40,727 bases of DNA from Oscillibacter sp. (lineage in GTDB: Bacteria > Bacillota > Clostridia > Oscillospirales > Oscillospiraceae). The stretch spans positions 94,998 through 135,724 of the forward strand of contig JAAVHC010000001.1 of assembly GCA_014799925.1 (NCBI GenBank), read 5' to 3'. Below, piece by piece: positions 1 through 40,727 of the stretch (positions within the stretch are counted from its first letter, which is position 1; the number at the start of each line of letters is the position of its first letter). The translations under genes and the position numbers were made by a program. The notes below the pieces were generated by a model. It worked only from the letters and a program-made list of their open reading frames with translations, ran no database searches and was not told the origin of the DNA.

Positions 1-264
1 GCCGGCGTGGTCCAGACTTCGGCTTATTCCAAGTCCTACGGCAACTATGTGGTGATCTACCACGGGCCCGGAAACACAACGCTGTACGCCCATATGTCCA
101 GCCGGTCCGTGAAGGAGGGGGACTCCGTGACGCAGGGGCAGGTGATCGGCATCACCGGCTCCACCGGCGTCAGCAGCGGCCCCCATCTGCACTATGAGAT
201 CACCGAGGGCGGCAGCCGGGTGAATCCGCTGGATTACCTGGAGGGCTGGATCAAGGCATGGTAA
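1..264 (+). CDS. M23 family metallopeptidase, C-terminal fragment
   Basis: This is the last 87 codons of a LytM/M23 zinc endopeptidase that cuts peptidoglycan cross-bridges outside the cell; its start lies left of the window. The fragment has the typical M23 core: GNTTLYAHMS carries the first His of the fold, DSVTQGQVIG is the biotinyl-like turn before the active site, and GPHLHYEI is the HxH motif with catalytic and zinc-binding His residues. NPLDYL after it is the usual end of the domain, so nothing seems missing at the C terminus. It is followed by a remnant of the dispersed intergenic repeat and by a bidirectional terminator shared with the convergent PadR gene. The N-terminal domains (often coiled coil, LysM or SH3) cannot be seen. 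Confidence 0.93.
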   Translation, partial: AGVVQTSAYSKSYGNYVVIYHGPGNTTLYAHMSSRSVKEGDSVTQGQVIGITGSTGVSSGPHLHYEITEGGSRVNPLDYLEGWIKAW

Positions 265-358
265 ATATCTTTGCTTGAAAGCCGTACGTTCTCTCAATCA
301 TTGTTTTTCCCGGATTTTTACCCGGATATGAAATTGCGCTTTTCATCAGGGAACAGGT
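265..358 (+). repeat. Dispersed intergenic repeat, copy C (diverged)
   Basis: It begins directly after the M23 stop codon. It shares with the copies near 5.6 kb and 30.3 kb a left end resembling ATACTTTTTCTTGAAAG (here ATATCTTTGCTTGAAAG) and a right end resembling ATTGCGCTTTTAATCGAGG (here ATTGCGCTTTTCATCAGGG). The middle is shorter and diverged. Function unknown. Confidence 0.55.
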
Positions 359-361
359 AAT

Positions 362-396
362 AAAACCGGCGCGGAGGCTGTTTCCGCGCCGGTTTT
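362..396. terminator. Bidirectional intrinsic terminator
   Basis: A perfect 14-bp inverted repeat, AAAACCGGCGCGGA with its complement, around a 7-nt loop. It is A-rich on one flank and T-rich on the other, so it can end transcription from both the M23 gene (rightward) and the PadR gene (leftward). Confidence 0.85.
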
Positions 397-397
397 G

Positions 398-709
398 CTA
401 TTCTATTCCCAGCTTTCGCATAATGATCTGCAGGTTCCGCCAGTCCTCCGTCATGGAGGCCAGCTGGGTATGTCCGGTTTCCGTGAGCCTGTAGTATTTC
501 CGTACCGGGCCGTTGGACTCGCTGCCCTGGAAGGTGTCCGCCGCGCCGTCCTTGGCCAGGCGGCGGAGGATGGCGTAGAAGGTGCTCTCCGTTACGTCCG
601 GGAAGCAGCCCCGCATGGTCTGGATCACGTCGTAGCCGTACTTCGGCTCGCCGCTGAGGCACTGGAGCAGACAGAGCTCCAATACGCCCTTCTTCAATTG
701 CGCATCCAT
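398..709 (-). CDS. PadR family transcriptional regulator
   Basis: A 103-residue winged-helix repressor of the short PadR-s2 type. KGVLELCLLQCLSGEPKYGYDV is the classic PadR helix-turn region, TESTFYAILRRLAKDG holds the recognition helix, and RKYYRLTETG is the beta-hairpin wing; the C-terminal helix for dimerisation is short. An AAGGAG ribosome site 7-8 nt before the ATG lies inside the last codons of the upstream HAAS gene, which stops 2 nt before this start, so the two genes are probably translationally coupled. PadR regulators next to HAAS (DUF1700) membrane proteins are a common pair in Firmicutes, usually with PadR first; here the order is reversed. The effector is unknown. Autoregulation is suggested by the palindrome in the operon promoter. 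Confidence 0.93.
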   Translation of the reverse strand: MDAQLKKGVLELCLLQCLSGEPKYGYDVIQTMRGCFPDVTESTFYAILRRLAKDGAADTFQGSESNGPVRKYYRLTETGHTQLASMTEDWRNLQIIMRKLGIE

Positions 710-711
710 GG

Positions 712-2454
712 TCAGCTCTCCTTTCGGGGCTTTCCCGCGCTGCGGATCAGCAGCCAGACGCCCGCCGCCAGCACAACACCAGCAGCGTAGGGGAGCAGAG
801 CGGGGAGGAACCAGGAGTAGAGGATCCTACCAAACATACCTTCAAAATCAAGATGCATACAGTAGATGCCCGTGCATAGAACATAACAGGCACACCCGAT
901 GGCATGAATCGTGGCGGGGAGGTACCGGACCGAACCGGAGAAGCACCGGGCAAGCGTCCAGACTATCAGCACAAAGAGGATCAGCACAGAGGCTTCGATC
1001 CCGACGACTGCATAAAACCGCACAGGCCAGTAAAAACTTTGCCCGAATGGTAATTGACAGATATATAACACAAGTCCGTTTGTCAATGCGGCGAGGATAA
1101 CCGGAAGGAGAAATACCCATACAGTAGGCTTTTTTTCCACCGGGAACCGCCGTTCCACCGCCGCCCGCTCTCTGACATGCAGCAGGGCAAACAGCGATAC
1201 TGTCCCCAGCACTACCGAGAGGACCCCAATTTGTATCTTGTGCTCATCAAAATAGTGTCCAAGCCCCGCACCGCCCCACTCAAACGACTGCACCAGTCCA
1301 AGCAGAAGCCAGCCTGCGAACGCGCACAGAATCCCCCACGGCCACGGGTTCTTGCGGCGCAGCCGGGCTTTCCGGTCTTCCTCCAGCAGATCGCGGACCA
1401 CGGTGGCGGGACAGCCCATTTCCGCAAAGATGTCCGTTTCGGCTTTGCCCTGCTCCCGGCTCAACTCGAACTGCTCCTGATAATCCTCCAAAATCTCAAT
1501 CGTCTGCTCCGCGGAGAACCAGCCCAGAAGGGTGACTGCAAGCCGGTGCTGCCAATCTGTCCAGTTCGCGTTTTTGGCCTGGAAGCAGTAAGGAATTGGT
1601 TTGCTGCCATCGACCCAATGTTGGAAGACACAGGCAGTTGCCAGTCCCACCAGGTAGGGTGTTGCCCGAATCAGGACCGCAATCTCCGCAGGCAGTCCGG
1701 AGTATGGATCAAGGTCGACGGCGGTATAATACCCCGTCATGGCCAGAGAAGCCAATGCCGCGCCTCCGGCATGAACAATACCAGGGAAATAGAGAATGGA
1801 GCGTGTTGCGCTGCGGAACAGCAGCCACATCGCCAGCAGTGCCATAGCCAGCGCAAACAGCTGCAAGGATGTAACGATAATGGGTCCGATATTTTCAGGC
1901 AGCATCACTTTCAGCCGCAGGAAAGACAACAACAGAATTTCCTGGATTGCTACAGCGGCGAGCACAGCCCCGGCAGGAATACAATACACCGCAGCAGGGG
2001 AGACAGATTTCGCAAACGCGGCGGCCTGTTCCAGCGCCACTCTGGCCGGTCCCCGGAGCAGCATGAACAGTGCCGCACTGGATACCGGCAGGAACACCCA
2101 GATTCCAACCCAAAGGATGGTTGTTATATATGCGCCCCCGAAGGTGACCCACGCGAAAGCCCAGCAGAGCACCAGCGCCGCGCCCCACAGAAGGCAGTGC
2201 CGGAGCAGCTCCGTCCGGGCGGAGGGGTCTTCTTCCATCAGCTGCTTCACTGCTTCCGACGGGGCGCCAAGAGCCTCGATGATCTCATGGTCAGATTTCC
2301 CGCGATCCTTCCCCACATCGAACTGTTCCCGGTAGTCGGCAAAAATATCCTTTGCCTGTGCCTCCGGGAAGGCCCAGGCCAGACGGCGGGCCAGGCTCTC
2401 CAGCCATGCTTGACGGGTAACAGGAGGCTTTCCAAACGAAAACATTGTCATCAT
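712..2454 (-). CDS. Membrane protein with two HAAS (DUF1700-like) domains
   Basis: A 580-residue polytopic membrane protein. It has two copies of a soluble helical HAAS-type module, at about residues 12-80 (FADYREQF ... IEALGAPSEAVKQLMEED) and 300-365 (LEDYQEQFELSREQGKAETDIFAEMGCP ... DLLEED). Each is followed by a block of hydrophobic helices, so the protein reads as an internal duplication of a HAAS-plus-membrane unit. HAAS proteins accompany PadR regulators and are thought to be envelope sensors or effectors, but no biochemical role is known to me. It starts at the first of two near ATGs (MMTM) after a GAGAGGATG segment and is the first gene of a two-gene leftward operon with padR. The strong promoter and the palindrome at its transcription start suggest tight repression. 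Confidence 0.82.
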   Translation of the reverse strand: MMTMFSFGKPPVTRQAWLESLARRLAWAFPEAQAKDIFADYREQFDVGKDRGKSDHEIIEALGAPSEAVKQLMEEDPSARTELLRHCLLWGAALVLCWAFAWVTFGGAYITTILWVGIWVFLPVSSAALFMLLRGPARVALEQAAAFAKSVSPAAVYCIPAGAVLAAVAIQEILLLSFLRLKVMLPENIGPIIVTSLQLFALAMALLAMWLLFRSATRSILYFPGIVHAGGAALASLAMTGYYTAVDLDPYSGLPAEIAVLIRATPYLVGLATACVFQHWVDGSKPIPYCFQAKNANWTDWQHRLAVTLLGWFSAEQTIEILEDYQEQFELSREQGKAETDIFAEMGCPATVVRDLLEEDRKARLRRKNPWPWGILCAFAGWLLLGLVQSFEWGGAGLGHYFDEHKIQIGVLSVVLGTVSLFALLHVRERAAVERRFPVEKKPTVWVFLLPVILAALTNGLVLYICQLPFGQSFYWPVRFYAVVGIEASVLILFVLIVWTLARCFSGSVRYLPATIHAIGCACYVLCTGIYCMHLDFEGMFGRILYSWFLPALLPYAAGVVLAAGVWLLIRSAGKPRKES

Positions 2455-2472
2455 CCTCTCTACTGTGCGTTG

Positions 2473-2493
2473 CTACTGTTTGTTGAACAGTAG
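2473..2493. promoter_or_regulatory. Candidate PadR operator palindrome
   Basis: A perfect inverted repeat, CTACTGTT - 5 nt - AACAGTAG. It lies just after the -10 element, at about +2 to +22 of the predicted HAAS-padR transcript, where a bound repressor would block initiation or clearance. Assignment to the operon's own PadR is inference. Confidence 0.6.
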
Positions 2494-2501
2494 ATGAACA
2501 G

Positions 2502-2530
2502 AGGATAGCATGGATAGACATCCTTGTCAA
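2502..2530 (-). promoter_or_regulatory. Sigma-A promoter of the HAAS-padR operon
   Basis: On the minus strand, TTGACA (2530-2525), a 17-bp spacer and TATCCT (2507-2502). The -35 is a perfect consensus and the spacing is ideal. Confidence 0.75.
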
Positions 2531-2534
2531 GAGG

Positions 2535-2566
2535 GAAAATGAAAAGAGAGGCGATTTCCGCCTCTC
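2535..2566 (-). terminator. Terminator of the nitroreductase-Nudix gene
   Basis: An 8-bp stem, GAGAGGCG/CGCCTCTC (2546-2566), is followed on the minus strand by TTTTCATTTT. It lies only a few bases before the -35 of the next leftward operon, insulating the two units. Confidence 0.7.
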
Positions 2567-2571
2567 CTGGG

Positions 2572-3675
2572 TCATTGACTATTCAGATACGCCTCCGCCG
2601 CGAGGAGAATTTCCTCATCGGTGGCGTAGGTGATCCGTTCCGCCGCGTCCGGGAAGGAGAACCAGCCCAGCTGAGAAATTTCCGATTCCTGGGGACGCTC
2701 CCGCCCGCCGGTGGGGACGGCGGTGAAGAAAATCACGTCCTTGATGGTTCCCGGCTTGGGGGAGTAGGTCACCTGACGGCGGAAGTCCGTATGGATTTCC
2801 GCGGCGAGCCCGGTTTCCTCCAGAATCTCACGGGCGGCGGTTGCCTCTTCCGTCTCGCCGTCCTCCACATGGCCCTTGGGGAAGCTCCAGTGGCCCCCGT
2901 TGTGCCGGACCAGCAGATACTGCCGCTGTCCCGCTTCCATGTGCCAGACCACCGCGCCGCAGGATTTCTCCTCCCTGGCTTTCCGGAATACGCCGCCGTC
3001 GCCCCAGGTCCACTCGCCGCCGTGGGCCCCCAGCTCAAAGTGCCGCTTGGCAATGCCCAGGTCCAGCAGGGCAAAGGACCCCGTGCCGCTCAGCCGCGCC
3101 CGGACGGACCCGTCCGGACGGAGGGAGAAGCAATAACCCTGCCGGTTCATGGCGGAGGGAGCCTGCCGCACGGCGGCAATGCCGGCCTGGAACCAGGCCG
3201 GAGAATTCTCGCAGTCCGGCGCAAGCTCCGCCGGGGCCCTGCGGGAGCGTTCCTTTTTCTCCGCCGGGGCGGGGTCGCCGATGGCGGCTACGCACACCAG
3301 CTCTTCGCCCGGCTCCAGGTGGGACAGGCAGAGGGACCTGTCATAGGTTCCGCCCACCCAGCAGGTGCTTAGCCCCATCGCCTGGGCGGTCAGAACCAGC
3401 TCCTCGCCGAAATAGCCGCATTTTTCCTCCAGATTCGGGTCCTCGGCAGGGCCGGCCAGGAGCAGATAGTCCTGCGCCCCCCTGATCCGTCCCGCGGCCC
3501 TGGGAAAGACGGAAAAGGGCTCCGGGTGGCCGCAGATCAGCCGGACGCGCAGTCCGGCCCGATGGTTGCACTGGGCGATGGCTTTTCCCAGCCGCTGCCG
3601 CTGGGCGGGAGAGAGGGAATGGGGCAGATACGCCCGGCAGGAGGTCCGGGTAAAAACAGCGTCGGATATGGTCAT
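2572..3675 (-). CDS. Nitroreductase-Nudix hydrolase fusion protein
   Basis: A 367-residue two-domain protein. Residues 1 to about 200 look like an FMN-dependent nitroreductase of the TM1586-like type: it opens with the family's R-A-Y segment (TRTSCRAYLPHSLS) and contains GYFGEELVLTAQAMGLSTCWVGG, the dimer/FMN-contact helix. Residues about 232-365 are a Nudix hydrolase with a complete Nudix box at about 268-290 (GHVEDGETEEATAAREILEETG fits Gx5Ex7REUxEExGU) and a preceding WSFPKG, as in Ap4A-type hydrolases. The ATG at 3675 was chosen because AAGGAGG lies 4 nt upstream; a longer frame to 3723 has no ribosome site. The gene stands alone with its own terminator. The substrate is unknown; repair or clean-up of oxidised nucleotides or flavin/NAD-type dinucleotides is one guess. 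Confidence 0.85.
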   Translation of the reverse strand: MTISDAVFTRTSCRAYLPHSLSPAQRQRLGKAIAQCNHRAGLRVRLICGHPEPFSVFPRAAGRIRGAQDYLLLAGPAEDPNLEEKCGYFGEELVLTAQAMGLSTCWVGGTYDRSLCLSHLEPGEELVCVAAIGDPAPAEKKERSRRAPAELAPDCENSPAWFQAGIAAVRQAPSAMNRQGYCFSLRPDGSVRARLSGTGSFALLDLGIAKRHFELGAHGGEWTWGDGGVFRKAREEKSCGAVVWHMEAGQRQYLLVRHNGGHWSFPKGHVEDGETEEATAAREILEETGLAAEIHTDFRRQVTYSPKPGTIKDVIFFTAVPTGGRERPQESEISQLGWFSFPDAAERITYATDEEILLAAEAYLNSQ

Positions 3676-3793
3676 GTTTCCTCCTTTTCCATGGTCAGAA
3701 CGGCCTGGACAAAAATTTTCCATTTTCTTATATTTTTGTGCGAATGGACGGGGATGTCAAGAGAAAAAGTGTAAAGTTTTTGTAAAATCATAC

Positions 3794-3822
3794 TTGCGTG
3801 GGAGAGGCATGTCTGGTACAAT
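3794..3822 (+). promoter_or_regulatory. Promoter of the glycine riboswitch-symporter unit
   Basis: TTGCGT (3794-3799), a 17-bp spacer and TACAAT (3817-3822), ending about 25 bp before the aptamer begins. Confidence 0.75.
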
Positions 3823-3845
3823 GGGAGCATAAATACATATCGGAG

Positions 3846-4022
3846 GATGTCCGCAGGAGAGAGGGGACTGCCCGGAGCACGGAAAGTCTCCCACCGAAGG
3901 CGTAAATCGTACAGGGCAACGGAACTGTGGACGGACGAGATTCTGGAGAACTCCGCGAATGGGCGGATGCCGAAGGTGCAAGCGGCCTGGCCGTAATCTC
4001 TCAGGCGAAAGGACAGGATTGG
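3846..4022 (+). ncRNA. Tandem glycine riboswitch (two aptamers)
   Basis: Two consecutive glycine aptamers upstream of an amino-acid symporter. Aptamer 1 contains GGAGAGAGGGG, CACCGAAGGCGTAAATC and a closing TGTGGACGGA. Aptamer 2 contains ATTCTGGAGAA, GCCGAAGGTGCAAGC and the near-invariant CTCTCAGGCGAAAGGACAG. Its P1 stem can form between ATTCTG and CAGGAT. The short linker between aptamers is typical of the cooperative tandem form. By analogy with known glycine switches upstream of AGCS transporters, glycine should alter folding of the terminator hairpins that follow; whether it turns the gene on or off cannot be decided from sequence. Confidence 0.93.
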
Positions 4023-4028
4023 TTTATG

Positions 4029-4065
4029 TTACCCCATACGGGAGCCAAGGGGTAAGTTTTTCTTT
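4029..4065 (+). terminator. Riboswitch expression-platform terminator 1
   Basis: A TTACCCC (4029-4035) / GGGGTAA (4049-4055) stem is followed by GTTTTTCTTTTT, immediately after the second aptamer. It is in the right place to be the regulated terminator. Confidence 0.7.
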
Positions 4066-4079
4066 TTCTGTCTGTGCAG

Positions 4080-4112
4080 GGGAGGCGGTCCGCGCCTCCC
4101 TTGTTTTCTTTC
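4080..4112 (+). terminator. Riboswitch expression-platform terminator 2
   Basis: An 8-bp GC stem, GGGAGGCG/CGCCTCCC (4080-4087 and 4093-4100), with a 5-nt loop, is followed by TTGTTTTCTTTC. It is a second hairpin downstream of the first and still before the symporter's ribosome site. Confidence 0.65.
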
Positions 4113-4148
4113 GATGTGTAAATTGGGTAAGGAAAAGGAGAAAAGAGT

Positions 4149-5570
4149 ATGCGGCAAGTTATGGACACTGTAGCGAGCGTAAACGATAAAATTAACGGTA
4201 TCGTATGGGGCGTTCCCGCGCTGGTGCTGCTGATGGCGGCGGGCATTATCCTGACCGTGGGCCTGAAGGGCTTCCAGTTCAGGAAATTCGGCTACGCCAT
4301 GAAGAATACCGTGGGCAAAATGTTCAGGAAGCAGGAGGCCAGGGCCGGCGAGGTCACGCCCCTGCAGGCTCTGACCACCGCGCTGGCGGCAACCGTGGGC
4401 ACCGGCAACATCGCCGGCATCACCTTCGCCGTCACCCTGGGCGGCGCGGGGGCCATTTTCTGGCTGTGGGTGTCCGCTCTGCTGGGCATGGCTACCAAGT
4501 ATTCCGAGGTGCTGCTGTCGGTGAAATACCGGGAGCGCAACGTGATGGGAGACTGGGTCGGCGGCCCCATGTACTATATCAAGAACGGCCTTGGCAAAAG
4601 CTGGAAGTGGCTGGGAGCCGTGTTCTGCGTCTTTGGCGGCCTGGCCTCTTTCGGCATCGGAAACGCGGTGCAGGTGGGCGAGATCACCTCCGCCGTCAAT
4701 ACCGCGATCCAGTCCTTTGTTCCCTCCGCCGCGGAGCACCAGATGACGATCAATATCGTTCTGGCGGTTATCCTGATGGTTATCATCGGCGTAGTGCTGG
4801 TGGGCGGCATCAAGCGCATCGGCGAGGTCACGGAGTTCATGGTGCCCATTATGTCGGTGATTTATATTGCGGCCTGTCTGCTGGTGGTTGGCGCGAACAT
4901 CACCAGGGTGCCCCACGTCTTCGCGATGATTTTCCAGGGCGCGTTCAGCCCCAGGGCCGTTACCGGCGGCGTGGCCGGTATCACCATCAGGACCTGCGTC
5001 GAGTGGGGCGTGAAGCGGGGCGTGTTCTCCAACGAGGCCGGCCTCGGTTCCGCGCCCATTGCCCACGCCGCTTCCTCTGAGAACAATCCGGTGCGGCAGG
5101 GCCTCTACGGCATTTTCGAGGTGTTCATGGACACCATCGTGATCTGCACCCTCTCCGGCTTGACCCTGCTGCTGGCACTGGACGAGAGCGCGATCAACTA
5201 CGGCGTCAAGGGCACCACCGCCCTCAACGCCCAGGCGCTGGGCACGGTGCTGGGCGGTAAAGTGGGGGCGCTGATTATCGCCATCGGCCTGAGCCTCTTC
5301 GCCCTGTCCACCGTCCTCAGCTGGGGACTCTACGGCACCCGCTGCTGGGAATTCCTGCTGGGCGAGAAGGCCGTGAAGCCCTATCAGGTGATTTTCACCC
5401 TGGTGGTCATCATCAGCGCCACCATGGATCTGTCCCTGGCCTGGGCCATCGCCGACACCCTCAACGGCCTCATGGCCATCCCCAACCTGATTGCCCTGAT
5501 CGCGCTGTGCCCCGTGGTCTTCAAAATGACCAGGGAGTATTTCGACAGCGAGAAGCGGTTGAGGAAATAA
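4149..5570 (+). CDS. Alanine/glycine:cation symporter (AGCS family)
   Basis: A 473-residue inner-membrane transporter of the AGCS (DAACS-like, APC-fold) family that moves alanine or glycine with Na+ or H+. It has about 11 hydrophobic segments and the family's conserved stretches: TPLQALTTALAATVGTGNIAG near residues 73-93, GGPMYYIKNGLGKSWKWLG near 138-156, and GVFSNEAGLGSAPIAHAA near 290-307. The length is normal. The ATG at 4149 follows an AAGGAG site 8 nt away. It is the only gene of the glycine-riboswitch unit, so glycine is the likely substrate. It ends directly at a copy of the dispersed intergenic repeat and has no clear terminator of its own. Confidence 0.95.
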   Translation: MRQVMDTVASVNDKINGIVWGVPALVLLMAAGIILTVGLKGFQFRKFGYAMKNTVGKMFRKQEARAGEVTPLQALTTALAATVGTGNIAGITFAVTLGGAGAIFWLWVSALLGMATKYSEVLLSVKYRERNVMGDWVGGPMYYIKNGLGKSWKWLGAVFCVFGGLASFGIGNAVQVGEITSAVNTAIQSFVPSAAEHQMTINIVLAVILMVIIGVVLVGGIKRIGEVTEFMVPIMSVIYIAACLLVVGANITRVPHVFAMIFQGAFSPRAVTGGVAGITIRTCVEWGVKRGVFSNEAGLGSAPIAHAASSENNPVRQGLYGIFEVFMDTIVICTLSGLTLLLALDESAINYGVKGTTALNAQALGTVLGGKVGALIIAIGLSLFALSTVLSWGLYGTRCWEFLLGEKAVKPYQVIFTLVVIISATMDLSLAWAIADTLNGLMAIPNLIALIALCPVVFKMTREYFDSEKRLRK

Positions 5571-5778
5571 TACTTTTTCTTGAAAGAAAAAGGTCCTGGG
5601 CGGACGGCCAAATCCGCTCTTTTCTGCGCAGTTTAACTAAGCCTGCCGCACGGTGGCGTTTGATACCTATAATTGAAAAAAGTATCAAAAAGAACTTTTA
5701 TTCCGAGCCTATTCCCATTGCACTTTCTGGATTTCTGCCCGGTTACGGTATTGCGCTTTTAATCGAGGAACAGTATAA
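5569..5778 (+). repeat. Dispersed intergenic repeat, copy A (long form)
   Basis: It starts at the symporter stop codon with ATACTTTTTCTTGAAAG and ends with the ATTGCGCTTTTAATCGAGG segment. Compared with copy B it carries about 90 extra bases in the middle (about 5591-5680). The blocks CCTGGGCGGACGGCC and CTGCCGCACGGT in that extra part recur, exactly 48 nt apart start to start, in copy E inside the spoIIA operon. No protein is encoded. Function unknown. Confidence 0.7.
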
Positions 5779-5830
5779 GTCTTCCCGCAGGCCGCCCCCG
5801 GGCGGCGAGCAAAACGGCTCAAATCAAAGA

Positions 5831-5864
5831 GTATGATTCCTGTGTTTAAGCGCGGGAATCATAC
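5831..5864. other. Hairpin upstream of the nitroreductase promoter
   Basis: A perfect 10-bp inverted repeat, GTATGATTCC / GGAATCATAC, with a 14-nt loop, ending 4 bp before the -35 of the next gene. There is no good T-tract, so it could be a weak terminator for the symporter transcript or a regulator site. Confidence 0.45.
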
Positions 5865-5868
5865 CCTC

Positions 5869-5896
5869 TTGCGGATATTTCCAGACGTGGTAAAAT
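5869..5896 (+). promoter_or_regulatory. Promoter of the 171-residue nitroreductase
   Basis: TTGCGG (5869-5874), a 16-bp spacer and TAAAAT (5891-5896); the coding start follows 46 bp later. Confidence 0.55.
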
Positions 5897-5942
5897 ATAG
5901 ATATCCGGCAAATCACTGCCACAAAAAAGGAGACGATACGCT

Positions 5943-6458
5943 ATGGATTTCATGACACTGGCAAAGAAGCGCTGCTCCATCCGCGCCTACACGGACCGGA
6001 AGGTGGAGCCCGAAAAGCTGGAACAGATTCTGGAGGCCGCCCGCGTCGCCCCCACGGCCAAGAACCTTCAGCCGGTAAAGCTGCTGGCGGTACAGAGCGA
6101 GGAGGGGCTGGCGAAGATCGGCAAGGCCGCCAACATTTATGGCGCGCCTCTGGCGGTCGTCGTCTGCGCCGACCACGACCGAGCCTGGACCCGTCCCTTC
6201 GACGGGAAGCGGTCCTGCGACATCGACGCGTCCATCCTCACGGACCACATGATGCTGGAAGCCACTGAGCTGGGACTGGGCAGCGTATGGATCTGCTTCT
6301 TCAAGCCCGACGTCCTCCGGGAGGAGTTTGCCCTGCCGGAAAACCTGGAGCCCATCAACATCCTGGCGATCGGTTACGCCGCCGGGGAACATGCCGTCTC
6401 GGACCGCCACCAGATCCGTGTTCCCCTGGAGCAGCTGGCTGCATACGAGCATCTGTAA
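5943..6458 (+). CDS. Nitroreductase family protein
   Basis: A 171-residue FMN-dependent oxidoreductase of the short nitroreductase type found in anaerobes. The KRCSIRAYTDRKVEPEKLEQILEAARVAPTAKNLQP opening carries the Arg residues that contact the FMN phosphate. ASILTDHMMLEATELGLGSVWICFF is the central helix of the dimer, and ILAIGYAAG near the end is the second cofactor segment. Natural substrates are unknown for most members; reduction of nitro groups, quinones or enones with NAD(P)H is typical. The start is supported by AAGGAGA 9 nt upstream. It is a single-gene unit between its own promoter and a strong bidirectional terminator. Confidence 0.92.
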   Translation: MDFMTLAKKRCSIRAYTDRKVEPEKLEQILEAARVAPTAKNLQPVKLLAVQSEEGLAKIGKAANIYGAPLAVVVCADHDRAWTRPFDGKRSCDIDASILTDHMMLEATELGLGSVWICFFKPDVLREEFALPENLEPINILAIGYAAGEHAVSDRHQIRVPLEQLAAYEHL

Positions 6459-6474
6459 ATCCGGCAAAACGCGT

Positions 6475-6512
6475 CGGCCGCCGCAGGGGAGACCCCCTGC
6501 GGCGGCCGTTTT
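6475..6512. terminator. Bidirectional intrinsic terminator
   Basis: A perfect 15-bp GC-rich stem (6475-6489 with 6494-6508), a 4-nt loop, then TTTTGT. An AAAAC on the other side lets it serve the convergent HAD gene too. Confidence 0.88.
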
Positions 6513-6532
6513 GTCGTATTGGATCGCTTCGG

Positions 6533-7246
6533 CTATACTGGCGGCAGCTTTTCCAGCGATGCCGCCAGATTCTGGAAGGAGCCGTGGGGATAGCTTTCCA
6601 CCGGCAGATTGCCGGGGTTTTCCAGGTAATCGGTCACCAGGAAGGCCGAAAGACCGGCCTTCAGGGCGGCCATATCGTCCACGGGGTTGTTGCCTGCCAT
6701 CAGGCAGTCCGACCCCTGTTTTCCCATCCGGGAGAGGATATCCAGATAATAGCCGGGATTGGGTTTGCTCCTGCGGCTGTTTTCATAGGTAGTCACATAG
6801 TCGAAATCCGTCCCCGTGAGCCCGACCCAGCTCAGCCGGGTTTCCACCGCCACGGCCGGGAAGATGGGATTGGTAGCCAGCACCAGGGTGTATCCCTTCT
6901 CCCGCAGGCCGCGGATCAGGCCGCCCCGGTCCGCGTCCTCCCGCAAAATCGAACGCGTGCCGTCAAACTCGCGGGAGTAAAAGTCATCCAGGATGCTCTC
7001 CAGAGCCAGCGCCTGCATGCCCAGCTCCCGGGTGAAGACATTCCAGAATATCTGCCGGTTGGTAACGGCGCCATCATTTTTGATCATGGCGTCTACGCCG
7101 TTCCACAGAGACTGGATCAGCTTGTCGCCGTCATAGCCCATGGGGGACAGGCGCCTGACCAGCAGCTTGAAATAGGCATGGATAAAGTCATCCTGGAAAA
7201 AGGGGGCCAGGGTGCCGTCCAGGTCAAAAAGGATTGTATTCAGCAT
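6533..7246 (-). CDS. HAD family hydrolase
   Basis: A 237-residue haloacid-dehalogenase-superfamily phosphatase. Motif I is FDLDGTLAPF (residues 7-16; nucleophile Asp8 and acid Asp10), motif II is VLATNP near 120, motif III is the Lys of RRSKPNPGYY near 156, and motif IV is AGNNPVDDMAALKAG near 183-197. An all-helical cap lies between motifs I and II (about 17-100), placing it in subfamily I (phosphoglycolate-phosphatase-like). AAGGAG upstream of the ATG supports the start. It is a single leftward gene closed by the bidirectional terminator near 6.5 kb. The substrate cannot be told from sequence. Confidence 0.9.
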   Translation of the reverse strand: MLNTILFDLDGTLAPFFQDDFIHAYFKLLVRRLSPMGYDGDKLIQSLWNGVDAMIKNDGAVTNRQIFWNVFTRELGMQALALESILDDFYSREFDGTRSILREDADRGGLIRGLREKGYTLVLATNPIFPAVAVETRLSWVGLTGTDFDYVTTYENSRRSKPNPGYYLDILSRMGKQGSDCLMAGNNPVDDMAALKAGLSAFLVTDYLENPGNLPVESYPHGSFQNLAASLEKLPPV

Positions 7247-7360
7247 AAGGTCATCTCCTTTTAGGAGATTATACCAAAAAATACGCTGTTTAGCAAGGAT
7301 AAATTTGTCTTGCGCCCCGCTGACCCCGTTTGCCCCGTCCTTTTTGAGGAGAATCAGGGC

Positions 7361-8434
7361 TCAGAGACGGCGCTCCAAACGCGCCAGCTCCTCCTGCGCC
7401 AGCTGGCTGACGCCGTCAAAATTGACGTGGGGGTGATAAACGGATTCCAGCCTGTCGTGGGCGGCTTTGGCTTCCCGGAGCGCGTCCAGCCCCTCTTCCG
7501 TCAGGGCGTGGGCCACCCTGGCCGAGAAGCGCAGGCGGGCCTTATACCGCTTGTAGTGGGCTGTGTCCACCATGGCGTCCAGCCGTACCCGGCGATAGGA
7601 GGGCCCGGTGTATTCCATGCCCTCGCGGCTGGTGACAAAGGCCAGCTCCAGCTCCGGCAGCAGCAGGTGCTGGATGCGGTCCACGTGCTCCGGGTCGGGG
7701 CAGACGATGGCGCGGAAGCCGTGGGCGGACGCGGCGGCGTGGATTCGCTGGAGCATGGGGGCCGCCAGACCGTAAGCGTCCTGAAGCTGGTAAACCTTGG
7801 GGCAGATGGACTGGACCGTATCAAACCGCCAGACGGGGCCCTGGCAGGTGAGGCTGCCCAGGAACCGGAAATCGTCCTCCTCTCCGCGGCCTTTCCCGCG
7901 TATCTCGCGCCCGATGATGCCGTCGGTGCGGCGGAGCAGCTTTCCGGCGTCCAGACCGTCCAGAACCAGCGCGGCGGCGCTGTCCGACATTTGCCGCGCC
8001 GCGCCGAGGGCCCGGTAGGCTCTCTGGTAGGCCGCGGAGCCCGCCTTGGTATAGCGGATCACGTCCGCCCGGTTCTTCTTGGCCGCGTCAATGTCATAGA
8101 ATTGACCCAGATTGACATACCGGTCCACGGCGGCGGGATATCTGGGCTCGATGACATGGGGCGCGGTGCCGTCTACGATGGCGGCGCGGAGGCGGGGGAT
8201 ATGTACGCCGTCCAGGGATTGGGGATCGCCGGAGCAATAGAGGTACTCGACCGCCTCGCCCCGTTCCTCCATGGCCTTGCCGACGGTGCGCATCAGAGTG
8301 GATTTACCTGCGCCGGGGCCGCCCTTCAGCACCAGCAGATCGTGAAAGGACTCAGGCTGGCAGAAGCGCTGGAACAGATTCTGAAATCCCTGGCCGCTGT
8401 TTGCGCCAAGGAAGAAGTGGGTTGTGTTTGACAT
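7361..8434 (-). CDS. PRK06851-type P-loop ATPase, second P-loop degenerate
   Basis: A 357-residue protein resembling the uncharacterised PRK06851 ATPases of Firmicutes, which are built of two similar halves. The first half has a perfect Walker A, GGPGAGKST, near residues 39-47. The second half keeps the family-like CPDPEHVDRIQHLLLPELELAFVTS segment, but where a second Walker A is expected it reads VYQLQDAYGLAAPM, so that nucleotide site is probably dead. The ATG at 8434 has GGAGGAG just upstream; a longer TTG-started frame to 8629 overlaps the divergent M20 start and was rejected. The gene is divergent from the M20 amidohydrolase. Function unknown; a link to sporulation or stress is only a guess. 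Confidence 0.75.
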   Translation of the reverse strand: MSNTTHFFLGANSGQGFQNLFQRFCQPESFHDLLVLKGGPGAGKSTLMRTVGKAMEERGEAVEYLYCSGDPQSLDGVHIPRLRAAIVDGTAPHVIEPRYPAAVDRYVNLGQFYDIDAAKKNRADVIRYTKAGSAAYQRAYRALGAARQMSDSAAALVLDGLDAGKLLRRTDGIIGREIRGKGRGEEDDFRFLGSLTCQGPVWRFDTVQSICPKVYQLQDAYGLAAPMLQRIHAAASAHGFRAIVCPDPEHVDRIQHLLLPELELAFVTSREGMEYTGPSYRRVRLDAMVDTAHYKRYKARLRFSARVAHALTEEGLDALREAKAAHDRLESVYHPHVNFDGVSQLAQEELARLERRL

Positions 8435-8526
8435 GAATTCTCCTCCCAACTCATTGATTTCTCCTTCTACCATATGCGGCAGGGCCTGACTGTGACAATC
8501 CGGCGGCAGGGGGGAGATGAAAGGGC

Positions 8527-8555
8527 GTGACAAAATCCGTCTGACAGTGTATAAT
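8527..8555 (+). promoter_or_regulatory. Promoter of the M20 gene
   Basis: GTGACA (8527-8532), a 17-bp spacer and a perfect TATAAT (8550-8555), about 60 bp before the start codon. Confidence 0.7.
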
Positions 8556-8615
8556 ATGATTCCTATACTGAAGAACAGGAAGTATTGACAGGAAATCCGG
8601 AAAGGAGAGACAGGG

Positions 8616-9791
8616 ATGGAGGATATCAAAAAGGAAGCGATGCTTCTGGCTCCGGCGATGGAGGAACTGTTTTTTGCGCTCCATCGCTGCCCGGAGCTGG
8701 GCAGGGGGGAGCGTCAGACCGCGTCCCTGATCCGCCGCCGCCTGGAGGCGCTGGGTATTCCATACACCCCCCTGGCGGACACCGGGACCATGGCGGTCAT
8801 CCGGGGCGGGATGTCAGGCAGGACAATTGGATTCCGGGCGGATATAGACGCGCTGCCCATCACGGAGGATACGGATCTGGCCTACGCGTCCCGGAATCCC
8901 GGCGTGATGCACGCCTGCGGCCACGACTTCCATACCGCCGCCCTGCTGGGCGCGGCGGAGCTGCTGCAAAACCGCCGCGCGGAGCTTCCCGGAACGGTCA
9001 AGCTCTTCTTTCAGCCGGACGAGGAGGGCGATGGCGGCGCGGCCAGGATGATCGGGTTGGGCTGTATGGAGAACCCCCATGTGGACGCCGTGCTCTGCTG
9101 CCACGTGGAGAGCGGCATCCCCACGGGGACCCTGTCCACCCGGTCCGGCCCCGTGTGCGCCGCGTCCAATCCCTTTGCCGTCACGCTGCGGGGCAGAGGG
9201 TCCCATGGAGCCAAGCCGCATCTGGGGAGCGACGTCATCGTGGCCGGAGCGCATATCCTGACCGCCCTGCAAACCATTTCCAGCCGGAGGACCGATCCCA
9301 CGGAGCCGGTGGTGGTGACGGTGGGCTCCTTTCACAGCGGCGCGGCAGGCAACGTCCTGCCGGAGGAGGCGAAGTTTACCGGTATTCTCCGCACAATGGG
9401 GGGCGAGGCCAGGGAGCGGGTGAAGGCGGAGTTCCGCGCCATTGTCTCCGGCGTTGCCGCCGCTATGGGGGTGGAGGCAGAGATCGAGATTTTTGAGAGC
9501 TACCCCGGCTGCCGGAACGACCGGGCCGTCACCGAGCTGCTGCTGCGGGCGGCGGGGAAGATCCTGGGACCGGAGAACATCCTGGAGCAGAACGCTCCCT
9601 CTATGGGTACGGACGATTTCGGATATTTCAGCGATGCGGCGCCCGGCTGCTACTACTATATCGGAGTAGGGAACGAGGCCAAGGGGTACACCTACCCCAA
9701 CCACAACCCCCGCTTTGCGGCGGATCCGGACGCCCTGCCCCTGGCGGCGGCCGTGGAAGCCCAGGCGGCGCTGGACTTCTTAAATGATTGA
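8616..9791 (+). CDS. M20 family metal-dependent amidohydrolase
   Basis: A 391-residue M20D-type peptidase/amidohydrolase (N-acyl-amino-acid deacylase / hippurate hydrolase group). Visible metal-site motifs are GFRADIDALP near residues 71-80, HACGHDFHTAAL near 99-110, FFQPDEEGDGGAARM near 132-146 (the EE pair) and APSMGTDDFGYF near 328-339. The C-terminal HNPRFAADPDAL holds the last metal-binding His. The lid/dimer domain lies between about 185 and 300. It would release an amino acid from an N-acyl or related amide in the cytoplasm. AAAGGAG lies upstream of the ATG. It is followed 9 nt later by an LD-carboxypeptidase-like gene, so the two form an operon, perhaps for salvage of amino acids from peptides or muropeptides. 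Confidence 0.92.
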   Translation: MEDIKKEAMLLAPAMEELFFALHRCPELGRGERQTASLIRRRLEALGIPYTPLADTGTMAVIRGGMSGRTIGFRADIDALPITEDTDLAYASRNPGVMHACGHDFHTAALLGAAELLQNRRAELPGTVKLFFQPDEEGDGGAARMIGLGCMENPHVDAVLCCHVESGIPTGTLSTRSGPVCAASNPFAVTLRGRGSHGAKPHLGSDVIVAGAHILTALQTISSRRTDPTEPVVVTVGSFHSGAAGNVLPEEAKFTGILRTMGGEARERVKAEFRAIVSGVAAAMGVEAEIEIFESYPGCRNDRAVTELLLRAAGKILGPENILEQNAPSMGTDDFGYFSDAAPGCYYYIGVGNEAKGYTYPNHNPRFAADPDALPLAAAVEAQAALDFLND

Positions 9792-9800
9792 GGTAACGTT

Positions 9801-10721
9801 ATGATTTTTCCATGTGAATTGAAGCGGGGCGGGACGGTCCTGCTGGCCGCGCCGTCCTCTCCGCTGGCTCCGGACCAGCCGGTGGAGTCTATCGCCGAAG
9901 CCGTGGAGCGGCTTGGCTTCCGGGTGGTCATCGGCGCGTCCTGCACCGCCCGGCCCTCCGCCTGCGGCTACACTGTGCCGCCGCGGGTCCGGGCGGAGGA
10001 TATCAACCGGGGCTTTGCGGATCCGGCGATCGACGCCGTCTGGTGCGTCCGGGGCGGCGAGGCCGCGTGGCAGATACTGCCCTGGCTGGACTATAGCCGC
10101 ATGGCCGCCCACCCAAAGCCCTTTATCGGGTTCAGTGATATTACCACGCTGCACCTGGCCATCCAGCAGCGGTGCGGCCTGGTGACCTTCCACGGCCCCA
10201 CCGCCAACCAGGTGCTGAAGTGGGACGAGGAGGGGTTCTCCTGGCAGAGCCTCCAGGCTGCGCTGCATATGGGCCGCTGCCTCGCCATTGAAAATCCTCC
10301 CGATGAGCCTGTCAAGGTTCTGCGTCCCGGCAAAGCCTGCGGGATTCTTACCGGCGGAAATCTGTCCCTGGTCACGCAAACCATGGGCATGCCGGAACAG
10401 ATTGACGCTCGGGGTAAAATCCTCTATCTGGAGGACGTGGGCGAGGAGGTCTACGCCCTGGAGCGGATGCTGAACCAGCTGCTGCGGGGCGGCGTGCTGG
10501 AGAGCGCGGAGGGACTGGTGTTCGGCGCGTTTACCAAGTGCCCCAATCACGCAAGAGAGGACTACGGCCCGGAGGAGCTGCTGCGGGAGCTGTTCGGCTG
10601 CTGGCCCAGGCCGGTGCTGTATAACCTCCGCTCCGCCCATTGCCGCCCCATGGTGACGCTGCCCATGGGCGCGATGTGCGGGATCGATGGCGGCGCGGGG
10701 ACCATGACAGTCTACAGATAA
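9801..10721 (+). CDS. S66 family LD-carboxypeptidase / MccF-like peptidase
   Basis: A 306-residue serine peptidase of family S66, which cleaves an LD bond in peptidoglycan tetrapeptides or, in MccF-like members, peptide-nucleotide toxins. The catalytic Ser sits in FIGFSDITTLH near residues 109-119, the Glu in LYLEDVGEEVY near 209-219 and the His in LRSAHCRPMVTLP near 274-286. VRGGEAAWQILPWLDY near 75-90 is the substrate-binding loop. No signal peptide is seen, so it acts in the cytoplasm. The ribosome site is weak (GAGGT 6 nt before ATG) and probably depends on translation of the M20 gene just upstream. A strong bidirectional terminator follows 4 nt after the stop. Confidence 0.92.
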   Translation: MIFPCELKRGGTVLLAAPSSPLAPDQPVESIAEAVERLGFRVVIGASCTARPSACGYTVPPRVRAEDINRGFADPAIDAVWCVRGGEAAWQILPWLDYSRMAAHPKPFIGFSDITTLHLAIQQRCGLVTFHGPTANQVLKWDEEGFSWQSLQAALHMGRCLAIENPPDEPVKVLRPGKACGILTGGNLSLVTQTMGMPEQIDARGKILYLEDVGEEVYALERMLNQLLRGGVLESAEGLVFGAFTKCPNHAREDYGPEELLRELFGCWPRPVLYNLRSAHCRPMVTLPMGAMCGIDGGAGTMTVYR

Positions 10722-10723
10722 AA

Positions 10724-10763
10724 AGGGAAGAGGTCCGGGGGGTGCTCCGGACCTCTTCCTTTT
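10724..10763. terminator. Bidirectional intrinsic terminator
   Basis: A 13-bp stem, GGAAGAGGTCCGG with its complement, an 8-nt loop, TTTT on the right and AAAA on the left. It separates the S66 gene from the convergent histidine kinase. Confidence 0.88.
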
Positions 10764-10790
10764 GCCTGACTCAGATTGCGGATACTGGCT

Positions 10791-11999
10791 TTATACTATG
10801 GCGGGCAGCTCGATCCAAAAGGTGTTGCGCCCTCCGCCGCTCTCGGCCCAGATCCTTCCATGGTGCTCCGATACGATAGTCCAGGCGATGGACAGTCCCA
10901 ACCCGCAGCTTCCGTCCCTGCTCCGGGCCCTGTCCAGGCGGTAGAAGCGTTTGAAAATGTTTCCAAGCTCCTCCTGGGGGATATCCTGCCCGGGACTGGA
11001 CACCGACAGCAGGCAGCGACCTCTGTTCCGCCGCTCCAGGGAGACCGTCACCGTCCCGCCGGGAGCGGAATATTTCTGCGCGTTGTCCAGAAGGATCTCC
11101 GCAGTCTGCCGCAGCTGAGCGGGGTCTCCCCGCACGGTGACGCCGTCCTCAAGCCGTTCGGTGAGGGCCAGGCCCCGTTCAAAGAAGATGGCCTCAAAGG
11201 GCAGGACCGCGTCGGAAACCAGTTGGCTCAGATCCAGCGGAACATGCTCCCGCCGGGCGGCGCCGCTGTCCATCCGGGCCAGCTCCAGAAGGTTCTCCAC
11301 CAGGCCCCGCATCTGACGGGACACGGCGAGGATATTGCCGGCCGGCTGCTGGGCGGAGACGGTTTCAGAACCTTGCAGCAGCTCCGCGTTGGTGATGATG
11401 ACCGTGAGGGGCGTTTTCAGCTCGTGGGAGGCGTCGGCAATAAACTGCCTCTGCTGGTCCCAGGCCCGCTCCACCGGGCGCACTGCCCACCGGGCCAGAA
11501 AAAAGCTGAGGAACAAAAAGGCCAGAAATCCCAGACAGCTCCCCAGGATACAGGTCCGGGTAAGGTGGGTCAGTGTGTTCCGCTCGCTGGAGATGTCCGC
11601 GAAGACAAAGCACATTGACTGCTGGGGGGCCGAAACCAGCAGATAGCGCAGACCGTATTCCTCCAGAATGCCGGAGGGCTTACCGGCGGCGGCGACAGCT
11701 TCCACCAGCGCCTCCAAAAAATCCCTGTCAGACAGGTCGTAATAGCTGCCGCCCTCAGCCGCCAGTTCGCCCTCCCTTGTCAGACGCACGGCAAAGCAGG
11801 GAAGATGGATCTTCTCGGGAAGGTGGTCTGGCCGCTTGGGGTCAAAGGGCCTGGAGGCCACGGTCTGCATCATGCGCAGGCTCTCCGCCTCCAGATTCGA
11901 TTGCGTAAAATGAACGATCAGCCCCAGGATCACACACAGCATTCCCATCAGGAACACCATGTTGATACAGATGAATTTGATTCTCAGCTTCTTCAGCAT
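10791..11999 (-). CDS. Sensor histidine kinase of the VTC/CotH locus
   Basis: A 402-residue membrane kinase. One transmembrane helix at about 11-31, an extracytoplasmic sensor of about 115 residues, and a second helix at about 150-168 lead almost directly into HisKA (RQFIADASHELKTPLT, phospho-acceptor His192); no full HAMP domain is apparent. The HATPase part has DNAQKYS (N box) and SCGLGLSIAW (G2 box). It overlaps the end of its response regulator by a few bases, the usual translational coupling. The pair is transcribed away from the VTC-DUF4956-CotH operon, and the two promoters carry matching operators, so the kinase probably senses an envelope signal relevant to that operon. Confidence 0.92.
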   Translation of the reverse strand: MLKKLRIKFICINMVFLMGMLCVILGLIVHFTQSNLEAESLRMMQTVASRPFDPKRPDHLPEKIHLPCFAVRLTREGELAAEGGSYYDLSDRDFLEALVEAVAAAGKPSGILEEYGLRYLLVSAPQQSMCFVFADISSERNTLTHLTRTCILGSCLGFLAFLFLSFFLARWAVRPVERAWDQQRQFIADASHELKTPLTVIITNAELLQGSETVSAQQPAGNILAVSRQMRGLVENLLELARMDSGAARREHVPLDLSQLVSDAVLPFEAIFFERGLALTERLEDGVTVRGDPAQLRQTAEILLDNAQKYSAPGGTVTVSLERRNRGRCLLSVSSPGQDIPQEELGNIFKRFYRLDRARSRDGSCGLGLSIAWTIVSEHHGRIWAESGGGRNTFWIELPAIV

Positions 12000-12670
12000 T
12001 CCGGCGACACCTCCAGATGGTAGCCCAGACGCCGGATGGCCTCAATGCGGATGTTGGAGCCGATGCTGGCCAGCTTTTTGCGCAGAAAGCCCACATAGAC
12101 CTCCACGTGGTTCTCCACCGCGTTGGAGTCAAAGCCCCACACACGGGCCAGGATGACCTCCTTGGACAGATTCTGCTCCCGGTTCTGGAGCAGATACCGC
12201 ATCACGTCGAACTCGCGGGCGGACAGCCGCACGCGCTTTTCTCCGCATACCAGCATGCCGGAGGCCAGGTCCAGCGCGGTGTTGCCAAAGACCAGCTCGT
12301 CCACCTGCCCGCCCTGGCGGCGGAGCAGGGCGTTGATGCAGGCCAGCAGCTCCCGGGAATCGAAGGGCTTGGTCAGGTAGTAGTCCGCCCCGGCGTTCAG
12401 TCCCTCGATCCGGTCCTCCAGCTCCGATTTGGCCGTCAGCATCAGGATGGGCACCGCGCACCGCCTGGCCCGGACCCGCCGGGCCACCTGATAGCCGTCC
12501 AGCCTGGGCATCATCACATCCAGGATCAGCAGGTCGTAGACGCCCAGCTCCGCGTACTCCACGCCGGCTTCCCCGTCGTACACCGTCTCCACCTGAAAGC
12601 CCTTGCCCTCCAGCAGCGTTTTCAGCGATTGGGCCAGCAGCGTATCGTCCTCGATCACTAAGATTTTCAT
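11993..12670 (-). CDS. OmpR/PhoB family response regulator of the VTC/CotH locus
   Basis: A 225-residue response regulator. The receiver domain has the acidic pocket IEDD (8-9), phospho-acceptor Asp51 in LILDVMMPR, and LTAKSE/KPF switch residues. A C-terminal winged helix (about 125-222) carries the LSAREFDVMRYLLQN start and RRLGYHLEV wing of the PhoB class. The ATG at 12670 follows GGGAGGACATCC; an upstream frame start was rejected because it would run through the promoter. The mirrored TTTCAG direct repeats ahead of its own promoter and of the divergent VTC promoter are spaced as PhoB-class sites are, so autoregulation and activation of the VTC operon are likely. Confidence 0.93.
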   Translation of the reverse strand: MKILVIEDDTLLAQSLKTLLEGKGFQVETVYDGEAGVEYAELGVYDLLILDVMMPRLDGYQVARRVRARRCAVPILMLTAKSELEDRIEGLNAGADYYLTKPFDSRELLACINALLRRQGGQVDELVFGNTALDLASGMLVCGEKRVRLSAREFDVMRYLLQNREQNLSKEVILARVWGFDSNAVENHVEVYVGFLRKKLASIGSNIRIEAIRRLGYHLEVSPEC

Positions 12671-12701
12671 GGATGTCCTCCCGAACCTGTTTTTACTTCT
12701 T

Positions 12702-12735
12702 ATCATACCGCGCAATCCTGAAAGGGAGCTGAAAG
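12702..12735 (-). promoter_or_regulatory. Promoter and direct-repeat operator of the response regulator-kinase operon
   Basis: On the minus strand, two TTTCAG half-sites exactly 11 bp apart (12734-12729 and 12723-12718), then exactly 10 bp, then TATGAT (12707-12702). No good -35 is present, as expected for an activator-dependent promoter. Confidence 0.65.
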
Positions 12736-12775
12736 AATCCGCGTTAAAAAAAGGTTTACATTTTCACCGGCAGTT

Positions 12776-12808
12776 TTTCAGGAAGGTTTCAGCATTCGGT
12801 GGTAAAGT
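12776..12808 (+). promoter_or_regulatory. Promoter and direct-repeat operator of the VTC-DUF4956-CotH operon
   Basis: Two TTTCAG half-sites 11 bp apart (12776-12781 and 12787-12792), then 10 bp, then a TAAAGT -10 (12803-12808). This is the same geometry as the divergent promoter. Confidence 0.65.
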
Positions 12809-12834
12809 TCGAAGCCGGTAAAGGAAGTGAAATG

Positions 12835-13503
12835 ATGTATCGACACGAGTGGAAGCACGAAATCAATCTGAGCGACCGGCTGGTCATCCGCCAGCGGCTG
12901 CGGGCGGTGGCCCGGCCGGACCCCCACGCCAGAGACGGCCGCTATCGCATTCGCAGCCTGTATTTTGATACGCCCACTGACAAAGCGCTGCGGGAGAAGA
13001 TCGACGGAGTGGACTGGCGGGAGAAATTCCGGCTGCGGTTCTACAACGAAGACGTCTCCCTCATTCATCTGGAAAAGAAGAGCAAGCGCAATGGCCTGAG
13101 CGCCAAGGAAACCGTCTCTCTCACCGCCGCCGAGGTCCAGGCCATCCTGGACGGCGATCTGGCCTGGATGCCGGCCAGCGGCCGGCCCCTGATGATGGAG
13201 CTGTACAGTAAAATGAGTTGTCAGCTCCTGCGCCCCAAGACTGTTGTGGATTATACCCGGGAACCCTTCGTCTATCCCCCGGGGAACGTCCGGGTCACAC
13301 TGGACTACGACATCCGCACCGGCCTGGGCTGTACCGATTTTCTCGATCCCGATTGCCTGACCATCCCCGCCGGAGACGCCCCCGCCATTCTGGAGGTGAA
13401 GTGGGATTCCTACCTGCCGGAGGTGATCCGGGCCGCCGTCCAGCTGCCGGGCCGGCGCGCTTCCGCCTTTTCCAAATACGCCGCCTGCCGCATTTACGGC
13501 TGA
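12835..13503 (+). CDS. VTC-domain (polyphosphate polymerase-like) protein
   Basis: A 222-residue protein consisting of a single VTC/CYTH-like triphosphate-tunnel domain. Typical features are the YRHEWKHEI opening, IRSLYFDTPTDKALREK, KFRLRFYN, HLEKKSKRNGLSAKE (basic residues lining the tunnel) and the late acidic strand ILEVKWDSYLPEVI. In yeast Vtc4 this fold makes polyphosphate from ATP; in bacteria such domains sit next to DUF4956 and CotH genes and their reaction is not settled. No membrane segment is present, so it is cytoplasmic. Two adjacent ATGs occur; the second (12835) is 7-8 nt from GGAAG and gives the usual family N terminus. It is the first gene of the operon. Confidence 0.88.
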   Translation: MYRHEWKHEINLSDRLVIRQRLRAVARPDPHARDGRYRIRSLYFDTPTDKALREKIDGVDWREKFRLRFYNEDVSLIHLEKKSKRNGLSAKETVSLTAAEVQAILDGDLAWMPASGRPLMMELYSKMSCQLLRPKTVVDYTREPFVYPPGNVRVTLDYDIRTGLGCTDFLDPDCLTIPAGDAPAILEVKWDSYLPEVIRAAVQLPGRRASAFSKYAACRIYG

Positions 13504-13552
13504 TGCTTTTTCACGAGAATCAGTATAAATATTACATACGAGGAGAATTTTT

Positions 13553-14227
13553 ATGACGACCTTTCAAGACATCTTCAAATCCGGCTTTCTGGAAAACGTC
13601 ACCAGCGTGTCCCTTCCGGACATGGTGATCGCCCTGGTTCTGGCCTTCTGCATCGGCCTGTTCATTTTCCTGGTCTATCAGAAGACCTTCACCGGCGTGA
13701 TGTACTCCTCCAGCTTCGGCGTCACCCTGGTGGCCCTCACCATGATCACCACCCTGGTCATCCTGGCCGTTACCAGCAACGTGGTGCTGAGCCTGGGCAT
13801 GGTGGGCGCGCTGTCCATCGTCCGGTTCCGCACCGCCATCAAGGAGCCCCTGGACATCGCTTTCCTCTTCTGGTCCATCGCCGCGGGCATCGTCCTGGCA
13901 GCGGGCATGATTCCTCTGGCGGTGCTGGGCAGCGTGGCCATCGGCGTTACCCTGCTGGTTTTTGTCAACAGGAAGTCCTATGTCAACCCCTATATCGTGG
14001 TGCTCCAGTGCGACGGCCACGACAGCGAAGTCCGGGCCCGCGCCTGCCTGGACCGGCAGACCCGGCGCTGCGTGGTCAAAAGCAAGACCGTCCAGAAGGG
14101 CATGGTGGAGCTGAACCTGGAGATCCGTCTGAAAGAGGACAACACCGACTTCATCAATACGCTGGCCGAAATGGAGGGCGTTCAGAGCGCCGTGCTGGTC
14201 AGCTACAACGGGGATTACCTGGGATAA
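13553..14227 (+). CDS. DUF4956 membrane protein
   Basis: A 224-residue protein with about four transmembrane helices in residues 20-145. The family signature is GMVGALSIVRFRTAIKEPLDIAFLFWSIAAG (about 83-113), followed by a soluble C-terminal domain (about 150-222) resembling a small ferredoxin-like/ACT-type fold. The function of DUF4956 is unknown; its consistent partners are VTC-domain and CotH proteins, as here, so it may be the membrane channel or anchor of that system. The GAGGAG site before ATG is good. The gap to the VTC gene is 49 bp and to CotH 10 bp, indicating one transcript. Confidence 0.88.
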   Translation: MTTFQDIFKSGFLENVTSVSLPDMVIALVLAFCIGLFIFLVYQKTFTGVMYSSSFGVTLVALTMITTLVILAVTSNVVLSLGMVGALSIVRFRTAIKEPLDIAFLFWSIAAGIVLAAGMIPLAVLGSVAIGVTLLVFVNRKSYVNPYIVVLQCDGHDSEVRARACLDRQTRRCVVKSKTVQKGMVELNLEIRLKEDNTDFINTLAEMEGVQSAVLVSYNGDYLG

Positions 14228-14237
14228 GGAGGCGGCC

Positions 14238-16139
14238 ATGTCAACGCATAAGCACATCGACCGGATCTGCGCGGCTGCCCTGATTCTCTCCCTGGCGCTG
14301 TCCTGCCTTATGGTGAGCGGCAAGGCCCTGGGTCTCTGGACGGCCTCCCGGGCGATGGGCTATGAGAGCCGCCTGTTTGACGCCTCCAGAGTACACACTG
14401 TTGAGATCGTCATGGACGACTGGGATTCCTTTCTGGAGACCTGCGAGGACGAGGAATATGTTCCCTGCTCGGTGGTCATCGACAACGAGGGCTTCAAAAA
14501 CGTGGCCCTCCGGGCCAAGGGGAATACCTCCCTGAGCAGCGTATCCGCTCTGGGCAGCAGCCGGTACAGCTTCAAGCTGGAGTTCGACCACTATGACAGC
14601 GGTAAGACTTACTACGGCCTGGATAAGCTGTGCCTGAACAACCTGATCCAGGACAACACCTATATGAAGGACTATCTGACCTACCGCCTGATGGCTTCCT
14701 TCGGCGTGGCCGCGCCCCTGTGCAGCTATGTCCATATCACCGTCAACGGAGAGGACTGGGGGCTGTATCTGGCGGTAGAGGGGCTGGAGGACGGCTTCCT
14801 CCAGCGCAATTACGGCACACGGCACGGTCAGCTGTATAAGCCGGACAGCATGAGCTTCGGCGGAGGCCGGGGAAACGGCCGGGCGTTCAACATGGAGGAC
14901 TTTGATTTCGGCAATAGGGAAAGTCCCGTCCAGCCTGAATTGACGGAGCTGCCTGACGGGCAGGCGTTTCAGGGCGGCCTGCGGGGCGGTCCGGGTGAGA
15001 ACGGCATGGGCCGCGGACGCGAGGCGGACAGGGAAGGCCGTGGCCAGGACGGCGGTTTCGGCGGCGGCATGGGGTCCGACGACGTCAAGCTGAAATATAT
15101 AGACGACGACCCGGACAGCTACGCCAACATTTTCGACAGCGCCAAGACCAATGTCTCCCAGACGGACCAGGCGCGGCTGATCCAGGCGCTGAAAATCCTC
15201 AGCGAGGGCGGCGATGTGTCCGGGGCAGTGGATATCGACGCGGTCCTGCGGTATTTCGTAGTCCACAATTTTGTGGTCAATGGGGACAGCTATACCGGCT
15301 CCATGATTCATAACTACTATCTCTATGAGGAGGACGGCCTGCTGTCCATGCTCCCCTGGGACTATAATCTGGCCTTCGGCGGCTTCCAGGGGAACAATGC
15401 CTCCTCGGCGGTGAACGATCCCATCGACACGCCGCTGTCCGTCACCGGGTCCGGCGACCGGCCCATGGCCGACTGGATTTTCTCCAGCGAGGAGTACACC
15501 CGGCTGTACCACCAGTACTTCTCTGAATTCTTAGAGACAGTGGACTGCGCCGCCATCATCGACCAGGCGCAGGCGCTCATCGCTCCCTACGTGGAACAGG
15601 ACCCCACCAGGTTCTGCACCTATGAGGAGTTTACCTCCGGCGCGGAGGCGCTGAAGCTCTTCTGCGCCCTCCGCCGGGAGAGCGTATCCGGTCAGCTGGC
15701 CGGGACCATTCCCTCTACCAGCCAGGGCCGGACCGGTTCCGCCGCGCTGGTCGACGCTTCCGGGCTGACGCTGTCCGACATGGGCTCCATGAACCAGGGC
15801 GGCTTTGGCGGCGGCGCTAATGATGGCGGCTTTGACCGAACGCCCGGTGAGGGTGCGTTTGAGCGTCCCGACGGAGGCAATGCGGAACCGGATGGGGCCG
15901 TTCCGGCCTTTGGCCCGATGCGGGGAGGTTCAGAGAATATGGAACCGTCCGGCGGGAAATTCGGCGGCCGTCCGTCATCGGAGATGTCCGGCGGATTTCC
16001 GGGCGGCGGCGTGCCGGGGAACGGCGGCGCTCCCGGCGGCGCATTGGACAGCGGCGTCTGGATTTTACTGGGCGCGTCCGTTTTCATCCTGCTTCTGGGA
16101 CTGCTGGCCGCCCTCCGGTTCAAACGATTCGGAAGATAA
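14238..16139 (+). CDS. CotH family protein kinase-like surface protein
   Basis: A 633-residue CotH-type atypical kinase. There is an N-terminal signal/anchor helix (about 10-30) and a C-terminal transmembrane helix (about 606-626) followed by RFKRFGR, so the catalytic part is outside the membrane. CotH features include VALRAKGNTS and SRYSFKLEF (Lys of the nucleotide site) near 90-115, LCLNNLIQDNTYMKDYL, VHITVNGEDWGLYLAVEG, and the late LPWDYNLAFGG metal-binding motif. Two Gly/Arg/Asp-rich low-complexity inserts interrupt or follow the fold (about 208-285 and 510-600). CotH proteins phosphorylate secreted proteins, in Bacillus the spore-coat proteins. AAGGAGG precedes the ATG. It is the last gene of the VTC operon, closed by a bidirectional terminator. 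Confidence 0.88.
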   Translation: MSTHKHIDRICAAALILSLALSCLMVSGKALGLWTASRAMGYESRLFDASRVHTVEIVMDDWDSFLETCEDEEYVPCSVVIDNEGFKNVALRAKGNTSLSSVSALGSSRYSFKLEFDHYDSGKTYYGLDKLCLNNLIQDNTYMKDYLTYRLMASFGVAAPLCSYVHITVNGEDWGLYLAVEGLEDGFLQRNYGTRHGQLYKPDSMSFGGGRGNGRAFNMEDFDFGNRESPVQPELTELPDGQAFQGGLRGGPGENGMGRGREADREGRGQDGGFGGGMGSDDVKLKYIDDDPDSYANIFDSAKTNVSQTDQARLIQALKILSEGGDVSGAVDIDAVLRYFVVHNFVVNGDSYTGSMIHNYYLYEEDGLLSMLPWDYNLAFGGFQGNNASSAVNDPIDTPLSVTGSGDRPMADWIFSSEEYTRLYHQYFSEFLETVDCAAIIDQAQALIAPYVEQDPTRFCTYEEFTSGAEALKLFCALRRESVSGQLAGTIPSTSQGRTGSAALVDASGLTLSDMGSMNQGGFGGGANDGGFDRTPGEGAFERPDGGNAEPDGAVPAFGPMRGGSENMEPSGGKFGGRPSSEMSGGFPGGGVPGNGGAPGGALDSGVWILLGASVFILLLGLLAALRFKRFGR

Positions 16140-16187
16140 TTCCGCATAGTTCGCTTCCGCCGTTATGGCCGGCTTTATCAGAAAAAT

Positions 16188-16220
16188 GAGCCCTCGCATG
16201 TCCGCGAGGGCTCTTCTTTA
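16188..16220. terminator. Bidirectional terminator between cotH and sigF
   Basis: A perfect 10-bp stem, GAGCCCTCGC/GCGAGGGCTC, with a 6-nt loop. It is T-rich to the right and has a TTTTT on the minus strand, so it also closes the leftward spoIIA operon. About 100 bp of AT-richer sequence up to the sigF stop shows nothing else. Confidence 0.85.
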
Positions 16221-16320
16221 TTATTTCCTGACTTCGTATTATAGTTCAAATTGGGAGCGATGGCAAGAAATATTTTGGAAAATGGAAATTTGGACACCTG
16301 TCCCTTCCGCGGGAACGCGC

Positions 16321-17025
16321 CTATTCCATCTGCTGGCGCAGCTTTTCGATGGCCCTTTTTTCCAGACGGGAGACCTGCACCTGGCTGACGAGGAGGATCT
16401 TCGCGCATTGCTGCTGGGTCAGACCCTTGTAAAACCGCAGGAGGATCGTTTTCTTCTCCTGCTCCGGGAGGGAGTCGATGGCGGTTCTCAGGGCGATGCG
16501 CTCCAGCAGGTTTTCCTCTGTGACAGGGGAGGCCAGAGTGGACTCCAGGGTCAGGCCGTCCGCGTTTTCCTGCTGGAGGCTGTCAGGGGGCGCCGCGGCC
16601 AGCTCGGCCATGGCGATCTCCTCCGGGGTGAGGCCGGTGGCGTCGCTGAGCTCCGACAGGACCGGCTCCCGCCCCAGGCTTGTCCGCAGGCGCTCGCGGG
16701 CGGTATAGACGCTGATGCTCTGCTCACGGAGGCCGCGGCCGACCTTGATGAGACCGTTATCCCGGAGATACCGCCGGATCTCCCCGGCAATTTTTGGCAC
16801 GGCATAGGTGGAAAACTGCGTGCCGTATTCCGCGTCAAAGCCCCGCACCGCTTTCAAAAACCCCAGACATCCCAGCTGATACAGGTCGTCCGGCTCGACG
16901 CCCTTGCCAAAATAGCGCCGGACGACCGCCCAGATAAGGCCGCTGTTTTCCTCCAGAACCCGTGCGGCGGCGGCCTCGTCTCCCTGCTTGGCCTGCGCCA
17001 GAAGGTCCAGGGTTTCCGCCGTCAT
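16321..17025 (-). CDS. sigF: RNA polymerase sporulation sigma factor SigF
   Basis: A 234-residue sigma-70 factor of the SigF/SigG group, the first forespore-specific sigma factor. Region 2 spans about residues 25-95 (DDLYQLGCLGFLKAVRGFDAEYGTQFSTYAVPKIAGEIRRYLRDNG is the core-binding and -10 recognition part). Region 3 covers about 100-150, and region 4 about 170-232, with the helix-turn-helix LTQQQCAKILLVSQVQVSRLEKRAIEKL. It is assigned to SigF rather than SigG because it is the third gene of an AA-AB-sigma operon. Its ATG overlaps the spoIIAB stop as ATGA. Activity should be held by SpoIIAB until SpoIIAA is dephosphorylated. Confidence 0.95.
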   Translation of the reverse strand: MTAETLDLLAQAKQGDEAAAARVLEENSGLIWAVVRRYFGKGVEPDDLYQLGCLGFLKAVRGFDAEYGTQFSTYAVPKIAGEIRRYLRDNGLIKVGRGLREQSISVYTARERLRTSLGREPVLSELSDATGLTPEEIAMAELAAAPPDSLQQENADGLTLESTLASPVTEENLLERIALRTAIDSLPEQEKKTILLRFYKGLTQQQCAKILLVSQVQVSRLEKRAIEKLRQQME

Positions 17026-17468
17026 CGGACGGGCCGGCGGGGCTGGATCCGCCGGCGCATGATGACACGGGTGCCCCTGCCCTCCTGGGAACGGACGGTC
17101 AGGCTGTCCATGAAGCTCTCCATGATGGTGAACCCCATGCCGCTGCGCTCCTCGCCGCCGGTGGTGTAGAGGGGCTGGCGCGCCCGCTCAATGTCGGGAA
17201 TGCCCCGTCCCCAGTCCCGTACGGAGATTTCCAGCACATTTTCCGGCAGGATTCGGGCTTTGATGACGATCCTTCCCAGCCGGTCGGGGTAGGCGTGAAC
17301 GATGGCGTTGGTCACCGCCTCGCTGACGGCGGTTTTGATGTCCCCCAGCTCCTCCAGCGTAGGGTCCAGCTGCGCGGCGAAGCAGGCCGCCGCTCCCCGG
17401 GCAAAGCTCTCGTTGGCGCTGCGGCTGAGAAATTCCAGGGTTATGTAGTTTTCACTTTTCGGTTTCAT
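17022..17468 (-). CDS. spoIIAB: Anti-sigma F factor / serine kinase SpoIIAB
   Basis: A 148-residue GHKL-fold kinase. It binds SigF and phosphorylates SpoIIAA. The N box is TAVSEAVTNAIVHAYPDR (about 45-62), the G1 box is VRDWGRGIPDIERA (about 80-93), and the G2/lid segment is TTGGEERSGMGFTIMESFMD (about 98-117). Length is normal for the family. The ATG at 17468 has GAGGG upstream; a TTG-started frame six codons longer was rejected because that ribosome site would fall inside it. The gene starts 104 bp after spoIIAA, an unusually wide gap for this operon, filled by a copy of the dispersed intergenic repeat. Confidence 0.95.
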   Translation of the reverse strand: MKPKSENYITLEFLSRSANESFARGAAACFAAQLDPTLEELGDIKTAVSEAVTNAIVHAYPDRLGRIVIKARILPENVLEISVRDWGRGIPDIERARQPLYTTGGEERSGMGFTIMESFMDSLTVRSQEGRGTRVIMRRRIQPRRPVR

Positions 17469-17479
17469 GGCAATCCCTC

Positions 17480-17566
17480 TTTTCAAGCGATATGATTTTT
17501 TCGTTACCGTGCGGCAGATTTGGTACCATGCCGCGCTTTGGAGCGAATCCGGCCGTCCGCCCAGGC
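17480..17566 (-). repeat. Dispersed intergenic repeat, copy E, inside the spoIIA operon
   Basis: On the minus strand, between spoIIAA and spoIIAB, CCTGGGCGGACGGCC (17565-17551) and CTGCCGCACGGTAACG (17517-17502) occur 48 nt apart start to start. That is the same order and distance as in the central part of copy A. Further along, CGCTTGAAAAG resembles the CTTGAAAG end. The remainder is diverged. Confidence 0.6.
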
Positions 17567-17571
17567 CCCCC

Positions 17572-17877
17572 TCATATTAAATCCACATACCGGCCCAGCC
17601 CCGCCGTTTCCAGCACCCGCGAGGCCTGCCGGGGGATGTTTACCACCACCAGCGTTCCGGCCAGCGCCTCCATCCGCCGCTTGGCCCGCAGCACCACCGC
17701 GATGCCGGAGCTGTCCATGAAGGTCAGCCCGCCCAGATCCAGCAGGGTCTTGGTGGGCAGGTTCTGCTCCATGCAGCGGTCAATGGACTCCATAAGGCTC
17801 TTGGCGGCGTGATGGTCCAGCTCGCCGGTGAGGGTGATGGTGAGCTGCCGGTTTTCCGCTTTATATGTCATTTCCAT
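17572..17877 (-). CDS. spoIIAA: Anti-sigma F factor antagonist SpoIIAA
   Basis: A 101-residue STAS-domain protein, slightly shorter than the 117-residue Bacillus protein. The phosphorylation loop is LTFMDSSGIAVVLRA, with Asp55 and Ser56/Ser57 corresponding to the Bacillus phospho-serine region. ITLTGELDHHAAKSL is the typical STAS nucleotide/partner strand. When dephosphorylated by SpoIIE it binds SpoIIAB and frees SigF. GGAGA lies 5-6 nt before the ATG. It is the first gene of the leftward operon spoIIAA-spoIIAB-sigF. Confidence 0.95.
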   Translation of the reverse strand: MEMTYKAENRQLTITLTGELDHHAAKSLMESIDRCMEQNLPTKTLLDLGGLTFMDSSGIAVVLRAKRRMEALAGTLVVVNIPRQASRVLETAGLGRYVDLI

Positions 17878-17895
17878 GGCTTGTCTCCTTCCCGA

Positions 17896-17930
17896 ATAAA
17901 AAACGACTGCAAGCGCGTTCGCTTGCAGTC
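17896..17930 (-). terminator. Terminator of the lipoprotein gene, overlapping the spoIIA start
   Basis: A perfect 11-bp stem, GACTGCAAGCG/CGCTTGCAGTC (17905-17915 and 17920-17930), with a 4-nt loop. On the minus strand it is followed by GTTTTTTATT. It ends the upstream 799-codon gene. The predicted spoIIA transcription start falls inside the first arm, so spoIIA messages would lack the full stem. Confidence 0.8.
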
Positions 17931-17965
17931 ATTATACGTGGTACAGTGATATGGTTTTTGTCGAA
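17931..17965 (-). promoter_or_regulatory. spoIIA promoter with Spo0A box
   Basis: A perfect TATAAT (17936-17931, minus strand) has no recognisable -35 but a perfect Spo0A box TGTCGAA (17959-17965, plus strand; extended TTTGTCGAAAA). The box is centred about 38 bp upstream of the predicted start, as expected for a Spo0A~P-activated promoter. A SigH-type promoter cannot be excluded. Confidence 0.65.
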
Positions 17966-17991
17966 AAGGGGAGGGGAACTGGGAAAAATTC

Positions 17992-20391
17992 CTAACGCTG
18001 CTCGTTTAAATACAATACGACCCGGTTCTGGATGGCTCCGGCGGCTTCTTCCGCCGTCCGGTCCCCGGCGAAAAAGGCCCCGGCGCACTCCTGAACAATG
18101 GCCCAGATGTTCTCGTCCCGTCCGTTCATTCCCTCCGCCGCCTCATAGAGGGCCATTACCTGATCGTAGTCGGCCTGGGTGGCTGGCTTGAGCAGGATGG
18201 CCTGACCGCCGGCAAAGACATACGCGGAGCCCTCCAGCAGGGGTTCCCCGTCGGGGCCCATGATGGTATTTCCGTTTTCGTCCCTGACGTAGCTGAAAGC
18301 CATGCTCTCCTGTGCCTCCCGTTCAAAATCGGCGCGGTTTACGGCGAAATCGGCGGTGTAGGCCATAAACTGTTTCCCCTCGGGCAGCAGCGCCTGCCGC
18401 AGGAAGGTCCAGGCGCCCTCCTTGTCCCGGCAGGAGGCGGACATGGCCAGGCCGCCCTCCGCCTGAAATCTGACCGCGCCGCCCTCGCCGGGATAGCCCA
18501 CAAAGGTCACCGCGCCGCCGAACAGGGCGCGGTAGAGCTGGATGGAGGTCAGGTCGCCCAGATACACCGGCAGCAGCAATTGTTCCCCGCTGGCCACACG
18601 GGTATAGGCGTCCGAGTCCTCGCTGTTCTGGTCCTGCGCCTGGTTCGGGAAGGAGGCGCAGAACTCCAGGATGGCCCGGAATTCCGCGGAATCAAAGCCG
18701 GCGGTCCCCGTTTCCCAGTCCACGAAACGGTCCAGGCGGTCGGCAAACATGGTTTCCAAAAGGGAAATACTGGTCTCACCGGCATTCAGGACGCTGCATC
18801 CCGCGGGCATCTTTTCCAGCGCGGCGCGCAGCCCGTCCAGGGTCCATCCCATCTTGTCCCCCACGGCGGAGGGCGCGCCCGCCGCCGTTTCAATGGTAAA
18901 CCGCGGGAACACCCGGTACAGCCTGCCGCCGGTTTCGGCGGCCTGCAGGACCCGTTCCATCACGCCCTCCCGGCCCAGGTCCGGGTCGGACTGGATGAAG
19001 GGCCACAGGTCCTCCAGCAGTCCCCTGGCGGCGTACCGCCGCAGCGGGATGCCGCCGGACACGTCCAGCAGGTCCGGCATATTTCCCGCCAGGATCTCCG
19101 TATTCAGCTTGCTGAGACCCGCCGAGGCGTCGCCGGGGGTGTTGTACTCAGAGTAATCCCGGATCTCGATGCGGTGGGTGCCGCTGGTGCGGTTGAACTC
19201 CAGCACCCGCGCCCTTGTCTCGCTGTCCAGCCCCATGGTGGCCAGAGTCAGCGCCGTCCGGCCCGCCAGGGCGTCCTCCCCGGCAGGGGAGAGCCGGGCC
19301 ATAGAGTAGGACGCCAGCCACACGCTGCCGTCCCGCAGCACCGCCGCCCCCTGGCCGTCCGGCAGCAGGCACAGGGCCTCCACCAGCCTCTTGTCCACGC
19401 CCGCGCCGCTCCAGCTCAGCACCTTCTCCGGCGCGGCGTGCTCCACGGACCAGCCGTAGAGACTGTCGCCGCTGGTATAGAGAAAATCGTACTTCTCATT
19501 GCCGCCGCAGATCTGATCCGCGCTGCCGGTCAGGGGGCGCGCGCCGCCCAATGTCCGCCCCTCAAAATCAACGGGGAAGACCGTGCGGCTCTCCCCGCTG
19601 GAGGTCACCGCGCCCACGCCGCCGCCCGCCAGGGAGATCAGCTTTTCCACCGGCTCCTGCCCCTTACAGGCAAAGAGCGCGGACAGCCCTGTATCCAGCA
19701 CGGTGACCGTGCTCCCGGAGGCGGCGTACAGGCGGCCCTCCCGGTCCATCCGGGTGTCGGTGACCGTATCCGCGCCCAGCCGCCCGGCCAGCTCCGTCAC
19801 ATCCACCCGGTCCAGCTCCTGGGCCCCGGCGGCGTCCAGCCGCCGCCAGACCTGCCCGTCAGGGCCGAAGCCGCCCATGTTGAAGACGATATTGCCCTCG
19901 CTCCCAACCTCGGTAAGGTCCAGGCCGTCCAGTCCGCCACGGGTGGTTTCCAGCACCCAGAGGGAACCGTCCCCACAGGGGACGATGGCGGTTACGGACG
20001 CGCCGTCCCCCGGCGCGTAGCCCTCCAGCTTCACCAGCTCGCCGGTGGCCGCGTCCATCCGGTACAGCACGGCCTTTTCCGCGCCGCCGGAGTAAAAGGC
20101 AAAATCTCCATCGTTATCGCTGGTCGTGGAGGAGTAGGAGAAGCTGCTGGTAAGCTCCCCGCCGTCCTCCTCCGCCGGCTCCTCCTCCATGCCCGCCAGG
20201 TACAGGCTTCCGCCATCCGCGCCGGAGGCGGTCAGCCGCGTCACCGGCAGGTCCAGGGGAACCATGTCCGAGGTATAGGCCGCCGTCCCGGACAGACGGG
20301 CCGGGTCGCCGCTCTGCTGCTTCCCGCCGCAGGCGGTGAGCAGCAGGCACAGGGCCAGAAGCGCCGCCATCATGTGTTGTCTTTGCTGCAT
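17992..20391 (-). CDS. Large lipoprotein: propeller-like domain plus extracellular solute-binding domain
   Basis: A 799-residue lipoprotein with signal peptide and lipobox LLTACGG (lipidated Cys21). Residues about 45-370 look like repeated beta-strand blades with GDGSLWVLETT, LYAASGSTVTVLD and YGWSVEHA motifs, suggesting a beta-propeller. From about 380 on (TALTLATMGLDSETRARVLEFNRTSGTHRIEIRDY) it resembles a family 1/8 solute-binding protein, with LNTEILAGNMPDLLDVSG, a FVDWETGTAGFDSAEFRAILEFC segment and a DKEGAWTFLRQAL late helix. No ABC permease lies nearby; the neighbour upstream is a two-component system, so it may be a sensing rather than a transport receptor. AAGGAGG precedes the ATG. 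Ligand unknown. Confidence 0.83.
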   Translation of the reverse strand: MQQRQHMMAALLALCLLLTACGGKQQSGDPARLSGTAAYTSDMVPLDLPVTRLTASGADGGSLYLAGMEEEPAEEDGGELTSSFSYSSTTSDNDGDFAFYSGGAEKAVLYRMDAATGELVKLEGYAPGDGASVTAIVPCGDGSLWVLETTRGGLDGLDLTEVGSEGNIVFNMGGFGPDGQVWRRLDAAGAQELDRVDVTELAGRLGADTVTDTRMDREGRLYAASGSTVTVLDTGLSALFACKGQEPVEKLISLAGGGVGAVTSSGESRTVFPVDFEGRTLGGARPLTGSADQICGGNEKYDFLYTSGDSLYGWSVEHAAPEKVLSWSGAGVDKRLVEALCLLPDGQGAAVLRDGSVWLASYSMARLSPAGEDALAGRTALTLATMGLDSETRARVLEFNRTSGTHRIEIRDYSEYNTPGDASAGLSKLNTEILAGNMPDLLDVSGGIPLRRYAARGLLEDLWPFIQSDPDLGREGVMERVLQAAETGGRLYRVFPRFTIETAAGAPSAVGDKMGWTLDGLRAALEKMPAGCSVLNAGETSISLLETMFADRLDRFVDWETGTAGFDSAEFRAILEFCASFPNQAQDQNSEDSDAYTRVASGEQLLLPVYLGDLTSIQLYRALFGGAVTFVGYPGEGGAVRFQAEGGLAMSASCRDKEGAWTFLRQALLPEGKQFMAYTADFAVNRADFEREAQESMAFSYVRDENGNTIMGPDGEPLLEGSAYVFAGGQAILLKPATQADYDQVMALYEAAEGMNGRDENIWAIVQECAGAFFAGDRTAEEAAGAIQNRVVLYLNEQR

Positions 20392-20466
20392 AAAAAATCC
20401 TCCTTGCCGCCGGTCGTTGCCGGCTGGGTATGGCAGGGAGGATAACAGACAAATCTTACATATCGG

Positions 20467-20494
20467 AGGATAAAATTCTTACGAATTCTTACAA
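20467..20494 (-). promoter_or_regulatory. Candidate promoter with direct repeats, upstream of the lipoprotein gene
   Basis: On the minus strand, TTGTAA (20494-20489), a 16-bp spacer and TATCCT (20472-20467). Within it the word GTAAGAATT occurs twice 10 bp apart (about 20492-20484 and 20482-20474), and a related GTAAGATT follows at about 20459-20452. This may be a binding site for the neighbouring response regulator. Confidence 0.45.
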
Positions 20495-20510
20495 ATACAA
20501 ATCCCGCTCA

Positions 20511-20671
20511 GAGCCTGTTTAGTATCTGGATGTGTGCAGATTGCGCCGTCAGATTTTTCGCCAGATGGCGTCAAAACTTCGCAGGCAGGCTGACGCCTGT
20601 CAAGAAATTTGGGCGCTATATGGCGGAAAATATGCAAGCAAGCCGTGTGCGGACAGATGCTAAACAGGCTC
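20511..20671. mobile_element. 161-bp MITE with 18-bp terminal inverted repeats
   Basis: The ends GAGCCTGTTTAGTATCTG (20511-20528) and CAGATGCTAAACAGGCTC (20654-20671) are complementary with one mismatch. The element is flanked by TCA on both sides (20508-20510 and 20672-20674), a 3-bp target duplication of the TNA type used by IS1031-group IS5 elements. No coding capacity. The right-hand TCA is the stop codon (TGA) of the histidine kinase on the minus strand. The transposase donor is not in this window. Confidence 0.8.
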
Positions 20672-22051
20672 TCAGGATTCCCGGTGCTTCCGGAAGACGA
20701 CGGTGCTGACGTACACCCCCTCCGACAGCGACGCCTCCAGCGTCCCGCCGGACCGGGCCATCAGCTCCTTCATGGTGGGCACGCCCACGCCCCGGCTGTC
20801 GGAACGGTCCGGCGCGGCCTTCGCCCGGTTTTCCAGCCGCAGGGTCACGGTATCCGGGCCGTCCTTTGCTTGGATGCGGATAGGGAAGGCGGGGTCGGCG
20901 TATTTTTTGAAATTGGAGAACAGATTGTCAAAGACCCGTACCACGTCTTCTGTCCGCAGGTACAATGAAAAGCTCCGCTCAAGCGCCGGGAGCCGGACCT
21001 CGAAGCCCTCCCGGCGGAGGTCGTGGCCCTGTTCCGCCAGCAGCTGTCCCAGCAGGGCGGCCCCGTCCACGATCTCCGGCGGGTGCTCCAGACCGGCCTC
21101 CGGGGCGTCCACCTGGGCGCGGTCAAAGAGCTGGTCCGTCAGGTTTTTCAGCTGGGCGGCCTTCTCCGAGGCCAGACGGAGAAAGGCGTCATGCTCCTCC
21201 TGATTCCGGTACTTCTGATAAATGAGGATGTCCAGGTATCCCGTCAGCTTGGTCAGCGGCGTCCGAAGGTCGTGGGACAGGGAGGTGATCAGGCGGCTGT
21301 TGGCGCTGACCGCCTCCCGCTCGCCGGCCAGACGGGCCGCTACGGACCGGCGCAGGCGCTCGATGTCCTCGCCCAGGGCGCTGAGCTCGTCGCGGCCCTC
21401 GATATGGATGCTGTGCTCCAGATTGCCGGCCATCAGGACGCCGGTTTCGCGGGAAAGCACGCCGATGCGGCGGACCAGGCGGACAATACAGGGGATCATC
21501 ACCGCGCAAAAGCCCAGGAGGGCCAGCAGCAGTCCCGCGATCCGCACCAGCCCCGCGTACCGGTCCGCGGCGGATGGTACGGAGATGTAGAGTACGCCGT
21601 CGGCACACTGAATCGGGTGCATCTCCATGACAAACTCCACGCTGGCCGTATGGGGGACGTCCGTCTCCGTCAGCCCGGCCCAGGTGATGCTGTAGCCAAC
21701 GCCGCCGTATTCCGCGTATTCGACGGCGGCAGTGCCGCCCGTCGGGAGGACGGCTTCCGCCGGCATGGGAGTCCCCACCATGATGGTATAGATCCCGGAG
21801 GCCAGCTTCCCGTCCGTGTCGTCGACGGCCTGCCGCACGGAGAGACGGTTTTCCGTCACATACGCCTGATAGGCCTCCACGGCGGCCTCGTTCCGGCTCT
21901 TCCAGAAGCCGGAAAACCGCTCGCTGTAGAGCAGCCAGGGCCCAACCACGCTGCTGACCAGATAGAAAACGGCAAAGGCCAGGACCAGCCCCAGGAGCGA
22001 TATGCCGATCAGCTTGCTTCCCAGGCGGGAGAACGCGCGTTTATTTTCCAA
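20672..22051 (-). CDS. Sensor histidine kinase
   Basis: A 459-residue kinase. It has a transmembrane helix at about 15-36, an extracytoplasmic domain of about 130 residues, a second helix at about 170-190, a HAMP linker to about 245, HisKA with SLITSLSHDLRTPLTKL-type motif (here ITSLSHDLRTPLTKL; His260), and an HATPase domain whose N box is FDNLFSNFKKYA and whose G region is DSRGVGVPTMKELMARSGG. The G2 box is less Gly-rich than usual. A TTG start at 22051 was chosen: AAGGGG lies 7 nt upstream and the frame overlaps the response regulator end by 11 nt; longer in-frame starts lie deep inside that gene. The stop codon abuts the MITE. Confidence 0.88.
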   Translation of the reverse strand: MENKRAFSRLGSKLIGISLLGLVLAFAVFYLVSSVVGPWLLYSERFSGFWKSRNEAAVEAYQAYVTENRLSVRQAVDDTDGKLASGIYTIMVGTPMPAEAVLPTGGTAAVEYAEYGGVGYSITWAGLTETDVPHTASVEFVMEMHPIQCADGVLYISVPSAADRYAGLVRIAGLLLALLGFCAVMIPCIVRLVRRIGVLSRETGVLMAGNLEHSIHIEGRDELSALGEDIERLRRSVAARLAGEREAVSANSRLITSLSHDLRTPLTKLTGYLDILIYQKYRNQEEHDAFLRLASEKAAQLKNLTDQLFDRAQVDAPEAGLEHPPEIVDGAALLGQLLAEQGHDLRREGFEVRLPALERSFSLYLRTEDVVRVFDNLFSNFKKYADPAFPIRIQAKDGPDTVTLRLENRAKAAPDRSDSRGVGVPTMKELMARSGGTLEASLSEGVYVSTVVFRKHRES

Positions 22052-22736
22052 TGCGATACCCCTTCCCCCAGACGGTTTTGATGTACTCCGGATGCCGTGG
22101 GTCCGGCTCAAGCTTTTCCCGCAAACGGCGGATATGGACCATGACGGTATTGGCGGAGGAGGGGAAGTACGTCTCCTGCCATACGCTCTCATAGAGATTT
22201 TCCATGGAAAAGATTTTTCCGCAGTTCTGGACCAGCAGCCGCAGGATGCGCCACTCGGTGTCGGTCAGGTCGATCTCTTTGTCGTTCCGCCAGACCATGT
22301 TGCCGGTGAGGCTGACCCGAAGTCCGCACCACTCCGCCTCCTCCTGGACGGCCTCCGGCTTGCCACGGTAGACCTGGTACCGCCGCAGCAGGCCCTTTAC
22401 CCGGGCCAGCAGCTCCGGATAGGAGAAGGGCTTTGTCAGGTAGTCGTCCCCGCCGCTGGAGTAGCCCATGGTCAGGTCTGACTCCTTGCTTTTGGCGGTG
22501 AGAAACAGCACCGGCACGTTCCACCTTTCCCGCAGCCGGAGGCACACATGGTACCCGGATACGTCGTCCATCATGACGTCCAGAATCACCAGATCGACAG
22601 GATGCTCCTCCAGATATTGCAGCGCTTCCTGCCCGCAGGAGGCTTCCGCCACCTCGAAATGCTCTCCCGTCAGAAGAATCCGCAGAACGTCGCGGATTTC
22701 CCGGTCGTCGTCCACAATCAATATTTTATCGCCCAT
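22041..22736 (-). CDS. OmpR/PhoB family response regulator
   Basis: A 231-residue response regulator. The receiver domain has acidic DDD (9-11), phospho-acceptor Asp53 in LVILDVMMDD, Thr/Lys switch residues in LTAKSK and KPF. The C-terminal winged helix (about 130-228) contains LTDTEWRILRLLVQN and the recognition helix NTVMVHIRRLREKLEPD. GGGGGG lies 5 nt before the ATG. It is first in an operon with the overlapping kinase. Its targets may include the downstream lipoprotein gene, given order and the repeat-containing promoter there; this is inference. Confidence 0.93.
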   Translation of the reverse strand: MGDKILIVDDDREIRDVLRILLTGEHFEVAEASCGQEALQYLEEHPVDLVILDVMMDDVSGYHVCLRLRERWNVPVLFLTAKSKESDLTMGYSSGGDDYLTKPFSYPELLARVKGLLRRYQVYRGKPEAVQEEAEWCGLRVSLTGNMVWRNDKEIDLTDTEWRILRLLVQNCGKIFSMENLYESVWQETYFPSSANTVMVHIRRLREKLEPDPRHPEYIKTVWGKGYRIGK

Positions 22737-22919
22737 AGTTCCCCCCTGGTTTGTGCATGGTCACGGTACGGCCCCGCTTTACCGGATAAGACGCTGAGAA
22801 AGGGAAGGAAGTTCCCATTTTTTCCTATTCTCATAGATGATTGTATCATTTTTGCATCAAAGTGCCATCGGACTTGTCATATCTTTTTCCCAAAAACAAA
22901 AATCCCCCCGGTTTTCTTG

Positions 22920-22948
22920 TTGCGGGAATGGAAAATATATAGTATAAT
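22920..22948 (+). promoter_or_regulatory. Promoter of the GNAT gene pair
   Basis: TTGCGG (22920-22925), a 17-bp spacer and a perfect TATAAT (22943-22948), 28 bp before the GTG start. The rest of 22737-22919 holds no gene; the leftward promoter of the response regulator could not be placed with confidence. Confidence 0.7.
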
Positions 22949-22976
22949 GGCCGAAATGTGGAAGGAGGCGAACACT

Positions 22977-23495
22977 GTGATATTGGAAACGCCCCGGCTG
23001 ACTCTCCGGCGGCTGGAGGAAACGGATTTTGACGCGCTGGCGGCGATCCTGCGGGACCCGGAGGTCATGTACGCTTACGAGCATGGGTTTTCCCGGGAGG
23101 AGGTCCGGCAATGGCTGGACCGGCAGCTGGAGCGGTACGCCGAGTACGGTTTTGGCCTGTGGGCGGTGATCGAGAAGGCGTCCGGCGAGCTCATCGGCCA
23201 GTGCGGCGTCACCATGCAGGACTGGGACGGACGGGAGGTGCCGGAAATCGGCTATCATCTGCGCCGGGACAGGTGGCGTCAGGGGTTCGCCGCCGAGGCG
23301 GCCTCCGCCTGCCGGGACTACGCGTTCCGGACCCTGGGCTTTCCGGAGGTCTACTCCATCATCCGGGAAAACAACCTGCCCTCCCAGCGCGTGGCCCTGC
23401 GAAACGGCATGTCGGTGCGGGGCTCCTTCGTGAAGCGCTACTACGGCATGGACATGCTCCACTTCGTATTCTCTGTCAGGAGGCCCGGCCGATGA
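22977..23495 (+). CDS. GNAT family N-acetyltransferase (RimJ/RimL-like)
   Basis: A 172-residue acetyltransferase. It begins LETPRLTLRRLEETDFDALAAIL, typical of Acetyltransf_3 (RimJ/RimL-like) proteins. ELIGQCGVTMQDWDG is the central strand pair, and EIGYHLRRDRWRQGFAAEAASACRDYAF contains the Q/RxxGxA-type acetyl-CoA pyrophosphate loop. ENNLPSQRVALRNGM near 140-154 is the late helix that usually precedes the C-terminal strand. The GTG start is preceded by AAGGAGG 8 nt away; the longer upstream frame crosses the promoter and was rejected. It overlaps the second GNAT gene by ATGA. The substrate is unknown. Confidence 0.92.
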   Translation: MILETPRLTLRRLEETDFDALAAILRDPEVMYAYEHGFSREEVRQWLDRQLERYAEYGFGLWAVIEKASGELIGQCGVTMQDWDGREVPEIGYHLRRDRWRQGFAAEAASACRDYAFRTLGFPEVYSIIRENNLPSQRVALRNGMSVRGSFVKRYYGMDMLHFVFSVRRPGR

Positions 23496-23980
23496 ACATT
23501 ACACTGGGCGACCGCACGGCGGAGACCGCGGCGGTTTACTTTGAGAAGACCCGTTCTCCCGTCATCCGGAGCACCCTGCCGCAGAAGGCGCGGACGCTGG
23601 AAGAAGCGCTGGCGGATTTCCGTGAAACCCAGCTGCCCGGCGCGAAGAGCTTCGGAAGGACCATCTATGCCGACGGGCAGTATGTGGGCGACGTGTGGTG
23701 CTGCTGCATGGACCCTGCCGGCGACCCGCAGGCGATGGTGAGCTATTGCGTATTCGAGCAGGAGCTGTGGGGCCGGGGCGTCGCGGCGAAGGCGCTGGGG
23801 CTGTTTCTGGCGGAGATCCGGGAGCGGTTCAGGCTGGAGCGCGTCGGAGCGTTTACCTTCGCCGCCAATACCGGCTCCATCCGGGTGCTGGAGAAAAACG
23901 GGTTCCGGCTTCAGGAGTCCTTCACCGAGGACGGGGTGGAGTCGGGGTATTATGTGCGGATATCATCCAACGGGGACTGA
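23492..23980 (+). CDS. GNAT family N-acetyltransferase
   Basis: A 162-residue acetyltransferase, distinct from its neighbour. The acetyl-CoA loop is LWGRGVAAKALGLFLAEIRERF (about 90-111) and the later helix AANTGSIRVLEKNGFRLQ (about 127-144) is the standard GNAT signature. The N-terminal third is poor in recognisable motifs. Its ATG overlaps the previous stop, and GGAGG inside the previous gene serves as ribosome site. Its 3' end overlaps the convergent 86-residue gene by 31 bp, so both tails are encoded on opposite strands of the same DNA. Confidence 0.9.
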   Translation: MNITLGDRTAETAAVYFEKTRSPVIRSTLPQKARTLEEALADFRETQLPGAKSFGRTIYADGQYVGDVWCCCMDPAGDPQAMVSYCVFEQELWGRGVAAKALGLFLAEIRERFRLERVGAFTFAANTGSIRVLEKNGFRLQESFTEDGVESGYYVRISSNGD

Positions 23981-24210
23981 CACGCCAGCATCAGACGCAC
24001 ACCCAGCTGGAACCCAAGGGCAAAGCTCTCCCTGGCCTGCACATCGTTCAAGCTGCCCAGAGCCTGCCAGAAATTCTCAAAATCATGATAAGACAGCTGT
24101 TTTTCTACCCGCTCAATGACCTCGGACCCTTCCTGCAATACCTTCCGTTCGTTCGAGGACATGAATTCAGGCTTGAATGCCTCGTATAATTCAGTTAAAA
24201 TGGTATCCAT
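23950..24210 (-). CDS. Small protein, DUF6809-like
   Basis: An 86-residue acidic, mostly helical protein. The C-terminal SFALGFQLGVRLMLACQS resembles the conserved end of DUF6809-type small proteins found in Clostridia and their mobile elements; I make this match from memory and rate it as moderate. AAGGGAG precedes the ATG. The promoter is close to perfect and covered by two operators, so expression is presumably shut off until the repressor is removed. Divergent from two XRE regulators. Function unknown; an accessory or phage-like gene is possible. Confidence 0.6.
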   Translation of the reverse strand: MDTILTELYEAFKPEFMSSNERKVLQEGSEVIERVEKQLSYHDFENFWQALGSLNDVQARESFALGFQLGVRLMLACQSPLDDIRT

Positions 24211-24224
24211 ATATATTCTCCCTT

Positions 24225-24243
24225 CACCACGTATTGCGTGGTG
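24225..24243. promoter_or_regulatory. Operator O1 (palindrome)
   Basis: CACCACG - TATTG - CGTGGTG: 7-bp perfect arms. It covers the predicted transcription start of the leftward 86-residue gene. Centre-to-centre distance to O2 is 30 bp, close to three helical turns. Confidence 0.75.
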
Positions 24244-24248
24244 CCCAT

Positions 24249-24277
24249 ATCATACACCACGCTTTGCGTGGTGTCAA
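24249..24277 (-). promoter_or_regulatory. Sigma-A promoter of the 86-residue gene
   Basis: Minus strand: TTGACA (24277-24272), a spacer of exactly 17 bp and TATGAT (24254-24249). Operator O2 fills the spacer. Confidence 0.8.
24255..24273. promoter_or_regulatory. Operator O2 (palindrome)
   Basis: CACCACG - CTTTG - CGTGGTG: the same arms as O1, placed between the -35 and -10 of the leftward promoter. Likely bound by one of the divergent XRE proteins. Confidence 0.75.
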
Positions 24278-24295
24278 GAGAAATTGCGAGGTTTT

Positions 24296-24529
24296 ATGGA
24301 AATTAAAATGCCCAAATTTTCCGCACGGCTGAAAGAACTGCGGAAAGAAAAAAAAATCACGCAGGTCGAAATGGCGAACCTTTTGGAATGTGCGGAAAAT
24401 CATTATCAGAGAATAGAATACGGTCAAATCAACGTCTCTGCTTTGACGTTGGAATTTCTTGCGGACTTTTTTGAAGTATCCATTGACTACCTGGTTGGGC
24501 GCACGGATAAGCGCGAAATCAACCGCTGA
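24296..24529 (+). CDS. XRE family transcriptional regulator 1
   Basis: A 77-residue single-domain Cro/CI-type DNA-binding protein. The helix-turn-helix is ITQVEMANLLECAENHYQRIEYG, and the last 22 residues (ADFFEVSIDYLVGRTDKREINR) follow the usual end of small XRE repressors. GAGG lies 4 nt before the ATG at 24296; longer frames start inside the divergent operators and were rejected. It is the probable ligand of the twin CACCACG/CGTGGTG operators just upstream, from which it diverges. Its C-terminal 22 codons and its 3' flank are repeated in the next gene. Confidence 0.87.
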   Translation: MEIKMPKFSARLKELRKEKKITQVEMANLLECAENHYQRIEYGQINVSALTLEFLADFFEVSIDYLVGRTDKREINR

Positions 24530-24588
24530 CGCAGATATTACAATATAAAAAGGAGAACTTATCCCATAGACATGACCTACTTTGACGC
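24464..24588 (+). repeat. 125-bp direct repeat, left copy (XRE1 tail plus dead gltX start)
   Basis: It is about 95 percent identical (6 differences) to 24768-24892. It contains the last 22 codons of XRE1, an AAGGAG ribosome site and the equivalent of the first codons of gltX, with ATA instead of ATG at 24566. The two differences seen in the coding part are synonymous. Confidence 0.9.
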
Positions 24589-24611
24589 TGTCAAGCGTTT
24601 CGGAGGAAATT

Positions 24612-24833
24612 ATGGAAAAATTTGCAGACCGCTTAAGGCAACTGCGCTTAGAGCAGGACATGACCCAGGGACAACTGGGGGAAATTCTGGGAGTAAAGAA
24701 ATATTCCATCTATACTTACGAAAAGGAGCGGTCAAGCCCTGACATCGACGGCCTGATTGCATTGGCTGACTTTTTTGAAGTATCCATTGACTACCTGGTT
24801 GGACGTACGGATAAGCGCGAAATCAACCGCTGA
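24612..24833 (+). CDS. XRE family transcriptional regulator 2
   Basis: A 73-residue Cro/CI-type regulator, MEKFADRLRQLRLEQDMTQGQLGEILGV opening the helix-turn-helix. The DNA-binding half is only distantly similar to XRE1, but the last 22 residues are identical and the DNA there nearly identical. The recognition helix differs (KKYSIYTYEKER versus NHYQRIEYG), so it should bind a different operator. GGAGG lies 5-6 nt before ATG. It sits between XRE1 and gltX and its stop is 36 bp before the gltX ATG, so gltX may be read from the same transcript. Confidence 0.87.
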   Translation: MEKFADRLRQLRLEQDMTQGQLGEILGVKKYSIYTYEKERSSPDIDGLIALADFFEVSIDYLVGRTDKREINR

Positions 24834-24892
24834 CGCAGACATTACAATATAAAAAGGAGAACTTATCTCATGGACATGACCTATTTTGACGC
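24768..24892 (+). repeat. 125-bp direct repeat, right copy (XRE2 tail plus live gltX start)
   Basis: Partner of 24464-24588 at an offset of exactly 304 bp. It ends in the eighth codon of gltX, whose ATG is at 24870. Confidence 0.9.
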
Positions 24893-26354
24893 GATGGAGG
24901 CCAAGATCCCCCATGGCAAGATCCGTACCCGCTTCGCCCCCTCTCCCACGGGCTACATGCACGTGGGCAACCTGCGCACCGCCCTGTATACCTGGCTCAT
25001 CGCCCGGAACGGCGGCGGCACCTTCATCCTCCGCATTGAGGACACCGACCAGGGCCGTCTGGTGGAGGGCGCGACGGACGTGATCTACCGCACCATGGCA
25101 GAGTGCGGCCTTGACCACGACGAAGGCCCCGACATGGGCGGCCCCGTGGCCCCCTACATCCAGTCGGAGCGCCGGGATACCTACGGCAAATACGCCCGTC
25201 TTCTGGTGGAGAAGGGCTGTGCCTATTACTGCTTCTGCGAGAAGACCGAGAGCGAGGAGGACTCCGGCGAGTGGGGCCGCGCCGCAGACCCCTGCCGTTC
25301 CCTGACTCTGGAGGAGGCCCAGGCCCGGGTAGACGCCGGGGAGCCCTACGTCGTCCGGCAGAGGATCCCGGAGACCGGGACCATCACCTTCCACGACGCC
25401 ATTTTCGGCGACATCACCGTGGAGAACTCCACTCTGGACGACCAGGTGCTCCTCAAGCGGGACGGCCTGCCCACCTATAACTTCGCCAACGTCATAGACG
25501 ACCATCTCATGGGTATCACCCACGTGGTCCGGGGCAGCGAGTATCTCTCCTCCGCCCCCAAGTACAACCTGCTCTACCAGTCCTTCGGCTGGGAGGTGCC
25601 TACCTATGTCCACTGTTCTCCCGTCATGCGGGACCAGCATAACAAGATGAGCAAGCGCCACGGCGACCCGTCCTACGAGGATCTGAAGGCCCAGGGCTAT
25701 CTCACCGAGGCCATCCTGAACTACGTGGCCCTGCTGGGCTGGAGCCCCCGGGGCGACAGGGCGGAGCAGGAGGTGTTCTCCCTCACCGAGCTGGCGGAGG
25801 TGTTCGACATCGCGGGAATATCGAAGTCTCCCGCCATCTTCGACATCGAGAAGCTGACCCACTTCAACGCCCTGTATCTCCGCGCCATGACCCCGGAGGC
25901 GTTCCATGCCGCGGCGGAGCCTTACATCCGTCAGGCGGTGAAAAATCTCGCGCTGGATACCAAAGCCATTGCCGCCCTGCTCCAGGCCCGGTGTGAAAAG
26001 CTGACGGAGATCCCGGAGAAGGTGGATTTCTTTGACACCCTGCCTCCCTACGAAAAGGACCTGTTTACCAACAAGAAGTCCAAGACCAACGACGAGGTGT
26101 CCAGACGGATGCTGGAGTCCGTCATCCCCGCCCTGGAGGAGATCGGAGACTGGAGCCAGGAGAGCATTCATGACTGTCTCATGGATCTGGCGGCAAAGCT
26201 GGAAGTGAAGAACGCCACCCTCATGTGGCCGGTGCGCATCGCGGCGGCGGGCCGGGCCGTCACCCCCGGCGGGGCAGTGGAGATCTGTCAGATCCTGGGG
26301 AAGGACGAGTGCCTGTGGCGGCTGAGGCTGGGACTGGAGATGCTGAGCGCATGA
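24870..26354 (+). CDS. gltX: Glutamate-tRNA ligase
   Basis: A 494-residue class I aminoacyl-tRNA synthetase charging tRNA-Glu (and possibly tRNA-Gln, as in many Clostridia that use the amidotransferase route). The HIGH-like motif is PSPTGYMHVGNLRTAL (about 24-39) and the KMSKS-like motif is NKMSKRHGD (about 257-265). GEWGRAADPCR and RIPETGTITFHDAIFGDITV belong to the acceptor-binding region, and a C-terminal all-helical anticodon-binding domain follows from about 320. Length is standard. AAGGAG precedes the ATG. The first codons lie in the duplicated segment described above. Its stop overlaps the next start by ATGA. Confidence 0.96.
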   Translation: MDMTYFDAMEAKIPHGKIRTRFAPSPTGYMHVGNLRTALYTWLIARNGGGTFILRIEDTDQGRLVEGATDVIYRTMAECGLDHDEGPDMGGPVAPYIQSERRDTYGKYARLLVEKGCAYYCFCEKTESEEDSGEWGRAADPCRSLTLEEAQARVDAGEPYVVRQRIPETGTITFHDAIFGDITVENSTLDDQVLLKRDGLPTYNFANVIDDHLMGITHVVRGSEYLSSAPKYNLLYQSFGWEVPTYVHCSPVMRDQHNKMSKRHGDPSYEDLKAQGYLTEAILNYVALLGWSPRGDRAEQEVFSLTELAEVFDIAGISKSPAIFDIEKLTHFNALYLRAMTPEAFHAAAEPYIRQAVKNLALDTKAIAALLQARCEKLTEIPEKVDFFDTLPPYEKDLFTNKKSKTNDEVSRRMLESVIPALEEIGDWSQESIHDCLMDLAAKLEVKNATLMWPVRIAAAGRAVTPGGAVEICQILGKDECLWRLRLGLEMLSA

Positions 26355-26974
26355 GCTGGCTGAAGGAACAGGCCGTCCTGTTGAAGAGATTTCTGGCGGG
26401 GGCGTTTTGCCGGACTCTGAGCCTCTGCGCCCTGGGTATGCTGCTGGCGGTGCTGCTGGGCGTGGGTACGGGGCTGCTGCTCCCGGAGGAATCCGCTCAG
26501 GTGATAAACTTTTTTATGGAGCAGGTGGAGGAGAGCGGCGCGATCAACGAGCAGGGGGAGATGTCCGTATTTTCCCTGCTGATGAACAACTGGCGGGCCA
26601 TGCTGGTCTCCGCTGTCTACGGATTGATCCCCTTCCTGTTCCTGCCGCTGCTGAGCCTTTTGTACAATGGGCTGCTGCTGGGGATCCTGGCGGTGCTGCT
26701 GCAAAGCAGAGGCGTCTCCATTCTGACCTATCTGGCGGGCATCCTGCCCCACGGGATCTTTGAGCTGCCGGCGCTGGTGCTGTCGGTGGCCTGCGGCGTG
26801 GTCCTCTGCCGGAACATGTGCCGCATGGTGACCGGCAGCCCGCGGAAAGTACCGTTTATGGCGCTGGCGGAGGACCTGCTGCGGGTGCTGGTGCTGGTCA
26901 TCGCGCCTCTGACCGTGGCCGCGGCGTTTGTGGAGTGTTATGTGACGCCGGTGGTGATGGCGTTCTTTCTGTGA
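26351..26974 (+). CDS. SpoIIM-like (stage II sporulation protein M family) membrane protein
   Basis: A 207-residue inner-membrane protein with about five hydrophobic segments. It shows features of the SpoIIM/DUF95 family: an N-terminal helix, a soluble loop (EQVEESGAINEQGEMSVFSLLMNNWRAML, about 50-85), then FLFLPLLSLLYNGLLLGILAVLL and a conserved ILPHGIFELPALVLS (about 131-145). In Bacillus SpoIIM is part of the engulfment complex with SpoIID and SpoIIP; related proteins occur in non-sporulation roles, so the name is by family only. The ATG overlaps the gltX stop (ATGA). Confidence 0.85.
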   Translation: MSWLKEQAVLLKRFLAGAFCRTLSLCALGMLLAVLLGVGTGLLLPEESAQVINFFMEQVEESGAINEQGEMSVFSLLMNNWRAMLVSAVYGLIPFLFLPLLSLLYNGLLLGILAVLLQSRGVSILTYLAGILPHGIFELPALVLSVACGVVLCRNMCRMVTGSPRKVPFMALAEDLLRVLVLVIAPLTVAAAFVECYVTPVVMAFFL

Positions 26975-27036
26975 ACGAAAAAAAGAATAATTGTGAAATA
27001 TCACGTATATTTCAGGAAAATTTTGTGAAAATCCCC

Positions 27037-27065
27037 TTGCAATCCTTTTCCATATGTGCTATGAT
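27037..27065 (+). promoter_or_regulatory. rpsB promoter
   Basis: TTGCAA (27037-27042), a 17-bp spacer and TATGAT (27060-27065). Confidence 0.75.
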
Positions 27066-27071
27066 ATCTAA

Positions 27072-27160
27072 GATTCCGCACAGCCCCGGATGCCGGGCCG
27101 GTGCCGCACAATCACAGGCGGTTAGTCCGGCAGAGGATGGGACTGGAGGGTAAAACTAAA
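27072..27160 (+). other. Structured 5' leader of rpsB
   Basis: The predicted untranslated leader is about 110 nt. It contains a GC-rich hairpin around GCCCCGG-ATG-CCGGGCC (about 27079-27095) closed by GCAC/GTGC, and a second imperfect fold involving GCCGG and CCGGC. There is no T-tract. A ribosomal-protein autoregulatory leader is plausible; it was not matched to a known family. Confidence 0.4.
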
Positions 27161-27180
27161 ATTTGGAGGAAACTGAAAAC

Positions 27181-27912
27181 ATGGCAAGCGTCGTATCTAT
27201 GAAGCAGCTCCTGGAAGCCGGCGTGCATTTCGGTCACCAGACCCGCCGGTGGAACCCCAAGATGGCTCCCTATATCTATACGGAGCGCAACGGCATCTAT
27301 ATCATTGACCTGCAGAAGACCGTCAAGAAGCTGGAGGAGGCCTACAGCTTTGTCCGTCAGCTCAGCGAGAACGGCGAGTCCCTGCTGTTCGTCGGCACCA
27401 AGAAGCAGGCTCAGGAGGCCATCAAGGAAGAGGCCGCCCGCTGCAACATGTACTATGTCAACGCCCGCTGGCTGGGCGGCATGATGACCAACTTCAAGAC
27501 CATGCGCACCCGCGTGGACCGCCTGAATCAGCTCAAGCGGATGCAGGAGGACGGCACCTTTGACATGCTGCCCAAGAAGGAAGTCATGAAGCACCTGGGC
27601 GAGATCGCCAAGCTGGAGAAGTACCTGGGCGGCGTGAAGGAGATGAAGAGGCTCCCCGGCGCTCTGTTCATCGTGGACACCCGCAAGGAGCGCAACGCCA
27701 TCGCCGAGGCCCATAAGCTGGGCATCCCCGTGGTTGCCATTGCCGATACCAACTGTGATCCCGACGAGATCGACTACCCCATCCCCGGCAACGATGACGC
27801 TATCCGCGCCATCAAGCTGATTTCCTCTATTATGGCCAACGCCATGATCGAGGGCCGCCAGGGCGAGCAGAACGAGGAGCCCGCCGCTGAGGAGGCTCCC
27901 GCCGCGGAGTAA
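27181..27912 (+). CDS. rpsB: 30S ribosomal protein S2
   Basis: A 243-residue small-subunit protein. [22 protein letters not shown] is the classic S2 signature, [33 protein letters not shown] the C-terminal one. An acidic Glu/Ala-rich tail closes the protein. The ATG at 27181 is chosen on homology; an in-frame TTG at 27163 lies on the ribosome site (GGAGG, 11 nt from the ATG, rather long). It is transcribed from its own promoter with a structured leader, and followed by a strong hairpin before tsf. Confidence 0.97.
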
Positions 27913-27994
27913 TCAAGAGGAGAGGTTGATCGCCGGGTCGGCCGCTGGCCGCGCAGCGGGTGATGACGGTTCCTGATTTCAAAGAAGAAACCCT

Positions 27995-28024
27995 ATGGGG
28001 CGGGAGTGTCCCGCCCCATTTTTC
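27995..28024 (+). terminator. Terminator/attenuator between rpsB and tsf
   Basis: A perfect 11-bp stem, ATGGGGCGGGA/TCCCGCCCCAT, with a 3-nt loop and a TTTTT tail. It would end most rpsB transcripts before tsf. A separate tsf promoter could not be assigned with confidence (a TATACT occurs near 28036). Confidence 0.85.
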
Positions 28025-28074
28025 CTGAAAAGAAGGATATACTAATATTACAAAATATATGGAGGATATGAGTT

Positions 28075-28992
28075 ATGGCTTTTACAGCTGCTGATGTAAA
28101 GAATCTGCGCGAGATGACCGGCGTAGGCATGATGGACTGCAAGAAGGCGCTGGCCGCTTCCGACGGCGACATGGACAAGGCCGTTGAGTTCCTGCGTGAG
28201 AAGGGCCTGGCCGCTTCCGCCAAGAAGGCCGGCCGCATCGCCGCCGAGGGTATGGCTTACGCTGCCGTTATCAACGGCGTGGGCGTGGTGGTTGAGGTCA
28301 ACGCTGAGACCGACTTCGTGGGCAAGAACGAGAAGTTCGTGGACTTTGTCAAGGGTGTGGCCGCTACTGTGGCCGCCCAGGCTCCCGCGAATCTGGACGC
28401 TCTCATGGAGTGCAGATACAACGGAACCGACCTGACCGTGCTCCAGCAGCAGCAGGAGATGGTCCTGGTGATCGGCGAGAACATCAAGGTCCGCCGTTTT
28501 GCCCGCTTCCCCGAAGGCGTATCCGTGCCCTATATCCATGCCGGCGGCAAGATCGGCGTGCTGGTGAACCTGGACGTGGACGGCGAGGCCACCGACAAGG
28601 TGCTGGAAATGGGCAAGGATCTGGCCATGCAGATTGCTGCCCTGAATCCCCGCTTCTGGGATAAGAGCCAGGTGACGCCCGATGTCCTGGAAGAGGAGAA
28701 GCGCATCATGCTGGCGCAGATGGATAACGATCCCAAGATGGCCGGCAAGCCTGCCCAGGTCAAGGAGAAGATCGTTGCCGGTAAGCTCAACAAGTTCTAC
28801 GCTGAGAACTGCCTGCTTCAGCAGGACTTTGTCAAGGATGGCGACATGACCGTGGAGCAGTATATGAACTCCGTGGCCAAGTCCGCCGGCGTGACGGTCC
28901 GTCTGCTGGACGCCGTTCGCTTCGAGAAGGGCGAGGGCATCGAGAAGAAGCAGGAGAACTTTGCCGCGGAGATCGCTTCCCTGGTGAAGTAA
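28075..28992 (+). CDS. tsf: Elongation factor Ts
   Basis: A 305-residue guanine-nucleotide exchange factor for EF-Tu. The N-terminal module is AFTAADVKNLREMTGVGMMDCKKAL, followed by the TDFV-containing segment VVVEVNAETDFVGKNEKF (about 73-90), where the conserved Asp-Phe contacts EF-Tu. A second core half and a C-terminal helix complete the usual dimerisation module. GGAGG is 9 nt from the ATG. It is in the standard rpsB-tsf order but 160 bp downstream with a terminator in between. Confidence 0.97.
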   Translation: MAFTAADVKNLREMTGVGMMDCKKALAASDGDMDKAVEFLREKGLAASAKKAGRIAAEGMAYAAVINGVGVVVEVNAETDFVGKNEKFVDFVKGVAATVAAQAPANLDALMECRYNGTDLTVLQQQQEMVLVIGENIKVRRFARFPEGVSVPYIHAGGKIGVLVNLDVDGEATDKVLEMGKDLAMQIAALNPRFWDKSQVTPDVLEEEKRIMLAQMDNDPKMAGKPAQVKEKIVAGKLNKFYAENCLLQQDFVKDGDMTVEQYMNSVAKSAGVTVRLLDAVRFEKGEGIEKKQENFAAEIASLVK

Positions 28993-29077
28993 TCCGGTTT
29001 GTCCTTTTCCCACCCAATTCCATCCCAATTCTGTCCCTTTCGGGGCAGCGTTGAGATGGCCGCATGAGTAAAATTTG

Positions 29078-29120
29078 AGAGTCCAGCGTGATTCGTTTGG
29101 ATCACCCTGGGCTCTTTTTT
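29078..29120 (+). terminator. tsf terminator
   Basis: A 15-bp imperfect stem (29078-29092 with 29101-29115) and a T6 tail, 85 bp after the tsf stop. The stretch 29121-29370 up to the next gene shows no gene, only a possible -35 TTGACT near 29202. Confidence 0.8.
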
Positions 29121-29370
29121 ACGCAATTGGTCTCTCTGGAATATTCTGCCGCTCCTGTTAAGATTTCCATGCAGTCTGCCGATAGTAATATGAAAGCAAA
29201 AAGTTGACTGCACGAACTGCCTGAGTTCTGTCATGAAAGCTGTGTCCCCTCAAGGGATCCTGACTGGACATAGCAAGGACAAAAGCCTGACCGCAGCGTT
29301 CCGGGTGGTTACAAGCAGGGTGTAAATGAAAAAGGATAACGGACAGGAACCATTCAGAGGAGGAAACTTC

Positions 29371-30192
29371 ATGAACATCACTTGCACGTCGGGATTATTC
29401 TTCAGCAGCAGCGTTCAGCCCCAGCAAACCCTGACCTTCACAGAGCCGACCAGCGCCCAGATGGCACAGAGCGCCGAAAAAATTCTACAGGAGTTTAAAA
29501 ACCGCCAGCCCAACCAGGACAGGGTGGAACTCAGCGGCCAGAGGCCTTCCGGGGTCGTCATGCTGGAGCCTCTCAGCAGCGAACAATTGAGCGGCATCGG
29601 ACAGATGAAGATGCGGGAGTCCAAGGAAACCACGCAGTTTACCAGCGCGGAGGTCTCCGAGACGGCCCGGCAGCTATCCTCTATTATGGATGTAAACAAC
29701 TCCAGTGCAGAAATGGCCGCTGAATTCGGAATCAGCGAGTCCCAGCTTGCGGAACACCTGGGCAGCATCGGCAAGCTGATCGACGAGGCTCTGTCTGCCG
29801 GTGAGATCACCCGGCAGGAATATGACGACCTCAACAAGGGGCTGGAAGAATACGGCGAGGCTATCATGACCAAAGCCGAGCGGAGCGCAGCGGGATGGGA
29901 GCTTGCGAAGGAAATATCCAAGGCCACCCGTGCGCGGATAGAAAGCGGCGCTTCTACTGCGGAAATGGCTGAATACGCGAAAAATCTCCAGGAAAACTAT
30001 CAGAATATGATCAGCGAGTTTGTGAAAAGCTCCTGCTCCATCAACCGCTCCCTGATGACGCAGCTGACCAGCCGCGTCAGAGGCGGAGAAAGCCTGTTCG
30101 CGCCGGGTACGGAGCAGGTTTATGGCCGCAGCAATGTTGCCGGGTATTTCAAAAATGGCTACGTACCGGCTAAACCGACTCCCTATCTCTGA
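29371..30192 (+). CDS. Hypothetical protein, 273 residues
   Basis: I do not recognise this protein. It is soluble, rich in Ser, Glu and Gln, with no signal peptide or membrane helix. Most of residues 90-225 should be helical (STAEMAEYAKNLQENYQNMISEFVKSS and LIDEALSAGEITRQEYDDLNKGLEEYGE are strongly amphipathic). It starts MNITCTSGLFFSSSVQPQQTL with an Ser-rich, probably disordered N terminus. The ATG at 29371 follows AGGAGG by 7 nt; an upstream ATG at 29326 lacks a ribosome site. It stands alone between the tsf terminator and a copy of the dispersed repeat. A flagellum-, adhesion- or secretion-related role is possible but not shown. Confidence 0.75.
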   Translation: MNITCTSGLFFSSSVQPQQTLTFTEPTSAQMAQSAEKILQEFKNRQPNQDRVELSGQRPSGVVMLEPLSSEQLSGIGQMKMRESKETTQFTSAEVSETARQLSSIMDVNNSSAEMAAEFGISESQLAEHLGSIGKLIDEALSAGEITRQEYDDLNKGLEEYGEAIMTKAERSAAGWELAKEISKATRARIESGASTAEMAEYAKNLQENYQNMISEFVKSSCSINRSLMTQLTSRVRGGESLFAPGTEQVYGRSNVAGYFKNGYVPAKPTPYL

Positions 30193-30245
30193 TAAGTTGT
30201 GAATGCGCTGGACCAAACCCTCACAAAGTAAGAATTTACGGGCCT

Positions 30246-30366
30246 GATACTTTTTCTTGAAAGAAAAAGTATCAAAAAGAACTTTACTTTCGCTCTTCAA
30301 GCTGCTGCAATTTCAGGATTTCCGCACGGTAACGATATTGCACTTTTAATTGAGGAATAGTATGAG
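30246..30366 (+). repeat. Dispersed intergenic repeat, copy B (short form)
   Basis: It opens with a perfect palindrome GATACTTTTTCTT-GA-AAGAAAAAGTATC (13-bp arms, 30246-30273), continues with CAAAAAGAACTTT shared with copy A, and ends with CGGTAACGATATTGCACTTT and the GAGGAATAG end. It is the clearest short copy in this window. Confidence 0.72.
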
Positions 30367-30381
30367 AGTCTGTTCTTGAAA

Positions 30382-30424
30382 GATAAGGCTGGGAATCTGA
30401 TACGGATTCCCAGCCTTATCTTTG
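30382..30424. terminator. Bidirectional terminator
   Basis: A perfect 16-bp stem (30382-30397 with 30405-30420), a 7-nt loop and short T-tracts on both strands. It ends the leftward birA-chromate operon and any rightward transcript from the 273-residue gene. Confidence 0.8.
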
Positions 30425-30425
30425 G

Positions 30426-31025
30426 TTACATTCCCCACAAAATTCCCACCACGGCGGAGGCCAGGATAAACAGGATGGGGTGGAGGCCCTTGGTCTGCTT
30501 GACCTTGTTGGTCAGGAGCCACAGCACAATGGCCAATATCCAGCCCTTCCAGTTAAAGAGAGCGAAAGAGAAGTCCTGGGCCAATTCGTCGGAAAAGAAC
30601 AGATTGCTCACCACCACCGACAGCCCCGCCGCCGCGATGAGCCCTGTGGACGCGGGCCGCAGGCCGTAGAAAGCGCTGTCCACGTACCGGTTGTCCCGGA
30701 AGCTCTTGAGGAAGGAGGCGATGATGAGGATAACGATGATGGATGGCGTTATCAGTCCCAGCGTAGCCACCACCGCGCCCAAAATGGCGGCGGGCACGCC
30801 CCCCACGTTGCCGCCGGTGAGATAACCCACATAAGTGGCCATGTTGACGCCGATGGGGCCCGGCGTGGACTCGCCCACGGCGATCATGTTGTCCACGTCG
30901 ATGCGGGTAAACCATCCGGTGGCGTCGGCCATGTTATAGAGGAAGGGGATGGTCGCCATGCCGCCGCCTACAGCAAAGAGACCTGTTTTGAAGAATTCAT
31001 AAAACAGCCGAAGAAAGATCATCAT
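30426..31025 (-). CDS. Chromate transporter, second half-size subunit
   Basis: A 199-residue membrane protein of the short-chain CHR family. It has the family motif FKTGLFAVGGGMATIPFL (about 11-28), VGESTPGPIGVNMATYVGYLTGG (about 50-72) and about six hydrophobic segments. In two-gene systems, the halves form a heterodimer equivalent to full-length ChrA, which exports chromate; in anaerobes the real substrate is often uncertain (sulfate-like or other anions). The ATG overlaps the preceding stop (ATGA). It is the last gene of the leftward operon. Confidence 0.92.
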   Translation of the reverse strand: MMIFLRLFYEFFKTGLFAVGGGMATIPFLYNMADATGWFTRIDVDNMIAVGESTPGPIGVNMATYVGYLTGGNVGGVPAAILGAVVATLGLITPSIIVILIIASFLKSFRDNRYVDSAFYGLRPASTGLIAAAGLSVVVSNLFFSDELAQDFSFALFNWKGWILAIVLWLLTNKVKQTKGLHPILFILASAVVGILWGM

Positions 31026-31561
31026 TTCTTCACCCCCACATTCTTCAGCACAATGCCCAGCACAGCCGCCGCCAGCACGAAAATCACCGGACTGACGGAC
31101 AGGAAGAAGCTCCCCAGGGTCACCGCCAGGAAGATGACCGCTGTGGGCATGTCAATGACCGCTTTTTTGAAAAGCTTTATCACCGCGTTCAGAATCAGCA
31201 CGCACACGCACACCCGGATGCCGCCAAAGGCATGGTTCACCCACGTCAGGTGGGAGAAAGCGGTAATCACACCCGCCAGCAGGGAGATGATGATAAGGGA
31301 AGGGAAGACAAGTCCCAGCGTGGCGATGATGCCGCCCGGGACGCCCTTGTTCTTCTGGCCGATGAAGGTGGCGGTGTTCACCGCGATGATGCCGGGCGTA
31401 CACTGGCCGATGGCAAAATAGTCCGTCAGCTCCTCCTCGGTGGCCCAGCCCTTGTTTTCCACCACCTCCCGCTGGAGGATGGGCAGCATGGCGTAGCCGC
31501 CGCCGAAGGTCATAACCCCCACCTTGGCGAAGGTGAGGAATAAGTCGGGGTAGATGTTCAT
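31022..31561 (-). CDS. Chromate transporter, first half-size subunit
   Basis: A 179-residue short-chain CHR protein. Motifs are FAKVGVMTFGGGYAMLPILQREVV (about 10-33) and IGQCTPGIIAVNTATFIGQKNKG (about 49-71), followed by four to five membrane helices. It is paired with the downstream half by ATGA overlap, as expected for stoichiometric subunits. AAGGAG precedes the ATG at 31561; a frame start 7 codons upstream was rejected for lack of a ribosome site. The gap to the alpha/beta hydrolase gene upstream is only about 20 bp. Confidence 0.92.
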   Translation of the reverse strand: MNIYPDLFLTFAKVGVMTFGGGYAMLPILQREVVENKGWATEEELTDYFAIGQCTPGIIAVNTATFIGQKNKGVPGGIIATLGLVFPSLIIISLLAGVITAFSHLTWVNHAFGGIRVCVCVLILNAVIKLFKKAVIDMPTAVIFLAVTLGSFFLSVSPVIFVLAAAVLGIVLKNVGVKK

Positions 31562-31582
31562 AACGATCTCCTTTTGCAACAT

Positions 31583-32590
31583 TTATTGAGATAATGATTG
31601 GATGAAATTTCTGATCTCTGTGCTGATCCGCCGGTACTCATAGTCATGCACATAGTGGGGGCAGCCCAGCTCAACGCTCCTGCCGTTTTCCACGCCGGAC
31701 AGATAGTCCCGTTGGAACCCACGCCATACATCCTCCGAAAAGCCCGTTCCGCCGGACCCGTCGGAGATAAACAGCAGCATGGGGACCTGGGGCGTGCCGC
31801 TCTCCGTCACAGTCCTCGCGTTTTCCTTCACGATGGCGGCTTCCGCCAGCATATCCGGCGAGGCGGTGCGGCGGTGGAAGAGGGCTCGATAGGCGGTTTT
31901 CTCCGCCTCGGTAAGCGTTCCGTACCGGACGGCGTCGCCGTCCGCCAGACCGGGTATCAGGCGGGCGATCCCCGCGTTGACCGCCAGCTGTCCCAGCCGC
32001 AGAGTAAACAGATTGATGGACATGTCCTCGTAAGCCTCCGGCACCGCCATGTCAAGCCCTGCGATGGCGGTCACCTCATCGGGATATTTCTGCGCCCAGC
32101 GGAGGGCCTCCAGTCCGGACATGGAGTGGGGGCACAGGACGTAAGGCCCCTCGATCCCGGCGGCCAGCAGGGCGCTGCGGGTGTCCTCCAGTATGGTGTC
32201 AATGTCACGGGAGCGGCCCCCGCTGTCCTCACTGTAACCGTAGCCGAATTTTTCCACCACGGCGATCCGGAAATCATCGCTCAACAGGGAATAGAGGGAT
32301 TTGAAGTCCAGTACCGGGGCGCATGTCCCGCCGCCGGACAGAAACACCAGCGTTTCCGCGCCGGAGCCCTCGGTGTAGACATGCATTTGCTTTCCGGCAA
32401 CCTCCACCATGGTCCCCGGCGGTGCCAGCAGCGTTTCCTCCTTTGCCAGACGGAGCCGGTGATTGACGTAGCATGCCAGCAGGAGCAGGGCGGCTGCCGC
32501 CAGGATGATGCCGGCGATGACCAGCGCCCGGTTCCCGCCCCGCCGGCTGCCCCGATAGGCGCGGTAGATTTTCCGAGGTTTCTTTCTCAT
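31583..32590 (-). CDS. Membrane-anchored alpha/beta hydrolase
   Basis: A 335-residue protein: basic N-terminal KIYRAYRGSRRGGNR, one transmembrane helix (about 21-41), then an extracytoplasmic alpha/beta hydrolase fold. The nucleophile elbow is VLCPHSMSGLEA (Ser156), a variant of GHSMGG in which the first and third Gly are Pro and Ser. The acid and the His of GCPHYVHDYE near the C terminus complete the triad. The oxyanion segment is FLSGGGTCAP. The ATG at 32590 follows GAGG; a GTG five codons upstream is the alternative. It shares the K-I-Y-x-A-Y-R-G motif with the next gene upstream and may act on the same substrate. The substrate is unknown (an ester or amide is typical). Confidence 0.85.
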   Translation of the reverse strand: MRKKPRKIYRAYRGSRRGGNRALVIAGIILAAAALLLLACYVNHRLRLAKEETLLAPPGTMVEVAGKQMHVYTEGSGAETLVFLSGGGTCAPVLDFKSLYSLLSDDFRIAVVEKFGYGYSEDSGGRSRDIDTILEDTRSALLAAGIEGPYVLCPHSMSGLEALRWAQKYPDEVTAIAGLDMAVPEAYEDMSINLFTLRLGQLAVNAGIARLIPGLADGDAVRYGTLTEAEKTAYRALFHRRTASPDMLAEAAIVKENARTVTESGTPQVPMLLFISDGSGGTGFSEDVWRGFQRDYLSGVENGRSVELGCPHYVHDYEYRRISTEIRNFIQSLSQ

Positions 32591-32611
32591 AGCCTTCTGC
32601 CTCACAGGAAT

Positions 32612-33721
32612 CTAGCCTGGGATACCGGGCAGGATGCACATGGTAACGCCGCTGTCAAAATTGCCGTCAAAATACCAGGTAACATAAGGCTCATCCTGGT
32701 CGTAGACCATGGACCACTGCGTGATCCACTGACCATCCGGCTTGGAAACTGCCGACAGGGCGTCCCGGACCTGGCCCGACGTGGTAACGCCCTGCCCCAG
32801 GAGGGAAGTCAGCGTCTCATATCTCGCCTGGGCGCTTTCGCCGCCCGCGGAGGTGTCGCCGTTCGCCAGATTAAAGTTGGTTACTGCCTGGGTAGGAATG
32901 GCGGTGACCCCGTTCTCTGTGAACTCCACCGATACGGACGCACCGGAGGCGTCGGAGATGGCCAGATGGTGGCTGATGCCGCCGGAGGGGTGGATGTCGT
33001 ACTGCTCCAGCAGGGCCAGGGCCTCGTCCACCGTGGCCGCCCTGTCCAGCAGCAGCCGGATGGCGGTGGTGACCGTCAGGTCAGGCTTATCCGTATCCGG
33101 GTCGGGCATCCCGCCCTCGTTGACCTCCAGGTCCGCCACGCACAGCCCCACATCGTTCACGCCGTCCAGGGGCACATACAGCGCGGCGATGGCCAGCATC
33201 TTGTTCATCATGCCCTCGGGAAACGTGGCCGCGTTCCCGGTGATATTCTGGAAATCGCAGGTGGAAAGGGATGTGTAGCCCTCAGCCGGGATATGCCGCA
33301 CGATGATGGGCACGGACCCTGTCCAATCGTAGTTACGCCCCCAGATGTGGGTACCGATCACGCTCTGGGCGCTCAGGACGCTGCATCCCTCCCGGTAAGT
33401 GCCCGCCGGGGCGGTATAGAAGCCCTTGGAGATCTTTTTGGACAGGAAAGCGCTGACCTCTCCATCGGAGGACGCGCCGCCCTGCTCCAGAAATTCCTCA
33501 AAATAGTAGCCGCCCTTTACCTCCATGAAATAGGCGGGGGAGCCGGCTCCGAGAGGCCGGATGGTCCCGGTGATTGCCAGCTCCTGCCGGAACAGGAGCC
33601 ATGCCGCCAGCAGGGCCAGCAGCAGTATGCCCGCCGCCGCTGCCAGCACCCAGAAAACGGTCCGCTTCCGGGGCTTGCCCCGGTAGGCCTGATATATCTT
33701 GTTATAAGCTCTGTATTTCAT
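32612..33721 (-). CDS. Membrane-anchored linear amide C-N hydrolase (Ntn hydrolase, penicillin V acylase/bile salt hydrolase-like)
   Basis: A 369-residue protein: basic N-terminal segment KIYQAYRGKPRKR, a transmembrane helix (about 21-44), a linker of about 65 residues, and a choloylglycine-hydrolase-type Ntn domain. The likely nucleophile is Cys113 in YREGCSVLSAQ, to be exposed after cleavage of Gly112-Cys113. The following IWGRNYDWTG (Arg129, Asn130, Asp132) is the family's substrate-binding and catalytic motif. Family members hydrolyse penicillin V, conjugated bile salts or N-acyl amides. The domain would face outside the cell. It follows birA by 9 bp; the SD-like GTGGAGTGA lies over the birA end. 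Confidence 0.85.
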   Translation of the reverse strand: MKYRAYNKIYQAYRGKPRKRTVFWVLAAAAGILLLALLAAWLLFRQELAITGTIRPLGAGSPAYFMEVKGGYYFEEFLEQGGASSDGEVSAFLSKKISKGFYTAPAGTYREGCSVLSAQSVIGTHIWGRNYDWTGSVPIIVRHIPAEGYTSLSTCDFQNITGNAATFPEGMMNKMLAIAALYVPLDGVNDVGLCVADLEVNEGGMPDPDTDKPDLTVTTAIRLLLDRAATVDEALALLEQYDIHPSGGISHHLAISDASGASVSVEFTENGVTAIPTQAVTNFNLANGDTSAGGESAQARYETLTSLLGQGVTTSGQVRDALSAVSKPDGQWITQWSMVYDQDEPYVTWYFDGNFDSGVTMCILPGIPG

Positions 33722-33730
33722 GTTATCCGC

Positions 33731-34723
33731 TCACTCCACATATCCATATAGTCCCCGGACGGACACCTCGCCGGTGCGCACGGTGGTCAGGCTTCCGTCC
33801 GCCAGGCGGACGATCAGCCCGAATTGGTCGTCAATATCCAGCGCCTGGGCCTTCGTCTGTCCGTCCGTCCACAGCAGCCGCACCGGCCTGCCCAGCGTGA
33901 CGCAGTCACGCCGATAGGCCTGGACCCATTGGTCCATATTGCCGCCCAGCGCCTGGGAAAGACCGCTCAGCTCCTCGATCATGGCCGCCGCCAGAGCGGC
34001 GCGGGGGACGTGATAGCCCTCCTGAGCCAGGGAGGTCGCCATTGCCGCCACATCCGGGCTGAAATCCGCCGGGGTCTGGCTGACGTTGACTCCGGCGCCG
34101 ATCACCAGATACTGCGTATGGCCCGCCTCGCTCTCCATTCCGAGCTCCGTCAGGATGCCGCACAGCTTTTTCCCGCCCAGCACCAGATCGTTGGTCCACT
34201 TGATCCCCGGCCGGACCCCGGCGGCCCGTTCCACCGCGTTGCAGACCGCCACGGCGGCCATTCCCGTCACGCCCATCAGCTCCTCCGGAGTCTGCCTGGG
34301 ACGCAGCAAAATGGAGAGATAGACCCCCTTGCCCGGAGGGGAGAGGAAGGTGTGCGCCATGCGGCCCCGGCCGGCGCTTTGAAAATTGGCCACAGCCACC
34401 GTGCCGTGGGGCGCGTTCGCCAGGGCTTCCCGCTTCAGATAGGAGCTGGTGGAATCAATTTCTTCCATGCACCGAAGCTCCGGGCAGGGCGTGCCGGGGG
34501 AGAGGCGGCGGCGGATCTCCCGTTCCACCAGGGCGTCCGGCGACGCCACCAGCCGGTAACCCAGACCGCTGTGGGCCTCGATGGTGTACCCATCCCGGCG
34601 CAGGCTGTCGATGGCCTTCCATATGGCCGCCCGGCTGACGCCGAGCCTTCGGCTGAGCTCCTGACCGGAGACATAGTCCTCCGGAGACGTGTGCAGGAGC
34701 TGGTAAACCTTCTCCTTGCTCAT
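33731..34723 (-). CDS. birA: Bifunctional biotin-[acetyl-CoA carboxylase] ligase / biotin operon repressor
   Basis: A 330-residue BirA of the two-domain type. The winged-helix DNA-binding domain is at about 1-65 (SGQELSRRLGVSRAAIWKAIDSLRRDGY). The catalytic domain has GRGRMAHTFLSPPGKGVYLSILLRP (biotinyl-AMP loop, about 117-141) and KWTNDLVLGGKKLCGIL (about 177-193, catalytic Lys), with a small C-terminal SH3-like domain (about 285-330). It attaches biotin to carboxyl carrier proteins and can repress biotin genes. The ATG at 34723 was chosen because the longer frame runs back across the promoter. It is the first gene of the five-gene leftward operon. Confidence 0.95.
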   Translation of the reverse strand: MSKEKVYQLLHTSPEDYVSGQELSRRLGVSRAAIWKAIDSLRRDGYTIEAHSGLGYRLVASPDALVEREIRRRLSPGTPCPELRCMEEIDSTSSYLKREALANAPHGTVAVANFQSAGRGRMAHTFLSPPGKGVYLSILLRPRQTPEELMGVTGMAAVAVCNAVERAAGVRPGIKWTNDLVLGGKKLCGILTELGMESEAGHTQYLVIGAGVNVSQTPADFSPDVAAMATSLAQEGYHVPRAALAAAMIEELSGLSQALGGNMDQWVQAYRRDCVTLGRPVRLLWTDGQTKAQALDIDDQFGLIVRLADGSLTTVRTGEVSVRGLYGYVE

Positions 34724-34889
34724 GATTTTCCACGATTCCTTCCAATCCACAAAAGCGGCGGGAATGGGAAAGCCCCGGCCCGGATTTTTCAATAAGCCGG
34801 TAAGGCGGAGCCTTTTTCCCGCGCGCGCCGGCCGCCGCGGCCCTGTCAACAGGAAGCTGCCGTCCGGCGCATGGAATATTTTTGAAGAT

Positions 34890-34918
34890 AGTATAGCATC
34901 TTCCGATGGATTTGTAAA
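34890..34918 (-). promoter_or_regulatory. birA operon promoter
   Basis: Minus strand: TTTACA (34918-34913), a 17-bp spacer and TATACT (34895-34890). The untranslated leader would be about 160 nt; it holds no clear riboswitch. Confidence 0.75.
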
Positions 34919-34994
34919 CCAGAAGAAAATGCGGTCTGGCGCCGGTTCAGGCAAAGGTTGCCATCCAGCCGGAAAAATAATCTCTGAAATACAA

Positions 34995-35006
34995 GAACAG
35001 GTGTTG
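34995..35006. promoter_or_regulatory. LexA (SOS) box
   Basis: GAACAGGTGTTG matches the Gram-positive SOS core GAAC-N4-GTTC at 7 of 8 fixed positions. It overlaps the -35 of lexA, consistent with autoregulation. Confidence 0.6.
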
Positions 35007-35032
35007 CAAAATTAAGAAAGACGTGTTATAAT
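35004..35032 (+). promoter_or_regulatory. lexA promoter
   Basis: TTGCAA (35004-35009), a 17-bp spacer and a perfect TATAAT (35027-35032). Confidence 0.8.
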
Positions 35033-35073
35033 ACCAAAAAGGAAACCACCAAATAAGGCTGGGAGGGCTGATT

Positions 35074-35664
35074 ATGCCAAAGAAGACACAGATGACTGAC
35101 CGAATCTACGAGTACTTGCAGTCGGTGATCCCGGAGCAGGGATATGCTCCCTCTGTGCGGGAAATCTGTGAGGCCGTGGGGCTGAAGTCTCCATCCACGG
35201 TTCATTTCCACCTGAAGCGGCTTCAGGAAAGGGGACTGATCGAAAAGGGAGATTTCAAGGGCCGGGCAATTGTGCTGACGGAACAGCGGGAGAAGAATAA
35301 AATCCCCGTTTTGGGAGATGTGGCCGCCGGTTCGCCGATCCTGGCCCAGGAGTGCATCGACGACTATCTGACTTTTGACTGCGGCGGGAGAGAGGGGGAG
35401 TATTTCGCCCTCCGGGTCCGCGGGGAGTCCATGCTGAACGCGGGGATTCTGCCGGACGATCTGGTGGTGGTGCGCCGCCAGCCCACTGCCGTGAACGGCG
35501 AAATTGTGGTGGCCCTGCTGGGAGACGAGGCCACGGTCAAGCGCCTCTCCCGCCGGAACGGCGAGATCTGGCTGCTGCCGGAAAACGACGCCTACCAGCC
35601 CATTGACGGAACGAACGCCCAGGTCCTGGGGCGGGTCACGGCGGTGGTGCGTCAGTACGACTGA
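35074..35664 (+). CDS. lexA: SOS response repressor / autoprotease LexA
   Basis: A 196-residue LexA. The winged-helix domain (about 1-68) has PSVREICEAVGLKSPSTVHFHLKRL. The cleavage site is Ala85-Gly86 (DVAAGSPI). The catalytic dyad is Ser119 (VRGESML) and Lys156 (ATVKRLSR). RecA-stimulated self-cleavage at damage derepresses SOS genes. GGGAGGG lies 6-8 nt before the ATG. It is a single gene with its own promoter, SOS box and terminator; diverges from birA. Confidence 0.97.
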   Translation: MPKKTQMTDRIYEYLQSVIPEQGYAPSVREICEAVGLKSPSTVHFHLKRLQERGLIEKGDFKGRAIVLTEQREKNKIPVLGDVAAGSPILAQECIDDYLTFDCGGREGEYFALRVRGESMLNAGILPDDLVVVRRQPTAVNGEIVVALLGDEATVKRLSRRNGEIWLLPENDAYQPIDGTNAQVLGRVTAVVRQYD

Positions 35665-35684
35665 AACATAAAGCGCGATATGGA

Positions 35685-35711
35685 GGGGCCGCGGGAGCGG
35701 CCCCTTTTTTT
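35685..35711 (+). terminator. lexA terminator
   Basis: An 8-bp GC stem, GGGGCCGC/GCGGCCCC, with loop GGGA and a T7 tail. Confidence 0.9.
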
Positions 35712-35777
35712 GACCCTGGCAAGGTTTCCGGGAAAACGAAGCATCATTACATTTCCGTTACATTAGCCGGAAAATGG

Positions 35778-35806
35778 TTGCAATACCGCCAATTTGTAGA
35801 TATACT
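35778..35806 (+). promoter_or_regulatory. Promoter of the ABC exporter operon
   Basis: TTGCAA (35778-35783), a 17-bp spacer and TATACT (35801-35806). The 110-nt leader is very GC-rich and can form hairpins (GCGCTG/CAGCGC near 35818 and 35857), possibly an attenuator; no known riboswitch recognised. Confidence 0.7.
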
Positions 35807-35921
35807 ACGGGCTGGTCTGCGCCGCTGGGCTGGGGGGAACGGCGCGGCCGCAGCGCTTTTCACCCTTCCGGCGCCGCCCTGGGGGAGGACGGGCCGGGCG
35901 ACCAAATGAGGAAAACAATCT

Positions 35922-37748
35922 ATGCAACAGACAAAATCAACCCGCGCCGCCCGCTGGAAACGGCTGTGGCGGCTGATTCGCGGCTGTCGCCGCTACTTTT
36001 TCTTTACCATTCTTGCCACGCTCCTGGCGGCCCTGACCGCCTACCTCAGCCCGCTGGTGGTCAGCTTCGCTGTGGACAGCATCGTGGGCGGGAAGGCCAT
36101 GGACCTGCCCGCCTGGCTCCAGAGCTGGATCGACGGACTGGGCGGGCGGGACTTCCTGGCCGCAAACCTGTGGCTGCCCGCGCTGGCGGTGCTGCTGATC
36201 CAGGGGCTCAACGGCGTGTTCGCCTACGCCCGGGGCCGGTGCTCCGCCCTGGGCGGAGAGGGGCTGTCCAAGGCGCTGCGGGACGCGCTGTATAAGCGCC
36301 TGGTCCGCGCGCCCTACGCCTGGCATAAGGCCAGCAGCACCGGCGATCTGGTCCAGCGGTGTACCTCCGATGTGGAGACCGTGCGGCGGTTCATGCAGAT
36401 GCAGCTGATGGAGGTGGTGCGCACCGCTGTGATGGCGCTGGTGGCGCTGTCCATCATGTGGCCCATCCACCGGCAGCTGACGCTGGTGGCCTGCTCGCTG
36501 CTGCCGCTGCTGCTTATTTTCTCCTTTTTCTATTCCAAGGGGGTCCAGAAGCTGTTTCTGACCGTGGATGAGTCGGAGGGAGCCATGACCACCGCTTTGC
36601 AGGAGAACCTGACCGGGATGCGGGTAGTCCGCACCTTCGCCCGGCAGAGCCAGGAATTGGAAAAATTCACCGGCCTGAACCAGGACTACCGCCGCAAGTC
36701 CCTGCGGCTGAACAACCTGATGGGCGTCTACTGGGGCTCGTCGGACATCATGGGCTATTTGCAGATTACCCTGGTGACGCTGGTGGGCGTCTACCTGACG
36801 GTCCGGGGGGACATCAGCCTGGGGACCATGATGCTGTTCTCCACCTATTCCAGTATGCTGACCTTCCCCATGCGCCAGCTGGGCCGCATCCTGGCGGACC
36901 TGGCGAAGGCGGACGTGTCCCTGAAGCGTCTGGATGAGATCCTGACCGCGCCCCAGGAGGAAGAGCCGGGCAAGGCCCTTACGCCGCCCATCCAGGGCGG
37001 CCTGGAGTTCCGGGACGTGTCCTTCGCCTATCCCGACGGCGGGGAGATCCTGCACCACGTGGACTTCTCGGTGGAACCCGGCCGGACCGTCGGCATTCTG
37101 GGCAGCACCGGCAGCGGCAAGAGCACCCTGGTCCATCTGCTCCAGCGGCTCTACGCCCCTACCGGCGGACAGATTCTGATTGACGGCGTGGACATCGCGG
37201 ATATCCGCCGGGACTACCTGCGGCGGCACGTGGGCATCGTTTTGCAGGAGCCCTTCCTCTTCAGCCGGACCATCGGGGAGAACATCGCCCTGGGCGACCC
37301 CTCCGCCGGCGAGGAGGAGCGGTTTGACGCGGCCCGCACCGCCTGTATCCACGACGTGATCCAGGGCTTTGCCGAGGGCTATGACACGATGGTGGGGGAG
37401 AGGGGCGTGACTCTCTCCGGCGGACAGAAGCAGCGGGTGGCCATTGCCCGGATGCTGGTTCAGAAGACGCCCATCTGCATTTTTGACGACTCTCTCAGCG
37501 CCGTGGACGCGGAGACCGACGCCGCCATCCGGGAGGCGCTTCTCCGGCGCGATACCGGTACCACCATCCTCATCAGCCACCGGATTTCCACCCTGCGGGG
37601 CGCGGATACCATCCTGGTGCTGGAAAACGGAAGCGTCATCCAGCGGGGGACCCACCAGGAGCTGGCGGCTCAGGAGGGGCTGTACCGGCGCATTTGTACC
37701 ATTCAGAACGAGCTGGACGAGGCCATGGAAGGAGGTGTGGCCGTATGA
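35922..37748 (+). CDS. ABC exporter half-transporter, subunit with degenerate site (TM287-like)
   Basis: A 608-residue type IV ABC exporter half: six transmembrane helices in residues about 20-320 and a nucleotide-binding domain from about 355. Walker A is GSTGSGKST, the signature is TLSGGQKQR (canonical), and Walker B is ICIFDDSLSAVD, where the position after the Walker B Asp is Asp rather than the catalytic Glu. The H-loop is ISHRIS. The missing Glu identifies it as the degenerate partner of a heterodimer. GAGGA is upstream of the ATG. The second subunit starts on the stop codon of this gene. Substrates of this class range from drugs and lipids to peptides. Confidence 0.93.
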   Translation: MQQTKSTRAARWKRLWRLIRGCRRYFFFTILATLLAALTAYLSPLVVSFAVDSIVGGKAMDLPAWLQSWIDGLGGRDFLAANLWLPALAVLLIQGLNGVFAYARGRCSALGGEGLSKALRDALYKRLVRAPYAWHKASSTGDLVQRCTSDVETVRRFMQMQLMEVVRTAVMALVALSIMWPIHRQLTLVACSLLPLLLIFSFFYSKGVQKLFLTVDESEGAMTTALQENLTGMRVVRTFARQSQELEKFTGLNQDYRRKSLRLNNLMGVYWGSSDIMGYLQITLVTLVGVYLTVRGDISLGTMMLFSTYSSMLTFPMRQLGRILADLAKADVSLKRLDEILTAPQEEEPGKALTPPIQGGLEFRDVSFAYPDGGEILHHVDFSVEPGRTVGILGSTGSGKSTLVHLLQRLYAPTGGQILIDGVDIADIRRDYLRRHVGIVLQEPFLFSRTIGENIALGDPSAGEEERFDAARTACIHDVIQGFAEGYDTMVGERGVTLSGGQKQRVAIARMLVQKTPICIFDDSLSAVDAETDAAIREALLRRDTGTTILISHRISTLRGADTILVLENGSVIQRGTHQELAAQEGLYRRICTIQNELDEAMEGGVAV

Positions 37749-39571
37749 TGAAGGAGGAAATCCGCCACGCGGACAACGAAAAAATCGACCTGAAGGTCTG
37801 GAAGCGCCTGGTGGACTACGGCCTGAAATACAAGGCGCGCGTGCTGCGCACCATTCTGGTGCTGCTGGTGGTTTCTCTGGCGGACCTGGCTTATCCGCAG
37901 TTCAGCCGGTACGCCATCAACCGCTTTATCACCGGGGGGACCACGGAGGGCCTGGGCCTGTTTGGGGTTGCCTATGTCGTCACGGTGGTTGCCCAGGGTG
38001 TGGGTGTGATGCTGTTCGTCCGGGGAGCCGGACGGCTGGAGATGGACATCTGCTATGACATCCGGCAGGAGGCGTTCACTCATTTGCAGCAGCTCTCCTT
38101 CAGCTACTACGACACCACCAGCGTGGGCTGGCTCATGGCCCGGCTGGGCAGCGACGTGGCCCGTCTGTCGGAGATGATCGCCTGGAGCGTGGTGGACGTG
38201 ATGTGGGCTCTGTTCTTCGCCATCGGCGTGATCATTGTGCTGCTGATGATGAACTGGAAGCTGGGCCTTTTGGTGCTGGCCATCACGCCGGTGCTGGCGG
38301 TGCTGTGCCGGTACTTCCAGCGGCGCATCCTGCGCCAGCAGCGCATTGTCCGCAAGGCCAACAGCCGCATCACCGGCGCTTTCAATGAAGGCGTCATGGG
38401 CGCGGTCACCAACAAGACTCTGGCCCGTGAGGAGGCCGCTCAGGTGGAGTTTGAGGCCGTCACCGGCGAGATGCGGACCGCCGCCATCCGGGCCGCCACG
38501 CTCAGCGCCATCTTCATGCCCCTGGTGGTCAACCTGGGGGCCATCGCCACCGCCCTGGCCCTTTGGCGGGGCGGCGTGGAGGTGTTTGCCGGGATCATCG
38601 ACCTGGGCACTCTGGCGGCGTTCATCAGCTACACCACACAGCTTTTTGACCCCATCCAGTCCCTGGCCCGGATCCTGGGGGAGATGCAGGCCGCCCAGGC
38701 CAGCGCCGAGCGGGTCATCGACCTGCTGGACACCGAGTCCGACGTAAAGGACAGTCCGGAGATCGTCGCCCGCTATGGCGACCTGTTCCACGGGAAGCGG
38801 GAGAACTGGCCGGACATCCAGGGCAGGGTGGAGTTCAAGGACGTGACCTTCCGCTACAAGAGCGGGGAGGAGGTCCTGCGGAACTTCAACCTCACCGTGG
38901 AGCCGGGGCAGAACGTGGCCCTGGTGGGGGAGACCGGCGCGGGAAAGACCACCATTGTCAACCTGGTCTGCCGGTTTTACGAACCCAGCGAGGGCGAGGT
39001 CCGCATCGACGGTACGGACTATCGTCAGCGGAGTCAGCTGTGGCTGCAATCCAGCCTGGGGTATGTGCTCCAGTCGCCCCACCTGTTTTCCGGGACCGTG
39101 GCGGACAATCTGCGCTTTGCCAAGCCGGATGCCACGGATGAGGAGATTCACCGGGCCGCGCAGACGGTCCACGCGGAGGAATTCATTCTGAACCTGCCCA
39201 ATGGATATGATACCCAGGTAGGGGAGGGGGGAGGCAAGCTGTCCACGGGGCAGAAGCAGCTGCTCAGCCTGGCCCGGGTCCTGCTGGCGGATCCCAGGAT
39301 CTTCGTCCTGGACGAGGCCACCAGCAGCATCGACACCGAGACGGAGGCACTGATTCAGGACGCCATCCAGACGGTGCTGGCGGGCCGGACTAGCTTCGTG
39401 GTGGCCCACCGTCTGAGCACGATCCGTTCCGCCGACCGCATCCTGGTCATCCACAACGGACAGATTCTGGAGAGCGGCACCCACGAGGAGCTGATGGCCC
39501 GGCGGGGCGAGTACTACAGCCTCTATACCCACCAGTACCGCCGGGAGGCGACTCAGGCGGCGCTGGAGTAA
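37745..39571 (+). CDS. ABC exporter half-transporter, catalytic subunit (TM288-like)
   Basis: A 608-residue exporter half: six transmembrane helices in about 30-330, NBD from about 365. Walker A is GETGAGKTT, the signature is KLSTGQKQL (Gly-Gly replaced by Thr-Gly), Walker B is IFVLDEATSSID with the catalytic Glu, and the H-loop is VAHRLS. The variant signature here and the missing Glu in the first subunit fall at complementary sites, as in TM287/288 and similar heterodimers, leaving one working site with canonical LSGGQ and Glu. The ATG at 37745 follows AAGGAGGT by 8 nt and overlaps the previous stop. A terminator follows. Confidence 0.94.
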   Translation: MMKEEIRHADNEKIDLKVWKRLVDYGLKYKARVLRTILVLLVVSLADLAYPQFSRYAINRFITGGTTEGLGLFGVAYVVTVVAQGVGVMLFVRGAGRLEMDICYDIRQEAFTHLQQLSFSYYDTTSVGWLMARLGSDVARLSEMIAWSVVDVMWALFFAIGVIIVLLMMNWKLGLLVLAITPVLAVLCRYFQRRILRQQRIVRKANSRITGAFNEGVMGAVTNKTLAREEAAQVEFEAVTGEMRTAAIRAATLSAIFMPLVVNLGAIATALALWRGGVEVFAGIIDLGTLAAFISYTTQLFDPIQSLARILGEMQAAQASAERVIDLLDTESDVKDSPEIVARYGDLFHGKRENWPDIQGRVEFKDVTFRYKSGEEVLRNFNLTVEPGQNVALVGETGAGKTTIVNLVCRFYEPSEGEVRIDGTDYRQRSQLWLQSSLGYVLQSPHLFSGTVADNLRFAKPDATDEEIHRAAQTVHAEEFILNLPNGYDTQVGEGGGKLSTGQKQLLSLARVLLADPRIFVLDEATSSIDTETEALIQDAIQTVLAGRTSFVVAHRLSTIRSADRILVIHNGQILESGTHEELMARRGEYYSLYTHQYRREATQAALE

Positions 39572-39589
39572 TCGAACAGGAAAAATGCA

Positions 39590-39619
39590 CCCCCGGAGGA
39601 GAATCCTCCGGGGGATTTT
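39590..39619 (+). terminator. ABC exporter operon terminator
   Basis: A perfect 11-bp stem, CCCCCGGAGGA/TCCTCCGGGGG, with loop GAA, then ATTTTA. Confidence 0.88.
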
Positions 39620-39655
39620 ACTATTCCCTGATTAGAAGCGCAAACTCGTTACTCG
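39616..39655 (-). repeat. Dispersed intergenic repeat, copy D (right end only)
   Basis: Read on the minus strand, CGAGTAACGAGTTTGCGCTT followed by an AATCAGGGAATAG segment matches the right end of copies A and B. The rest of the repeat is absent. The remaining 39656-39934 has no supported gene. Confidence 0.5.
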
Positions 39656-39792
39656 TGGGCCGCCTCCGGCGGCTTAGGGTTGGGGCGGCGAAAGTAAGAG
39701 ACTTCCGGTTTGGCGGACCACGCAGGCCGCTGTCGGGCGGAGATTTACGAAAATACCAAGTTGTTGTAAGCAGGGGATTTTTACAGGAACGT

Positions 39793-39910
39793 GTACTTTT
39801 CTGTAAATCCTTTCCTCCTTTCAATTAAGAACAGAATACTACGCATATCTCCAATTTTCAATACCTCTACAGAAATTTTCTGCGGATAAAATCCACCTAC
39901 AGAAAAGTAC
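39793..39910. repeat. 13-bp perfect inverted repeat flanking 92 bp, upstream of the SLH gene
   Basis: GTACTTTTCTGTA (39793-39805) and TACAGAAAAGTAC (39898-39910). The right arm lies 27 bp before the SLH start codon; a third near-copy (TACAGAAATTTTCTG) lies between. It may be a regulator site pair or the ends of a tiny element. The region is AT-rich unlike its surroundings. Confidence 0.55.
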
Positions 39911-39937
39911 GATTATATTTGAAAGGAGACCAAAGTG

Positions 39938-40180
39938 ATGAAGAAGAGATTGCTCAGCACATTCCTGGCTGTGGCCATAGTTCTAGCGCTTTTGCCACAG
40001 AACGCCAGGGCGGAGGGCTTCACCAGAAGTAGAACCTACACGCCAGGGCAGTTTATCGACGTACCCGATAACGCATGGTATGCCTCGACCGTGAAGGACT
40101 GCTATGAAATGGGCCTTATAAACGGCAGCAGCGCCACTACCTTCTCACCCAACGGCAGCTCTTTGGTCAGCAGGAGGTAG
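39938..40180 (+). pseudogene. SLH-domain surface protein, truncated
   Basis: Eighty codons of an S-layer-homology protein. It has a signal peptide MKKRLLSTFLAVAIVLALLPQNARA, a short linker, and most of one SLH repeat (FIDVPDNAWYASTVKDCYEMGLINGSSATTFSPNG). After that the frame leaves SLH sequence and stops at VSRR. A normal SLH protein has up to three such repeats and a large additional domain, so the gene is cut. AAAGGAG precedes GTG/ATG starts at 39935/39938; the ATG fits better. The break lies near 40150, at the boundary with the segment that leads into the IS256-type transposase. Confidence 0.8.
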
Positions 40181-40386
40181 CGGCCTCCCTCCTGACGGAG
40201 ACGACGACGGCCTTTGCTCAGGCGTTGGCGGTCAAGGCCAGCGGGAAGCCGGTGGAGTTCTTTAAGCTGATGAAGAAGCCGTTTTACCGCCCAGTGTTCC
40301 ACTATGTGCGGGAGTACGTCATGAACGTGGAGCAGGGTGTGGAGAACCATGTCATGCGGCTGGAGAACAAGAAGGAGACGAAGAAA
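40150..40386 (+). other. Unidentified coding-like segment upstream of the transposase
   Basis: A frame open from 40108 runs without stop into the transposase ATG. From about 40150 it reads LLTQRQLFGQQEVAASLLTE, later FFKLMKKPFYRPVFHYV and ENHVMRLENKKETKK, which has natural codon use and looks like real protein (helical, basic end), but I do not recognise it. It may be the C-terminal end of another gene joined to the truncated SLH gene, or the 5' part of the mobile element. The left end of the element could not be fixed because the right end is outside the window. Confidence 0.45.
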
Positions 40387-40727
40387 ATGAATACAGCACC
40401 AGCGGAATTACTGAAAGAGTATGTCAAGAGTCAGCAGTTTACCAGCACAGCGGAGATCATGACCGCCATGAAGGAAATGTTCCGGGACGTGGTTCAGACT
40501 GCCATGGAGGTAGAACTGGACGAGGAACTGGGGCGGGAACGGTGCCAGAGTGCGGAGGCGTCCGAGGCAACGCCAAACTATCGGAATGGGTACTCCCGGG
40601 AGACGGTGAAGACGCAGCTGGGGGAAGTGGACATCAAGGTTCCCCGGGACCGGAAGGGCAGTTTTGAGCCGAAGATCATCAGCAAGTACAGCCGGAATGC
40701 GGACGGGATGGAAGAGAAGATTCTTTT
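40387..40727 (+). mobile_element. IS256-family (Mutator-type) transposase, N-terminal part
   Basis: The first 113 codons of a transposase that continues past the window end. EVELDEELGRERCQ, NYRNGYSRETVKTQLGEVDIKVPRDRKGSFEPKII and SKYSRNADGMEEKIL are strongly conserved N-terminal blocks of IS256-family DDE transposases; the catalytic residues lie further right. The ATG follows GAAGGAGACGAAGAAA. The frame is intact as far as seen. The element presumably disrupted the neighbouring SLH gene or carried the unknown upstream segment. Confidence 0.92.

Follow-up and report, generated by a model that had tools for sequence, protein, structure and literature searches.

Mirrored TTTCAG direct repeats as putative operators joining a two-component system to a VTC-DUF4956-CotH operon in Oscillibacter

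A divergent promoter pair in Oscillibacter sp. is probably run by its own two-component system, whose response regulator would activate both itself and a VTC-DUF4956-CotH operon. We put the probability of this reading of the sequence at roughly 0.83. The two promoters share the intergenic region 12671-12831, between the regulator and kinase genes (minus strand) and the VTC-DUF4956-CotH operon (plus strand), and each carries a TTTCAG-N5-TTTCAG direct repeat. Operons of the VTC-DUF4956-CotH type are common across gut Clostridia, and little is understood about them. Candidates for the regulator and its operator, together with a probable kind of signal, offer a handle on when the VTC operon is expressed. 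Throughout, 'the window' means the whole stretch of 40,727 nucleotides that was analysed.

Genes of the locus

The regulator gene (11993-12670, minus strand) encodes an OmpR/PhoB-family response regulator with a receiver and a winged helix, for which PF00072 and PF00486 (Trans_reg_C) both score above cut-off; it belongs to a monophyletic clade. The sensor histidine kinase (10791-11999, minus strand) has HisKA and HATPase_c domains and two membrane helices flanking a sensor of ~115 residues. On the plus strand lie the genes for a VTC-domain protein (12832-13503) and, identified by Pfam, a DUF4956 protein (13553-14227) and a CotH-family kinase (14238-16139). The VTC-domain protein reaches 125.5 bits against PF09359, where the gathering score is 23, and is distantly related to yeast Vtc4 (E=1e-5). 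By domain score it is VTC polyphosphate polymerase-like. Several Arg, Lys and Glu residues, which we take to be catalytic, are invariant in 12 relatives. The window's genome has a second, distant VTC-domain gene (G000:C9:109935-110552), 27% identical.

Several neighbours were recorded alongside. M20 peptidase and S66 LD-carboxypeptidase genes (8616-10721, plus strand) converge on the kinase gene. A gene for a sigma-70-type factor with regions 2, 3 and 4 (16321-17025, minus strand) is convergent with cotH. A candidate plus-strand gene opposite it (X334, 16165-17169) was set aside, as Pfam gave no match and the ORF is probably a shadow of the sigma factor gene. The VTC operon also has a second two-component system a few kb away (20672-22736, minus strand; regulator 22041-22736, kinase 20672-22192).

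Mirrored operators without a -35

The preliminary description had reported a mirrored TTTCAG-N5-TTTCAG-N10 geometry with no good -35 at either promoter. Reading the bases one by one on both strands confirmed the repeat sequence, the 11-bp period and the N10 distance. On the minus strand, TTTCAG (12734-12729) is followed by N5, TTTCAG (12723-12718), N10 and TATGAT (12707-12702). The exact repeat TTTCAGCTCCCTTTCAG (12718-12734), conserved in orthologs, is the putative operator of the regulator's own promoter, and the -10-like TATGAT 10 bp past it (12702-12707) keeps the conserved TANNNT spacing; transcription would start near 12695. On the plus strand, TTTCAG (12776-12781), N5, TTTCAG (12787-12792) and N10 lead to TAAAGT (12803-12808). 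Here the putative operator of the VTC operon is the exact repeat TTTCAGGAAGGTTTCAG (12776-12792), with counterparts in 12/12 loci that have a divergent ortholog of the regulator. The -10-like TAAAGT, again at the conserved TANNNT spacing and without a -35, would place the transcription start near 12815, ahead of the VTC start codon, the ATG at 12832. On neither strand of the intergenic region did we find a sigma-70 promoter with a -35, and at spacing 16-18 the closest approach to TTGACA on the VTC side is 2/6, in agreement with the preliminary description. At PhoB/OmpR class II promoters, 11-bp repeats replace the -35. The direct repeats described here likewise stand in the -35's place with an 11-bp period, as expected of an OmpR/PhoB tandem operator.

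In the proposed mechanism, the kinase would sense an extramembrane signal and phosphorylate the regulator. Where a -35 is missing, a regulator dimer would then bind TTTCAG-N5-TTTCAG head-to-tail and recruit RNA polymerase. It would act on both sides, driving its own operon in positive feedback as well as VTC-DUF4956-CotH. We infer binding, and activation over repression, the latter from promoter geometry. Alternatively, the boxes could be true operators at which the regulator acts as a repressor of one promoter or of both, perhaps by occluding the -35 region, until the signal relieves it. OmpR-family regulators are able to act either way, and CiaR represses manLMN according to the available portion of a review (PMC8317062). 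However, the region offers no -35 to an unaided polymerase, and the conserved N10 to the -10 fits an activator that replaces the -35; we regard repression as unlikely.

Exact and near matches to the box

In exact form the box is confined to these two promoters. Allowing up to two mismatches, the window holds 6 matches to TTTCAG-N5-TTTCAG where 1.88 are expected, a number that 1/100 shuffles gets to; the only exact matches are the two divergent-promoter copies. The same holds for the assembly (2.97 Mb, 97.86% complete, 84 contigs), in which the exact repeat occurs twice, both times in this intergenic region. With up to one mismatch the assembly has 19 box matches vs 23 for the reversed pattern, so near-matches at this level are background. 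When the -10 is included and one mismatch permitted, 7 matches stand against 0 for the reversed control, and these two are again the only exact ones. Four of the other five overlap mechanical ORFs of at least 100 aa; for the fifth (L323), no suitable gene follows closely, the sole ORF being one of 100 aa ~290 bp downstream.

Conservation at regulator promoters

Across 200 family genomes, a search for the strict box plus its -10 gives 77 matches, all distinct strings, in 45 genomes, compared with 1 for the reversed pattern. It is present in 19/27 genomes with an ortholog of the regulator and in 26/173 without, a comparison tallied by hand and then tested, in which one of the 27 (G189) is a partial hit. 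Of 26 regulator promoters, 15 have two identical hexamers at lag 11 ahead of a -10, and none has them at any of the other nine lags; among 26 VTC promoters (at least 60% identity) the same arrangement occurs at lag 11 in 9, at lag 9 in 1 and otherwise never. Information content is 0.26-0.35 bit in the spacers vs 1.5-1.9 bit in the half-sites; these conservation figures, from a logo that omits L282, are partly circular, as the promoters were anchored on the box and TANNNT.

The box precedes most, though not all, orthologs. Within one mismatch it lies before the regulator's own gene in 29/43, in 24 of those with no mismatch, and in some orthologs one half-site is TTTAAG or CTTAAG. Autoregulation is therefore not universal: 14/43 orthologs have no own box within one mismatch and with a fitting -10. 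Away from VTC, 7/8 scorable orthologs have no own box within one mismatch; L314, where the contig ends within the gene, was left out of this scoring. These orthologs are L311, L312 and L315-L319, and in 5/7 of their genomes VTC nonetheless retains the box.

A tree built from 77 regulators recovers the window's clade as monophyletic (34 members, support 0.993), grouped with other TTTCAG regulators; clades RR40, RR42, RR45 and RR46 are placed elsewhere. Its members come from Oscillospiraceae, Ruminococcus and other Clostridia, and the clade is nested in a wider TTTCAG-promoter group. A second regulator clade, ~48% identical, also has a TTTCAG box before its own gene (L130, L133, L134, L144, L157, L177, L180-L182), and in some of its genomes HlyD-type and Cthe_2159 genes are box-bearing as well.

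Could the repeats be a coincidence, or have been kept only through the relatedness of the loci? All the loci do have homologous genes, and some of them (L274, L282) are close relatives. Yet spacers and flanks are unconserved, the box stands before unrelated genes in the same family (77 matches vs 1 reversed), and the half-sites change where the regulator changes. Coincidence or shared ancestry alone is highly improbable as the explanation, and these controls already contradict it.

Covariation with the regulator at VTC promoters

Contigs of titled genomes with DUF4956, together with earlier loci, gave 117 regions upstream of VTC, of which 115 are non-redundant (L243 and L251 were excluded as duplicates). 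The contig scan for VTC/DUF4956 kept 80 of 586 confirmed stretches, so the loci are at least these; the set also excludes partial hits, VTC proteins below 45% identity and any promoter lying at the edge of a contig. A regulator counted as adjacent only if it lay within 3 kb and not downstream, and genome-wide presence of the regulator was scored for the 200 family genomes and the 50 genomes behind L230-L309.

The box follows the regulator in cis. A TTCAG box precedes VTC at 12/12 loci with a recognised divergent ortholog vs 13/103 others (p=8e-10), where the 13 include L231, whose regulator does adjoin its VTC, and the 12 are not fully independent because L274 and L282 are close relatives. Shuffled sequences gave 0/2300. 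The regulator side of all 12 loci also carries the box within one mismatch. The eight of them that carry titles belong to Ruminococcus, Oscillospiraceae or other Clostridia.

The association extends to trans. Where the regulator is not adjacent (L231 being excluded here), it is found in the genomes of 8/11 TTCAG-type promoters vs 8/75 others (p=3e-5). The exceptions are 8 genomes with the regulator and a box-less VTC promoter, and 3 with the box and without the regulator. Three of the 8 cases of regulator without box (L089, L117, L119) have a VTC protein only 50-54% identical to the window's. Two of the 8 agreeing cases may be near neighbours: in L234 each of the two genes sits close to a contig end, on different contigs, and they could in reality adjoin, and in L067 they share a contig, ~6.7 kb apart. 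The preliminary description had proposed looking for the repeats in orthologous loci and for covariation with the regulator, and both were found (12/12; 8/11 vs 8/75). Its claim that the regulator acts on its own and the VTC promoters is well supported by this conservation and covariation; that the regulator would activate them is argued from promoter geometry.

A further alternative is that another regulator of the wider TTTCAG group binds the boxes, the neighbour being a bystander. The second clade, ~48% identical, is itself preceded by this box, and in three genomes a TTCAG-type VTC promoter is present although the window's clade is not. Against this, the window's genome (G000) has one regulator only at E<=1e-50, with 14/41 candidates scored; the box and the window's clade co-occur in cis and in trans; and the regulator's own promoter carries the box. 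We consider a bystander role quite improbable.

A second direct repeat

The VTC promoter may receive a second input. A weak direct repeat, TTAAAA-N5-TTTACA (12744-12760, plus strand), lies 32 bp upstream of the VTC operator and has one mismatch to TTHACA-N5-TTHACA. Within one mismatch, such pairs occur at lag 11 in 26/115 VTC promoters; other lags from 7 to 16 give 0-12. Eighteen of the 20 pairs with a scored main box sit 21-23, 31-33 or 42-43 bp upstream of it, although four of the 21-bp cases (L242, L260, L286, L290) have poor main boxes and are to be discounted. Exact pairs are found in relatives L068, L085, L101 and L234, 31-33 bp from the main box. The pair is possibly the site of a second OmpR-family regulator, and PhoP is a candidate, a lead and not a result.

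If PhoP did bind there, control could be composite, with phosphate as the main switch via the TTHACA pair and the TTTCAG system as a modulator. The lag-11 enrichment of the pair (26/115 vs 0-12) and its mostly preferred positions favour such a scheme, as does an upstream pair within one mismatch at 6/16 pstS-like loci. On the other side, the window's pair is imperfect, 89/115 VTC promoters have no pair within one mismatch, and TTCACA half-sites, judged by eye, also precede other genes in these genomes. The scheme is further weakened by the window genome's own pstS-like locus (L203), which has no TTHACA pair within one mismatch. Phosphate as the main switch seems rather improbable to us. Among relatives, pstS-like genes at L195-L198, L200 and L202 stand behind TTTACA-type pairs of 11-bp period (within one mismatch), possible PhoP boxes for the family. 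Tandem TTCACA-type repeats of the same period were also seen near other genes (~1501; L217, L218, L220, L221, L225, L226, L228); at L221 the ORF downstream of them is Hsp20-like by eye.

VTC operons beside other regulators

An OmpR-type regulator lies within 3 kb, divergent or upstream, at 35/115 VTC promoters, and these regulators are not all of the window's clade. Clade RR42 lies upstream of VTC in the same direction. A CTAAG half-site occurs at 9/11 VTC promoters beside RR42 vs 0/24 beside other regulators; one RR42-adjacent VTC (L254) has a TTCAG-like box at N9. RR42's own promoter has a matching box at 2/11 loci only (L265, L289). Beside clade RR40, VTC is preceded by TTTAAC-N5-TTTAAG at 3/4 loci, with a spacing of N9, not N10. 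At L109 the gene of a distant regulator is preceded by TTTGAG-N5-GTTGAG and VTC by ATTGAG-N5-TTTGAG (the TTGAG class, 1/1), and at L261 and L301 TTCAAT-type repeats are common to the regulator and VTC sides. Beyond the window's clade, then, a box is common to both sides at L265, L289, L109, L261 and L301.

Across 37 regulator-VTC pairs, the score averages 13.35 for a regulator's own VTC promoter, 11.14 (sd 2.39) for pairs from different clades and 8.31 for shuffled sequence. The window's clade and L109 thus show clear pairing, the other loci a moderate signal. Taken together, six half-site models cover, within one mismatch, 62/115 VTC promoters vs 1/575 shuffles and 0/115 reversed, where the half-site classes other than TTCAG were mostly chosen after inspection of the data. 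One operon under several regulator clades and operators is a natural experiment on how regulators and sites change together. These patterns tentatively suggest that VTC-DUF4956-CotH is a portable envelope-response module. Its control would have passed among two-component clades, with half-sites at a nearly constant distance from the -10 switching along with each regulator (TTCAG, CTAAG, TTTAAC/TTTAAG, TTGAG, TTCAA) and, in part of the lineage, a second TTHACA operator at helical-turn distances adding to the envelope signal another input, possibly phosphate. We give this idea lower weight because RR42's own box occurs at only 2/11 loci and RR40 uses N9, and we hold it possible but doubtful.

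Signal and outputs

The genes behind the box in relatives bear on what the system responds to. Named by Pfam scans for 20 and by BLAST similarity for the others, the 74 genes behind strict boxes comprise 24 response regulators (23 of them from the wider TTTCAG group), 12 ABC ATPases, 4 HtrA-type proteases, 4 HlyD-type adaptors, 5 of the Cthe_2159 group, 5 of lipoprotein type, 3 VTC and 17 single cases. Four of the five lipoprotein-type genes (cluster 2) were scanned against Pfam and had no family match (L170, L173, L176, L187). In relatives the box is also found before transglycosylase and subtilase genes. In genomes with the window's clade, the kinase gene is immediately followed by a boxed gene of ABC-ATPase, HtrA or NPCBM type at L072, L073, L077, L079 and L084. 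HtrA-type genes stand behind the box in four ortholog-bearing relatives (L075, L077, L175, L186), and are adjacent to the kinase in L077 only.

The kinase sensor is similarly conserved whichever of these genes adjoins it. Mean identity to the window's sensor is 42% where the neighbour is VTC (n=9), 45% for ABC (3), 40% for HtrA (1), 48% for NPCBM (1), 39% for unassigned neighbours (12) and 38% in trans cases (2). Judging from these sequences, one signal probably feeds different envelope outputs, of which VTC is the one in the window's species, and this argues against a dedicated phosphate regulator. Envelope stress is a likelier signal than phosphate, given that regulator orthologs with such similarly conserved sensors adjoin, or share genomes with, boxed HtrA, ABC-ATPase and surface-protein genes.

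The idea that the regulator itself serves phosphate control found no support: the protein scores below PhoB models, and the boxes of relatives precede HtrA, ABC-ATPase, HlyD, Cthe_2159, transglycosylase and subtilase genes. Neither the domain scores nor the boxed neighbour genes yielded a link between regulator and phosphate. The preliminary description had further called the regulator dedicated to the VTC system. That description suits, at most, this genome, with its two high-confidence sites only. It fails in relatives, where the box stands before HtrA, ABC-ATPase and surface genes and VTC is paired with other regulators and boxes.

Comparison with known systems

In the literature searched, mainly titles and abstracts with subscription journals largely outside its reach, we found neither a TTTCAG-N5-TTTCAG operator nor a regulator of VTC-DUF4956-CotH. 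The gene families themselves have been seen together before. According to the accessible part of PMC7112168, cotH, polyphosphate polymerase and DUF4956 accessory genes adjoin Pel clusters in streptococci and clostridia, and the window's operon likewise has these three gene families in one cluster. Similarly, the portion of PMC2879425 at hand describes a Clostridium perfringens locus with VTC-domain and CotH genes together. The available parts of these two papers describe no regulator or operator for the cotH, polyphosphate polymerase and DUF4956 genes.

The regulator scores below the NCBIfam equivalog cut-offs for PmrA (161 of 330 bits), PhoB (163 of 296), RppA (185 of 250) and TctD (176 of 337). 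It differs from PhoB both in falling short of the PhoB model and in showing no link to phosphate. By analogy, its operator design resembles those of CiaR and PmrA. As excerpted from PMC3973317, PmrA/BasR of enterobacteria has two six-base half-sites five bases apart (CTTAAT, CCTAAG), with the activated full-length protein head-to-tail on both. The CCTAAG half-site is similar to the CTAAG class of VTC promoters described above; the window's regulator differs from PmrA in its score, its half-site and its targets.

The streptococcal CiaRH system offers the other comparison. In the parts of the CiaR papers available, CiaR binds TTTAAG-N5-TTTAAG, later given as NTTAAG-N5-TTTAAG, has htrA as a target and affects its own operon (PMC8317062, PMC3091779; also PMC8186281, PMC9603419), and a change in the second hexamer of CiaR promoters lowers activity (PMC9603419). 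Both systems have a hexamer direct repeat with an N5 spacer upstream of a conserved -10, and both would feed back on their own operon. The likeness may extend to targets, as the box precedes HtrA-type genes in four relatives, whereas the window's genome has only the two strict boxes described here. The two nonetheless differ in half-site, which is TTTCAG on both sides here and TTTAAG or NTTAAG for CiaR, and in target, which here would be the VTC-DUF4956-CotH operon.
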